Assembly (NCBI GenBank): GCA_003159795.1
Contig: PLPK01000081.1
Coordinates: forward strand, 1 to 59,312
Source of the DNA: Acidimicrobiaceae bacterium
Lineage (GTDB): Bacteria > Actinomycetota > Acidimicrobiia > Acidimicrobiales > Bog-793
Length of the DNA stretch: 59,312 nucleotides
Direction: 5' to 3'
Shown here: piece by piece, positions 1-59,312 of the stretch
Layout of the letters: each line of letters opens with the position of its first letter
How positions within the stretch are numbered: the first letter of the stretch is position 1
Notes under the pieces: model-generated
Seen by the model: only the letters and a program-made list of their open reading frames with translations
Databases searched by the model: none
What the model was told of the DNA's origin: nothing
Translations under genes and position numbers: made by a program

Positions 1-283
1 GTACCTCGATCTCGCTCCGGAGCGTGTCGCAAATGACCGCGTCGCCACTCGCGTCCACCGCGACGTCCTCGGGTTGTTCGAGTTTGGTCGAAAGTGCTGG
101 CGTACCTCCCGAACTCGGAGGCGTCGTCGCGGCGGCGCCTCCGGCGATGACGGTGAAATCGGGCGTGCTGGACGCCCCTACTCCGGGGATCGACGGCCAG
201 ACCCCGATCCCAACGCCTGCGACAGCCGCAACAACAGCCACCCCGCAGACCACTCTTCCTGCAACCGCCCGATACCCGCCCAT
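1..283 (-). CDS. Secreted NHL-repeat protein, N-terminal part (runs off window)
   Basis: The reading frame on the minus strand starts at the ATG at 283-281 and stays open to the window edge, giving about 94 residues. AAGGAG lies nine bases before the ATG, a good ribosome binding site. The N-terminus has arginines followed by a hydrophobic Val/Ala stretch (residues about 7-27), like a signal peptide or membrane anchor. A Thr/Ser/Pro/Gly-rich linker follows. The last residues, around QPEDVAVDASGDAVICDT, fit one NHL repeat blade (P-x-x-V-A-V-D-x-x-G-x-x-x-x-x-D-T). This suggests an exported beta-propeller protein. The specific function cannot be read because most of the protein lies outside the window. 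Confidence 0.6.
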   Translation of the reverse strand, partial: MGGYRAVAGRVVCGVAVVAAVAGVGIGVWPSIPGVGASSTPDFTVIAGGAAATTPPSSGGTPALSTKLEQPEDVAVDASGDAVICDTLRSEIEV

Positions 284-583
284 CTCCCCTCGCTCCTTCC
301 TTGGCCATCCCGGCCCGCGTCATGTCGCGAACCGCTAACGAGAAACTGCCCAAAGTCACGGAAGTGACCAACTACCAAGTCAGAACGCGGGTAGCGGGAA
401 CATACCGGCACCGACGCCCCCATGGCGAATCGCGAGACTCTGGGGCGGTACTCCTCAAGAGCCGCCAATCAATTGACAGGGGCCGTGACGCGGACGTCCC
501 CCGTTGCGCCACCGCTTGCCCGCCGGCCACGCCGACGCCGGGGCCCTCTGGAGGGGCTTCCGTGTGGGGCGATAGCGTGAAGC
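284..583. other. Intergenic region, no gene seen
   Basis: About 300 bases lie between the divergent NHL-protein and metallo-hydrolase genes. No credible coding frame is present. It should hold two promoters. A small perfect inverted repeat, GTCAC-GGAA-GTGAC, sits at 355-368 and could be an operator or simply chance. TTGACA occurs at 474-479, but no matching -10 box follows at the right spacing. Confidence 0.4.
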
Positions 584-1192
584 GTGTCGCTCCATTTCGA
601 GGACGCCCAGGTGGCGATTCATCGCCTGGTCGTCGGACCCATCGACAACAACGCCTTTTTCGTGTGCTGCAAGGCCACGGGAGAGGCGCTCCTCATCGAC
701 GCGGCCAACGAGCCCGAGCTTCTCCTGAGAACCTGTCAGGCGCTCGGCGTCCGCCAGGTTGTCGAGACCCACGGCCACTGGGACCACATCCAGGCGGTCC
801 CGGCGCTGCGCGATGCCGGCTACGAGGTGGCCATCGCCGCCGGGGATGCCGCGATGCTTCCCGCCTACGACGGGCTGATCGAGGATGACGCGGTGATCAG
901 CGTCGGAAGACTGCGCATCCGCGCGATCCACACGCCGGGCCACACCCCCGGTTCGACGTGCTTCCTCGTCGAGGGCTCGCCCGTATTGTTCTCGGGCGAC
1001 ACCCTGTTCCTCGGCGGCCCGGGGAACACGACCTTCCCGGGCGGCAACTTCGCCCAGATCATCACGTCGATCGGCGACCGCCTGTTCACCCCCCTGCCCC
1101 CCGAGACGATCGTCATGCCCGGACACGGCGAGAACACGACGATCGGCGACGAGCGGCCCCACCTCGAGGAGTGGACCCTCCGCCGTTGGTGA
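584..1192 (+). CDS. MBL-fold metallo-hydrolase (glyoxalase II-like)
   Basis: The 202-residue protein has the metallo-beta-lactamase metal site: THGHWDHIQ gives the HxHxDH motif, HTPGHTPGS supplies the next histidine, SGDTLF the bridging aspartate, and MPGHGENT the last histidine. Its length and motif spacing match the short glyoxalase II-like/thiol-ester hydrolase group. The substrate cannot be told from sequence. The start is a GTG with a weak ribosome binding site. The gene lies 58 bases before sufC on the same strand, where sufB/sufD often stand in actinobacteria, so it may be co-transcribed with the suf genes. A hydrolase acting on a persulfide or glutathione-like thiol would be a guess only. 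Confidence 0.85.
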   Translation: MSLHFEDAQVAIHRLVVGPIDNNAFFVCCKATGEALLIDAANEPELLLRTCQALGVRQVVETHGHWDHIQAVPALRDAGYEVAIAAGDAAMLPAYDGLIEDDAVISVGRLRIRAIHTPGHTPGSTCFLVEGSPVLFSGDTLFLGGPGNTTFPGGNFAQIITSIGDRLFTPLPPETIVMPGHGENTTIGDERPHLEEWTLRRW

Positions 1193-1250
1193 GCGCATAA
1201 TTTCCCCTATTCGTGTAGTACAAATCCCGTGCAGCGCATAACATGAGGGC

Positions 1251-2060
1251 ATGACGACGGTGACGGCGGGCACGAAGGACGCGCTCGGGCAGGGCAGCTC
1301 ACCCGGCACCGGACCCGCCGGCCCGCTCCTCGCCGTCGAGGACCTGCACGCCTCGGCGGCGGGCAACAAGATCCTCCGGGGAGTCGACCTCGTCGTGCGA
1401 ACCGGCGAGCTCCACGCCGTCATGGGCCCCAACGGGTCGGGCAAGTCGACCCTCGCCAACGTCCTGCTCGGCAGTCCCGGTTTCAACGTCACCAAGGGCA
1501 AGGTCCTTTTCAAGGGCGAAGACATCACCGGTCTCGCGACGGACATCCGCGCGAGAAAGGGCATCTTCCTCGCCTTCCAGTATCCGGAGGAGATTCCCGG
1601 CGTACCTATCGCGCAGTTCCTCCGGCAGGCCGTCGCGGCTCGACGTGGAGCCGACGTTTCGGTGATCGAGGTCCGTGTCCAGATCCACGAGTGGCTGCAG
1701 CGCCTCGGCATGGACGCCGGCTTCGCCTCCCGCTACCTCAACGACGGCCTCTCCGGCGGGGAGAAGAAGCGCAACGAGATCCTCCAGATGGCCCTGCTTG
1801 AGCCGGACCTCGCGATCCTCGACGAAACCGACTCCGGGCTCGACATCGACGGCATCCGCGTCGTGGCCCGCGGTGTGAACGAGGTCCGCGCCCACCGGCC
1901 CGGGCTCGGCGTCGTGATCGTGACCCACTACCGGCGGATCCTCGACGAGCTCAAGCCAGACGTCATCCACGTCCTCATCGACGGGCGGATCGTCGAGTCC
2001 GGGGGGCCAGAGCTCGCGGCACGCCTCGATGCCGAGGGCTACGAATCGTGGCGCCAATGA
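1251..2060 (+). CDS. sufC: Fe-S cluster assembly ATPase SufC
   Basis: SufC is the cytosolic ABC ATPase that powers the SufBCD scaffold for Fe-S cluster assembly. The 269-residue protein has Walker A GPNGSGKST, the SufC-specific Q-loop region around LAFQYPEEIPGV, the signature LSGGEKKR, and Walker B LAILDETDSGLD followed by the H-loop VIVTHY. EKK in the signature and ETDSGLD are hallmarks that separate SufC from ordinary ABC transporters. The first about 25 residues (Gly/Ser/Thr-rich) extend beyond the usual start. The gene ends in an ATGA overlap with sufS. Its partners SufB and SufD are not in the window, so they must be encoded elsewhere. Confidence 0.95.
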   Translation: MTTVTAGTKDALGQGSSPGTGPAGPLLAVEDLHASAAGNKILRGVDLVVRTGELHAVMGPNGSGKSTLANVLLGSPGFNVTKGKVLFKGEDITGLATDIRARKGIFLAFQYPEEIPGVPIAQFLRQAVAARRGADVSVIEVRVQIHEWLQRLGMDAGFASRYLNDGLSGGEKKRNEILQMALLEPDLAILDETDSGLDIDGIRVVARGVNEVRAHRPGLGVVIVTHYRRILDELKPDVIHVLIDGRIVESGGPELAARLDAEGYESWRQ

Positions 2061-3295
2061 CCGCCCTCGACGTGCAAGCGCTGAAGAAGGAGTTCCCGCT
2101 GCTGACGCGCGATCGCGGCGACCGGCCGCTCGTCTACCTCGATTCCGCCGCGTCGGCCCAGCCCCCGCAGGCCGTGCTCGACGCGATGGACGACTACTAC
2201 GTGACGACCCACGCCAACGTCCACCGCGGCGTCTACGCCATCGCCGAGGAGGCAACCCGCCGGCTCGAGGCGGCACGGGTGAAGCTCGGGCGGTTCATCG
2301 GCGCGCCGCAACCCGAGCGCGAGGTCATCTTCACGAAGAACGCGACCGAGGCGATCAACCTCGTCGCCTACGCCTGGGGGCGCCACAACCTGCGGCGCGG
2401 CAACGTCGTCGTGCTGAGCGAGATCGAGCATCACGCCAACCTCGTGCCGTGGCTGATGCTGAAAGACGAGCTCGGGATCGAGCTGCGCTACATCCCGCTC
2501 GGCCGGGACTTCCACCTCGACCTCACCGACCTCGACCGGCTCGTGGCGGGCGCCAGGCTCGTCGGCGTCACCGCGGCCTCCAACGTGCTCGGCACGGTCG
2601 TCGACCTCGCGCCGATCGTCGCCGCCGCCCACGCGACGGGGGCCGTCGTGCTCGTCGACGGGGCGCAGCTCGCCCCGCACCGCCGCGTGGACGTCGCCGC
2701 GGCCGACATCGACTTCTTCGCCCTTACCGGCCACAAGATGCTCGGCCCGACCGGGATCGGGGCGCTCTGGGCCCGGGCGGAGCTGCTCGAGACGATGCCG
2801 CCTTTCCTCGGCGGCGGCGAGATGATCAGCGACGTGCGGCTCGACGGCTTCCTGCCGAACGAGCTGCCCTGGAAGTTCGAGGCCGGCACGCCGCCGATCG
2901 CCGAGGCGATCGGGCTCGGCGCCGCCGTCGACTACCTCGAGGCCGTCGGGCTCGACGCGATCGGCGCCCACGAGACCGCGCTCGTCGGCTACGCGCTCGA
3001 AAAGCTCACCGCGGCATACGACGAGATCCGCGTCTTCGGCCCCGCCCCCGACCCGGTGCGCCGCTCCGGAGTGATCTCGTTCGCCTTCGATGGGGTCCAC
3101 CCCCACGACGTCGCGCAGGTGCTCGACCAGTCCGGAATCTGCGTGCGCGCCGGCCACCACTGCGCGAAGCCCCTCATGCGGGTTCTCGGTGTCGCCGCGA
3201 CGACCCGGGCGTCGCTCTACCTCTACAACGACGAGTCCGACATCGACGCCCTCGTCGGGGGGCTCGCGACGGTGCGGAAGCTGTTCTCCCGATGA
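2057..3295 (+). CDS. sufS: Cysteine desulfurase SufS
   Basis: SufS is the PLP enzyme that takes sulfur from cysteine and passes it as persulfide to SufU. Counting from the chosen ATG (412 residues), the PLP lysine is K227 in LTGHKMLGPTG and the persulfide cysteine is C369 in RAGHHCAKP, the group II/SufS arrangement. SEIEHHANLVPW carries the histidine that stacks on PLP. The start was chosen because the ATG overlaps the sufC stop as ATGA. A GTG nine bases upstream is possible and would add three residues. The gene is followed after 52 bases by sufU, its usual partner. Confidence 0.95.
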   Translation: MTALDVQALKKEFPLLTRDRGDRPLVYLDSAASAQPPQAVLDAMDDYYVTTHANVHRGVYAIAEEATRRLEAARVKLGRFIGAPQPEREVIFTKNATEAINLVAYAWGRHNLRRGNVVVLSEIEHHANLVPWLMLKDELGIELRYIPLGRDFHLDLTDLDRLVAGARLVGVTAASNVLGTVVDLAPIVAAAHATGAVVLVDGAQLAPHRRVDVAAADIDFFALTGHKMLGPTGIGALWARAELLETMPPFLGGGEMISDVRLDGFLPNELPWKFEAGTPPIAEAIGLGAAVDYLEAVGLDAIGAHETALVGYALEKLTAAYDEIRVFGPAPDPVRRSGVISFAFDGVHPHDVAQVLDQSGICVRAGHHCAKPLMRVLGVAATTRASLYLYNDESDIDALVGGLATVRKLFSR

Positions 3296-3347
3296 GCCCG
3301 GCGACCGGCGCCAGAACGGGCAGGAAAGGTCGGCACGCCCGGCAGCG

Positions 3348-3842
3348 ATGAACGAACTCGAAGACCTCTACCGCGAGATCATCCTCGACCACTACCGCTC
3401 CCCACGTAACCGCGGCGAGCTGCCCGTGCCCCCGGCGCACCGCGTCGAGGGCTTCAACCCCCTCTGCGGCGACGAGATCGTGATCTTCCTCGACGTGCGA
3501 GACGGGGTCCTCGAGGACCTGAAGATCTCCGGGCGGGGTTGCTCGATCAGCCAGTCGTCGGCCTCGATGATGTCGGCCGCCGTGAAGGGGCTGCCCGTCG
3601 ACGAGGTGCACCGGCTCGTGCGGTCGTTCAAGTCGATGATGACGATCGAGGGTCCGCCAGCGAACGCTGGGGCGCCGGACGAACCCACCGTGGAACCGGT
3701 GGATCCCGCCACCCTCGGCGAGCTCGGCGCCCTGCAAGGGGTTGTCAAGTTCCCGGTGCGCATCAAGTGCGCGACCCTCGCCTGGAACGCGCTCACCCAG
3801 GGCCTCGATGAGATCGCCGTCGGCTCAGCCGGCGGGGCCTAG
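3348..3842 (+). CDS. sufU: SufU sulfur-transfer protein
   Basis: SufU accepts sulfur from SufS in Gram-positive and actinobacterial systems. The 164-residue protein has the zinc ligands of the family: C40 and D42 in PLCGDE, C65 in GRGCSIS, and C141 in RIKCATLAW. It also has the SufU-type insertion (about residues 95-130) that IscU scaffolds lack. The start is the ATG before NELEDLYRE, which matches the conserved N-terminus. The frame is open further upstream but holds nothing recognisable. The stop abuts the stop of the convergent GNAT gene with no gap. This completes a sufC-S-U unit. Confidence 0.93.
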   Translation: MNELEDLYREIILDHYRSPRNRGELPVPPAHRVEGFNPLCGDEIVIFLDVRDGVLEDLKISGRGCSISQSSASMMSAAVKGLPVDEVHRLVRSFKSMMTIEGPPANAGAPDEPTVEPVDPATLGELGALQGVVKFPVRIKCATLAWNALTQGLDEIAVGSAGGA

Positions 3843-4523
3843 CTAGCCGAGCGGCTGCCGGTCCGGTCCCAGGCCGAACAGGGCGAGCGAGCTCTCCAGC
3901 CCGGCGATCTCGATGTCGGGGCGCTGGCGCGCCGACCAGGCATCACGTCCGAGCCGGAAGCACAGCGTGCGGTCGGGCGTCGTGCCGCGCATCGTGAGCT
4001 CCTCGCCGTTGGGCTCGTAGCCGACCTTCTCCGAGACGCGGATCGAGGGGATGTTCCACTCGAAAGCCGAGGAGTGCGCCTCGCGGGCACCGAGGCCGCG
4101 GAAGGCGAGCTCGAGGACGGCGGCCCGCATCTCGGCCCCGACGCCGTGCCCCTGGGCGCGCCGGACGAGCCAGGACCCGGTCGAGACCGAGCGGAGCGCG
4201 GGGAAGTGCTTCGCCATCGCGTCCTGCACGCCGACGATCCCGCCGTCGACGACGACGGCGAGCGAGAGCGACCAGTCGTCGACCGACCAGTTCGCGCGCT
4301 GCGACCACCACCACCGCAGCGAATCCTGTTCCCGCCGCGGCGAGGCCCCCTCGGTCCAGGCGACGTGGAAGGGCTGGCGGTCCGGCTCGTGGATCCCCTC
4401 GGAGGGCAGCCGCGCCAGCACGGCGAGGTCCTCGTCGGTCGGATAGCGCAGCTCGAGGCGCGGGGTGCGCACGACGAGGTCGTAGAGCGGCCAGAGGTCC
4501 GCCGAGGGGTGCTGGGTGGCCAT
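3843..4523 (-). CDS. GNAT family N-acetyltransferase
   Basis: The 226-residue protein has the layout of RimJ/RimL-like acetyltransferases. An N-terminal TPRLELRYPTDEDL strand is followed by the acetyl-CoA loop at RRAQGHGVGAEMRAAVLELA (the R/Q-x-x-G-x-G/A motif) and a C-terminal HSSAFEWNIPSIRVSEKVGYE segment, typical of the motif-B helix carrying an Asn and Ser near the end. The acceptor, a small molecule or a protein N-terminus, is unknown. The start is the ATG at 4523. The gene converges directly on sufU and lies 39 bases downstream of thrB, so it may share that transcript. Confidence 0.85.
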   Translation of the reverse strand: MATQHPSADLWPLYDLVVRTPRLELRYPTDEDLAVLARLPSEGIHEPDRQPFHVAWTEGASPRREQDSLRWWWSQRANWSVDDWSLSLAVVVDGGIVGVQDAMAKHFPALRSVSTGSWLVRRAQGHGVGAEMRAAVLELAFRGLGAREAHSSAFEWNIPSIRVSEKVGYEPNGEELTMRGTTPDRTLCFRLGRDAWSARQRPDIEIAGLESSLALFGLGPDRQPLG

Positions 4524-4562
4524 GCACGATGATCCCACGGACCGGACCGCGCCCAAAGGGCG

Positions 4563-5417
4563 TCAGCGGCCCTCGACGCGCAGCCCGGCGAGGTCGGGAT
4601 CGAGCACGACGACGCGCCCGGCCAGCCCGACCCCGGCGAGCGCGGCCTCACCGGCGTCGCGCACGCGGGCGGCACCCGCCCGGGAGGTGCAGATCGCGAG
4701 CAGGCCCGTCCCGGCACCGGACCAGCAGGCGGTCGCCGCACCCGAAGCCCGGAGGCGCGCGAGCAGTTCGGGCGCCTCCGGGAAGAGGGCGGCCCGCGCC
4801 GCCTGGTGGAGGCGGTCCTCCCCCGCCGCGGCGACGAGCTGGGTCGCGTCGGCGAGACCACCGACGAGCAGGGCGAGGCGACCGAGGTTCGCCACGGCAT
4901 CGCCAAACGGGACGGCGGCGGGCAGCACGGCCCGGGCCTTCTCGGTCTCGAGCACGCGATCGGGGATCACGACGACGAAGGCGAGCGCCGGGTCGAGGGC
5001 CAGCCGGCACGTGACGGGCCGACCGTCGACGAGCGCCGCGGCGACGAGCCCGCCGAGCACGGAGGCGGCGGCGTTCTCGGCGTGCCCGTCGAAGGCGGCC
5101 GCGACGCCCAGCGGGTCGGGAGAACCGGCGGCCGCGGCGGCGGCGGCCGCCAACGCGGCACTGGAGCCGAGGCCGCGTCCCACGGGGATCGACGAGCGCA
5201 CGCTGATCTCGAGGCGGTCATGACCGATGATCGACGCCGCGACCCGGGCCGCCAGGTGCGAGGCGTCCCGCGGCAGCTCGGCGCCCTCCCCCTCGGCGTG
5301 AATCGTCAGCCGCGCCGCCGGCTCGATCTCGACCTCGACGGCGAGGCCGAGCGCGATAGCGAGGCAGTCGAATCCGGGACCCAGGTTCGCCGAGGATGCT
5401 GGGGCTCGCGCGCGCAC
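4563..5417 (-). CDS. thrB: Homoserine kinase (GHMP family)
   Basis: ThrB phosphorylates homoserine in threonine synthesis. The 284-residue protein begins with APASSANLGPGFDCLAIAL, the homoserine-kinase N-terminal signature. It has the GHMP phosphate loop PVGRGLGSSAALAAA and a C-terminal GAATACWSGAGTGLLAI stretch equivalent to the family's GS(A)GPT-like motif 3. The length is slightly short but within the family. The start is a GTG. Neither thrA nor thrC is adjacent, unlike the usual hom-thrC-thrB order. The gene is very rich in alanine, including a run of about eight alanines after the P-loop. Confidence 0.88.
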   Translation of the reverse strand: MRARAPASSANLGPGFDCLAIALGLAVEVEIEPAARLTIHAEGEGAELPRDASHLAARVAASIIGHDRLEISVRSSIPVGRGLGSSAALAAAAAAAAGSPDPLGVAAAFDGHAENAAASVLGGLVAAALVDGRPVTCRLALDPALAFVVVIPDRVLETEKARAVLPAAVPFGDAVANLGRLALLVGGLADATQLVAAAGEDRLHQAARAALFPEAPELLARLRASGAATACWSGAGTGLLAICTSRAGAARVRDAGEAALAGVGLAGRVVVLDPDLAGLRVEGR

Positions 5418-5486
5418 GGTCCTGTCAGCTTGCCTGCGCCGAAGGCGGTGTGCACATCAACCGACTCTGGTGCGCGGCGCGAGAAC

Positions 5487-7982
5487 TCAGCGCTCGATCT
5501 CCTCGTACTCGTCGAGGGTCATGAGGACGGTCCGTGGCTTCGATCCCACCGCCGGCCCGACGATGCCACGCCGCTCGAGCAGGTCCATCAGGCGGCCGGC
5601 CCGTGAGAAGCCGACGCGCAGCTTGCGCTGCAGCATTGACATCGAGCCGAGCTGCGAGCGGACGACGAGTTCCATCGCCTGGCGGAGCAGCTCCTCCTCG
5701 TCGTCGTCAGCGAAGAGCCCGCCGCCCAGCTTGTCGTCGTCATCACCGACGATGCCGCCGACGTACAGGGCGTCGCTCTGGCGCCGCCAGTGGGCGACGA
5801 CGGCGTGCACCTCCTCCTCGGAAACCCACGGGCTCTGGATCCGGCGCGGGATGCTCGACGAGGCGGTGAGCAGCAGGAGGTCGCCCCGGCCGATGAGGCG
5901 TTCGGCACCCGCCTGGTCGAGGATGACGCGGGAATCGGCGAGCGACGAGACCGAGAAGGCAAGGCGCGAGGGGATGTTCGCCTTGATCACGCCCGTGATG
6001 ACGTCGACCGACGGCCGCTGGGTCGCGATCACGAGGTGGATGCCGACCGCTCTCGCCATCTGCGCGATCCGGCAGATCGACTCCTCGACGTCGCGGGCGG
6101 CGACCATCATGAGGTCGTTCAGCTCGTCGACGACGACGAGGATGAACGGCAGCCTCTGGTGGCGGTTGCGCTCCGTCGGATCGGGGATCCCGGCGTCGTC
6201 GACGGCGGCGTCGACGGCGATGAGCGGCCCGTCGAAGGGGCCCTCCGAGAGGTCGCCCCGGTCGACCGCCTCGTTGTAGCCGGTGATGTCGCGCATGCCC
6301 ACCTCGGCGAGGAGGTCGTAGCGGCGTTCCATCTCGGCGACGGTCCAGGCGAGCGCGTTGGCGGCGCGCTTCGGGTTGACGACCACCTCGGTGAGCAGGT
6401 GCGGCAGGCCGTTGTAGTGGCCGAGCTCGACCCGTTTCGGGTCGACCAGGATCAGCCGGACCTGCTCGGGAGTCGAGCGCATCAGGATCGACGTGACGAG
6501 GGAGTTGATGCAACAGGACTTTCCCGAACCCGTCGCCCCGGCGATCAGGAGGTGGGGCATCTCGGCGAGGTTCACCATCACCGGCCTACCGGCGATGTCG
6601 CGGCCAAGACCCACCTCGAGCGGATGGAGCGCCCGGTGCGCCTCGGGCGACGAGAGGACGTCGCCGAGCGTGACGAGACGGCGGTCACGGTTCGGCACCT
6701 CGACGCCGATGGCCGAGCGCCCCGGGATCGGCGCCAGGATACGGACGTCGGGGGAGGCCATCACGTAGGCGATGTCCTTGGAAAGACTCGTCACCTGGGC
6801 GACCTTGACGCCGGGGGCGAGCTCGAGTTCGAAGCGCGTGACGGTCGGTCCGACCGTGTAGCCCACGATGTGGGTCGTGACGCCGTGCGAGGCGAGCGAG
6901 CCCTCGAGGACCTTCCCGCGCTCCTCGATTCCCTGCCGGTCGGTGGCGAGCTCCTTGGAGCGTTTCAGCAGCCGTTCCTGGGGGAGTCTCCAGCTGCTCG
7001 GCGCGGGCACGACGCCGAGGCCGAGCTGCTCGACGACGGCGGACGGCGCGAGGAAGTCGGCGACGACGGGCTCGATCCCGTGTGGGACCGTGACGATGCT
7101 CTCCTCGTCGGCCGCCCCGTCGGCGTCGGGTACCGGCTTGCGCGGGCCGGTCCTCGCCTTCGTGACGAGCGACGCCAGCTCGTCCACCGGTTCCACGGCG
7201 ATCGCGTCGGCCTCGTCGAGGGGCCAATCGATGAACGGCGTCTGCTTGGCCGGCGCCAGGGCGGGCGCGGCGACGTTTTCGGGGGTGGTCTCCCCGGTCT
7301 CGGCGACGGTGAAGAACCGGGACACGGCACCCCCCGCCGCGCGGAGCGCGTGCCAGATGCCGGTCACTCCCTGGCGCACCGAGGCCGCGAAGCAGGCACA
7401 CACGGCGACGAAGGCGACCGCCCCGAGGACGATGCCGGCCCCGGCCGCCCCGATGGCGTTGCGCAGACCGCCGCCGATCTCGGCCCCCACGTACCCGCCG
7501 GCGCCGCCGACGACATGCGCCGCGGCCGAGGTGGCGGGGTGGCCGCCGGCGAGATCGCCGAGGCCCGCCGCTGCCACGGCGAGGGCCACAAGAGCCAGGA
7601 GCGCGCCGGTGGCGCCGCGCCGGGCGCGACCGCTGACGAGCGTCCAACCGGCGACTAACAGGCCGAGCGGGAGGGCGTCGAGACCCCAACCGAGCCCGGC
7701 GGCGCCTTCACGACGGACGCCGATCCCGGCCGGCCCGAGGAGGTTGAAATGGATCGCCAACACCGCGAGGGCGCCGACCACGATGAACAGCCAGCCCCAC
7801 ACCTCGTCGGGCTCGCGGGTCGTCTCGTCGTGGGCTGCGGCGCGCTTCGTCGCCATCACGGACGGGCGGGCGCCTCCCCGCGCGGTGCCGCCCCGCCTGG
7901 TCGCGGACGGGGCGGCGGTCTTCCGCCTCCCCGTCTGGGACGAACGGGACTTCGTTGTCGCAGAACCCTTCGCTGCAGCCAC
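5487..7982 (-). CDS. ftsK: DNA translocase FtsK/SpoIIIE
   Basis: FtsK pumps chromosome ends across the closing septum. The 831-residue protein has a basic N-terminal tail (1-50), about four membrane helices between residues 60 and 200, and a linker. The alpha/beta motor carries Walker A GATGSGKS (482-489) and a Walker B region VVVDELNDLMM (617-626). A C-terminal winged-helix gamma domain lies at about 760-831 (LQRKLRVGFSRAGRLMDLLE), which reads KOPS-like sequences. The usual motor motif is DEhADLMM, so N622 replaces the common Ala. The start is a GTG without a clear ribosome binding site. In many actinobacteria ftsK follows rnj directly. Here about 6.4 kb of other genes separate them. Confidence 0.95.
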   Translation of the reverse strand: MAAAKGSATTKSRSSQTGRRKTAAPSATRRGGTARGGARPSVMATKRAAAHDETTREPDEVWGWLFIVVGALAVLAIHFNLLGPAGIGVRREGAAGLGWGLDALPLGLLVAGWTLVSGRARRGATGALLALVALAVAAAGLGDLAGGHPATSAAAHVVGGAGGYVGAEIGGGLRNAIGAAGAGIVLGAVAFVAVCACFAASVRQGVTGIWHALRAAGGAVSRFFTVAETGETTPENVAAPALAPAKQTPFIDWPLDEADAIAVEPVDELASLVTKARTGPRKPVPDADGAADEESIVTVPHGIEPVVADFLAPSAVVEQLGLGVVPAPSSWRLPQERLLKRSKELATDRQGIEERGKVLEGSLASHGVTTHIVGYTVGPTVTRFELELAPGVKVAQVTSLSKDIAYVMASPDVRILAPIPGRSAIGVEVPNRDRRLVTLGDVLSSPEAHRALHPLEVGLGRDIAGRPVMVNLAEMPHLLIAGATGSGKSCCINSLVTSILMRSTPEQVRLILVDPKRVELGHYNGLPHLLTEVVVNPKRAANALAWTVAEMERRYDLLAEVGMRDITGYNEAVDRGDLSEGPFDGPLIAVDAAVDDAGIPDPTERNRHQRLPFILVVVDELNDLMMVAARDVEESICRIAQMARAVGIHLVIATQRPSVDVITGVIKANIPSRLAFSVSSLADSRVILDQAGAERLIGRGDLLLLTASSSIPRRIQSPWVSEEEVHAVVAHWRRQSDALYVGGIVGDDDDKLGGGLFADDDEEELLRQAMELVVRSQLGSMSMLQRKLRVGFSRAGRLMDLLERRGIVGPAVGSKPRTVLMTLDEYEEIER

Positions 7983-8045
7983 AGTACGAACAACGCTAAC
8001 ACCAGCAACGATGCGGGGCGCGGTGCTCCACGCCCAAAATCCGTG

Positions 8046-9092
8046 TCAGCGGTAGGCGGCGTCGGGGTAGGTGAGGCCGATCTGGCGGCGGCACTCGTCG
8101 AGGATCCGCATGATGGCGATCGACTCGTCGAGGGGCACGAGGGGGCTCTCGGTGAGCCCGGCGCGCAGGCAGCGCACCACCTCGGCGATCTCGTGCACGT
8201 AGCCGCGCCCCTCGGCCGGCGGCACGACACGGCGGGAAGGACGGCCCTCAACAGCGACCGTGAAGGCGCCGATCTCCTGGAACGCCTCGGTGACCTCGAC
8301 CCGGCCCTTCGTCCCCGAGAAGACGGCGGCGGTGTTGACGTCCGCTTCGAGGGTGCCGGTGAGCACCGCCGTCGCGCCGGTGGGCCAGGTCATCGCCATG
8401 ACGACGCTGCGGTCGACGCCCCCCTCGAGATGGGCGAGCGCCCGGATCTCGTCGGGTTCGCCGAGCGTCGCGAAGGCGAGCGTGATCGGGTAGACGCCGA
8501 CGTCGAGCAGTGCCCCGCCGGCCTGGTTCGGGTCGAAGAGCCGGTGACCGTGCTCCTCGGTCGCGACGAACCCCAGCGCGGCTTGCAGGTGGCGGACCGC
8601 GCCGATCTCGCCCGAGGAGAGCACCGCCGTGAGCTCGGCGAAGCCGGGCCGGCAGCGCATCCACATCGCCTCCATGAAAAAGACGTCAGCCGCGCGCGCC
8701 GCCCGCACGAGCTCCTCGGTCTGGGCCGCGTCGACCGTGAGGGGCTTCTCGCACAGCACCGGCCGGCCCACCTCGATGCAGTGCCGGACGGCACCGAAAT
8801 GGGCGGCGTGGCTCGCGCCGACGTAGACGACGTCGACGGCGTCGTCCTCGATGAGGGCGTCGTAGGAGCCGTAGGCGGTGGCGATGCCGTGGGTCGCGGC
8901 GAATCGCCGCGCGGACTCCTCTTTGCGGGACCCGACGGCGACGATCTCGCAATCCGGCGTGAGGCGGATCTCGTCGACGAGCGTGGCCGAGATCCTCCCG
9001 GTGGCGAGGATCCCCCAGCGCACTGGGCGGTCGGACGGCAACGGCGCGGGCACCGGCCGCCTCAGCTGGTGGTTCGAACGGGTCTGATCCAC
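8046..9092 (-). CDS. Gfo/Idh/MocA family NAD(P)-dependent oxidoreductase
   Basis: The protein has an N-terminal Rossmann fold (VRWGILATGRIS, then DCEIVAVGSR) and the family's EKP motif in GRPVLCEKPLTVDA, where the lysine is catalytic. A C-terminal alpha/beta substrate domain includes GGALLDVGVYPITLA, matching the G-G-x-x-x-D-x-G-x-Y/H pattern. Such enzymes oxidise or reduce sugars, inositols or trans-dihydrodiols. The substrate here is unknown. The frame is open to 9365, but conservation only begins near PVRWGIL. I took the GTG at 9092; GTGs nearer the Rossmann strand are also possible. The gene lies 63 bases upstream of ftsK on the same strand. Confidence 0.85.
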   Translation of the reverse strand: MDQTRSNHQLRRPVPAPLPSDRPVRWGILATGRISATLVDEIRLTPDCEIVAVGSRKEESARRFAATHGIATAYGSYDALIEDDAVDVVYVGASHAAHFGAVRHCIEVGRPVLCEKPLTVDAAQTEELVRAARAADVFFMEAMWMRCRPGFAELTAVLSSGEIGAVRHLQAALGFVATEEHGHRLFDPNQAGGALLDVGVYPITLAFATLGEPDEIRALAHLEGGVDRSVVMAMTWPTGATAVLTGTLEADVNTAAVFSGTKGRVEVTEAFQEIGAFTVAVEGRPSRRVVPPAEGRGYVHEIAEVVRCLRAGLTESPLVPLDESIAIMRILDECRRQIGLTYPDAAYR

Positions 9093-9359
9093 CCACCGTA
9101 GCCAAGGACGGGCCGGTGCGCGCTGGCCGCGCCCGTTCCGAGCCCTGGGACGGCACCGGCCCGCCCCAATGCCCACAACCGCGCACTGGGGTCGCAGGAC
9201 GCTTCCCGGCCGAGCTCCGATCCGGTCTGGTGACGATGTGGTCGTTGGCTGGGGAGCCGCGCACCCACCCGTCGCCCGGCGGACGGTTGGCCTCGGCGCG
9301 GGACTGACATGAATTGCCCCCCCTTGTGACACGTTTGCGTGTTCACTAACCTCACTGTT
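9093..9359. other. Divergent intergenic region
   Basis: This region lies between the oxidoreductase and the AdoMetDC-like gene. No gene is supported. Near the right end is a run of eight C followed by a small hairpin ACACG-TTTG-CGTGT at 9330-9343, just before the start codon of the plus-strand gene. It could affect translation but is too short to call. The stretch must hold the promoters of both flanking genes. Confidence 0.35.
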
Positions 9360-9737
9360 ATGCACCAGCCTCGTGGCTCACTCATTAATCGGGAGGTGCC
9401 GGACCTCGCCCCGACGATCTACCGGCAGCGCCTGGTCGTCGAGGGCTGCCCCGCGGCGCCGATCGACGACGGCACGATCCGCCGCTACCTCTCCGGGCTC
9501 TCCGACGTCTGCGGGATGAAGCGCCTGATCGAGCCCGTCACCCACCGCTCCGACACCTACGGCTGGGCCGGCTGGGTCCACTGGGAGTCCTCCGGTGCAC
9601 ATTTCTACGCCTGGGAGCAGCCGCTCCTGTTCTTCAGCGTCGACGTCTACACGTGCTCGCCGTTCGACGCCGAGGAGGTCGTCGCCTACACGAGGTCGTT
9701 CTTCGGTGCCGACGAGATCGTCTCCCGGAACTTCTGA
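9360..9737 (+). CDS. S-adenosylmethionine decarboxylase-like protein
   Basis: The 125-residue protein resembles the small bacterial/archaeal AdoMet decarboxylase fold. It has an N-terminal strand RQRLVVEGC, a middle helix, THRSDTYGWAGWVHWESSGA, and a strand FFSVDVYTCSPFD. VDVYTC matches the family's V-D-L/V-F/Y-T-C segment with the catalytic Cys. WESSGAHFYAWE occupies the place of E-S-H-x-x-I-H-T-W, where the Ser becomes the pyruvoyl group. The alignment is not clean there: the second family histidine appears as Tyr (YAW for HTW), so catalysis is uncertain. The start is ambiguous (ATG 9360, GTG 9339 or a later GTG). The next gene follows after 16 bases, implying an operon. Confidence 0.55.
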   Translation: MHQPRGSLINREVPDLAPTIYRQRLVVEGCPAAPIDDGTIRRYLSGLSDVCGMKRLIEPVTHRSDTYGWAGWVHWESSGAHFYAWEQPLLFFSVDVYTCSPFDAEEVVAYTRSFFGADEIVSRNF

Positions 9738-9753
9738 GAGCCGTGAGGCGGCC

Positions 9754-10656
9754 GTGACGACCCTCGACGCCAGGGCCGCCGAGCTCGAGCGCCTCGCCCG
9801 CTCGGTCATCGGCGGCGACGCGCGCCAGCCGTTCGGCGCCTACGTCTTCGGGGCCGACGACCCGGCCGCCGAGCTGGGTCGCAGCGTCGAACGGGCGGTC
9901 TTCCTCGAGGCGTTCGGCAACACGCCGGAGCTCCTCGCGGCCGAGTACGGGTCGTACGAGGCGTCGAGCCTGTTCTTCACGGTCCTCGACCACCGCCGGT
10001 TGTGCCCGGCCGGCGTGATCCGGATCATCGTGCCGACGGAGCACGGTCCCGGACTGAAGACGCTGAACGACATTGAGCCGCTCTGGCACGAGTCGGCGGA
10101 GTCGATCCTTTCCCGTAGCGGGATCGGGCTCACGTTGGGCCGGACCTGGGACATCGCGACCCTTGCCATCGACCCGGGGTACCGCAGCGCCGCCGCGACC
10201 GGGCTCGTCGCGATGGGCCTGTACCAGTCGATCGTCCGCACCGGCGAAGCGCTCGGCGTCGAGTGGATGGTCGCGATCCTCGATCGCGCCGTGTTCCGGA
10301 TGTCCAAGGCCCGCTTCCACCAGCCGTTCTTCGCTCTCGCGGAGGGCCGCCCATATCTCGGCTCGCGCGACAGCCTGCCGATCTACGGCTGCGTCTCGGA
10401 CTGGCGCCGCCGGCTCGCGATCGAGGACCCGGCGATCCACGGGATCATCTACGAGGGTGTCGGCATCGAACCGGCGCTGCGCCCCCTCGACCTCGTCGAG
10501 TCGACCGAGCTGGCGCAGACGATCTTCACCGCGCCCGAGCTCAAGCTGAAGGGCGCCGCGAGGTCCTTCTCTCGGCGAGCTCGTGGTTCGCCGGGAGCAG
10601 AACCGGTACGGCCGGCTGCCGCCGCTCCGCCGCTGCGTAGGGCTGCGTCCGCGTGA
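9754..10656 (+). CDS. GNAT-fold acyltransferase resembling autoinducer/N-acyl amino acid synthases
   Basis: The protein (300 residues from a GTG) has a GNAT-like core. RAVFLEAFGNT is followed by YGSYEASSLFFTVLDH, CPAGVIRIIVP, and TWDIATLAIDPGYRSAAATG, where a central strand leads into the pantetheine loop. ARFHQPFFALAEGRPYLGS follows. This order (a V-F-x-E-x-F opening, paired strands with V-L-D and P-x-G-x-x-R, then an A-x-x-P-x-Y-R motif) resembles LuxI-type and N-acyl amino acid synthases. The identification is by fold pattern only. A low-complexity Ala/Pro/Arg tail overlaps the 3' end of the convergent GGDEF-EAL gene by 116 bases. It is paired with the upstream AdoMetDC-like gene. Confidence 0.55.
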   Translation: MTTLDARAAELERLARSVIGGDARQPFGAYVFGADDPAAELGRSVERAVFLEAFGNTPELLAAEYGSYEASSLFFTVLDHRRLCPAGVIRIIVPTEHGPGLKTLNDIEPLWHESAESILSRSGIGLTLGRTWDIATLAIDPGYRSAAATGLVAMGLYQSIVRTGEALGVEWMVAILDRAVFRMSKARFHQPFFALAEGRPYLGSRDSLPIYGCVSDWRRRLAIEDPAIHGIIYEGVGIEPALRPLDLVESTELAQTIFTAPELKLKGAARSFSRRARGSPGAEPVRPAAAAPPLRRAASA

Positions 10657-12970
10657 GCAGCCCGAGCACGTCGATGATCTGGTCGGCACGGGCGGGGCGG
10701 GCGTAGAAGTAGCCCTGGGCGGCGCTGCAGCCGAGCTCCATCAGATGCCGGGCCTGTTGGGCCGTCTCGACACCCTCGACGATCGTCTGGATCCCCAGCG
10801 CGCTGCTCATCGCGACGATCGCCGCGATAAGCGACTCCGAGGCCACGGGCTCGCCGTCCGACATGTCGGCGACGAAGCTCTGATCGATCTTCAAGATGTT
10901 GATCGGCAGGCGCTGCAGGTAGGCGAGCGACGAGTACTTCGTCCCGAAGTCGTCGACGGCGATCTGGATGCCGAGGCGGCGTAGCGCCGTCAGCGAGGCG
11001 ATCGAGAGCTCGGGGTTGCTCATCATCTCGGACTCGGTGAGCTCGAGCGTGAGCGCCGAGCCCTCCAGCCCGTGCACGACGAGGGCACGCCCGACCCGCT
11101 GCACAAGCAGCTCGTCCTGCAACTGGAGCGCCGAAAGGTTGACCGCCGCGGTGAGGTGCCCGAAACCCGGGATGGCGCGGCAGACGACGAGCTGACGGAG
11201 CGCGTCGTCGAGGACCCAGCTGCCGATCTCGCCGATGAGGTCGCTCTCCTCTGCGATCGGGATGAAGCGCTTCGGCAGGAGCACGCCGAGCGTCGGGTGC
11301 GCCCAGCGGACGAGGGCCTCGAAGCCGAGCACCTCGTTGTGGCCCATCCGCACGATCGGCTGGAACACGAGGTGGAGCTCGTGGCGCTCGACGGCGCGGC
11401 GCAGGTCGCGTGCGATCTCGACCCGTTCGGTTAGGTGGACGCGCATCGAGTCGTCGAAGACGGCGACCGCGTCGCGACCGGCCTCCTTGGCCTGGTGGAC
11501 GGCCGTGTCGGCGTCGCGGATGAGCACCTCGGGATCGAACGAGGCGTCCGGGGTCGCGAAGGCCATCCCGATCGACGCCGTGACGAACAACTCCGAACCG
11601 TCGATGCGGAACGGCGCCCGCAGGCACCCGCGCAACCGGTTGGCGAAGGCGCGGGCCTCGGAGACACCGACGCTCCCGCCGAGCACGACGACGAACTCGT
11701 CGCCGCCGATCCGGCTGACGAGATCGCCGGCGCGGGAGTTCTCGGCGAGACGCCTGGCGACCTGGACGAGGAGCTCGTCGCCGTGGCGGTGGCCGAGGGT
11801 GTCGTTGATGAGCTTGAACCGGTCGAGGTCGAAGAACATCAGCCCGATCGGCGTCCCCCGTGACGACGACCGCGCCGCGAGATCGCTGAGGTGCTGCTCC
11901 ATCGCCTGGCGGTTCGGCAATCCGGTGAGGGCGTCGTGCAACGCCCGGTAGATGAGGCGCGCCTCCGAGTGCTCGGCCGACTGCACCGCCTGGAGGATCT
12001 GCAGGATCGCCACCGTCGTTAGGGCGACGATGATCGCGAACAGCGCCAGCCGTTCGGTCGTCGGGTACCGCCGCTCCTGCAGCACGAGCAGTGCCGGGAC
12101 GAAGAAGGCGATCCCGACGAGCGCGATGCGGCCCGGGGTCCACCGCGGCGCGCGCTTGTCGGCGGGCTCGGTGAGCGTGCGCATCGAGGGATCGAGCGCA
12201 CAGGTCGCCGCCCCGGCGAAGGCGATCACGTAGGGCAGGTCGAGGATGTTGACGGGGATGCTGACGAGGTGGATCTCGGCGAACATGTAGAGCGCGTCGC
12301 CGACGAACATCGAGAGCAATCCGGCGATGAGGAAGCGGTCCGCCGTGCACCGCTCGCGGCTCGTGGCGAAGGCGATCTGCAGCGTCATGATGAGCAGGAA
12401 GAGCGAGGCCGCCGGGTAGAGAACGAGGATCAGCTTCAGGTCCACCGGCGTGCCCCGGCGCGCCAGCACGGGCTCGATCACGTACACGAGCGAGCAGGCG
12501 AGCACGGCGAGCGACGCGATGACGGCGTCGTAGATGATGCCGAGGCGGTGGCGCGTCGACCCGGTGCGGGCCCGGACGATGACGATGAGCGCCGCGCCCA
12601 GGATCGCGTAGCCCGGCAGCACGATGAGATCCGGGATGAGCGAGCGGTGCGCCGTGAGGACACCGAGCGTGTGCAGGTCGTCGCGGGCGATGCCGCCGGC
12701 TACAAAGAGCATGAAGGCGGTGAGCGCCATGAACCACGGCAGGCGTTTCGCCGGGTGGTAGCGGTGGACGCCGAACGCGATCGCCCCGATCGTGCCGGCA
12801 GTCGCCAAACCGAAGGCCACTCCCTCGGTCGCATCGACGAGGGCGAGGGCGACGAGGACCACCCAGACGCCCGCCACGACGAGGCGGCGGCGCGTGACGA
12901 CGAAGATCCCGAGGCGCTTCGAGGCGGTATCGGGCTGCGGCGAGTTCTCCCTCCGGGTCAGGACCGCCAC
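10541..12970 (-). CDS. Membrane-bound GGDEF-EAL protein (c-di-GMP turnover)
   Basis: The 809-residue protein (from GTG 12970) has about nine N-terminal membrane helices with no recognisable sensor domain. A GGDEF domain follows with intact RIGGDEF (about 421-426) and the inhibitory I-site RAGD nine residues upstream. An EAL domain carries FEALVRW (about 550), VDDFGT, IVEGVET and QGYFYARP. Both domains keep their catalytic residues, so it could make and degrade c-di-GMP. The start was set by a near-perfect GAGGAGGTGATAGGT before the GTG. An ATG 111 bases upstream is weaker. Its neighbour across the divergent spacer is a WhiG/FliA-type sigma factor, a class controlled by c-di-GMP in Streptomyces. 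Confidence 0.92.
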   Translation of the reverse strand: MAVLTRRENSPQPDTASKRLGIFVVTRRRLVVAGVWVVLVALALVDATEGVAFGLATAGTIGAIAFGVHRYHPAKRLPWFMALTAFMLFVAGGIARDDLHTLGVLTAHRSLIPDLIVLPGYAILGAALIVIVRARTGSTRHRLGIIYDAVIASLAVLACSLVYVIEPVLARRGTPVDLKLILVLYPAASLFLLIMTLQIAFATSRERCTADRFLIAGLLSMFVGDALYMFAEIHLVSIPVNILDLPYVIAFAGAATCALDPSMRTLTEPADKRAPRWTPGRIALVGIAFFVPALLVLQERRYPTTERLALFAIIVALTTVAILQILQAVQSAEHSEARLIYRALHDALTGLPNRQAMEQHLSDLAARSSSRGTPIGLMFFDLDRFKLINDTLGHRHGDELLVQVARRLAENSRAGDLVSRIGGDEFVVVLGGSVGVSEARAFANRLRGCLRAPFRIDGSELFVTASIGMAFATPDASFDPEVLIRDADTAVHQAKEAGRDAVAVFDDSMRVHLTERVEIARDLRRAVERHELHLVFQPIVRMGHNEVLGFEALVRWAHPTLGVLLPKRFIPIAEESDLIGEIGSWVLDDALRQLVVCRAIPGFGHLTAAVNLSALQLQDELLVQRVGRALVVHGLEGSALTLELTESEMMSNPELSIASLTALRRLGIQIAVDDFGTKYSSLAYLQRLPINILKIDQSFVADMSDGEPVASESLIAAIVAMSSALGIQTIVEGVETAQQARHLMELGCSAAQGYFYARPARADQIIDVLGLLTRTQPYAAAERRQPAVPVLLPANHELAERRTSRRPSA

Positions 12971-13521
12971 ACCTATCACCTCCTCGCCTTGTCCCCCGCC
13001 TAACGGCACGTCAGCGATTCGTCTTAAGGGTTCGGTGCCCAATGGCGGGCCAGAATCCCAGTTACCACGTAGCGTGATCATCTAACCACCCTTAGTGATG
13101 CTACTCCCCGTCTCGCCGGCCCGGGCAGCCCCGACGCCGGATACTGAGCCCAGCGGCCCTCCCCATTGGTCCGCCGCCACAATCGGCAACGCAGCCGACT
13201 CCTCCTCCCACCGCACCGCCGCGCCCCGCGCAGCGCCCGCTTTCCCGGCTTTTGCCATGTCCCCGATGCACGAAAACATGGGCATCCGGTCGGCTGTCGA
13301 TTGTGCCTATTCGCGGCACTCCGTAGTCACATTACCACTGAGAGTGACTTTTTGAGGAAGTCCTGAAATTGGGGCTACCGCTAGTCAATACGAGTTGCCT
13401 ATGATGCAAATGTGCTAGGAGTAGACACTGAAGCTGATGGGGCACGAATTGCTCATATGTCACGCTGCGTGCCCGCGCGGTGGCGATGCGTGGCGGCTGT
13501 CCCCAGCGGGCTGGTGGGACA
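12971..13521. promoter_or_regulatory. Divergent promoter region with inverted repeats
   Basis: About 550 bases separate the divergent GGDEF-EAL and sigma factor genes. The part from about 13300 to 13470 is clearly less GC-rich than its surroundings. It holds AGTCAC (13325-13330) pairing with GTGACT (13344-13349) followed by five Ts, and a perfect GGGCACG (13440-13446) / CGTGCCC (13468-13474) pair about 50 bases before the sigma start. These could be a terminator-like hairpin and an operator. No GEMM-type c-di-GMP riboswitch core was recognised and no gene is supported. Confidence 0.4.
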
Positions 13522-14367
13522 GTGACCGCCGAACTCGTCGAGCAGCCGGCTGAGGCCGTCGCCGGGCGCTTCTTTTACACCGCGCCCTCCTATGCCAGTC
13601 TGTGGGATCACTTCTGGGCGACGCGTGACGAGCTCAGCCGCAACGACCTCCTCCTCGCCTACGAGCCCATCGTCCTCGTCGTCATCGGCCAGCTCCCGGG
13701 ATCGGTCCGCGCCCACTGGGACCGCGGGGACCTCGTCGGCTTCGGCATCCTCGGTCTCGTCGCCGCGATCGACCGCTTCGACCCGGCGTCGACGATCGAG
13801 CGCTTCCCCGGCTACGCCTCGCTCCGGATCCGCGGCGCGATCTACGACGAGCTGCGCCGGCTCGACTGGCTCCCCCGCTCGGTCCGCAAACGCGTGTCCG
13901 AGTACCAGTCGACCGCCGACGAGCTCGGCCACCGGTTCGGGCGTGCGCCCGTCTCCTCCGAGGTCCTCGACACGATGGGCGTCCTCGGCGCGGCGCGCCA
14001 GGCGGTCCTGTCGGGCCTGCAGTCCTCGCAGCTGCTCCACCTCGACCGCGTCGTCGAGGTCGAGGGGTCCGACGGCACGATCCGCCTCTGCGACGTCCTG
14101 CCCAGCCAGGACGGCGGCGATCCCGAGACGGCCCTCGTCGAGTCCGAGGAGGTCGCGGCGCTCCGCCGCGCCATCGACGAGCTCCCCGAGCGCCAGCGCC
14201 GGGTCATCAGGCTCCACCTGTTCGAGGGTTTCACCTTCGAGCAGATCGGCGCCCAGCTCGGCGTCACCGCCTCACGGGTCTGCCAGATCGAGGGCACAGC
14301 GATCCGGACGCTGCGCGTGCTCCTCGGGAGCTTCGCCGACGAGATCCTGCCCGTCGGCACGGTCTAA
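13522..14367 (+). CDS. RNA polymerase sigma factor, FliA/WhiG type
   Basis: The 281-residue group 3 sigma factor has region 2 (DLVGFGILGLVAAIDRFDP, then FPGYASLRIRGAIYDELR), the WLPRSVRK segment diagnostic of the FliA/WhiG/SigD class, a region 3 segment, and region 4 (LPERQRRVIRLHLFEGFTFE, then a helix-turn-helix with GVTASRVCQIE). In Streptomyces WhiG drives sporulation genes; FliA drives motility. No flagellar gene and no RsiG- or FlgM-like anti-sigma gene is seen in the window. The start is a GTG at 13522; the frame is open 42 bases further upstream. The gene is a plus-strand unit between minus-strand genes, converging on rnj with a 15-base gap. Confidence 0.9.
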   Translation: MTAELVEQPAEAVAGRFFYTAPSYASLWDHFWATRDELSRNDLLLAYEPIVLVVIGQLPGSVRAHWDRGDLVGFGILGLVAAIDRFDPASTIERFPGYASLRIRGAIYDELRRLDWLPRSVRKRVSEYQSTADELGHRFGRAPVSSEVLDTMGVLGAARQAVLSGLQSSQLLHLDRVVEVEGSDGTIRLCDVLPSQDGGDPETALVESEEVAALRRAIDELPERQRRVIRLHLFEGFTFEQIGAQLGVTASRVCQIEGTAIRTLRVLLGSFADEILPVGTV

Positions 14368-14382
14368 GACCGCGGGCGACCC

Positions 14383-16044
14383 TCAGGTCTCCATCACGAC
14401 CGGCACGATCATCGGCCGGCGCTTCGTCCGTTCGTTCACGATCTTGCCGACGGCGCGACGCGCCGCCCGCCGTAGTGCGTCCGCCTCGCGTGAGCCGCTC
14501 TCGACGACCTCGGCGACGGCCTTCACGACGGCGGAGCGGGCGTCGTCGAGCAGTTCCTCGGCCTCGGGCGCGTGCACCCAGCCCCGCGTGATGATCTCCG
14601 GCCCGGTGACGATCTCCCCGGAGCGGGAGTCGACGGCGAGCACGACGACGACGACACCCTCCTCGGCCAGCACCCGCCGGTCGCGCAGCACCCCCATGCC
14701 GACATCGCCGACCACCCCGTCGACGAAGAGGTAGCCCGCCGCCTCCTCGCCGTCGAAGTCGATCCGCTCGTCGGTGAGCCGCACGGCGTCGCCGTCCTCG
14801 CACAGGAGCACGCTGCGCTCGTCGACCCCCATCTCGATCGCCAGGCGGGCGTGCCGCAACAGGTGCCGGTACTCCCCGTGCACCGGGATGAAACACTGCG
14901 GACGGGCGACGTTGATGAGTGTCGCCAGCTCGCCCTGCTTGCCGTGCCCGCTCTCGTGGACATGGGCGATGCCCGAGTGGATGATGTTCGCCCCGCGACG
15001 CGCGAGCCCGTCGATCACCTTGGCGACGGCCCACTCGTTACCGGGGATGGCGTGGCTCGAGAGCACGACGATGTCCCCTTCGGCGACGGTAAGCCGGCGA
15101 CTCTCACCCGCGGCGAGCAACGACAGCGCCGACATCGGCTCGCCCTGGGACCCGGTCGAGATGACGCAGACCTCGCCGGGCGAGAGCTCGTCGACCTTGT
15201 CCACGTCGATGAGCGAGCCCGGCGGGATCGAGAGCAGTCCGAGCTCGCGGGCCAGTGCCACGTTGCGCAGCATCGACCGCCCGAGCAGCGCGATCTTGCG
15301 CCCGTTGGCGATCGCCGCGTCGGAGAGCTGCTGGATCCGGTGGATGTGGCTCGCGAAACAGGCGACGAGCACCCGGTGCTCCGGGTGCTCGACGAAGATC
15401 TGGCGGAGCGTCTCGCCGACGGTGCGTTCCGAGCGCGTGAACCCGGGCTCCTCGGCGTTCGTCGAGTCCGACAGCAAAAGGCGGATGCCGACGGTGTCGG
15501 CGAGCGACCCGATGCGCGCGAGGTCGGTCCGGCGGCCGTCGACGGGCGTGAGATCGAGCTTGAAGTCCCCCGAATGCAGCACCACGCCCTGGGGCGTGTG
15601 GAAGGCGACGGCGAAGCCCTGCGGCACCGAGTGCGTGACCGGGATGAACTCGACATCGAACGGGCCGATCTTCCGGCGCTCCCCGTCGGCGACGGTGATC
15701 AGCTCGGAGCGCCCCGCTGAACCGGAGTCCTCGAGGCGCGACTGGGCGAGACCGAGGCTGAGGGCCGAGCCGAAGACCTTCGTCTCGATGTCGCGCAGCA
15801 GGAACCCGAGCCCGCCGATGTGGTCCTCGTGGCCGTGGGTGAGCACGATCCCCTCGATGCGCCCGGCGTTCTCTCTCAGGTAGGAGAAGTCGGGCAGGAC
15901 GAGGTCGACGCCGGGCATCTCCTGGTCGGGGAACATGATCCCGCAGTCGAGGACGATGACCCGGCCGTCGTGCTCGATGGCCGCGCAGTTCCTCCCGATC
16001 TCCCCCAGACCACCGAGGAAGACGAGCCTGACTTGCTCAGCCAC
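14383..16044 (-). CDS. rnj: Ribonuclease J
   Basis: RNase J is an endo-/5'-exoribonuclease of the beta-CASP metallo-beta-lactamase family. The 553-residue protein starts AEQVRLVFLGGLGEIGRN and has the metal motif LTHGHEDHIGG (H70, H72, D74, H75). It also has HSGDFKLD and the beta-CASP motifs SDSTNAEEPGFT, ISTGSQGEPMSAL and FIPVHGEYRHL. The C-terminal RNase J domain is intact (TRGWVHAPE...). The GTG start overlaps the end of dapA by eight bases (GTGGCTGA), so the two are translationally coupled. The dapA-rnj pair is conserved in actinobacteria, where ftsK usually comes next. Confidence 0.95.
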   Translation of the reverse strand: MAEQVRLVFLGGLGEIGRNCAAIEHDGRVIVLDCGIMFPDQEMPGVDLVLPDFSYLRENAGRIEGIVLTHGHEDHIGGLGFLLRDIETKVFGSALSLGLAQSRLEDSGSAGRSELITVADGERRKIGPFDVEFIPVTHSVPQGFAVAFHTPQGVVLHSGDFKLDLTPVDGRRTDLARIGSLADTVGIRLLLSDSTNAEEPGFTRSERTVGETLRQIFVEHPEHRVLVACFASHIHRIQQLSDAAIANGRKIALLGRSMLRNVALARELGLLSIPPGSLIDVDKVDELSPGEVCVISTGSQGEPMSALSLLAAGESRRLTVAEGDIVVLSSHAIPGNEWAVAKVIDGLARRGANIIHSGIAHVHESGHGKQGELATLINVARPQCFIPVHGEYRHLLRHARLAIEMGVDERSVLLCEDGDAVRLTDERIDFDGEEAAGYLFVDGVVGDVGMGVLRDRRVLAEEGVVVVVLAVDSRSGEIVTGPEIITRGWVHAPEAEELLDDARSAVVKAVAEVVESGSREADALRRAARRAVGKIVNERTKRRPMIVPVVMET

Positions 16045-16960
16045 CGAAGCTCCGGGTGTGGCGCCAGTCGTCGAGCTCGGCGAGCACGGCCCTGGCACGT
16101 TGCTCGAGTCCGGAAGGGGCCGGACCCATCGGCAGGCGGCACTCGCCGCCGGGCAGCCCGAGTGCCCGCAGTACGGCCTTCAGGGGCACCGGGTTGGGGG
16201 CATCGTCGCTCGACTCGTAGACGAAGCTCGGGATGAGCGCCCGGGCGATCTCGAGCGACCCTTCCACGTCGCCGGACCGGAAGCGCGTGATCATCTCGCC
16301 ACACTCGACGCCGCACCAATGGGTCGCGACACCGATCAGCCCGACGGCCCCGACGCTCAGCAGCGGCAGGGTCATCAGGTCGTCGCCGGAGTAGCACTCG
16401 AAATCCGCAGGCGCGCGCGCGAGCAACCGCTCCGTGGCGGGCGCGTCGCCGGCCGCGTCCTTCAGGCCCACGATGTTGTCGACCTCGGAGGCGAGCTCCA
16501 GGATCGTCTCGGACGCGATCTTGCGTCCCGTGCGAACGGGGATGTCGTAGAGGATGACCGGCAGGCTCGTCGCCTCGGCGATGGCACGGAAATGGGCCAC
16601 GAGGCCGGCCTGCGAGGGCCGGTTGTAGTACGGGGTGACGGCGAGGACGCCGTCGACCCCGGCGACGGTCGCCAGCTTCACGAGTTCGACCGAGTGCCGC
16701 GTGTCGTTCGACGTCGCCCCCGCGAGCACTGGGACGTTGACCGCCGAGGCGACGGTCCGCCACAGCGACACGCGCTCGTCGTCCGACAACGTCGCCGCCT
16801 CGCCGGTCGACCCGGTGACGACGAGGCCGTCGCTGCCGTGCTCGACGAGGTACTTCGCCAGCGTCGCGGCACCGACGAGGTCGACGCCGGCGGACCCGTC
16901 GAACGGCGTCGCCATCGCCGTGAGGACGGTGCCGAACCGGGGTGGACGCGGAGCGGTCAC
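16037..16960 (-). CDS. dapA: 4-hydroxy-tetrahydrodipicolinate synthase
   Basis: DapA condenses pyruvate with aspartate semialdehyde in the diaminopimelate/lysine pathway. The 307-residue TIM-barrel protein has the Schiff-base lysine in NIVGLKDAAGD, the catalytic tyrosine in VTPYYNRPS, and the substrate-entry signature GSTGEAATLSDDE. The start is the GTG at 16960; AGGAG runs straight into it, which is unusually close, but no other start keeps the conserved FGTVLTAMATPF strand. It is coupled to rnj by an eight-base overlap. The pathway partner dapB lies about 1.1 kb upstream on the same strand. Confidence 0.95.
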   Translation of the reverse strand: MTAPRPPRFGTVLTAMATPFDGSAGVDLVGAATLAKYLVEHGSDGLVVTGSTGEAATLSDDERVSLWRTVASAVNVPVLAGATSNDTRHSVELVKLATVAGVDGVLAVTPYYNRPSQAGLVAHFRAIAEATSLPVILYDIPVRTGRKIASETILELASEVDNIVGLKDAAGDAPATERLLARAPADFECYSGDDLMTLPLLSVGAVGLIGVATHWCGVECGEMITRFRSGDVEGSLEIARALIPSFVYESSDDAPNPVPLKAVLRALGLPGGECRLPMGPAPSGLEQRARAVLAELDDWRHTRSFGG

Positions 16961-17097
16961 CTCCTGACGCTACCGCACCCGCCCGCCGACGGACCTGCCG
17001 GCACGCCGGGGACGAACCCGCCGGAAACTGGGGAGGATCCCGGCCCCCGGAGACGCAGCCTGGGAGCCGGGGTCCACGACCCCGAGCGAGGCGATCG

Positions 17098-17646
17098 TCA
17101 GAGCTCCGCCGCCTCCGACACCTTGCGGCCGTGCCACAGGCCCGCCAGCACGAGCACGAGCATCAGCCCCGCCGCGCAGAACGCCGCGAGCGCCGCATCG
17201 CCGGCGATCTGGCCCATCTGCCAGAAGGCGTAGGCGCTGAGGAGAAGACCGCGCAGCGTCTGGCCCTGGAACAGGACCTGCACCTTGGCGGCCAGTTCCT
17301 TGTTGTTCGGGTGGGCGAGCGCCTGCTCGCTCGCCTGCGCGTAGGTGAGGCCGTGGTCGATCTCGGTCACGTGGACGCCGATGAAGTGGTCGGCCCACAC
17401 CTCGGCCTGCTGGCCGTTGGTGAGCTGCTGCCCCGCGTACGGGTCGAGGTACGGACCGATCTTCGGGCTCGCGAGCGCCGTGCTCCCCTTCGGCGGGAAG
17501 TAGATCTTCTGCTCGGCGAGCTGATTGTGGACCTGACCCGACAGGTAGCTCCCGCCCCAGGCGAGAAGCGAACCGGCGGCGATGAGCACGACCATCACGA
17601 CGAGCCCGCCCATGGTCACGAGTCGGTCAAAGGTCTTCCTGCGCAT
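17098..17646 (-). CDS. Small membrane protein with a periplasmic-like loop, unknown function
   Basis: The 182-residue protein has one membrane helix near the N-terminus (about 11-35) and one or two near the C-terminus (about 130-170). The loop between them contains KIYFPPKGS, YLDPYAGQQLTNGQQAEVWA and HFIGVHV. I recall this loop pattern from hypothetical proteins of many actinobacteria but no assigned function. AGGAGGATGGC precedes the ATG, a strong ribosome binding site. It lies between dapB and dapA, the position often taken by thyX in related genomes, with a 137-base gap to dapA. Co-transcription with lysine genes is likely but proves nothing about its role. Confidence 0.75.
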   Translation of the reverse strand: MRRKTFDRLVTMGGLVVMVVLIAAGSLLAWGGSYLSGQVHNQLAEQKIYFPPKGSTALASPKIGPYLDPYAGQQLTNGQQAEVWADHFIGVHVTEIDHGLTYAQASEQALAHPNNKELAAKVQVLFQGQTLRGLLLSAYAFWQMGQIAGDAALAAFCAAGLMLVLVLAGLWHGRKVSEAAEL

Positions 17647-18000
17647 GCCATCCTCCTGGACATCTCAAAGCTGTCAGCTGGAAGGTCCACCCCCCGCCTC
17701 GCCGACACCGGCCGGCGGGCCGGGAATTCCTCCCCCGGCCAGAACGCGCCCGGCTGATCGACGAACACTGCTGGCGAGTCGCGCCGTCACGCCCGGCCCC
17801 CGACCGATCCGGCGCCCGAATTCACGCCGGTTCCTGGATGGTCCCACACGCAGAAACCGCCCCCCGTGGCGACGGCCCGAGACGGGCAGACGCCGGGGCC
17901 CGGTCCGTGTGGACCGCCCGACAACGGTTTCTCCGTCCCGGCCGAGCATATCGGCGGCCTTCTTGTTTCCGGCCTTCCGCCGGCGCCGGCGTGAGCGCGC
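17647..18000. other. Intergenic region, nothing recognised
   Basis: With the adjoining hairpin this makes about 390 bases between dapB and the small membrane protein gene. Open frames exist on both strands, but their composition (Arg/Pro/Gly/Ser) is what GC-rich noncoding DNA gives. Promoter elements for the membrane protein gene should lie here but none stands out. Confidence 0.35.
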
Positions 18001-18018
18001 GCACGCCCGGGGGCGTGC
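18001..18018 (-). terminator. Hairpin just after dapB
   Basis: GCACGCC and GGCGTGC pair perfectly around a CGGG loop, about 15 bases past the dapB stop on the minus strand. No U-run follows, so it could be a GC-rich actinobacterial terminator or an mRNA 3' stabiliser. Confidence 0.4.
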
Positions 18019-18032
18019 CGGCGACAGCGTGC

Positions 18033-18821
18033 CTAAATGCCGAGCAGCGCGTCGAGCCCGACGGTGAGGCCGGGGGTCGACGCGACCCTCCGGCACGCCA
18101 GCAGGACACCGGGCATGAACGAGTTCCGGTCGTAGGAGTCCTGCCGGATGAGGAGTGACTGGCCGGGCCCGCCGAAGAGCACCTCCTGGTGGGCGACGAG
18201 ACCGGCGAGCCGGACCGAGTGGACGTGGATCCCGTCGGCCGTGACGCCGCCGCGCGCCCCCTCGCAGGAGACCGTCGTCGTCGCGTCCTCGCCGAACGGG
18301 CTGGCCCCCGACAAGGCACGGACCGCGCCGATCCGGCGCGCCGTCTCGAGCGCGGTGCCCGAGGGCGCGTCCTTCTTCTGGTCGTGATGGAGCTCGATCA
18401 CCTCGACGCCGTCGAAGAAGGGAGCCGCCAGCTCGGCGAAGCGCATCATCAGAACCGCCGAGAGCGAGAAGTTGGCGGCGACGATCGCGTTCGGCCGGCC
18501 CGACGGATCGAAGGCGGCCCGCAGCCGGTCGAGTCCCGCGGCGTCGATCCCCGTCGTCCCGCAGACGGCGTGGATGTCGTGTGACGCGCACCATTCGAGA
18601 TTGCCGACCGCCGCCGCCGGTTCCGTGAAGTCGACCGCGACCTCGGCACCCGCCGCCTCCAGTGCGTCGATCGAGCCAGCGGGAACGAGCCCACCGACCG
18701 GGACACCGCAAGCGCGTGGATCGACGGCGGCGACGAGCTCGAGGTCGGACGTGGCCGCGACGGCGGTGCACACCGTCGCCCCAAGCCTCCCGCAGGCCCC
18801 CAGCACACCGACCCGGATCAT
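18033..18821 (-). CDS. dapB: 4-hydroxy-tetrahydrodipicolinate reductase
   Basis: DapB reduces the DapA product in the lysine/diaminopimelate pathway. The 262-residue protein has the dinucleotide motif GVLGACGRLG, the CGTTGID segment, and the active-site signature IELHHDQKKDAPSGTA with the conserved His-His and Lys. The C-terminus has the expected SFMPGVLLACR helix. The start is an ATG at 18821. The gene diverges from the peptide-transporter ATPase across a 245-base spacer. In the usual actinobacterial order dapB follows the M16 peptidase gene, which here lies about 7 kb away beyond the transporter block. Confidence 0.95.
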   Translation of the reverse strand: MIRVGVLGACGRLGATVCTAVAATSDLELVAAVDPRACGVPVGGLVPAGSIDALEAAGAEVAVDFTEPAAAVGNLEWCASHDIHAVCGTTGIDAAGLDRLRAAFDPSGRPNAIVAANFSLSAVLMMRFAELAAPFFDGVEVIELHHDQKKDAPSGTALETARRIGAVRALSGASPFGEDATTTVSCEGARGGVTADGIHVHSVRLAGLVAHQEVLFGGPGQSLLIRQDSYDRNSFMPGVLLACRRVASTPGLTVGLDALLGI

Positions 18822-19066
18822 CTCGGCGCCAACCTACCCCGCCCGCCGGCCGGCACGTCCGCGCTTCGGGCGGGCGGGCGCGTAGCGGGTGGTTCCGGCT
18901 GGGCCGGGGCCGTGCCAGCCGGTACGATGGCTCGTCCGCCCTGCGCGACGGTTCTGCGCGGAACGGATTCCAATAGGGTCGTGATCGTCTGGTCCCGAAC
19001 CGTCCACGGCGCTGTGTGCCGAGGTCGTGGGTGCCCGGGAGGGTCGAGTAAGGAGGTCATCCGTCG

Positions 19067-21265
<2,199 letters not shown>

Positions 21266-21271
21266 TCGACT

Positions 21272-21302
21272 CGGCCCTTCGGCCGGCAAACCCCGGACGG
21301 GG
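21272..21302. terminator. Paired GC hairpins between convergent transporter genes
   Basis: CGGCC-CTTC-GGCCG (21272-21285) and CCCC-GGAC-GGGG (21291-21302) lie in the 45-base gap between the convergent ATPase and DppC genes. They lack a T-tract on either strand but are well placed for bidirectional termination. Confidence 0.35.
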
Positions 21303-21310
21303 GACCCGGC

Positions 21311-22276
21311 CTAGCGGCGCTGCAGCCGGACCTCGAAGGCGTCGCGCAGGGCGTCGCCAACGAAGTTGAACGCCACGACGACGAGCACGATCGCCGCCCC
21401 GGTCGGGTAGATCTGCCACCAGTAGCCGGCCAGCGCCCAGTTCACGGCGTTGGCGAGCATCGAGCCCCAGTCGGTGAGCGGCAACGGCACCCCGAGGCCG
21501 ATGAAACCGAGGGCCGCCATCAAGAGGATCGCGTCGGCGACCTGGAAGGTCGCGTTGACGACGATCGTCCCGATCGTGTTCGGGATGATGTGGCGCACGA
21601 CGATCCGCCGCCCGGTCCCGCCCATGACGCGCACAGCCTGGACGTACTCGCGGACGCGTAGCGTCAGCGCTTCACCACGGACGAGCCGTGCCGGGCCCAG
21701 CCACGCCGTAAAGCCGATCACGAGGATGATGAGCGAGAGCGACGGCTTGAAGATCACCGCCAGGGTGATGATGAGGAAGAGCAGCGGCACGGAGAGCAGC
21801 ACGTCGACGATGCGCATCATGAGGGCGTCGACCCACCCGCCGAAGAAGCCGGACACCGCCCCCCAGATCACGCCGATCGCCGTGGCGAGACCCGCCGCGG
21901 CGAAGCCGACCTCGAGCGAGACCTGGCCGCCGTACATGATGCGGCCGAGCATGTCGAAGCCCGTCGCGTCCGTGCCGAGCGGGTGCGCCCACGACGGCGC
22001 GCAGTTCTGACAGCCGTACAAGAGGGCGTTGTTGGCGTTCGTCTGGTTCGTCGAGTAGAAGACCGGGCCGAGATAGCAGAACAGCACCATCAAGATGATG
22101 ACCGCCGCGCCGATGACGGCGAGCTTGTTCTCGAAAAAGACGCGCAGGATCTGCATGCCGATGCTGCCGGTCGAGACGCCTTCGCCGCCCGACGGGCCGT
22201 CGAATCCCTGACCCGGGGCGAGCGCGGCCTCCTCGAGCGGGAGGTTGCCCATTCCCGCTCCGGTCTGGATCGCCAT
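21311..22276 (-). CDS. dppC: Peptide ABC transporter permease, DppC type
   Basis: The 321-residue inner-membrane permease has about six membrane helices and an N-terminal cytoplasmic tail. It carries the periplasmic HPLGTDATGFDMLGRIMYGG motif typical of DppC/OppC and the cytoplasmic EAA-like loop (REYVQAVRVMGGTGRRIVVR, ending H-I-I-P-N). AAGGAGG before the second of two adjacent start codons favours ATG at 22276 over GTG at 22279. It lies 24 bases after dppB. Together with dppB, dppA and the fused ATPase it makes a complete importer. Confidence 0.93.
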   Translation of the reverse strand: MAIQTGAGMGNLPLEEAALAPGQGFDGPSGGEGVSTGSIGMQILRVFFENKLAVIGAAVIILMVLFCYLGPVFYSTNQTNANNALLYGCQNCAPSWAHPLGTDATGFDMLGRIMYGGQVSLEVGFAAAGLATAIGVIWGAVSGFFGGWVDALMMRIVDVLLSVPLLFLIITLAVIFKPSLSLIILVIGFTAWLGPARLVRGEALTLRVREYVQAVRVMGGTGRRIVVRHIIPNTIGTIVVNATFQVADAILLMAALGFIGLGVPLPLTDWGSMLANAVNWALAGYWWQIYPTGAAIVLVVVAFNFVGDALRDAFEVRLQRR

Positions 22277-22300
22277 CACGAGCCTCCTTGGGCGACGGGA

Positions 22301-23251
<951 letters not shown>

Positions 23252-23404
23252 CTGCGATCACTCCCTGTCGTCATGTCGTCATGCCGTCATCTCGTCGCGC
23301 GCGTGCCGCTGGGCGGCTGCCCGTCGGCCAATTCTTGCAGGCCGCCGGGGGCACCTCATCTCGCCCTCCGGCTAGTCGTTCGAGAAATGTAGTCGAAAGC
23401 GGCC

Positions 23405-23435
23405 GGGCCGGTCCCGGGAATCCCGGGGCCGGCCC
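23405..23435 (-). terminator. Strong hairpin between dppA and dppB
   Basis: Two 14-base arms (23405-23418 and 23422-23435) pair at 13 of 14 positions around a three-base loop. The hairpin begins about 33 bases after the dppA stop in a 216-base gap. Such intercistronic hairpins after binding-protein genes usually stop most transcripts or protect the upstream message, giving more binding protein than permease. There is no U-run. Confidence 0.6.
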
Positions 23436-23467
23436 AACCGCCCGATGTTGCCCTGTTGCTTACTGCC

Positions 23468-25414
23468 TTACCTCGTGAAGTACCAGTTCTCCGGGGTGAG
23501 CATGAGCAGCGGGTTCAGCGGCGTCACGCCCTGGAGGTTCTTGGCCACCTCGACGAGCGAGTAGGCCCCGCTCGGCTCCCAGATCACGGGGAGCACCGTC
23601 GCGGTGTAGTTCTCCCAGCGGGCGAGGGTCGAGGTTCCGAAGTTCGTCGCCTTGATCAGGCTGTCCATGAAACTGTTCGAGTACGACCCGGCGTTCGACG
23701 CCGCGCCGGTCTCGAAGAGGTCCTCACCGCTCGGCCAGTAGTCCGGCGAGTAGCTCCAGCCGCCCCACCAGCTCATGCTCCAGGTGCAGGTCGAACCCTT
23801 GCATGGAAGCGAGGTGCCGTAGACCTCGTCGAACGTCTCGGCGGTCGCCGTGACGTGGATCCCGACTGCCGACCACGAGGAGACCTCGGCGTCCACCGTC
23901 TGGACCGTGGCCTCGTTGCCACTCGAGTACAGCATCTGGAAGTTGAGCGGCGTCCCCTTCGGAACACCGCACTTCGACGCGGTGGCACAGACGTCCGTGC
24001 CATTCGCGTTGATGGTCCAGCCGTGCTCCACGAGAAGCGACTTCGCCTTGGCCGGGTTGTACGGGTACGGGTTCTTCTCCTCGAACTTCGTCACGAACGA
24101 GTTCTTCGGAAGAACCGGCACCGGCCCGTAGCCGGGCACGCCGTAGCCCTTGATGATCTTCTTGATCAGCAGAGGCTGATTGATCAGCATCTGCAGCACC
24201 TGGCGGAAGTAGAGCTGGTGGTAGATCGCGCCCGCGTAGCCGCCGTCATCGACGGAGTTGAAGTTCAGCGGGAAGTACGTGATGCCCCAGGTGTACCAGG
24301 GCACCAGGTTGTACTTGCCCGAGACACGCGAGTTGTTCGGCCCGACCTTGGTCGGACTCGGGGCGGCAACGGTGATGTCCTCCGACGGGATGTAGCCGAC
24401 GGAGATGTTCCCGGTGACCAGGTCGTTGAACTCAGACGTCCCCGAGGTGAAGGGCAGCTCGGTAAAGGCCGACAACGTCGGCTTCACCGGGCCGGAGTAC
24501 GACGGGTTCGGCTTCATCGTGAGAAGGCCCGAGGGTTGGAACGACGTGAGGTGCCACGGTCCGTCGACGACCTGCCACAGCTTGCTCGTCGCGTACCTGG
24601 CGAAGGCGTTGTTCGAGCCCTTCGGGTTGGTCGGGTCGTAGCCGGCTTCCTTGGACAGGAAGTCGAAGACGTTGACGCAGCTCTTCGCGATGGCGTTGCC
24701 GGGGACGATCCCGGCCTTCGTCGACTTGGCGACGACCGAGCCATAGGACGCCTTGCCGCAGGACTGCGCACCGGCCTTCTGGGACAGCGTTGTCACGTCC
24801 CATGCCATCGGCAGCGGCGTGATCTGGCTGAGCTCGTTGTACACCCACCAGTACGGGTTCACCGACCCGGTGAGCTTGAACACGACGGTCTTCGCGTTCG
24901 GCGTGGAGATCGAGGCGACGTCGTCGGGGATGGTCCCGGGGACATAGCCCGCCCAGGTGTCCTTCTCGAGCTTCATGAAGTTCATCCAGAACACGACGTC
25001 CTGGGAGGTCACCGTCTCACCGTCGGACCACTTGTAGCTGTTCAGGTCGACGGTCACCGTCTTGCCGCCGTTCGAGAACGTCGGGTACTTGGCGAGCGAA
25101 TCCGACAGGTTGATCGTCGGGTTCGAGCCGTTCCCGAACCAGTACAGCGGGCGGTACATCAGCATTTGGAACTGCGAGAGGTTGTCGACGCTGAAGTACC
25201 GGAACGGCGCAAACGGGAAGATGTAGTTGGGGCTGCCACCCGGGGGCTCAGCGAAGTAGGCCGTTCCGCCCTTCACCTTCGTGACGTGCGGCTTGCTGAC
25301 CTTCCCGGTCGCCGAACTCACGGGAGCAACCGCGAGCGTCAGGATCATCGATCCTGCGACGGCCACAATCAGTGCACCCCCGAGCAGGCCACGCCGGCCG
25401 TGGAAACTTCTCAT
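23468..25414 (-). CDS. dppA: Peptide ABC transporter substrate-binding protein (family 5)
   Basis: The 648-residue exported binding protein starts at the ATG at 25414, with AGGAGGGCAT as ribosome binding site. Residues 1-35 form a signal peptide (MRSFHGRR, then a hydrophobic run ending near SSATG). No lipobox cysteine is evident, so anchoring is unclear. The mature part has the family-5 pattern: YRPLYWFG, WSDGETVTSQDVVFWMN, a hinge region and a C-terminal SYSPDYWPSGEDLF segment. Peptides, nickel or sugars are all possible ligands in this family. It heads a dppABC-like minus-strand operon. Confidence 0.93.
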   Translation of the reverse strand: MRSFHGRRGLLGGALIVAVAGSMILTLAVAPVSSATGKVSKPHVTKVKGGTAYFAEPPGGSPNYIFPFAPFRYFSVDNLSQFQMLMYRPLYWFGNGSNPTINLSDSLAKYPTFSNGGKTVTVDLNSYKWSDGETVTSQDVVFWMNFMKLEKDTWAGYVPGTIPDDVASISTPNAKTVVFKLTGSVNPYWWVYNELSQITPLPMAWDVTTLSQKAGAQSCGKASYGSVVAKSTKAGIVPGNAIAKSCVNVFDFLSKEAGYDPTNPKGSNNAFARYATSKLWQVVDGPWHLTSFQPSGLLTMKPNPSYSGPVKPTLSAFTELPFTSGTSEFNDLVTGNISVGYIPSEDITVAAPSPTKVGPNNSRVSGKYNLVPWYTWGITYFPLNFNSVDDGGYAGAIYHQLYFRQVLQMLINQPLLIKKIIKGYGVPGYGPVPVLPKNSFVTKFEEKNPYPYNPAKAKSLLVEHGWTINANGTDVCATASKCGVPKGTPLNFQMLYSSGNEATVQTVDAEVSSWSAVGIHVTATAETFDEVYGTSLPCKGSTCTWSMSWWGGWSYSPDYWPSGEDLFETGAASNAGSYSNSFMDSLIKATNFGTSTLARWENYTATVLPVIWEPSGAYSLVEVAKNLQGVTPLNPLLMLTPENWYFTR

Positions 25415-25614
25415 ATGCCCTCCTGACGAAACACCCCGAAAGGACCGCCCCTCCGGGCCCCGCCCCCACGACGTGTGGAGATCTTTTGGAGTGGCATAAA
25501 GGTAGCGCGTTCGTAACGTGAGTCGCACATGCACCCTGGCACACCAAATGCGTTGATCGGCCGGCCGGGCCACCCGCCACCGGGGCAGGTCGGGGCACCA
25601 AGACCGCGGCCCAT
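25415..25614. other. Spacer upstream of dppA
   Basis: About 200 bases between the transporter operon and the TauE remnant. It should hold the dppA promoter. No clear boxes or genes are seen. Confidence 0.3.
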
Positions 25615-26051
25615 TCAACCCGGGACCGTCCCGTCCGGGACCGGCGGCCGGACCGCCGGGGACTCGCGGGCCCAGACCAGGGAAGCCGCCACGAGGGCGA
25701 CGAGAGGGGCGCCAGCCCCCACGCCGCCGATGAGGGGCTCGAGGATCCTGTCGGCGGGCGAGGTCGGGATGAACAGGCTCGACAGAGCCCGCCGGCGAAG
25801 GCGATCGGGACGGACCCGGCGACGAGCCAGCCGACAATCGGCGTGGAGGAACGAGCGCCGCAGGTGCACGAACCCCGCGACTGGACGCACCAAGACCGAC
25901 GGGCGAGATCGCTCGCGACCGCCGTCTTGGCGTGGACGTGCACAGCGAGGATGAGACGCGGCGCGAGGAGGGCTCCCCCGCCGGACCCGGTGACCCCGAC
26001 GACGGCACGGGCGGCGAGGCCCGAGATGAGTGCTGCCAGGCTGAACTCCAC
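25615..26051 (-). pseudogene. TauE/SafE family permease remnant, frameshifted and truncated
   Basis: The minus-strand frame from 26051 reads MEFSLAALISG, VVGVTGSGGGALLAP and KTAVASDLA, the N-terminus of a TauE/SafE sulfite/anion exporter. Homology then continues in a second frame (RPVAGFVHLRRS), returns to the first (PIVGWLVAGSVPIAFAGG), and moves again to the second (IPTSPADRILEPLIGG). At least three frame changes are needed, and only the first half of the family is covered. It is a decayed gene, or a region with sequencing errors. It lies at the edge of the transporter block, beside the M16 peptidase gene. Confidence 0.65.
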
Positions 26052-26075
26052 TGCGTGACTCTATTTAGTGGAGTT
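26044..26075. repeat. Perfect 9-bp inverted repeat
   Basis: AACTCCACT (26044-26052) and AGTGGAGTT (26067-26075) are perfect complements separated by 14 bases. The left arm overlaps the start codon of the TauE remnant and the right arm lies just past the M16 peptidase stop. It may be a terminator stem for the peptidase gene, an old operator, or a junction mark of the inserted block. Confidence 0.55.
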
Positions 26076-26102
26076 TAAGCAGGCGAACGCCCCAGCCGGC
26101 AG

Positions 26103-27392
26103 TCAATTGAGCGGGGCGAAGTCACCCGCGGCGGACGGCCCGACGACGGCGAGCACCCGGCGCCCACCGAGCACTTCGCCGGCGATGGTCCCCACCTCGT
26201 CGAGGCTGACGGCATCGATCCGGGCGAGCTGCTCGTCGACCGAGAGCACCTCGTCGAACAACAACAGCCCGGCGCCGATCCGCGACATCCGGTTACCCGA
26301 ATCCTCCAGACCGAGCAGCAGGTCCGCCGCGACGTGCCCCTTGGCACGGTCGAGCTCGGCCGCGGTGATGCCGGAGCCCGCGCAGTGGTCGAGCTCGGCG
26401 ACGACGAGGCCGACGACTTCCGCCGCGTTGTCCGGCGACGTGCCGACCGACACGACGAGCGCTCCCGAGTCGGCGAAGGCAACCCGCTCCGAGATGATCG
26501 AGTAGGCGAGGCCGCGCTCTTCGCGGATCGACTGGAACAGGCGCGACGAGATCCCCCCGCCGAGCACATGGTTGAGCAGTGCGAGGGCGAACCGGCTCGG
26601 GCTCCTGCGCGCCGGTGCCCGCACACCCAGCACGAGGTGCGCCTGCTCGCAGTCCCGGACCGTCACGTCGAGTGGGCGGACCTCGTCGGAGGGGGGAACG
26701 CGCTGTGGGCTGGCGCCACCGGCCAGACCCGCGAACCGCCGTTCGAGTCCTTCCCCGATGGAACCGTGGTCGACCTGACCCGCCGCGGCGACGACGAGGT
26801 TCGCCGGCCGGTAGTGCACCGCCAGGAACTGGCGGATCTCGTCGACCGTCACGGACCTGATGACCCCGGGGTCGCCGAGGACCTCGCGCCCGAGCGGGTG
26901 AGCGGGGAACATCGCGTCGGCGAACCGCTCCTGGGCGAAGTCTGCCGGCTCGTCGAGGTGCATCAGCACCTCCTCCAGGATCACCTGGCGCTCCGAGTCG
27001 ACCTCCTCGGCGCGCAGCGCCGGGCTCCAGACGATGTCGGAGAGGATGTCGAGACCGAGGTCGAGGTCGTCACCGAGCATCCGGACGTAGAAGGCGGTGT
27101 ACTCCTTGGTCGTGAAAGCGTTCATGTCGCCGCCGACGGCGTCGACGTCCTCGGCGATCGAGCGTGCGCTCCTCGTCGGGCTCCCCTTGAAGAGCAGGTG
27201 CTCGAGGAAGTGCGAGATCCCCGCCTGCGCGCCCGTCTCGTCGCGCGAGCCCGTCCCGACCCAGAAGCCGAGGCACGCCGAGCGTACGTCGACCATGCGC
27301 TCGGTGACGAGCCGCACCCCGCAGGGGAGCGTCGAGATCTCGGTCCGGGCCGCACCGCCGTCTGCGGGCGGCCGGCCGGCGGTCGGGCTCAG
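26103..27392 (-). CDS. M16 family zinc peptidase (pitrilysin/PepR-like), probable CTG start
   Basis: The protein has the inverted zinc motif HFLEH with the downstream glutamate in the ERQVILEEVLMHLDEP helix. The C-terminal half contains the family arginine-tyrosine pair region (RLFQSIREERGLAYSI). Such proteins sit after pnp in most actinobacteria and are annotated as processing peptidases, usually without a known substrate. The first strand, TEISTLPCGVRLVTERM, begins upstream of the GTG at 27317, and no ATG or TTG precedes it. A CTG at 27392 overlaps the pnp stop as CTGA and gives 429 residues. GTG 27317 would give 404 residues and lose that strand. Confidence 0.88.
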   Translation of the reverse strand: MSPTAGRPPADGGAARTEISTLPCGVRLVTERMVDVRSACLGFWVGTGSRDETGAQAGISHFLEHLLFKGSPTRSARSIAEDVDAVGGDMNAFTTKEYTAFYVRMLGDDLDLGLDILSDIVWSPALRAEEVDSERQVILEEVLMHLDEPADFAQERFADAMFPAHPLGREVLGDPGVIRSVTVDEIRQFLAVHYRPANLVVAAAGQVDHGSIGEGLERRFAGLAGGASPQRVPPSDEVRPLDVTVRDCEQAHLVLGVRAPARRSPSRFALALLNHVLGGGISSRLFQSIREERGLAYSIISERVAFADSGALVVSVGTSPDNAAEVVGLVVAELDHCAGSGITAAELDRAKGHVAADLLLGLEDSGNRMSRIGAGLLLFDEVLSVDEQLARIDAVSLDEVGTIAGEVLGGRRVLAVVGPSAAGDFAPLN

Positions 27393-29830
27393 CGCCGCGG
27401 ACCGCCGCGCTGGCGGGGTCCGCGGTTGCTCCGCGGCTCACCGGTGGGGGCGCTTGCGGTGCCTGGGCCGAGATCACCGAAATCGTTGGCGATCGTGGCC
27501 TCGAACTCGTCTTCGAACGAGACGCGCTTCACGTGGTCGGCCACCTCGCCGCCCGCGGGTTCGCGGCGCGGGCCCCGGTCCTCGGAGCGTTCGCGCCGGG
27601 GCGGTCGTGGCGAATCGTCCGACGACGACCGCGCGGGCTCACGGCCGCCGATCGGCTCGCCGTCCTCGCCGACGAGCGCGAGCGAGACCTTCCCCTGCGG
27701 GTCGATGTCCTGCACGATGACCTCGACCGACTGGCCGAGCTCGAGGACGTCCTCGACGCGGTCGACTCGGCGTCCGCCGCCGAGCCGCGAGATGTGGAGC
27801 AGGCCGTCGCGCCCCGGGAGGATGTTGACGAAGGCCCCGAACTTCGTGATGTTCACGACCTTGCCGGAGTAGGTCTTGCCGACGTCGGCCGCCGGCGGGT
27901 CGAGGATCATCTCGATCCGGCGACGCGCCTCGTCGACCGCGACGGACTCCTTCGCGCCGATCGTCACCCGGCCGACCGCACCATCGTCGTCGACCGCGAT
28001 GTCGGCTCCCGTCTCCTGCTGGAGACTGTTGATCACCTTGCCCTTCGGGCCGATGACCTCGCCGATCTTGTCCATCGGGATCTCGAAGGTGACGATCTTT
28101 GGCGCGTGCGGCTTGACCGTCGCGGCCGGGTGGGCGATCGCCTTCTCCATCACGTCGAGGACGATCTGACGGGCCTCGTGCGCCTGGTGCAGCGCCTTGG
28201 CGAGCACCTCGGCGGGCAGGCCGTCGATCTTCGTGTCGAGCTGCAACGCCGTCACGACGTCGCGGGTCCCCGCGACCTTGAAGTCCATGTCGCCGAAGGC
28301 GTCCTCGGCCCCCAGGATGTCGGTGAGCGTCGTGTACTTGCCCTCGGCGTAGACGAGGCCCATCGCGATCCCGCCGACCGCCGCCTTGATCGGCACGCCG
28401 GCGTCCATCAACGACAGCGACGAGCCGCAGACCGACGCCATCGAGCTCGACCCGTTCGAGCTGAGCACGTCGGAGACGAGACGGAGCGTGTAGGGGAACT
28501 CGGCCTCGCTCGGGATCACGGGCAGCAGCGCGCGCTCGGCGAGCAGGCCGTGGCCGATCTCCCGGCGCTTCGGGCCGCGCATCATGCCCGTCTCGCCGGT
28601 CGAGAACGGCGGGAAGTTGTAGTGGTGCATGTAGCGCTTGGTCTCGTCGACGCTGATCGTGTCGAGCATCTGGTTCATCCGCGGCATGCCGAGCGTGGTG
28701 ACGTTCAGCACCTGGGTGTCGCCGCGCTGGAACAGGCCCGACCCGTGCACCGTCGGGATCAGGCCGACCTCGGCCGAGAGCGGGCGAATGTCGGTTGGAC
28801 CCCGTCCGTCGATCCGGACGCCCTCCTCGGCGATGCGCCGGCGCACGATGGTCTTTGTGTGCGACTTGATTGCGGCGTAGATCTCGCGCTCGCGGCCGGC
28901 GAACTCGTCGGCCAGCTCGGCGGCGATCTCGTTGGAAGCGACGGTCAGGGCGTCGCTCCGTGCCGTCTTCGTCGTGATGGCGTTCGCCGCGGCGATCGCC
29001 TCGCCGCCGACCTCGACGACGCGGGCGAGCACGTCCTCGCCGTAGTCGACGAAGACCTCGTAGGGGATGGTCGGCTTCGCGCCGGCCTTGGCGACGAGCG
29101 CGCGCTGCAGCTCGATCGACTCGCGGATCCAGATCTTGGCGGCCTCGAGACCGCCGGCGATGACCTCCTCGGTCACCTTGGGCGCGCCCTGGTCGAAGTA
29201 GTCGAAGGCGTGCTCGGTGCCACCAGCCTCGACCATCATGATGGCGATCTCGGCGTCCGGCTCCTCGCCGAGCGCCCGCCCCGCCACGACGAGCTCGAAG
29301 GTCGAGGCGTCGCCCTCCTGGTAGGTCGCGTGAGGCAACCACTCGCCCGTCGTTGAGTAGGCGATCCGCACGGCGCCGATCGGGCCGTCGAAGGGGATCC
29401 CCGAGAGCATCAGCGCCGCCGAGGCGCCGTTGATCGCCACGACGTCGTGCGGGTTCTCCTGGTCGGCGCCGAGGATCGTGCCGACGATGTGGATCTCGTT
29501 GCGGAAGCCGGCTGGGAAGGATGGGCGCAACGGGCGGTCGATGAGACGCGCCGTCAGGATCGCCTGGTCGCTCGCGCGGCCCTCCCGGCGGAAGAACGAG
29601 CCGGGGATCTTCCCGGCCGCGTACATCCGCTCCTCGATGTCGACGGTGAGCGGGAAGAAGTCCTGCCCCTCGCGGACCTTGCGGGACGCGGTCGCGGTGA
29701 CGAGCACCATGGTGTCGCCGATGCGGGCGACGACCGCCCCGTCTGCTTGCTGTGCGAACTTGCCTGTCTCGTACGACAGGTTGCGGCTGGACCCGCTGAT
29801 CGGGCCCGAAACGGTGATGGCCTCAGCCAT
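27389..29830 (-). CDS. pnp: Polynucleotide phosphorylase
   Basis: PNPase degrades RNA 3' to 5' with phosphate and can add tails. The 813-residue protein has two RNase PH domains (FFRREGRASDQAILTARLID in the first; FSTGETGMMRGPKRREIGHG and SNGSSSMASVCG in the second). A KH domain follows with IGPKG, then an S1 domain with GAFVNILPGRDGLLHIS. The disordered Arg/Glu/Ser-rich tail of about 100 residues is longer than in E. coli and typical of actinobacteria. AAGGAGTGAT precedes the ATG. It follows rpsO with a 232-base leader containing a long hairpin. Confidence 0.97.
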   Translation of the reverse strand: MAEAITVSGPISGSSRNLSYETGKFAQQADGAVVARIGDTMVLVTATASRKVREGQDFFPLTVDIEERMYAAGKIPGSFFRREGRASDQAILTARLIDRPLRPSFPAGFRNEIHIVGTILGADQENPHDVVAINGASAALMLSGIPFDGPIGAVRIAYSTTGEWLPHATYQEGDASTFELVVAGRALGEEPDAEIAIMMVEAGGTEHAFDYFDQGAPKVTEEVIAGGLEAAKIWIRESIELQRALVAKAGAKPTIPYEVFVDYGEDVLARVVEVGGEAIAAANAITTKTARSDALTVASNEIAAELADEFAGREREIYAAIKSHTKTIVRRRIAEEGVRIDGRGPTDIRPLSAEVGLIPTVHGSGLFQRGDTQVLNVTTLGMPRMNQMLDTISVDETKRYMHHYNFPPFSTGETGMMRGPKRREIGHGLLAERALLPVIPSEAEFPYTLRLVSDVLSSNGSSSMASVCGSSLSLMDAGVPIKAAVGGIAMGLVYAEGKYTTLTDILGAEDAFGDMDFKVAGTRDVVTALQLDTKIDGLPAEVLAKALHQAHEARQIVLDVMEKAIAHPAATVKPHAPKIVTFEIPMDKIGEVIGPKGKVINSLQQETGADIAVDDDGAVGRVTIGAKESVAVDEARRRIEMILDPPAADVGKTYSGKVVNITKFGAFVNILPGRDGLLHISRLGGGRRVDRVEDVLELGQSVEVIVQDIDPQGKVSLALVGEDGEPIGGREPARSSSDDSPRPPRRERSEDRGPRREPAGGEVADHVKRVSFEDEFEATIANDFGDLGPGTASAPTGEPRSNRGPRQRGGPRR

Positions 29831-29859
29831 ATCACTCCTTGGTCACTGGGGCGCCCGCC

Positions 29860-29920
29860 CGCCAGTTCCCAGTCGTCGGGCTCCCGAACGGGCCGGGGAC
29901 CCGGCGACTGGCAGCTGGCG
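29860..29920 (-). promoter_or_regulatory. Long hairpin in the rpsO-pnp leader
   Basis: Arms 29860-29880 and 29900-29920 pair at 18 of 21 positions in the minus-strand RNA, around a 19-base loop that can itself fold (CCCG...CGGG). It lies between rpsO and pnp. In E. coli a long hairpin in the same place is cut by RNase III and drives PNPase autoregulation. The same role here is an inference from position and size. Confidence 0.6.
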
Positions 29921-30062
29921 CCCGCGGGTGCCGTTGGCTGCCTGCGGTGCTGGCACCTCCCGTTCGACGGAAGGGCGAACACCTCTTCTCAGCCGGGTAG
30001 CGCTCCTCGCCTTCCGGCTCTCGCCCCACTGGGCACTCGCCCGGTGGAGATGGCTCGGACCT

Positions 30063-30320
30063 CTAGCGGCGGAGGCCGAGGCGCGCGATCAAGGCGCGGT
30101 AGCGCTCGACGTCGTTCGCCCGCACGTAATCCAGCAGGCGCCGCCTTTGCCCGTTGAGCATCAGCAGGCCGCGGCGGGTGTGGTGATCGCCCTTGTGCAA
30201 CTTGAGATGCTCCGTGAGACCGTTGATGCGCTCAGAGAGCACCGCGATCTGGACCTCGGGCGAACCGGTGTCGGTCTCGTGCAGCCGGTACTCGGCGATC
30301 GTCGCCGCCTTATCGAGCAT
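30063..30320 (-). CDS. rpsO: 30S ribosomal protein S15
   Basis: S15 binds the central domain of 16S rRNA. The 85-residue protein contains the family signature [20 protein letters not shown] and the [20 protein letters not shown] segment. The start ATG gives an N-terminus a few residues shorter than the usual form. Its ribosome binding site is weak. pnp follows downstream, the classic rpsO-pnp arrangement. Confidence 0.97.
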
Positions 30321-30508
30321 GAACGTGCAAACCCTCGTAGATCTCGTGCCCCGCCCGCCGGGGTTTCCCCGCGGACCGAGGTCAGGACCGGCATCCGGCA
30401 CGCGGACACCGTCGCCGACGAATGTCGACGCAGGCAGACTAGCAGCTCCCGCCTCGGGCCGACCTGACGTCGCCCCTCTCGCACGGGCCCCCGGCCCGGC
30501 GGCGCCCG
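30321..30508. other. rpsO upstream region
   Basis: About 190 bases between the methyltransferase stop and rpsO. It should contain the rpsO promoter and leader. No recognised structure. Confidence 0.3.
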
Positions 30509-31279
30509 TCAGGCCGACAGGACGGGACCCGGCCGGCAGAGTCCGCACGGCCGGTAGCCGGCGGAGCGGGCCGCGGCGAGGTCACCGAAGCCCTGGCGAT
30601 GGGCGCCGGCGATCCGGCGGGCGCGGTGGCAGCTCGGCAGGCAGACGATCCCCGTCGTCGTGGAACCCAGGTAGTGGACGCCCGCCGCGGCGAGCTCGCC
30701 GAGCTCTTCGAGATCCACCCCCTCGGCCCGGAGCAGCGCCTCCTTGCGCGCCGGACCTCCCCCGTAGTTGCCGATCGAGCCGTCCGAGCGGGTGACGCGG
30801 TGGCAGGGGATGAGGACGGGCACGGGGTTGCGCCCGAGCGCCGAGCCGACCGCCCGGACCGCCCGGGGCCGACCGATCGCCGCGGCGACCCACGCGTACG
30901 ACCGCACCTCACCCACGGGGATCCCAAGCGTCGCCTCGAGCACGCCGGCCTCGAACGCCGTGACCCCGGCGAGGTCGAACCGGAGCTTGCGGGCGCGCCC
31001 CGAGCGGGCCGCCGCGACGAGACCCGCGAGGGGGCGCTGGGCGGGCACGATCGGGCAACCGAACCGCTCCCGGAACCGGCTCGTGAAGGCGGCCCCTCCA
31101 CCCGGCGAAGCGAAGTCGACAAGGGCGACGCCGGCGGCCGTCCAGGCGACGTAGATGTCGCCGGCGGGACCGGCAACCGAGGTGTAGTGCGCCACCACCC
31201 GATCCGTGAAGTCCCGGGGCGGGCGGACCTCGAGGCGCCTCAGGTCCTCCTCGATCGACCACACGGCAGGTGGGCTCAT
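30509..31279 (-). CDS. O6-alkylguanine methyltransferase with C-terminal Ada-type zinc domain
   Basis: The 256-residue protein has an MGMT/Ogt domain with the DNA-binding helix region ([20 protein letters not shown]) and the alkyl-acceptor C159 in [20 protein letters not shown]. After it comes an Ada-type zinc domain, [18 protein letters not shown] ... GYRPCGLC, with all four cysteines (C213, C217, C245, C248). In E. coli Ada this domain is N-terminal, repairs methyl-phosphotriesters and triggers transcription. Here it is C-terminal and no AraC helix-turn-helix is present. The N-terminus (about 1-35, [14 protein letters not shown]) resembles short anti-sigma tails. The ATG overlaps the stop of the upstream ECF sigma gene (ATGA). 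Confidence 0.85.
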
Positions 31280-31896
31280 GGCTGCGGTCTCCCCTTCTCA
31301 CCACCGGACACGGGCGTGGCCGGCGCCGCGCCCTGCACGCCGTAGGCGGCGCGCAGGGCGGCGAGTCCCCGGGCGACGTGCGATCTCGCCGTCCCCTCGG
31401 GGCACTCCAACACGAGGGCGATCTCAGCGAGCGGCAGGCCGACGACGTGGCGGAGCACGACGGCGGTGCGCTGCCTGGCGGGCAGCTCGCCGAGCCGCCG
31501 GGCGAGGCCGGCCACCTCGTCGCCCAGCTCGGCGGACTCGGCGGCGTCACGGTGGGACGAGACGGGCTCGTCCACGCGACCGAGCACGTCGGTCCTCGGC
31601 CGTCGCGCCGCGTCACGGCGGGCGTTGCGCGAGGCGTTGAGCACGATCGTCACCAGCCACGGGCGCAACCGCAGCTCGCGGATCCGGTCGGGCCCGTAGC
31701 CGCGCAGCGCCCGGTAGGCGCGCAGCAACGCCTCGGCCGCGAGGTCCTCGGCGTCGCAGGGCGTCGTGGCCGCCCGGGCCGCCACTGTGAGGACCACCTT
31801 CCCGTAGGACTCGACGAGGTCGACGAATCCGGAGTCGAGGTCGTCGGCGAGCCGGCGGCAGATCTCGGCGTCGGCGGTCGCGGTGGCACCGGGCAC
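31276..31896 (-). CDS. ECF (sigma-70 family) sigma factor
   Basis: The 206-residue protein has sigma region 2 (DAEDLAAEALLRAYRALRGY, then LRPWLVTIVLNASRNARRD) and region 4 (LGELPARQRTAVVLRHVVGL, then a helix-turn-helix with PEGTARSHVARGLAALR). The start is taken as the GTG at 31896. The frame is open further up but overlaps priA out of frame. The stop is part of an ATGA overlap with the methyltransferase gene. That coupling suggests the repair protein, whose N-terminus looks tail-like, may sense damage for this sigma factor. No separate zinc anti-sigma gene is present. Confidence 0.85.
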   Translation of the reverse strand: MPGATATADAEICRRLADDLDSGFVDLVESYGKVVLTVAARAATTPCDAEDLAAEALLRAYRALRGYGPDRIRELRLRPWLVTIVLNASRNARRDAARRPRTDVLGRVDEPVSSHRDAAESAELGDEVAGLARRLGELPARQRTAVVLRHVVGLPLAEIALVLECPEGTARSHVARGLAALRAAYGVQGAAPATPVSGGEKGRPQP

Positions 31897-31979
31897 AACA
31901 AGAAGAACACCACCGCGCCGATTCCGCTGCAGCCCGCCACGATCCCGGGACGATGGACCCGCTCCCGCTGCCGGCGCGC

Positions 31980-33791
31980 TCACAAGCGGACCGGGTCGAC
32001 CTCCACCCGCACCCCTTCTGTCGGCAGGCCGGCCCCGGCGAGCTCGTCGGCGAGGAGGGACGGGTTCGGGGCCCGCACCCAGAACCGGTCCGGGCCGAGC
32101 TGTGCGACCTCGAGGCGGGCAGGCGTCGCGCCGAGCCGGCGCGCGCACTCCTCGGCGCCCGGCCCCGACACGACGGCGAGGGCGGAATACGGCGGCAGGT
32201 CGAGGGCGCGGCGCCGCGTCGCTTCGGCCCCGGAGCACAGACCCGGGTCTCCCGCGGCCGCGGCCCGCACGACCTCGTGGTCCGGGATCCGGGTCTGGAT
32301 GGCGACCGGGCCCCCCGGCCGGCCGCCGGCCGCCGGGGCCCTGCCCCCGACGAGGCGGCTCGCCAGGGCCAGCAGGGCGAGCGCCTCCTCCCCGGCGCGG
32401 AACCGCGGGGCGAGGAGCTCCTGGTCGAAATCGAGGAAGACGACCGCCGAGGCGGCTCGCACCCGGTGGAGGACCGCCTCGGTTCCGACGAGGACACCGG
32501 CCGCGCCCGCGGCGGTGCGCGTGGCCCCCGAGGAGACCTCCTCCACCGGCTCGCCCACGAGCGCCGCGATCTCCTCGGCGGCCCGTGTCGTGCCGAGCCG
32601 CAGCCGCCGCAGGCGCGTCGAGGAGCAGGTGGCGCACACGAACGGCCGCGAGCTCCCGCAGACCGAGCAGTGAAGCGAGGCGATGTCCCCGCCGAGCTCG
32701 ACGACGGCAGCTCCGCAGCGCTCGCACCGCACGATCGCCCGGCACGCGCCGCAGGCGAGCAGCCTCGCCCGGCCCGTCCGGTTGAGCACGCAGACGACGG
32801 GGAGCTCGGGGCGGGATCGGCGCGAATCCCGCACGATCTCGGCGAAACGTGCACTAAAAAGCCCGGACCGCGGGTCGTCCCCGCACCGGTCGATCACCTC
32901 GACCGCGGCCCATCCGGCCTGCTCCGAGCCGGGGTCGAGAGTGACGAGCGCCGAGCAGGCGAGGGAGGCGAGCGTCGGACAGGGGCTCACCTGCAGGCAT
33001 GGCACGCCGGCGCGACGTGCCCGCTCGGCGGCGAGGACCCCCGCGTCCCACGTCGGGGCGCGCTGTTCGACGTAGGACTCCGAGTGGGCGTCGAGGACGA
33101 CGACGACGCCCAGCCGCGCGACCGGGGCGAACGCCGCAGCCCGTGCGCCGACGACGGTGCAACCTCCCGCCGCGGCTTCGGCCCACGCCTCGGGCTGCAG
33201 CGCCACCCTGCAGCCGAGTCGGGCGAGCCGCTTGACGAGCACCTCGGCGTCGCGCCGGGCCGGCACGAGAACGAGGGCGTCACGGTCCCCGGCGGCGGCG
33301 AGCGCGGTCACGACGACGTCGAGACGGGGGGCGGCCGGCGGGAGGCGCAGGACCGCTGACCCCGAGCGAAGGGCCCGTCGCGTCGCCTCGGCGACCGCCG
33401 ACGTGCCCGGCTCCGGCCCCGGCGGGCCGGCCGGCCGGCCGGGCGGCAGGGCGCGAACCAGGCGCGGCGGCGACCCGGCGAGCAGGAACGGCCGCAGCCG
33501 GCCGGCGTAGCGCCAAGCACCGAACCGCCCGAGCCCGACGATCTCGGGGGCCGGCCCTGCCGACACGAGATCGAGGATCTCCCGCAGCTCGTAGCCGTCG
33601 GGCTCGCGTGCCTCGGCGACGACCCAGCCGCGCACCTTGCGGCCGTGCAGCGGGACCCGCACGATCGAGCCGGGCTCGACCGAAGCGGCGAGGGAATCCG
33701 GCACGGCGTAGGCGAATTCCCGGTCGATGCCGGTGACGTCGGGGAGGACCGCGACGACCCGCCGGGGGGGCGGTCCCGACCGGGTCGTCAC
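31980..33791 (-). CDS. priA: PriA-like primosomal protein, helicase-inactive
   Basis: The 603-residue protein has the PriA N-terminal 3'-end-binding domain (AYAVPDSLAASVEPGSIVRV, HGRKVRGWVV) and the two zinc-binding loops (CGACRAIVRCERCG and CSVCGSSRPFVCATC). Its C-terminus is PriA-like. The ATPase motifs are gone: no GxGKT P-loop is found, and LDAHSESYVEQ replaces the DEEH box. Loss of these motifs is known for actinobacterial PriA, so the protein probably acts as a structural restart factor. The start is a GTG six bases after metK, consistent with the coaBC-metK-priA operon. Confidence 0.9.
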   Translation of the reverse strand: MTTRSGPPPRRVVAVLPDVTGIDREFAYAVPDSLAASVEPGSIVRVPLHGRKVRGWVVAEAREPDGYELREILDLVSAGPAPEIVGLGRFGAWRYAGRLRPFLLAGSPPRLVRALPPGRPAGPPGPEPGTSAVAEATRRALRSGSAVLRLPPAAPRLDVVVTALAAAGDRDALVLVPARRDAEVLVKRLARLGCRVALQPEAWAEAAAGGCTVVGARAAAFAPVARLGVVVVLDAHSESYVEQRAPTWDAGVLAAERARRAGVPCLQVSPCPTLASLACSALVTLDPGSEQAGWAAVEVIDRCGDDPRSGLFSARFAEIVRDSRRSRPELPVVCVLNRTGRARLLACGACRAIVRCERCGAAVVELGGDIASLHCSVCGSSRPFVCATCSSTRLRRLRLGTTRAAEEIAALVGEPVEEVSSGATRTAAGAAGVLVGTEAVLHRVRAASAVVFLDFDQELLAPRFRAGEEALALLALASRLVGGRAPAAGGRPGGPVAIQTRIPDHEVVRAAAAGDPGLCSGAEATRRRALDLPPYSALAVVSGPGAEECARRLGATPARLEVAQLGPDRFWVRAPNPSLLADELAGAGLPTEGVRVEVDPVRL

Positions 33792-33797
33792 CGGCTG

Positions 33798-34994
33798 CTA
33801 CAGGTCGAGTTCCCGGCGCAGGTCGTCGACGCGGGGTGTCGCCTCCCAGGTGAACTCCTTCTCGGAACGCCCGAAGTGCCCGTAGGCGGCGGTGGCCCGG
33901 TAGATCGGCCGGCGCAGGTCGAGGTCGCGGATGATCGCCGCCGGGCGCAGGTCGAAAAGCGCATCGATCGCAGCCTCGATCCGGACCGGATCGACGACGG
34001 CGGTGCCGAAGGTCTCGACCATGACCGAGATCGGCCGCGCGATGCCGATCGCGTAGGCGACCTCGATCTCGCACCGCCGCGCCGCACCGGCGGCGACGAC
34101 GTGCTTGGCGACCCAGCGGGCTGCGTAGGCACCGGAACGGTCGACCTTGGAGGGATCCTTGCCGGAGAAGGCGCCGCCACCGTGGCGGGCCATGCCGCCG
34201 TAGGTGTCGACGATGATCTTGCGCCCGGTCAGCCCGGCATCGGCCCGCGGACCGCCGAGCTCGAACACGCCCGTCGGGTTGCACAGAAGCTTGTGGCGCT
34301 CGGTGGCGATCTCCGGGGGGAGCAGGGCAAGCAACGGCCGCACCACGTGCTCCGCGACGTCCGGCCCGAGAAGCGTCTCGGGGTCGATGCCGGGCTGGTG
34401 CTGGGTCGAGATGAGGACCGTTTCGAGCTCGACGGGCCGGCCGTCCTCGTAACGGACGCTCACCTGGGTCTTGCCGTCCGGCCGCAGGTACGGGAGCACG
34501 TTCGCCCGGCGCATCTCGGCGAGCCTGCGCGCCAGCAGGTGGGCGAACCAGATCGGCACCGGCATGAGGTCGGGCGTCTCGTCGCAGGCGAAGCCGAACA
34601 CCATCCCCTGGTCTCCCGCCCCCTGCTTCGAGAGCTCGTCGACGTCGCCGTGACGGATCTCGGCTGAGCGCGAGACGCCGGCGTCGATGTCGGGGGACTG
34701 CTCACCGATCGAGACGAGGACGCCGCAGGTGTTGCCGTCGAAGCCGTACTCCTCGCGGTCGTAGCCGGTCTCGCAGACCGTGTCCCGCACGAGGCGCGGG
34801 ATGTCGACGTAGCCCTCGGTCGAGATCTCGCCGACGACGCAGACGATGCCGGTCGTGAGGAGCGTCTCGCAGGCGACCCGGCCCATCGGGTCCTGGGCAA
34901 GGATGGCGTCGAGGACGGCGTCCGAAATCTGGTCGGCCATCTTGTCGGGATGGCCCTCGGTCACCGACTCCGAGGTGAACGTGTAGCTCGACAA
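33798..34994 (-). CDS. metK: S-adenosylmethionine synthase
   Basis: MetK makes S-adenosylmethionine from methionine and ATP. The 398-residue protein begins [20 protein letters not shown] and has [17 protein letters not shown] and the [16 protein letters not shown] loop. The start is a TTG preceded by AGGAG at five bases; the frame is open upstream but only the TTG fits the family N-terminus. No SAM riboswitch is seen in the 37-base gap after coaBC. Confidence 0.96.
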
Positions 34995-35031
34995 GGCAAC
35001 TCCTAGCGGTTCTGTGGGTTTCCGGCACTCA

Positions 35032-36273
35032 TCACGGGCGCTGCAGCCGATGGGCGACAGCGTCGAGCACGGCGGCGGCAATCGTAGGCTTCGGCGCCAA
35101 CGGCACGTCGATTCGGCCGCCTCCGGCCTCGAGGATCGTCACGGCGTTCGTCTCGTGACCGAAGCCGACCCCCGGCGCGCTCACGTCGTTCACGACGATG
35201 AGGTCGACGCCCTTGGCGGCGAGCTTGGATGAGGCGCTGGCGACGGCGTCGCCGGTCTCGGCGGCGAAGCCGACGAGGACCTGACCGGGCCGGCGGCGGG
35301 AGCCGAGCGCCGCGAGCACGTCCTCGGTCGGCTCGAGCTCGATCTCGGCGAGGCCGTCGGCCTTTTTCAGCTTGGTCGGCGCCACCGTCTTCGGGCGGAA
35401 GTCCGCCACGGCGGCGGCCATCACGACGACGTCGGCGTCGTTCGCGCGGGCAAAGACCTCCCGGGCGAACTCGGCGGCGGTCTCGACCGGCACGAACTCG
35501 ACGCCGGGCGGGGGGGCGAGCGCCGAGGACGAGACGAGGGTCACCACCGCGCCGCGCCGGCGCGCTTCTTGGGCGATCGCGTGGCCCTGGCGTCCCGAGG
35601 AGCGGTTGCCGAGATAGCGGACGGGGTCGATCGGTTCGCGCGTGCCGCCCGCCGTGATGAGAAACCGCACGCCCGCGAGCTCGGCCTTTGCCCCGAGGAC
35701 GGCGGCCGCGGCGGCGACGATGACCGCCGGGTCGGCGAGGCGTCCCGGGCCCTGGTCGCCTCCCGCCAGCCGGCCCGACTCCGGGGGGACGACGACGACG
35801 CCACGCCGCACCAGGGTGGCGAGGTTCTCCTCGACCGAGGCGTGTCGCCACATGCCGGCGTGCATCGCCGGGCAGACGACGACCGGTGCCGTCGTGGCGA
35901 GCAGCGTCGCGCCGAGCAGGTCGCGGGCGATCCCCGCGGCGTACTCGGCGAGGAAGTTCGCCGTCGCCGGCGCGACGAGGACGAGGTCGGCCGCCTGGGC
36001 GAGGTGCGTGTGCGGGATCGGATCGTGCGGGTCGAATAGCTCCGTGCGCGCCGGCTCCGAGGCGAGGGCGGAGAACGTCACCGTCCCGACGAAGCGCGTC
36101 GCCGCCGGCGTGAGCACCGGGACGACGTGGGCGCCGGCGTCGACGAGGCTCCGGCAGATCTCGACGGCCTTGTAGGCGGCGATGCCGGCGGTGACCCCGA
36201 GAACGACGAAGGCGCCCTCGAGGGCGGCCCGGTCGGCTCGCGCGCCAACCTCGCCGTCGGGGCCCGAGCTCAT
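35032..36273 (-). CDS. coaBC: Bifunctional phosphopantothenoylcysteine decarboxylase/synthetase
   Basis: CoaBC carries out two steps of coenzyme A synthesis. The 413-residue protein has an N-terminal flavoprotein CoaC domain ([47 protein letters not shown]). A C-terminal CoaB domain carries [30 protein letters not shown] and [19 protein letters not shown]. The start ATG at 36273 is preceded by GGAG at a longish spacing. It follows rpoZ after 37 bases and precedes metK, the standard actinobacterial order. Confidence 0.95.
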
Positions 36274-36310
36274 CGCCGCACGATCTCCGACGGCCACCTG
36301 CGCGTGGTCG

Positions 36311-36643
36311 CTAGGAGCTGGCCGGTGGGTCGCCGGCGGGGTCATCGGTCGAGTCGACCACCTCGACGAGTTCCACCTCGCCGGGCTCGGCCGTCTCGAC
36401 CGGCACGCCGGCACGCACTTTGGACGCCGCGATCTCCTCGAGGGCGATCGACAGCGGCTTGCGGGCCACGGAGCTGACCTGCGGCGGGACGATCGCGCCG
36501 AGACCCTCGCCGAGCTGGTTGAAGTACGAGTTGATCTGCCGACCGCGCTTGGCGGCCAGGGTGACGAGGCTGAACTTCGAGTCCACCTTGTCGAGGAGGT
36601 CCTCGATCGCGGGGTCGATCATCGTGCTGCGTGGTTCGGCCAT
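36311..36643 (-). CDS. rpoZ: RNA polymerase omega subunit
   Basis: Omega helps assemble and stabilise RNA polymerase. The 110-residue protein has the core [28 protein letters not shown] and [16 protein letters not shown]. The acidic C-terminal tail ([17 protein letters not shown]) extends past the conserved part. The start is ATG at 36643 (AGGAG three bases away); an inner ATG eight codons on is possible. It lies 107 bases after gmk, its usual neighbour. Confidence 0.93.
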
Positions 36644-36750
36644 GGTCTCCTCGATCACCGTTTCGACGCGGCTCGCGCGACGCCCACCCTGATCAGAACG
36701 TTCCGCACGCCGACTGCCGCCGCGGATGACCGGGAGGCATCCGGGCGCGA

Positions 36751-37293
36751 TCAGCTCGCGCCGCGACGTGCACGGGCCAGTATACCGGCGAGCTCGTCGA
36801 CGGCCTGGTCGACGTCCCGGTTGACGACGATCGCGTCGACGAAGGCCCGGCCGGCCACGGTCTCGCGTTCGGCGAGCTCGAGGCGCGCCCGCACGTGGGC
36901 CTCGGAGTCCCCGCGTTCGCCCATCCGCTGCGCCTGCTCGGCCCGCGAGGGCGGGACGAGCAGCACGCACACGACGTTCTCGCACCGCTTGAGCACCTGC
37001 TCGGCACCCTGGACGTCGATCTCGAGCACGATGTCGTGCCCCGGCGGCGCCTCCGGCATCGGCGTCCCGTACAGCTCGCCGAGCACGGAGGCGTGCTCCA
37101 GGAACCTGCCCGCCGCGATCCCGGTCTCGAAAGTCGGCCGGTCGACGAACGTGTAGGCGTCCTCGGCCTCACCCTCCCGGCGGGCGCGCGTCGTCCACGA
37201 ACGGGACAGCCAGAGCTTCGGGTCGCGCGCGACCAGCTCTTTGACGACCGTCCCTTTCCCGGCGCCGCCGGGACCGGAGACGACGAGGATCAG
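36751..37293 (-). CDS. gmk: Guanylate kinase, non-AUG (CTG) start
   Basis: Gmk phosphorylates GMP. Read from CTG at 37293, the 180-residue protein begins [15 protein letters not shown], so the P-loop is at once visible. It continues with [13 protein letters not shown] (the GMP-binding TTR-R motif), YGTPMP and [13 protein letters not shown]. In this frame a TGA lies at 37360-37362, and none of the 22 codons between it and the CTG is ATG, GTG or TTG. The first standard start downstream (GTG 37086) would remove the P-loop. The CTG overlaps the mihF stop as CTGA. The gene is certain; the exact start codon is an inference. Confidence 0.93.
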
Positions 37294-37610
37294 GAGCGGC
37301 CGACGGCTTCGAGAAGTGCGCTGCGCTGCTTCGCCCCTAGGCCCTGCAGCCGACGCGTCTCACTGATGCCGATCTGCTCCATGAGCCGGCGGGCTTTCAC
37401 CTTGCCGGTACCCGGGAGAGACTCGAGGACAGCGAGAACCTTCATCTTGCCGACGATGTCGTCACTGGCGGCCCGACCGAGCAAACCGCTCAGCGAGACC
37501 CGACCGTTTTTCAACTGGTCCTTGATCTCCGCTCGGGCCTTGCGCGCCTGAGCCGCCTTGGCGAGTGCGGCGCTGCGCTGTTCAGGTGTAAGGCTTGGTG
37601 GTTGGGGCAT
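37290..37610 (-). CDS. mihF: Integration host factor, actinobacterial type (mIHF)
   Basis: mIHF is a small nucleoid protein essential in mycobacteria and unrelated to HU/IHF. The 106-residue protein has a basic helix (ALAKAAQARKARAEIKDQLK) and the GKVKARRLMEQIGISETRRL helix-two-turn-helix that contacts DNA. The ATG at 37610 gives the family N-terminus MPQPPSLTPEQR. It sits between pyrF and gmk, exactly as in Streptomyces and mycobacteria, and overlaps gmk by four bases. Confidence 0.95.
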   Translation of the reverse strand: MPQPPSLTPEQRSAALAKAAQARKARAEIKDQLKNGRVSLSGLLGRAASDDIVGKMKVLAVLESLPGTGKVKARRLMEQIGISETRRLQGLGAKQRSALLEAVGRS

Positions 37611-37706
37611 GGATCGCACGTTAGCGCGGGTTTCCCTGCTTGACCACGGTATCCGCGCCGGGTTCCCTGCACCGGGCGCGGATGTCGCCGTCTGCGCGCC
37701 ACAGGT

Positions 37707-38426
37707 TCAGCGCCCCGTCACGGCCTCCAGCGTCTCGACGAGCGCGCGTGCAGCTCCGATCGGGTCGGGGGCGCGCGTGACGGCTCGCCCGATCACGAGC
37801 AGTTCCGCCCCGGCACGAAACGCCTCCTGCGGCGTCGCGGCCCGCGCTTGATCGTCCCGGGCGACGCCGGGGGGGCGCATCCCGGGAACGACGGTGATCA
37901 TCCCGGGCACGGCGGCGCGCACGGCGGCGATCTCCGCCGCGGCACACACGACGCCACCGAGGCCCGCCCGCCGCGCGAGCGAGGCGCGCTCGACGACAAG
38001 GGCGGGCGTCGCCTCGGCGTCACTCGTGAGCACGGTGATGGCGAGCCCGATCGTCGGTCTCGTCCGGCCCGTCTCGGCCGCCCCGGCGGCCAGGCCCCGG
38101 GCCGCCCCGGCGAGCATCTCGGCACCGCCGGCGGCGTGGACCGTCGCGTAAGCGGCCCCCGTGCGGGCGATCGCCCGTGCGGCCCGCTCGACCGTCGTCG
38201 GGATGTCATGCAGCTTCAGGTCGACGAAGACGTCGAAGCCGTCGCCGATGCAGGCAGCCACCGCAGCCGGACCCTCGGCGACGTAGAGCTCGAGCCCGAT
38301 CTTCACGACACCGAAGAAGGGCGCGAGACCTCGCGTGAGCGCCCGGGCCGAGGCGAGGTCGGGAACGTCAAGCGCGAGGCAGAGATGTTCGCGCACCGGC
38401 CCCGTCGACAGCGGCGCCTCAGCCAC
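37707..38426 (-). CDS. pyrF: Orotidine 5'-phosphate decarboxylase
   Basis: PyrF makes UMP from OMP. The 239-residue protein has the catalytic D-x-K-x-x-D motif in FVDLKLHDIPTT, CLALDVPDLASA at the start, and TVVPGMRPPG plus ELLVIGRAVTRAPDP at the phosphate site. This is the short pyrF form rather than the long mycobacterial one. GGAGGTG before the GTG sets the start, which overlaps the pyrD stop by eight bases (GTGGCTGA). Confidence 0.95.
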   Translation of the reverse strand: MAEAPLSTGPVREHLCLALDVPDLASARALTRGLAPFFGVVKIGLELYVAEGPAAVAACIGDGFDVFVDLKLHDIPTTVERAARAIARTGAAYATVHAAGGAEMLAGAARGLAAGAAETGRTRPTIGLAITVLTSDAEATPALVVERASLARRAGLGGVVCAAAEIAAVRAAVPGMITVVPGMRPPGVARDDQARAATPQEAFRAGAELLVIGRAVTRAPDPIGAARALVETLEAVTGR

Positions 38427-39347
38427 GGGCACCTCCGATGAGCTCTGCGACCCTCGTGACCCCGTTCGCCACGCACCACCCGCGCAGTTCGGCGAGCACG
38501 CGGGCCGGCGCGTGCGGGTCGAGCAGCGTCGCCGTCCCCACCTCGACGGCTGCCGCCCCGGCGAGCAGGAACTCGACGGCCCCGATCCCCGACATGACGC
38601 CACCGACGCCGATGATCGGCACTGCCGGCAACGCCTCCGAGACGTCGGCCACGGCGCGCAGCGCCACGGCGTGCAGGGCCGGCCCGGACAGGCCCCCGCC
38701 GCCCCCGCCGATTGCTCCCCGGCGGAGATCCGTCCGGATCGCCAGTGCCGGCAGGGTGTTCACGAGGGTGAGTGCCGCGGCACCCGCCCCGACGGCGGCG
38801 GTCGCCACCTCGACGAGGTTGGCCGTTCCGGGGGAGAGCTTCACCCAGCGCGGGAGGCCGGCGGCCCCGGCCGCCTCGACGACCTCGGCGGTCGCGGCGG
38901 GCGATCGGGCAAACATCTCCCGCCCGTCGTCGAGATTCGGGCAGGACACGTTGATCTCGACAGCGACGATCGCCCCCGACGCCGCGGCGAGCCGGGCGGC
39001 TACGCGGGCGTAATCGTCGACGCGCCGGCCCCAAATGCTGACGACGACGCGCGCCCCAGCCGCCTCCAGGGCGGGTAGGTGGTCGGCGAGCCAGGCCGCG
39101 ATCCCCGGTCCCTGAAGCCCGACGCTGTTCAGCATGCCCCCCGCGACGGGCTTCAGGCGCGGCGGCGGATTCCCCGGCCAGGGCTCGGCAGAGAGTGACT
39201 TCACGACGACGGCGCCGAGCTCAGAAAGCTCGAGGTACGCCGACAGTTCGGCCCCGTGCCCCGCGGTGCCCGAGGCCGTCATCACCGGGTTCGGGAGGAC
39301 GACCGTGCCGATCGTCGTCGTGCAATCGACCTGCGGGCCGCGCCTTC

Positions 39348-39351
<4 letters not shown>
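38419..39351 (-). CDS. pyrD: Dihydroorotate dehydrogenase, class 1-like
   Basis: PyrD oxidises dihydroorotate to orotate. The 310-residue protein has the class 1 active site VEINVSCPN with the catalytic Cys, [20 protein letters not shown] and the FMN-binding [20 protein letters not shown]. The Cys (rather than Ser) places it in class 1, most like 1B, which normally needs the electron-transfer subunit PyrK. No pyrK is in this operon. The GTG start overlaps the carB stop as GTGA. Confidence 0.93.
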
Positions 39352-42682
<3,331 letters not shown>

Positions 42683-42686
<4 letters not shown>

Positions 42687-43798
42687 CGGTGGGCTTCCAT
42701 GAGGCGGGCGAATTCGGCGAAGAGGTAGCGGGCGTCGTGCGGCCCCGGCCCCGCCTCCGGGTGGTACTGGACACTGAAGGCGGGGATGTCGCGGCAGGCG
42801 AGGCCCTCGACGACCTGGTCGTTCAGGTTGATATGAGAGATCGCGGCGCCGGCGATCGAGTCCGCGCGGACCGCGTAGCCATGGTTCTGGCTCGTCACCT
42901 CGACCGTCCCCGTCGCCAGGCGCCGCACCGGATGGTTGGCGCCGTGGTGGCCGAAGGGGAGCTTGTAGGTCTCGGCCCCGAGCGCCGCGCCGAGCAGCTG
43001 GTGGCCGAGGCAGACCCCGAAGACGGGGACCTCGCCGAGGAACCGCCGCACCACCGTGACGAGGTGGCCGAGGGCCGCCGGGTCGCCGGGGCCGTTCGAG
43101 AAGAACACGCCGTCGGGCCGCCGGGCGAGGACCTCCCCCGGCTGAGTCCCGGCGGGCACGACCTCGACCGAGGCGATCCTGGCGAGCTGCGACAGGATCG
43201 AACGCTTGATCCCGAAGTCGTAGGCGACGACCCGGAGCGGCCCGCCGGCGACCTCGTAGGGGGTCGCCGTGGTCACCCCGGCGACGAGGTCCTGGCCCTC
43301 GGTCCCGGGTTCGGCTGCCGCCGCCGCCAGCAGCTCCGCCCGGCCGGCGACGCCGAAGGCACAGGGCATCGCACCGGCCTCGCGCACGTGGCGGGTGAGC
43401 CGCCGGGTGTCCACCGCGGTCAGTCCGCCGATGCCGGCGGCGGTGAGGTACGACTCGAGGTCCCCCGTGGCGCGCCAGCTGCTCGGCCGGCCCGGCAGGT
43501 CGCGCACGACGATCCCGCGGCAGAAGGGGCGGCGTGACTCGTCGTCGGCGGCGGTGACCCCGTAGTTGCCGATGTGCGGGTAGGTGAAGGCGATCACCTG
43601 CCCCGCGTACGACGGGTCGGAGATGATCTCCTGGTAACCGGACATCGCCGTGTTGAAGACCAGTTCGCCGGACTGCACCGGCGGACCCCCGACCGCCGTG
43701 ACACCGATCGCCTCACCCTCGAAAGTCGTCCCGTCGGCGAGCACCAGCAGCCCCGGCGGGCGGGACCGCACCCCGGCGCGGCCGCTCGCCGGCGTCAA
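42683..43798 (-). CDS. carA: Carbamoyl phosphate synthase small subunit
   Basis: CarA is the glutamine amidotransferase that feeds ammonia to CarB. The 371-residue protein has [20 protein letters not shown] in the N-terminal domain and the triad [12 protein letters not shown] (nucleophile Cys) with [14 protein letters not shown] (His, Glu). The start is a TTG overlapping the pyrC stop as TTGA. It is coupled to carB by a GTGA overlap. Confidence 0.96.
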
Positions 43799-45141
43799 CG
43801 CTGGGCCCTCCCGTCGACGACGACCGGATCGCCCGCGAGCACCGTGTGGCGGACCCGGCCCGACAGGCGCATCCCGTCGTACGGCGAGTTCTGCGAGCGG
43901 CTCGCCGTGGCGCGGCGATCGACGGTCCAGGCCTCCGTCGGGTCAAAGACGCAGAGGTGGGCATGGCCCCCCGGCGCGATCGGGCCGCCGTGTCCGTGGT
44001 CCCAGTCCAGCCCGGCGAGTGCTGCAGGGCGCCACGACACCATGGCGAACAGCTCGACGAGGCCGAGCGGGGCGTCCTCCCCCGGTCCGGCGACGAAAGC
44101 GTCCCAGACGAGGGCAAGGGCCGTCTCCAGCCCGATCATCCCCGGCGGGGCGTCGGCGAACGGCGCCTTCTTGCGCTCCGCGGTGTGCGGGGCGTGATCG
44201 GTCGCGATGGCGTCGATCAGCCCCTGGCGGCACGCCGCCCGCAGCGCCGCCCCGTCGCTCGCGCTGCGCAACGGCGGGGCGACCTTGAAAAGCGGATCTC
44301 CCGAGGCGGCGGAGGCATCGGTGAGGACGAGATGGTGCGGCGTCGCCTCCGCTGTCACTGGCAGGCCCGCCGCCTTCGCCGCCCGCACGAGCTCGACCGA
44401 GCCGGCGGTCGACACGTGGAGGAAGTGCATCGGCGCGCCGGTCCGGCGCACGAGCGCGAGGTCCCGGGCGAGCATCGCCTCCTCGGCCGCGGCCGGCTGG
44501 CCGGGGATCCCGAACCGGCGGGACCAGGCGCCGTCGTGCATGAGACCACCTGCGGTGAGCGTGTCGTCCTGGCAGTGCTCGGCGAGGACGACCCCGAGCG
44601 GGCCGGCGGCCTCGAGAGCCCGGCGCAGCACGTCGCCGTCCTGGACGCCGGAGCCGTCGTCGGTGAAGAGCCGCACGCCGAGCGCGGTCATCTCGGCGAG
44701 CGGCACCACCTCTCTCCCGGCACGCCCGATGGTGATGGCCCCCGCGACGGCGACGTCGGCACAGGCTCCGCGGGCGAGCTCCTGCACGTAGCGCACGGCC
44801 GCCGCCGAGTCGGTCGCCGGGTCGGTGTTCGGCATGGCGACGACCGCGGTGTAACCACCGAGCGCCGCCGCGCGCGTCCCGGTCTCCACCGTCTCCGCCG
44901 CCTCACCGCCGGGCTCGCGCAGGTGCGTGTGGATGTCGACGAGCCCAGGCGCGACGATGCAGCCCGAGGCCTCGAGCACCGTCGTCCCGAGGGGGTAGGC
45001 GATCCCCTCGCCGACAGCGACAATCCGGCCGTCCTCCACGAGCACGTCACCGCGACGGAGCCCGGTCGAGTCGACGACGGTCCCGCCGCGCACGACGACG
45101 CGCCGCCTGCCGCGGCGTGGGGATCTTCTTCGCTCAGGCAC
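43795..45141 (-). CDS. pyrC: Dihydroorotase
   Basis: PyrC closes carbamoyl aspartate to dihydroorotate. The 448-residue protein has the metal site [10 protein letters not shown], histidines in [10 protein letters not shown] and FLHVSTAGS, and the ATDHAPH motif with the catalytic Asp, all features of an active type I enzyme. AAGGAGG four bases before the GTG sets the start. It follows pyrR after only 78 bases, where pyrB would normally stand. Confidence 0.96.
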
Positions 45142-45219
45142 CGCGCCTCCTTCGCCGGACCGGCGGGCCGACCTCTCGCCCAGAAAGGACCGGGAGCGGA
45201 CGATGGCCGGGCGCGGGAA

Positions 45220-46270
<1,051 letters not shown>

Positions 46271-46648
46271 TCACCGGGGTCGGACGGTGGATCGAGGCTT
46301 AGAGCCCACGAGGAAACGGCTCACCGTCGCGAACTGCTCGGGAACGATCCGCCACCACGTCCACCTGCCGTGCTTCTTGCCCACGATCAGGCCAGCCTCG
46401 GCGAGCACGCGCGTGTGATGCGAGATCGTCGACTGGCTCCTGCCCACTGGCTCTTCCAGGTTGCAACTGCACACTTCGCCGGAAGTCGCGATGATCGAGA
46501 GAAGTCGCAACCGCACGGGGTCCGCCAGAGCAGCGAGGACCAGGGCGAGTTGGATCGACTCCCCCTCGCTCAGCGGGCCCTCGGCGAGAGGTGCGCAGCA
46601 TGCCGCGTGACCGGCCGAGGACACCTTCTTCGGTGAGACCACTGCCAA
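46271..46648 (-). CDS. arsR: ArsR family arsenite-responsive repressor
   Basis: The 125-residue winged-helix repressor has ALADPVRLRLLSIIATSG, the arsenic-binding EVCSCNLEEPVG (C60, C62), and the recognition helix SQSTISHHTRVLAEAGLI. An extra Cys pair (C17, C18) near the N-terminus could add a third ligand, as in some non-classical ArsR proteins. The start is a TTG with AGGAGG five bases before it. It is divergent from the other ars genes and ends in a basic tail. Binding of arsenite should release it from the palindrome in the shared promoter region. Confidence 0.92.
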   Translation of the reverse strand: MAVVSPKKVSSAGHAACCAPLAEGPLSEGESIQLALVLAALADPVRLRLLSIIATSGEVCSCNLEEPVGRSQSTISHHTRVLAEAGLIVGKKHGRWTWWRIVPEQFATVSRFLVGSKPRSTVRPR

Positions 46649-46663
46649 GGTGCCCTCCTGACA

Positions 46664-46700
46664 TTGACATCTGTCGATCTGAACGCCATACTTCAGATCG
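46664..46700 (+). promoter_or_regulatory. ars promoter with ArsR-type palindrome
   Basis: TTGACA (46664-46669), 17 bases, then CATACT (46687-46692) make a near-consensus promoter for the plus-strand ars genes. A perfect palindrome CGATCTGAA (46675-46683) / TTCAGATCG (46692-46700), 8 bases apart, covers the spacer and -10 box and also lies before arsR. It is an apt operator for repression of both directions. Confidence 0.75.
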
Positions 46701-46726
46701 ACGCTCATCAATCTAGCAAAGGACCC

Positions 46727-47236
46727 ATGGCCCAGAAGCCGCGCGAGCTGCGCACCCCGATCGACCCGGTCTCGCGGTCCGCGCCGTCGCCGCGCCCCGG
46801 GACCGGACAGGGGGTCGGGGGCAGGAAGGCACTGGCGGAGTTCCTCGGGACCGCGCTCCTCGTCACCGCGATCGTCGGATCGGGCATCGCGGCCCAGCGC
46901 CTGTCTCCGGGTGACGTCGGGCTCAAACTGCTCGAGACCACTCTGGTGATCGCCGCCGCGCTCGCGGCGATCATCCTGGCGGTCGGCCCGGTGTCGGGGG
47001 GACACCTCAACCCCGTGACCACACTGGTCGACCGCTTCTTCGGCGGCGCGTCCTCTCAGGACGCCCCCGTCTACGGCGTCGCGCAGTTCGCCGGCATCGC
47101 GCCGGGCTCCACCGCCCCGGTCATGGGATTCGAGTTGATCGGTGGCGCGGTGGGCGCGTGCTGCATCGCCGCGCTCTACCCGAAGGTTCGCCCCGGCGCC
47201 CAAGATGCCGCCATTCCCCAGCCGGAGGCCCGATGA
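46727..47236 (+). CDS. Aquaglyceroporin (AqpS-like), internally shortened
   Basis: The 169-residue product has the first half of a MIP channel: EFLGTALLVTAIVGSGIAAQ (helix 1), helix 2, and the first pore loop SGGHLNPVTTLV, with NPV in place of NPA. After VYGVAQ it jumps to FAGIAPGSTAPVMGFELIGG, which matches the far end of the family (FAGIAP...). About 90 residues with helices 4-5 and the second NPA loop are missing, in frame. AAAGGA precedes the ATG. In other ars operons AqpS lets arsenite leave the cell after ArsC reduction. This copy is probably inactive, unless half-size units assemble. Confidence 0.75.
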   Translation: MAQKPRELRTPIDPVSRSAPSPRPGTGQGVGGRKALAEFLGTALLVTAIVGSGIAAQRLSPGDVGLKLLETTLVIAAALAAIILAVGPVSGGHLNPVTTLVDRFFGGASSQDAPVYGVAQFAGIAPGSTAPVMGFELIGGAVGACCIAALYPKVRPGAQDAAIPQPEAR

Positions 47237-47637
47237 CAAGGCAGAAGCCCGTGGTGCTCTTCGTGTGCGTGCACAACGCCGGCCGGTCGCAGATGGCCGC
47301 CGCGCTGCTCGCCCGTCACGCGGGCGACCGGGTGACCATCCGCTCGGCGGGTTCGGAGCCTGCCGATCAGCTGAATCCGGCGGTCGTCGAGGCGATGCGG
47401 GAGGTCGGCATCGACATCGCAGCCGAGAAGCCGAAGCTGCTGACCGGCGAACTCGCGCAGGACGCCGACGTCGTCATCACGATGGGGTGTGGTGACACCT
47501 GTCCCGTCTTCCCGGGCAAGCGCTACCTGGACTGGGAACTCGACGATCCCGCCGGGCTCGGACTCGACGAGGTTCGCCCGATCCGCGAGAAGATCGACGC
47601 GAAGGTGCGCGCCCTCGCCGCGGAAATCGTCCCGTGA
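47233..47637 (+). CDS. arsC: Arsenate reductase, low-molecular-weight phosphatase fold
   Basis: The 134-residue protein has the phosphatase loop FVCVHNAGRSQ (C12, C-x5-R) and the redox cysteines C86 and C90 in TMGCGDTCPVFPGKR. This matches the Cys triad of thioredoxin- or mycothiol-linked ArsC. It reduces arsenate to arsenite. The ATG overlaps the aquaglyceroporin stop as ATGA, so the two are coupled. Confidence 0.93.
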   Translation: MTRQKPVVLFVCVHNAGRSQMAAALLARHAGDRVTIRSAGSEPADQLNPAVVEAMREVGIDIAAEKPKLLTGELAQDADVVITMGCGDTCPVFPGKRYLDWELDDPAGLGLDEVRPIREKIDAKVRALAAEIVP

Positions 47638-47701
47638 GACCCACGGACCCATTGGCGTCCGCTCCCGGGCCAGAACCGTTCACCGTACCGAGGAGGCCGA
47701 G

Positions 47702-48538
47702 ATGACGACGCAGGACGCAGACCAGTTGAGGGAGGCAGTGCGGGCGCGTTATGCCGAGGCGGCCCGCTCCGTGCAGGCTCCGTGCTGCGGCCCGGCCGGC
47801 GCAACAGAGGGGGTGTTCGGCCGCACGCTCTACGGAGAGGATGTGTCCGCCGCCGTGCCCGAAGGGGCGCTGGCCGTCTCGCTCGGTTGTGGCAACCCGA
47901 CATTGCTCGCCGATCTCCGCCCCGGCGAGGTCGTCCTCGACCTCGGTTCGGGCGGGGGCATCGACGTCCTTTTGTCGGCCCGCCGGGTCGCGCCGGACGG
48001 CTTCGCCTACGGCCTCGACATGACACCGGAGATGCTGGAGCTCGCGCGGCGCAACCAGACCGAGGCAGGTGTCACGAACGCCGAGTTCCTCGCGGGCACG
48101 ATCGAGGCGGTCCCGCTCCCAGACCGCTCGGTCGACGTCATCATCTCGAACTGCGTCGTCAACCTGTCCGCCGACAAGCCCACCGTCTTCCGGGAGGCGT
48201 TCCGGGTGCTCCGGCCAGGCGGGAGGGTGGCGATCTCCGACGTGGTGATGCGCCGGGCGCTGCCCGATTCTCTGCAGCGGCTGGTTGGCCTCTGGACGGG
48301 GTGTATCGCCGGAGCGCTCCCCGAGGACGACTACCGGCGGGAACTCGAACTCGCCGGCTTCGTCGAGGTCGAGATCAGCCCGACCAACGTCTACGACCGC
48401 GACAGACTCGCCCGCATGGTCCAAGAGGTGTCCGAGTCGGCGGAAGCCCCGAGCGCAGACGACCTCGAAGCGACGATCGCCGCGCTCGACGGCGCGGTGA
48501 TGAGCGCCTACATCCGGGCTGCCAAGCCGGGCCTGTAG
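47702..48538 (+). CDS. arsM: Arsenite S-adenosylmethionine methyltransferase
   Basis: The 278-residue protein has the SAM site VLDLGSGGGIDVLL and the cysteines expected of ArsM: the CC pair (C28, C29), C63 in SLGCGNP, C151 in ISNCVVNL and C201 in TGCIAGAL. It would methylate arsenite to volatile or more oxidisable species. GAGGAGG five bases before the ATG sets the start. It follows arsC after 64 bases and ends 22 bases short of the convergent purM-like gene. Confidence 0.93.
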   Translation: MTTQDADQLREAVRARYAEAARSVQAPCCGPAGATEGVFGRTLYGEDVSAAVPEGALAVSLGCGNPTLLADLRPGEVVLDLGSGGGIDVLLSARRVAPDGFAYGLDMTPEMLELARRNQTEAGVTNAEFLAGTIEAVPLPDRSVDVIISNCVVNLSADKPTVFREAFRVLRPGGRVAISDVVMRRALPDSLQRLVGLWTGCIAGALPEDDYRRELELAGFVEVEISPTNVYDRDRLARMVQEVSESAEAPSADDLEATIAALDGAVMSAYIRAAKPGL

Positions 48539-48560
48539 GGCCCCTGGCGCCCGGCGGCTC

Positions 48561-49661
48561 TCAACGCAGTTGGAGGTCCCGCGCCGCGTACTCGATCCCG
48601 AGCGGCTCGAGGACGACCCGACGTGGCCCGGGCTCCACGCTTCCGGCCACGAGGGCGGTTAGCCCGAGACCCTCGGCGGCCTCGACGACCTGCGCGCCCG
48701 ACCCCGCCGCGACGTAGCAGGCGAACCCCGCTCCCATGTTGAGGGTTGCATAGGCCTCGGAGGCCGACAACCCCGCTTTCTCGGCGAGGAAGCCGAGAAG
48801 TTCGGGCACCTCGGGCAGCCGTTCGATCCGGTACGTGAGCTCCCGGTCGGCACGCATGAGCTTGCGCAACCCGTGCCCGGTGATGTGGCTGAGGTAGTGC
48901 ACGGCGACACCCCGGGCCAGGAGCTGCTCGACGAGCCCGACGTAGATGACGCCCGAGTCGAGCGCGGCCTCGCCGAACAGCCGGCCCGAGGCGAGCGGCT
49001 CAGCCAGGCCGAGCTCGAGCCGGCACGCGACGGCGCGCACGAGGGAAGCCCCGTTCTGGTGGAGTCCGCATGAGGAGACGAGCACGATCTCGTCGCCAGC
49101 CGCGAGTGTCCCGCCGAGCAGCGGCTCGATGCCTGCGGGCACGACGCCGACGACCGCCGCGGCGAGGTCGATCCCGTCCGGGACGACGAGTCCCGAGAGC
49201 GTCGGCGACTCACCTCCTCCCCAGGCGGCACCGCAGTCGCCACAGGCCCGCGCGAACCCGTCGACGAGCGAGGCGTGCCGGGTCCCCGCGTACCAGGACG
49301 CCGCGCCGGTCGCGAAGTAGGCGTTGACGACGAGGGGCAGCGCGCCGACGCAACAGCAGTCGTTCACCGCCGCGGCGACGGTGTCGTAGCCCGCGCTGTC
49401 GTACCGGTCCACGCCGGTCACCGCCTCGAAGTCGCGCGCGATGAGCGACTTCGTCCCCAGGCACTCGAGGACGAAGGCGTAGCTGGCGTCACCGACCCGG
49501 ACGACCGTGGCCGGCTCGCCGCGGCTGGCGTCGTCGACCACGGCGCCGCGGGTCGCGGGGTTCGACGACGTCGCCCGGGCGGCGGCAACCGCCCGGCGCT
49601 TGGCGGCGTCGAGGGTCGTGTAGTCGACGCCGGCCTCGGCATACGGGTCGCGCGTGCTCAC
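48561..49661 (-). CDS. purM: AIR synthase-like protein (PurM type, divergent)
   Basis: The 366-residue protein begins DPYAEAGVDY, as PurM does. It keeps AAVNDCCCVGALPLVVNAYFA, GGESPTLSG (GGE motif) and YLSHITGHGLRKLMR, the family's H-I-T-G-G-G-L region. The usual D-G-V-G-T-K metal/ATP loop reads ECLGTK, so the Asp is replaced by Glu and a Cys intrudes, with a C-C-C run further on. It is either a diverged PurM or a related AIR-synthase-fold enzyme. The GTG overlaps the nusB stop as GTGA, placing it last in the aro-efp-nusB operon. Confidence 0.75.
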   Translation of the reverse strand: MSTRDPYAEAGVDYTTLDAAKRRAVAAARATSSNPATRGAVVDDASRGEPATVVRVGDASYAFVLECLGTKSLIARDFEAVTGVDRYDSAGYDTVAAAVNDCCCVGALPLVVNAYFATGAASWYAGTRHASLVDGFARACGDCGAAWGGGESPTLSGLVVPDGIDLAAAVVGVVPAGIEPLLGGTLAAGDEIVLVSSCGLHQNGASLVRAVACRLELGLAEPLASGRLFGEAALDSGVIYVGLVEQLLARGVAVHYLSHITGHGLRKLMRADRELTYRIERLPEVPELLGFLAEKAGLSASEAYATLNMGAGFACYVAAGSGAQVVEAAEGLGLTALVAGSVEPGPRRVVLEPLGIEYAARDLQLR

Positions 49662-50095
49662 GACGGGAGCGGACCGGTCTCGGCGGCGATCGCGGCGAGG
49701 ACTGCGTTCACGAAGCTTCCCGACTCGTCGGTCGAGAACTCCCCGGCGAGCTCGACCGCCTCGTCGATCGCCACCGCCAGCGGGACCTCACCGCCGAAGG
49801 CGATCTCGAAGGTTCCGATCCGCAGCAGCTGCCGGTCGATCGCCGGCAGCCGGTCGGTCGCCCAGGCGGTGGCGTGGGCGCCGATCAGCGCGTCGATCGC
49901 GGCGAGGTGAAGCCCCACGCCGCGCACGAGGGCCACGGCGTAGGCATCGGGCGCGACCGGGAGCTCATCCAGGACCGAGGCGGGCGCGAGCCCCTTCGTC
50001 TCGGCCTCGTAGAGCAGGTCGAGCGCCCGCTCGCGGGCGCGCCGGCGGGCGCCGGTGGTCGACGTGCCCTTGCTACGCCCTCGTGAGGTACTCAC
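49658..50095 (-). CDS. nusB: Transcription antitermination protein NusB
   Basis: NusB joins NusE in rRNA antitermination. The 145-residue helical protein has RRRARERALDLLYEAE at the start, IDRQLLRIGTFEIAF and VAIDEAVELAGEFSTDESGSF near the end, all family hallmarks. The GTG start overlaps the efp 3' end by 23 bases; a later start is possible but would trim the basic N-terminus. It follows efp as in most actinobacteria. Confidence 0.93.
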   Translation of the reverse strand: MSTSRGRSKGTSTTGARRRARERALDLLYEAETKGLAPASVLDELPVAPDAYAVALVRGVGLHLAAIDALIGAHATAWATDRLPAIDRQLLRIGTFEIAFGGEVPLAVAIDEAVELAGEFSTDESGSFVNAVLAAIAAETGPLPS

Positions 50096-50633
50096 CGGAC
50101 CGGGTGTCGATTTTGATTCGGTCGCCCGGATTGACGAACAGCGGCACCGAGACGACGAGCCCGGTCTCGGTCGTCGCCGGCTTGCGGGCGCCCGAGACGC
50201 GGTCGCCCTGCATGCCTGGCTCGGTCCCGGTGATCTCGAGCTCGACGGCGGCGGGCAGCTCGACGTCGACGATCTCGGTCTCGTAGAGCATGAGGATGAC
50301 GGAGTTCCCCACCTTCAGGTACGAGGCGGCGGTGCCGAGCGTCGCGGCGGGGACGGTCATCTGGTCGAACGAAATGTTGTCCATGAACACGTAGTCGGCC
50401 CCGTCGCGGTAAAGGAACTGCATCTCGCGCTTGTCGATCACCGCCTGCTCCACGCGTTCGTCCGCACGGAAGGTGCGCTCCACGACCGCCTTGTTCCGCA
50501 GGTTGCGGAGCTTGGTGCGCACGAAAGCGCCACCCTTGCCAGGCTTCACATGCTGAAACTCGACCACCTCGTAGAGCCCGTCCGCGAGGTCGAGCGCCAT
50601 CCCGTTCTTGAAGTCGTTCGTCGAAAGAGCCAT
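50073..50633 (-). CDS. efp: Elongation factor P
   Basis: EF-P helps ribosomes pass proline runs. The 186-residue protein has domain I with HVKPGKGGAF, where K33 at the loop tip is the residue modified in some bacteria. It also has FMDNISFDQM and the C-terminal signature SVPLFVNPGDRIKIDTRSGEY. No modification enzyme is seen in the window. ATG overlaps the pepP stop as TGATG. Confidence 0.96.
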   Translation of the reverse strand: MALSTNDFKNGMALDLADGLYEVVEFQHVKPGKGGAFVRTKLRNLRNKAVVERTFRADERVEQAVIDKREMQFLYRDGADYVFMDNISFDQMTVPAATLGTAASYLKVGNSVILMLYETEIVDVELPAAVELEITGTEPGMQGDRVSGARKPATTETGLVVSVPLFVNPGDRIKIDTRSGEYLTRA

Positions 50634-51787
50634 CAGAGCTCGTAGTCCTTTGTCGTCTTGGAGAGCGCGCGGTGTCCGGAAAAGGTCACGACCACGGTGT
50701 CCTCGATGCGCACGCCGCCGTGGTCGACGCGATACGCCCCCGGTTCGACCGTGACAACGGCGCCCTCCGCGAGCACGTCCCCGGATCCGGCGGCGAGCAC
50801 CGGGGCCTCGTGGATGTCGAGCCCGACGCCGTGGCCGGTCGAGTGCGAGAACACCTCGGCAAGCCCCGCCGCGGCGAGCGACTTGCGGCAGGCCTCGTCG
50901 ACGGCTCCGCCGGTCACCCCCGCCGCGACGGCTATCAGCCCGGCCCGCTGGGAGGCCGCCACGGCGGCGAGCAGCTCGGCGGAGGCCGGCGACGGCTCAC
51001 CGATGCACACGGTGCGCGTCATGTCCGAGTGGTAGCCGTCGTAGAGAGCACCGAAGTCGACGACGACGAGATCGCCGGGCGAGATGACGCGGTCCGTCGG
51101 CTGGGCGTGGGGCATCGCGCCGTTCGGCCCGCTCGCGACGATCGACTCGAACGACGCTCCGGCGGCCCCCCGGCGGCGCATCTCGAACTCGAGCTCGGCC
51201 GCGAACTCCGCCTCGCTCACGCCCTCCGTGAGGCGCTGCTTGGTCTGGGCGAAGGCGACGTCGGCGATCTCGCAGGCCCGTTCGATGCGCGCGATCTCCC
51301 CGGCGTCCTTCACGACGCGCAGCGCCTCGACGAAACCGGTCGTCGGGACGAGCTCGAGCTTCACCGTCGCGGCGAGCTCGCTCTGCCACGCCCAGGTGAC
51401 GGCCCTGGACTCGAGGGCGAGCCGCGCGAGCGAGCGGGTCGCGACCGCAACCGTCCTCATCTGCTTCGTCGATGCCGTGATCTGCTTCGTCGATGCCGCG
51501 ACCTCGAGGTCGGCGACGACACCGGCTGCCGCCATCTCGGCCGCGGCCTGGTCCTTGTAGCGCCCGTCGGTGATGAGCAACGCCCGCTTCGCGGTGACGA
51601 GCAGCATGGCGCTCGAGCCGGAGAACCCGCTCAGGTAGCGGACGTTGCTGAGTGACGTGACGAGGATCCCCCCGACGCGCTCCTGGCCGAGACGTTCGCG
51701 CAGCTTCGCGAGCCGCGCCGGGTAATCCATCGGCGCGAGCTCAGTCCCGGCTGCCTCCCCCATCTCCTTGATCGCTTCGACGGCCAT
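50633..51787 (-). CDS. pepP: Xaa-Pro aminopeptidase (M24 family)
   Basis: The 384-residue protein has a creatinase-like N-terminal domain (NVRYLSGFSGSSAMLL) and the pita-bread domain with metal ligands in VVDFGALYDGYHSDMTRTV, STGHGVGLDIHEAP, VTVEPGAY and GGVRIEDTVVV. It cleaves N-terminal residues before proline; PepQ-type dipeptidase activity cannot be excluded. A 7-residue tandem repeat lies at about residues 97-110. The gene sits between aroQ (two-base gap) and efp, the classic order. Confidence 0.92.
   Translation of the reverse strand: MAVEAIKEMGEAAGTELAPMDYPARLAKLRERLGQERVGGILVTSLSNVRYLSGFSGSSAMLLVTAKRALLITDGRYKDQAAAEMAAAGVVADLEVAASTKQITASTKQMRTVAVATRSLARLALESRAVTWAWQSELAATVKLELVPTTGFVEALRVVKDAGEIARIERACEIADVAFAQTKQRLTEGVSEAEFAAELEFEMRRRGAAGASFESIVASGPNGAMPHAQPTDRVISPGDLVVVDFGALYDGYHSDMTRTVCIGEPSPASAELLAAVAASQRAGLIAVAAGVTGGAVDEACRKSLAAAGLAEVFSHSTGHGVGLDIHEAPVLAAGSGDVLAEGAVVTVEPGAYRVDHGGVRIEDTVVVTFSGHRALSKTTKDYEL
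51459..51500 (-). repeat. Tandem 21-bp duplication inside pepP
   Basis: Two adjacent 21-base units (51459-51479 and 51480-51500) differ at one base. They encode STKQITA-STKQM in the linker between the N-terminal and catalytic domains and keep the frame, so the gene should remain functional. Confidence 0.8.
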
Positions 51788-51789
51788 CC

Positions 51790-52242
51790 CTACGCCTTCC
51801 CCTCTTCGACGAGTCGCGCCGCGGCCTCGACCGCCAGCTCATAACCGAGCCCTCCAAAACCCGCGATCACGCCGTCCGCAACCGGCGCGATGACCGACGT
51901 GCGGCGCCACGGCTCCCGCGAACTCGGGTGCGAGAGGTGAAGCTCGACGACCTTCCCGTCGAACGCCGCCAGCGCGTCGTGCAGCGACCAACCGTAGTGC
52001 GACAGGGCGCCCGCGTTGACGACGATCGCCGCGACCCGGCCGCGGGCCCCGTGCACGGCGGTGACGAGATCCCCCTCGTGCTCGCTCTGCATGTGCTCGA
52101 GCACGTATCCCAGCCGGCGGGCCGCGCCTTCGGCCCGGGCGACGTGATCGGCGAGCGTCGCCGTGCCGTAGATCGACGGCTCGCGTTCGCCCAGCAGCCC
52201 GAGGTTCGGTCCCGAGAGCAGCAACACGACGGGTTCAGTCAC
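51790..52242 (-). CDS. aroQ: 3-dehydroquinate dehydratase, type II
   Basis: AroQ dehydrates 3-dehydroquinate in the shikimate pathway. The 150-residue protein has the family opening GPNLGLLGEREPSIYG with the catalytic Tyr region, QSEHEGDLV, NAGALSHYGWSLHDAL and VELHLSHPSSREPWRRTS. Several near-invariant positions are changed: NLN to NLG, SNHEG to SEHEG, and HxSN to HLSH. AAGGAGG seven bases before the GTG sets the start, which overlaps the aroKB stop as GTGA. Context supports the function despite the changes. Confidence 0.88.
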   Translation of the reverse strand: MTEPVVLLLSGPNLGLLGEREPSIYGTATLADHVARAEGAARRLGYVLEHMQSEHEGDLVTAVHGARGRVAAIVVNAGALSHYGWSLHDALAAFDGKVVELHLSHPSSREPWRRTSVIAPVADGVIAGFGGLGYELAVEAAARLVEEGKA

Positions 52243-53831
52243 GCGGTCTCCTCCTTGACGTCGTGCAGCGTGCCACCATCCGGGCCCCCGGCCTGCGTCG
52301 CGCGCAGCGCCTCGCGCACGGCCGCGGGGTCGACGTCCTCCACGAACTCGACGCCTCGGGGGCCGTCGAGCACGAAGCTGAGCCCGGTGCGGGTCTTCTT
52401 GTCCCGCGCCATGAAGACCAGCAGTTCGTCGACGTCGACATCGGGCGGGATCGAGGTGGCGAGCCCGTAGCGCTCGACGACGGCGACGTGGCGGCGGACC
52501 TCGGCTGCGTCGACCCGGCCTGTTATGGCCGCCAGGCGCGCGGCGAAGACGAGCCCGATCGCGACGGCCTCGCCATGCCGGGTCGACGAGTCGTCCACCG
52601 ACTCGGCGAATCCCGCCGCCTCGAGGGCGTGGGCGAGTGTGTGGCCGTAGTTGAGCGTCATCCTCCGATCGGCGTCCCGCTCGTCGGCGGCGACGATCGC
52701 GGCCTTCGCCGCGACGCAGGACGCGATCTGGTCGACGAGCGCCAGCTCATCGAGGTCGGCGACACCGAGGCACTCGTACTTCGCCATCTCGCCGAAACCC
52801 GACCGCCATTCGCGCTCGGGCAGCGTCCGGAGCGTGTCGGTGTCGCAGAGCACGGCGGCCGGCTGCCAGAACGACCCAACGAGGTTCTTACCCTCCGCCA
52901 GGTTGACGCCCGTCTTCCCGCCGATCGCGGCGTCCACCTGGGCGAGCAGCGTCGTCGGCACGTGGACGACGGCGACACCACGGTGGTAGCAGGCCGCGGC
53001 GAACCCCGCCACGTCGGTGACGACGCCGCCGCCGACGGCGACGACGACGTCCGCCCGGGTCAGCCCGGCGCGCGCGAACCCCCGGCAGAGGTCCTCGATC
53101 GTGCGGAGCGACTTCGCCGACTCGCCGGGGCCGATCGCGAACTCGATCTCCTCGAGCCCGGTCGAGACGGCGACGTTCACGCCCGTCTGCGTGACGATGG
53201 CGGCGCGCGTCGCGCCCGGCGGGACGACCGAGCCGAGCAGGTGCCGCGCCCCGGGCCCGACGACGACCTCGTAGGGGCGCCCCGGCAGGGTGACCTCGAT
53301 CCGGCGCTGGAGGGCGCCGAGCACGGCGGTGACCGTCGCCTCAGGCTCGAAGGTGTCAACGTCGACGATCACGCCGGCCACCTCGGCGTAGAGCGGCCGG
53401 CGTTCCGGCTCGAGGTGGCGGAGCGCGCCAGCAGGGTCCGATCCGAGCAACGGCCTCCCGGCACCGTCGCCGAGCCGCTCGACGAGGGTGTCGACCCGCG
53501 CCCGCAACCAGACGACGTCCCCCGCCCTGGTGAGCGCGGCCCGGTTCGCCGGGTCGAGGACGGCGCCACCCCCGGCGGCGATGACCGACGGGGACGCCGA
53601 GGCGATCGCCCCGGCGAGCACCGCTGACTCGAGTTCGCGCACCCGCGCCTCGCCCTCGGCCACCCACAGATCGGCGAGGGCCATCCCACAGCCGGCGGCG
53701 ATCTCCTCGTCGGTGTCGACGAACAGCCGGCCGAGCAGGGCGGCGAGCCCGTGACCCACCGACGACTTGCCCGTCCCCATCATGCCGACGAGCACGATGT
53801 GGCGGCGGTCGAGCCCCACGGCGGCCGTCAC
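52239..53831 (-). CDS. aroKB: Fused shikimate kinase / 3-dehydroquinate synthase
   Basis: One 530-residue chain contains both enzymes. Residues 1-170 are shikimate kinase: Walker A GMMGTGKSS (16-24), VDTDEEIAAGCG, AAGGGAVLD and GRPLL in the lid. Residues about 175-530 are 3-dehydroquinate synthase: VVAVGGGVVTDVAGFAA, VPTTLLAQVDAAIGGKTGVN, SGFGEMAKYECL and the metal histidines in LNYGHTLAHALE and RHGEAVAIG. These steps are not consecutive in the pathway. The GTG overlaps the aroC stop as GTGA. Confidence 0.95.
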   Translation of the reverse strand: MTAAVGLDRRHIVLVGMMGTGKSSVGHGLAALLGRLFVDTDEEIAAGCGMALADLWVAEGEARVRELESAVLAGAIASASPSVIAAGGGAVLDPANRAALTRAGDVVWLRARVDTLVERLGDGAGRPLLGSDPAGALRHLEPERRPLYAEVAGVIVDVDTFEPEATVTAVLGALQRRIEVTLPGRPYEVVVGPGARHLLGSVVPPGATRAAIVTQTGVNVAVSTGLEEIEFAIGPGESAKSLRTIEDLCRGFARAGLTRADVVVAVGGGVVTDVAGFAAACYHRGVAVVHVPTTLLAQVDAAIGGKTGVNLAEGKNLVGSFWQPAAVLCDTDTLRTLPEREWRSGFGEMAKYECLGVADLDELALVDQIASCVAAKAAIVAADERDADRRMTLNYGHTLAHALEAAGFAESVDDSSTRHGEAVAIGLVFAARLAAITGRVDAAEVRRHVAVVERYGLATSIPPDVDVDELLVFMARDKKTRTGLSFVLDGPRGVEFVEDVDPAAVREALRATQAGGPDGGTLHDVKEETA

Positions 53832-55036
53832 GGCCGGTCCGACTCCGGCGCGATCCTGCCCGCGCCGGGGGCGGACGGGCTCGAGCCGAGCGCGGCGACG
53901 AAACCGTCGCGGTTGCGGACAAACTCCGCGACCGAATCACCGCCGAACTTGCGGAGCGCCTCGGCGGCGAGCACGAAGGCGACCATCGCCTCGGCGACGA
54001 CGCCCATCGCCGGGACGGCCGTCACATCGGTGCGCTCCTTGAACGCGAGCGTGCCCTTCTTCGTCGCGACGTCGACCGTCGCCAGCACGGGGCGGTTCAG
54101 CGTCGCGAGCGGCTTCATCACCGCCCGGGCGACGAGCAACCCGCCCGTCGAGATGCCGCCCTCGACGCCGCCGGCGTGGCTCGTCTCGCGCCGGTACATC
54201 GCATTCGGCGCGTCCCAGAAGATGGCGTCGTGCGCCTCGGAGCCGCGACGCGCGGCGACGGCGATCGCGTCGCCGATCTCCACGGCCTTCACGGCGGGGA
54301 TGCTCATCAGCGCCTGGGCAAGCAGTCCGTCGAGGCGACGGTCCCATTGGGCGTAGCTGCCGAGCCCGACCGGGACGCCGTAGCCGACGACCTCGGAGAC
54401 GCCCCCGAGCGAGTCGCCGTCCTTGGCGGCGGCCTTGATCGCGGCGACCATCGCGTCGGTCGCCGCGATGTCGAAACAGCGGACCGGCGAGGCGTCGACG
54501 GCGACGAGGTCCTCGGGGCGCGGCCGCGCTCCGGGCGGCGCCGTGACCGTGCCGAGCGCGACGACGTGGCTGAGGATCGAGACGCCGAGCTCACCGAGCA
54601 GCGCCTTGAAGAACGTGCCCGCCGCGACCCGGGCCGCTGTCTCGCGGGCCGACGCCCGCTCGAGCACATCGCGCGCGTCGGCAAAACCGTACTTCTCCAT
54701 GCCCGCCAGGTCGGCATGACCCGGACGGGGCGCGGTGAGGATCTTCTCCGGCTTCCCGGGATCGGGTGACATCTCCCGCTCCCATTTCGGCCACTCGGAA
54801 TTGGCGATCTCGATCGCGACGGGTGAGCCCAGCGTCCGGCCGTGCCGGACGCCGCCGACGAGGTTGACCTCGTCGCTCTCGACGCGCATGCGCGGCCCGC
54901 GTCCGTAACCGAGCCGCCGGCGGGCGAGCTCGACGCGGATCTCGTCGATCGTAATCGGCAGCCCGGCGGGCAGACCCTCGACGATGACGACGAGCCCGCG
55001 GCCGTGCGATTCACCGGCCGTGAGGAAGCGGAGCAC
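53828..55036 (-). CDS. aroC: Chorismate synthase
   Basis: AroC makes chorismate from EPSP using reduced FMN. The 402-residue protein has LRFLTAGESHGRGLVVIVEG at the start, RRRLGYGRGPRM, ASARETAARVAAG and GGVEGGISTGG, all signature segments with the catalytic histidines present. The start is a GTG. It is first in the operon aroC-aroKB-aroQ-pepP-efp-nusB-purM. Confidence 0.96.
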   Translation of the reverse strand: MLRFLTAGESHGRGLVVIVEGLPAGLPITIDEIRVELARRRLGYGRGPRMRVESDEVNLVGGVRHGRTLGSPVAIEIANSEWPKWEREMSPDPGKPEKILTAPRPGHADLAGMEKYGFADARDVLERASARETAARVAAGTFFKALLGELGVSILSHVVALGTVTAPPGARPRPEDLVAVDASPVRCFDIAATDAMVAAIKAAAKDGDSLGGVSEVVGYGVPVGLGSYAQWDRRLDGLLAQALMSIPAVKAVEIGDAIAVAARRGSEAHDAIFWDAPNAMYRRETSHAGGVEGGISTGGLLVARAVMKPLATLNRPVLATVDVATKKGTLAFKERTDVTAVPAMGVVAEAMVAFVLAAEALRKFGGDSVAEFVRNRDGFVAALGSSPSAPGAGRIAPESDRP

Positions 55037-55086
55037 TGGTGGAATCTACCGTCTCGCCTGCTCAACCACAGAGTCGAGACGCGGGT

Positions 55087-55731
55087 TCACTTCTTCGCCG
55101 GCTCAAAGTACGGGTTGCGGCCGTCCTGGTGGGAGGTGACGTCGACGACGTCGACGATCTCGGGCACCGCCTGTCTGATCGCCACGGTGATCCCTTGGCC
55201 GAGCGTTACCGCCGCGAGCCCGCACCCCTGGCAACCGCCGGACAGGCGCAGGTAGGCGACGCCCTCGTCGACGGCGACGAGGTCAGCCCGGCCCCCGTGC
55301 ATGGCGATCTGGGGGTTCACCTGCTCCTCAAGCACGGCGATCACCGCGCGGGCGACCGGGCTCGTCACGTCGCCCTCCGCCGCGGCGGGCACGTTCGGCG
55401 CGGCCAACGGCGTGTTCGGGTTCACCATGACGAGCCCCTGCTCGCCGGCGTCGAGCGTCGCGCCGCGCACCTTGTCGACACTGTCGCCACCGACGACGAC
55501 GATGAGGTCCCCGTACGGGTAGGGGACGTCGCGCGGCCCGGCGTCGATTGGCGCCTCGAACCACATCTCGTAGACGTAGTCGCCGTTTGCCGCCCCGGTC
55601 ACCTCGACGAAGAGCGCCAGGCTCTCGGGATCTCCCTCGGCGGCGCGGGCCCCGAGGATCACGGCCCGCGCGGCGTCCGTGACCGTGAGAACCCGTTCGG
55701 GGCGCAGTCGTTCGCTCGCGTCGTCCGCCAC
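55087..55731 (-). CDS. nfuA: NfuA-like Fe-S cluster carrier
   Basis: The 214-residue protein joins a degenerate A-type (HesB-like) N-terminal domain (about 1-105) to a NifU C-terminal domain with the cluster motif LSGGCQGCGLAAVTLGQGI (CxxC). The A-type domain lacks the usual cysteines, as in E. coli NfuA. It would carry [4Fe-4S] clusters to target enzymes, complementing the SufCSU genes at the other end of the window. The start is a GTG at 55731. It lies 50 bases upstream of aroC on the same strand and diverges from the ATP-grasp gene. Confidence 0.85.
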   Translation of the reverse strand: MADDASERLRPERVLTVTDAARAVILGARAAEGDPESLALFVEVTGAANGDYVYEMWFEAPIDAGPRDVPYPYGDLIVVVGGDSVDKVRGATLDAGEQGLVMVNPNTPLAAPNVPAAAEGDVTSPVARAVIAVLEEQVNPQIAMHGGRADLVAVDEGVAYLRLSGGCQGCGLAAVTLGQGITVAIRQAVPEIVDVVDVTSHQDGRNPYFEPAKK

Positions 55732-55808
55732 GGGGCCATGGTAGGGGGAGCCCCGCGCGACCTCGCGCGCCGCGCTTGGCCCGGGCGACAAACCGGCATG
55801 ATGGTGCC

Positions 55809-57086
55809 ATGACACGCGTCCTTCTCGTCCTGCCGTCGTCGACGTACCGCGCGACCGAGTTCCTCGCCGCGGCGACGCGACTGGAAGTCGACGTCGTGAC
55901 CGGATCGGACGCCCCCCAGGCGATGGCCGGCGCCCTGCCGGACCGGTTTCTCGTCCTACCGCTCGATGACCCATCGGCCGCGGCCGACACGGTGGCGTCG
56001 TTCCACTCGCTAACACCCCTCGACGCGGTCGTCGCCGTCGACGACGTGGGCGCGCTCGCCGCGGCCGCCGCCGCCGAGCGACTCGGTCTCGCGAGGAACC
56101 CGGCCGCGGCGATCGCCGCGACCCGGGACAAGGCCGTGATGCGGCAGCTGCTGCGGCGGGCCGGGGTCCGCCAACCGCCCTTCGAGATCGCCGCGACGAG
56201 CCCCGACGAGCCCGGCGCCGTCGCCGCGGCCGGCGCCCGTCTCGGCTACCCGGTCGTCGTGAAGCCGTGCTCGCTCTCGGCGAGCCGCGGAGTCATCCGC
56301 GCCGACGACGAAGGGAGCGCCCGGGAGGCGGCAATCGCGGTGCGCCACATCGCCGTCGCCGCCGGCCGGCCCGCCGACGAACCGCTCCTCGTCGAGTCGT
56401 TCGTCCCGGGCGACGAGGTCGCTCTCGAAGGGCTCCTCACCGCCGGCCACCTCGAGGTACTCGCCGTCTTCGACAAGCCCGACCGGCTCGACGGACCGTT
56501 CTTCGAGGAGACGATCTACGTCACCCCCTCCCGCCACCGGGCCGCGGTCCTCGCCGAGCTGCGCGCCACGGTCGAGGTCGCCTGTGCCGCCCTCGGCCTC
56601 GTCGATGGTCCCGTCCACGCCGAGGCCCGTCTTGCGCCAACGGGATCGGATCCCGGTGCACGGGTCGTCATGCTCGAGGTGGCGGCACGCACGATCGGCG
56701 GCAGGTGCTCGAAGGCGCTGCGCTTCTCGTCGGGACGGTCGCTCGAGGAGCTCGTCCTCGCCCACGCCCTCGGACTCGACCTCGGCCTGGCGGAAGCCCG
56801 GCTGCCGGGCGCCTCGGGCGTGATGATGCTCCCCGTCCCCGCCTCCGGCCGCTTCGCCGGCATCGACGGAGCCGACGCCGCCCTGCGCGTTCCCGGGGTG
56901 TGGGGTCTCGAGGTGACGGTCCCCGTCGGCGGGACGCTCACGGCGTGGCCGGCCGGGGACCGCTATCTCGGGTTCCTGTTCGCCCGGGCCGAGCGCCCGG
57001 ACCAGGTCGAGTCGGCGCTGCGGCACGGCTTCGGCTCGCTCACCGTGCGCGTCGACACCGAGATCGCCGCCGGAGCGGGCGGGTGA
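55809..57086 (+). CDS. ATP-grasp carboxylate-amine ligase-like protein
   Basis: The 425-residue protein has a pre-ATP-grasp domain (VLLVLPSSTYRATEFLAAA, VVAVDDVGALAAA, RNPAAAIAATRDKAVMRQLL). The ATP-grasp core follows, with GYPVVVKPCSLSASRGVIRA (lysine), LLVESFVPGDEVALEGLL and the metal-binding VMLEVAARTIGG. This pattern is shared by amino-acid and peptide ligases such as L-amino acid ligases. The product is unknown. Its stop overlaps the radical SAM start as GTGA, so the two are made together. Confidence 0.85.
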   Translation: MTRVLLVLPSSTYRATEFLAAATRLEVDVVTGSDAPQAMAGALPDRFLVLPLDDPSAAADTVASFHSLTPLDAVVAVDDVGALAAAAAAERLGLARNPAAAIAATRDKAVMRQLLRRAGVRQPPFEIAATSPDEPGAVAAAGARLGYPVVVKPCSLSASRGVIRADDEGSAREAAIAVRHIAVAAGRPADEPLLVESFVPGDEVALEGLLTAGHLEVLAVFDKPDRLDGPFFEETIYVTPSRHRAAVLAELRATVEVACAALGLVDGPVHAEARLAPTGSDPGARVVMLEVAARTIGGRCSKALRFSSGRSLEELVLAHALGLDLGLAEARLPGASGVMMLPVPASGRFAGIDGADAALRVPGVWGLEVTVPVGGTLTAWPAGDRYLGFLFARAERPDQVESALRHGFGSLTVRVDTEIAAGAGG

Positions 57087-58561
57087 GCCGGGTCCTTCTC
57101 GTCTCGACCTACGAGCTCGGCGCACAGCCGCTCGGCCTCGCCTGGCCGGCGGCCGAGCTCACCAGGGCCGGCCACGAGGTGCGCAGCGTCGACCTCGCCG
57201 TCGAGCCGTGGCCGGCCGCCGACGTCGACTGGGCCCAGGCCGCCGCCTTCTCCGTCCCGATGCACACCGCCCTGCGGCTCGCGCTCGCGGCGATCGACCG
57301 GCTGCGCGCGACGCGCCCCGGCGTGCCGGTCGCGCTCTACGGCCTGTACGCCCCGGTGGCGGCGGCAACCGGCGTCCTCGGCGAGGGCGACCTCGCGGTC
57401 GCCGGCGAGACCGGTGCCGCCCTCGCGGGCTGGCTGGCGGGAAACGGCCCGGCGGGGCGCCCGGAGGCGGCGGCCATCGACCTCGGGCAGGCGCGGGCCA
57501 CAGGGGCGGACGGGGTCGTGCTCCCGCGGCGCGCGGGGCTCCCCGGTCTCGAGGCCTACGCGCGCCTCGTCACAGCCGACGGCGACGTCCTCGTCGGGAC
57601 GGTCGAGGCGAGCCGGGGCTGCAACCACCGCTGCCGACACTGCCCGGTCCCCGTCGTCTACGCCGGACGGTCGCGCGCCGTCCCAGAGGAATCGGTGCTC
57701 GCCGACGTCGACGGCCTCGTCACGGCCGGTGCCGGCCACGTGCGCTTCGCCGACCCCGACTTCCTCAACCGCCCGACCCACGCGCTTCGGGTCGCACGGG
57801 GCCTCCACGCCCGGCACCCCGGCGTCACGTTCGACGCGACGATCAAGGTCTCGCATCTGCTGCGGCACCGCGACGTCGTCGCCGAACTCGCCACGCTCGG
57901 CCTCGTCTTCGTCGTCTCGGCCTTCGAGTCGACGAGCGACACCGTGCTGCGCAGGCTGGACAAGGGCCACACCGGCCCCGACGCGGGCCGCGCCGTGGCG
58001 GAGCTGCGCGAGGTGGGCGTCGAGATCCGGCCCTCGCTTTTGCCGTTCACACCGTGGACCCGCCGCCAGGACCTGGTCGACATCGTCGATTTCGTCGCCG
58101 CGTTCGACCTCGTGGCGAACGTCGACCCGGTCCAGTACTCGATCCGCCTCCTCATCCCGCCGGGCTCGCTCGTGCTCGACGCCGACGACCCAGTTCTCGC
58201 CCGCCGCCTGGGAGGATTCGACGCCGCCTTGCTCAGCTACCGATGGTCGGCCGAGGACCCGCTCCTCGACGAGCTGCAGGCCGAGCTGGCCGCCCGCACA
58301 GAGCGCGCCGCCGAAACGGCGGAGCCGGTCGCAACGACCTACGCCGCCGTACGCGCCCTCGTCTTCACCCGCCTCGGCCGGCGGGACCCCGGTCCCCCGG
58401 AGCCCGTCGCGACCCGCGGCCCCGACCCGGCGAGGCGCCCGCACCTCAGCGAGCCGTGGTTCTGCTGCGCCGAACCGACGCGGCATCAGCTCGCCGGTGT
58501 CGGCGCAGCCCCGGTAACGTTCGGCCCGTGTCCATCCCCGACGACGCGCACGAGTGGGTGA
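57083..58561 (+). CDS. B12-binding-type radical SAM protein with CCAEP tail
   Basis: The 492-residue protein has an N-terminal cobalamin-binding-like Rossmann domain (VLLVSTYELGAQPLGLAWPA; 1-145) without an obvious D-x-H-x-x-G motif. The radical SAM site is C180/C184/C187 in RGCNHRCRHCPVP. Near the end is WFCCAEPT (C461, C462), the tail that defines CUAEP/CCAEP-tail radical SAM proteins, some of which carry selenocysteine. Here both codons are TGC, so it is the cysteine form. The function of the family is unknown to me. The start GTG overlaps the ATP-grasp stop, and the 3' end overlaps the next gene by 34 bases. Confidence 0.88.
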   Translation: MSRVLLVSTYELGAQPLGLAWPAAELTRAGHEVRSVDLAVEPWPAADVDWAQAAAFSVPMHTALRLALAAIDRLRATRPGVPVALYGLYAPVAAATGVLGEGDLAVAGETGAALAGWLAGNGPAGRPEAAAIDLGQARATGADGVVLPRRAGLPGLEAYARLVTADGDVLVGTVEASRGCNHRCRHCPVPVVYAGRSRAVPEESVLADVDGLVTAGAGHVRFADPDFLNRPTHALRVARGLHARHPGVTFDATIKVSHLLRHRDVVAELATLGLVFVVSAFESTSDTVLRRLDKGHTGPDAGRAVAELREVGVEIRPSLLPFTPWTRRQDLVDIVDFVAAFDLVANVDPVQYSIRLLIPPGSLVLDADDPVLARRLGGFDAALLSYRWSAEDPLLDELQAELAARTERAAETAEPVATTYAAVRALVFTRLGRRDPGPPEPVATRGPDPARRPHLSEPWFCCAEPTRHQLAGVGAAPVTFGPCPSPTTRTSG

Positions 58562-59304
58562 GCTTCGGCGACCCGGACGAGGACCGCACCTGGGTCATCG
58601 ACGTGACGTTCCTGGCGAGCGCGTGGAAATGCATCTACTTCGAGGGCTGCCAGGGGGTCCTCACGGGGCCGGCGGCCGAGCTCGTCGAGGGCTGCTGCAG
58701 CTACGGCGCCCACCTCGCGGACAAGAAAGACGCCCGGCGCGTGCAGGCCGCCGCGGCGCGACTCACCCCCGCCCAGTTCCAGCACCTCAAGCGGGCGCGG
58801 CGCGTCGGCGTCTTGAAGCGCCAGGGTGAGGACCTGACGACGCGGCTCACAGACGGGGCCTGCATCTTCCTCAACCGGCCGGGCTTCCCCGGGGGTCCCG
58901 GGTGCGCCCTCCACCGCGCCGCCGTCGAGGCGGGGGTGCCGGCGCGCCTGTACAAGCCCGACGTCTGCTGGCAGCTCCCGGTGCGCCGGGAGGACGCGAC
59001 CGACGAGGGTGGGCACGTCACCTCGACGGTCACACAGTGGGAGCGGCGCCACTGGGGACCGGCCGGCGACGAGTTCCACTGGTGGTGCACGGAGGCCCCC
59101 GAGGCCTTCGTCGGGACCGGGCCCGTCTACTTGAGCCTCGCCGACGAACTCGGCACGCTCGTCGGGCCGGCGGTCTACAAGATGATCGTCGGCTACCTAG
59201 ACAGCCACGGCGCCCACCGCCAGCCCCTTGCGCACCCCGCCGTGCGACGGGCGGGAGATCAGGTCCGGTCCTCGGCGTCTTCCTCGAGTTCGTCGGGCTC
59301 GTAG
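58528..59304 (+). CDS. Cys-rich conserved protein, possibly metal-binding, unknown function
   Basis: The 258-residue protein has eight cysteines in a conserved-looking order: WKCIYFEGCQG, EGCCSYGAH, DGACIFLN, GPGCALH, KPDVCWQLP and HWWCTEAPEAF. This resembles the YkgJ/DUF3109 type of zinc- or iron-binding protein, and I recall similar actinobacterial hypotheticals. The start is a GTG inside the radical SAM gene. The last residues (SSASSSSSSGS) are probably not constrained; they read antisense through the acidic tail of the next minus-strand gene. The overlap suggests joint action with the ATP-grasp and radical SAM proteins. Confidence 0.7.
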   Translation: MSIPDDAHEWVSFGDPDEDRTWVIDVTFLASAWKCIYFEGCQGVLTGPAAELVEGCCSYGAHLADKKDARRVQAAAARLTPAQFQHLKRARRVGVLKRQGEDLTTRLTDGACIFLNRPGFPGGPGCALHRAAVEAGVPARLYKPDVCWQLPVRREDATDEGGHVTSTVTQWERRHWGPAGDEFHWWCTEAPEAFVGTGPVYLSLADELGTLVGPAVYKMIVGYLDSHGAHRQPLAHPAVRRAGDQVRSSASSSSSSGS

Positions 59305-59312
59305 AGACACCA
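59259..59312 (-). CDS. C-terminal end of a minus-strand gene (partial)
   Basis: The minus strand reads WCLYEPDELEEDAEDRT and then TGA at 59261-59259, an acidic tail typical of protein C-termini. The Ser-rich tail of the plus-strand gene is its antisense image. Too little is present to name the protein. Confidence 0.4.
   Translation of the reverse strand, partial: WCLYEPDELEEDAEDRT

What the first reader, a model, noticed from the sequence alone, without database searches (positions are those of the whole stretch)
55809..59304. ATP-grasp, CCAEP-tail radical SAM and Cys-rich protein trio
An amino-acid-ligase-like ATP-grasp gene is coupled (GTGA) to a B12-type radical SAM protein with the C-terminal WFCCAEPT tail, which overlaps a third gene with eight ordered cysteines. 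A ligase, a radical enzyme and a putative metal-binding protein in overlapping frames look like a pathway making or modifying a small peptide-like molecule or cofactor. The tail exists as CUAEP (selenocysteine) in other organisms, so its cysteine pair probably has a catalytic or redox role. I know of no assigned function.
Basis: partly seen in the sequence, partly recalled or inferred. Interest (0 to 1): 0.7.

Follow-up and report, generated by a model that had tools for sequence, protein, structure and literature searches.

The report
Ligase–radical-SAM pair with Cys/Sec tail
Two overlapping bacterial genes, an amino-acid ligase and a radical enzyme with an unusual Cys-Cys (elsewhere Cys-selenocysteine) tail, nearly always occur together across many uncultured phyla and look like the core of an undescribed small-molecule pathway related to, but apparently not, arsenic-antibiotic biosynthesis; the third, cysteine-rich gene is only a neighbour.

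Summary
In detail: ATP-grasp gene A (55809-57086), GTGA-coupled radical SAM gene B (57083-58561, tail WFCCAEPT), and gene C (from 58528, eight cysteines, all invariant in 20 homologues). B passes NCBIfam NF040546 (518 vs cut-off 500), a family without assigned function; its nearest named relative is ArsL. In 396 genomes of the phylum, 23 of 24 with B also have A (Fisher p about 2e-28), even where unlinked; A occurs without B in 10. A is a BL00235-like L-amino-acid ligase, usually beside an NfuA-type Fe-S gene; a DUF169 gene often lies near B. C does not belong: it is spread through the phylum independently of B (p = 0.30), and in three B-less relatives Nfu and C are direct neighbours. In relatives B's second tail cysteine is an in-frame TGA; SelB is found in 12 of 14 of those genomes and 3 of 15 Cys-tail ones. 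ArsL-type plasmid clusters can also carry a BL00235-like ligase, but arsenic genes are essentially absent from CUAEP loci. Best guess: A makes an amide or dipeptide-like compound and B works on the same molecule by ArsL-like SAM cleavage, the tail holding the acceptor atom. The linkage is shown; the chemistry is inferred.

The parts
55809..57086 (+). Gene A: LAL-type ATP-grasp ligase (amino-acid/dipeptide ligase-like), core of the module
   Evidence: PF13535 + LAL_C2; best PDB match L-amino acid ligase BL00235, 3vot, E 5.5e-31; orthologues at 37-59% identity in other families and phyla; present in 23 of 24 B+ genomes
57083..58561 (+). Gene B: CUAEP/CCAEP-tail radical SAM protein, core of the module
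   Evidence: NF040546 518 bits, cut-off 500; next best ArsL NF040542 236 bits, cut-off 450; AF2 mean pLDDT 93.9
57620..57643 (+). CxxxCxxC radical SAM [4Fe-4S] motif of B (C180, C184, C187)
   Evidence: invariant in 89 aligned homologues
58457..58480 (+). C-terminal tail WFCCAEPT of B; second Cys is Sec (TGA) in relatives
   Evidence: invariant W459, C461, C462, P465 (Sec entered as Cys); in-frame TGA in relatives; mean pLDDT of residues 451-470 about 92
55087..55731 (-). NfuA-type Fe-S carrier, divergent neighbour of A; recurrent partner in many phyla
   Evidence: PF01106; beside A or B in many loci, and beside A where B is elsewhere or absent; but Nfu genes also occur in genomes without B
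58528..59304 (+). Gene C: eight-Cys protein, distant DUF3109-like; neighbour, not judged part of the pathway
   Evidence: alignment of 20 with 8 invariant Cys; weak DUF3109 match in 9 of 20 homologues; independent of B

Best explanation
A and B are the two-enzyme core of an undescribed small-molecule pathway; C is a neighbour. A is an L-amino-acid-ligase-type ATP-grasp enzyme that activates an amino-acid carboxylate as acyl phosphate and joins it to an amine, making a dipeptide or amide. [quoted passage not shown] The NfuA-type protein supplies or repairs the Fe-S cluster; DUF169 is an accessory. Shown: A-B co-occurrence, Nfu and DUF169 linkage, relation to ArsL, Sec variants, exclusion of C, no arsenic genes nearby. 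Inferred: order of the steps, ACP chemistry, role of the tail. Unknown: the product. Confidence by step: A-B act in one pathway about 0.9; A is a ligase about 0.8; ArsL-like chemistry of B about 0.4.
For: A in 23 of 24 B+ genomes and in 10 of 372 B- genomes of the same 396. In a chosen set, A orthologues in all 21 B+ genomes, including many where A is not beside B, and no match above about 148 bits in 11 B- genomes. A lies beside Nfu even where B is elsewhere or absent. DUF169 is single-copy and within about 7 kb of B in 11 of 11 B+ genomes that have it. A's best solved relative is BL00235, which makes Met-Gly and Met-Met (PMC6920838). ArsL is B's nearest named family, about 30-35% identical to typical members, with the tail Cys pair aligned (C461/C462 = ArsL C420/C421). 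Three of four RCCLKC/ArsL-type plasmid clusters viewed also carry an ATP-grasp gene; the one tested has BL00235 as best solved relative. ArsL's ACP transfer to As(III) is proposed in PMC8552651.
Against: B is only about 30-35% identical to ArsL and fails its cut-off, so the SAM cleavage mode may differ. A occurs without B in 10 genomes, several at least 96% complete, so A has a B-independent role, and the order may be A then B, unlike the ArsL scheme. The ATP-grasps of ArsL clusters are only about 23-29% identical to A, roughly as far as BL00235, so the pairing may be independent. B's best fold match, AprD4, works through a 5'-deoxyadenosyl radical (own knowledge). The model gave me no coordinates, so tail-to-cluster distance was not measured.
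Confidence: 0.42

Rival explanations
1. B is a canonical radical SAM enzyme: a 5'-deoxyadenosyl radical abstracts hydrogen from A's product (epimerisation, dehydration, dehydrogenation or cross-link), and the tail Cys-Cys/Sec pair is a redox or hydrogen-donor couple.
For: Best fold match is the diol dehydratase AprD4; Cys/Sec exchange is typical of redox positions; A without B but almost never B without A suits B as a tailoring enzyme acting after A.
Against: ArsL is by far the closest named family (236 bits, next 44) and shares the tail Cys pair.
Confidence: 0.3
2. B inserts sulfur (or another cluster atom) from a sacrificial Fe-S cluster bound by the tail, rebuilt by the neighbouring NfuA, as in LipA/MiaB.
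For: Nfu recurs beside A or B in many phyla; LipB-LipA-PDH genes follow A-B in Chloroflexota; cysteine-desulfurase-like and DsrE-like neighbours recur.
Against: Only two invariant Cys besides the radical SAM motif, too few for a usual auxiliary [4Fe-4S] cluster; Nfu follows A even where B is absent and Nfu also occurs in B-less genomes.
Confidence: 0.12
3. Arsenic pathway: the pair makes an arsinothricin-like organoarsenical or its peptide.
For: ArsL kinship and ATP-grasp genes in three of four ArsL-type clusters viewed.
Against: 20 proteins of arsenic clusters searched against about 2.0 Mb around CUAEP genes: no ArsM, ArsB, ArsC, ArsH, ArsN1 or ArsQ; one ArsR-like and two aquaporin hits. The RCCLKC tail is absent.
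Confidence: 0.08
4. One reading: C is a metal-binding member of the pathway.
For: Overlapping frames; C follows B in most window-family loci with enough flank (9 of 12).
Against: C is in 82 of 392 phylum genomes without enrichment with B (7 of 24, expected 5.0, p = 0.30); in G075, G198, G209, G293 and G345 C and B are apart; in G287, G298 and G413 Nfu and C are neighbours without A-B.
Confidence: 0.06

Closest known systems
NCBIfam NF040546, CUAEP/CCAEP-tail radical SAM (seleno)protein
   Same: B passes the curated cut-off and has the tail; relatives carry Sec
   Different: The family has a name but no function; partners A, Nfu and DUF169 were not found described in the papers searched
ArsL (NF040542, RCCLKC-tail radical SAM, arsinothricin biosynthesis)
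   Same: Colinear homologue, about 30-35% identity to typical members, tail Cys pair aligned; three of four plasmid clusters viewed carry an ATP-grasp gene
   Different: 236 bits vs cut-off 450; different tail; essentially no arsenic genes around CUAEP loci; CUAEP found in many phyla
L-amino acid ligase BL00235 (PDB 3vot) / BacD
   Same: A: ATP-grasp_4 + LAL_C2, match over residues 22-405 of 425, shared GPFFEE motif
   Different: A is a distinct tight family with an invariant Cys300 (IGGxC) and a radical SAM partner
AprD4 radical SAM 1,2-diol dehydratase (PDB 6fd2)
   Same: Closest solved fold of B (TM 0.62)
   Different: 20% identity; no Cys/Sec tail is known to me for AprD4 (own knowledge)

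Membership tests
NF040546 rSAM_CUAEP | curated score at least 500 bits | tested here: met
   518.1 bits
NF040546 rSAM_CUAEP | C-terminal W[FY]C[CU][AS]EP tail | tested here: met
   WFCCAEPT at 58457-58480; a W[FY]C[CU] tail was found in all but two B genes of the set, both truncated
ArsL (NF040542) | curated score at least 450 bits | tested here: not met
   236.2 bits
ArsL (NF040542) | RCCLKC C-terminal tail | tested here: not met
   WFCCAEPT plus extension; only the CC pair is shared
ArsL (NF040542) | arsenic gene neighbourhood (ArsM, ArsQ, ArsR, ArsN1) | tested here: not met
   only one ArsR-like and two aquaporin hits around all CUAEP loci
ArsL (NF040542) | ACP transfer from SAM to As(III) | not testable with these tools
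   needs biochemistry
L-amino-acid ligase (ATP-grasp) | ATP-grasp domain with LAL_C2 C-terminal domain | tested here: met
   PF13535 81.4 bits, PF18603 41.5 bits, both above cut-off; BL00235 best PDB hit
L-amino-acid ligase (ATP-grasp) | dipeptide synthesis from two free amino acids | not testable with these tools
   needs enzyme assay
Cobalamin-dependent (B12) radical SAM | B12-binding domain above cut-off and DxHxxG motif | tested here: not met
   PF02310 26.2 vs 32.1 bits; motif absent on reading residues 1-170; enzymes without the motif can still bind B12
Selenoprotein (relatives of B) | in-frame TGA at a Cys position plus SelB in the genome | tested here: met
   TGA tails; SelB over cut-off in 12/14 TGA-tail vs 3/15 Cys-tail genomes. 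The window gene itself is Cys and its genome has no SelB match
DUF3109 (gene C) | PF11307 match | tested here: inconclusive
   no hit for the window protein; 9 of 20 homologues match, best 7.5e-6

The most novel reading that the evidence does not exclude
A widespread non-arsenic pathway in which an ArsL-type enzyme with a selenocysteine/cysteine tail makes a carbon-heteroatom bond by ACP-radical chemistry and a dedicated amino-acid ligase builds the product into a dipeptide-like cofactor or signalling compound.
Probability: 0.3. Interest if true: 0.85.

Novelty: new variant of a known kind. Interest (0 to 1): 0.6.

Why it matters
An orphan radical SAM (seleno)protein family seen in at least ten phyla gains a near-obligate partner enzyme, a nearest named relative and testable chemistry. 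If B uses ACP-radical chemistry, this rare SAM cleavage mode (ArsL, Dph2) would be far more widespread than known, and a new natural product or cofactor is implied in poorly cultured bacterial lineages.

Tried and rejected
C as pathway member: rejected by phylogenetic spread and by B-less loci with the same backbone. Arsenic pathway: no arsenic genes beyond one ArsR-like and two aquaporin hits. B12 dependence: not supported. C by fold: no PDB match with E below 1, and none convincing by sequence profile. DUF169: no solved relative and no informative paper. Viral contigs: no B; plasmids: only Thermomicrobium roseum for CUAEP, none for A at E 1e-30. Literature for CUAEP/CCAEP: nothing. PDH/LipA link in Chloroflexota: real in those loci but read as lineage-specific. 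SECIS: short hairpins after the TGA in some relatives, but z-scores are mostly weak, so not used as proof.

Full report
What is there. The three frames are as described. Gene A (55809-57086) is an ATP-grasp protein with ATP-grasp_4 and LAL_C2 domains. Its stop overlaps the GTG start of gene B at 57083 as GTGA. B (57083-58561) has the radical SAM motif C180-x3-C184-x2-C187 and the tail WFCCAEPT and passes NCBIfam NF040546 with 518 bits against a cut-off of 500; the next family is ArsL, NF040542, with 236 bits against 450, then 44 bits. Gene C (58528-59304) has eight cysteines, invariant in 20 homologues, and no Pfam or NCBIfam match of its own below 0.01. The label 'B12-type' is doubtful: the B12-binding hit is below cut-off, there is no DxHxxG motif, and the best fold is AprD4.

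Who goes with whom. The same 396 genomes of the phylum were searched for B and for A: 24 have B, 33 have A, 23 have both (Fisher p about 2e-28). The one exception, G080, has B at a contig end. In a chosen set A was found in 21 of 21 B+ genomes, including ones where A is not beside B, with nothing above about 148 bits in 11 B- genomes. Ten genomes have A without B; no B-like gene at E 1e-8 was found in them, and several are at least 96% complete. So B depends on A more than A on B. The genomes are mostly drafts, related genomes are not independent, and Fisher's p ignores that.

Neighbours. Of loci with at least 4 kb on both sides of B, the named set (45) has A in 29, Nfu in 28, DUF169 in 17, C in 2; the window family (12) has A in 10, Nfu in 11, DUF169 in 9, C in 9. 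Some loci in the wider counts are the same contig fetched twice. In several phyla Nfu, B, A and DUF169 lie in different orders on one strand (for example Planctomycetota B-Nfu-DUF169-A, Rokubacteria B-Nfu-A, Nitrospirota B-DUF169-A), which argues for function rather than inherited order. Where B is elsewhere or absent, A is still usually beside Nfu. Nfu itself is general: B-less genomes have it too. DUF169, where present in a B+ genome, is a single copy within about 7 kb of B (11 of 11); in the window's own genome it lies outside the window at contig position 65492-66223.

C is not part of it. C was found in 82 of 392 phylum genomes and 154 of 198 genomes of the order, with no enrichment in B+ genomes (7 of 24, expected 5.0, p = 0.30). 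In G075, G198, G209, G293 and G345 C and B lie apart. In G287, G298 and G413, which lack A and gave no B match, the order is aroC-Nfu-C: the A-B pair is simply not there. Whether A-B was inserted or lost was not tested.

The tail. Of 128 B genes, all but two truncated ones have the tail. In many relatives the second Cys codon is TGA. SelB passes its cut-off in 12 of 14 TGA-tail genomes and 3 of 15 Cys-tail genomes, so TGA is read here as Sec; the two without SelB are incomplete drafts. The cultured Thermomicrobium roseum has WFC-TGA-AEP, and its annotated gene stops at that TGA. The AF2 model of B is confident through the tail, but I had no coordinates and could not measure its distance to the active site.

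Relation to ArsL. B and ArsL-type proteins are colinear, about 30-35% identical for typical members, with 37 shared invariant positions in the sample, including the tail Cys pair. Of four ArsL/RCCLKC plasmid clusters viewed, three carry an ATP-grasp gene. The Alicyclobacillus one has BL00235 as best solved relative, as A does, but identity to A is about 23-29%, so common origin of the pairing is open. BL00235 makes Met-Gly and Met-Met (PMC6920838). ArsL's ACP transfer to arsenite is proposed in PMC8552651; a later paper cited in PMC12159101 supports it but was not itself read. Around CUAEP genes the arsenic proteins searched gave only one ArsR-like and two aquaporin hits.

How it most likely works. 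Inference, not shown: A ligates an amino acid to an amine; B cleaves SAM and modifies the same molecule or a building block, with the tail Cys-Cys/Sec holding or activating the acceptor; Nfu supplies clusters. The excess of A+ B- over B+ A- genomes suggests that A acts first or has an extra role. The main rival is ordinary 5'-deoxyadenosyl chemistry with a redox tail.

Novelty. The radical SAM family is named but I found no function in the papers searched (open-access library only). New here are the near-obligate ligase partner, the Nfu and DUF169 links, the removal of C and the ArsL comparison.

Noticed in passing
L171 3433-4665, L173 3738-4961, L174 8458-9774: RCCLKC/ArsL-type plasmid clusters of Alicyclobacillus, Priestia and Pantoea carry an ATP-grasp gene beside arsenic genes, hinting at arsinothricin-like peptides.
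   Followed up: partly
window 58528-59304 and relatives: The eight-Cys protein C is a phylum-wide, uncharacterised DUF3109-like family with no solved structural relative found.
   Followed up: partly
L090, L094, L096, L100, L102, L104, L107: In Chloroflexota the A-B pair is followed by LipB, LipA, AceE, AceF and Lpd genes; in some Acidimicrobiia AceE also lies beside B.
   Followed up: partly
L170 8935-10371: The Thermomicrobium roseum CUAEP gene is annotated as ending at the TGA that is probably Sec (WFC-TGA-AEP).
   Followed up: partly
L118: A contig titled Bifidobacterium breve MAG carries a CUAEP-family match; probably a mislabelled or contaminated bin.
   Followed up: no
L061, L062, L059, L085, L087, L088, L139: A small DsrE-like gene lies on the opposite strand right after B in several loci, some of them Solirubrobacterales/Thermoleophilia.
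   Followed up: no
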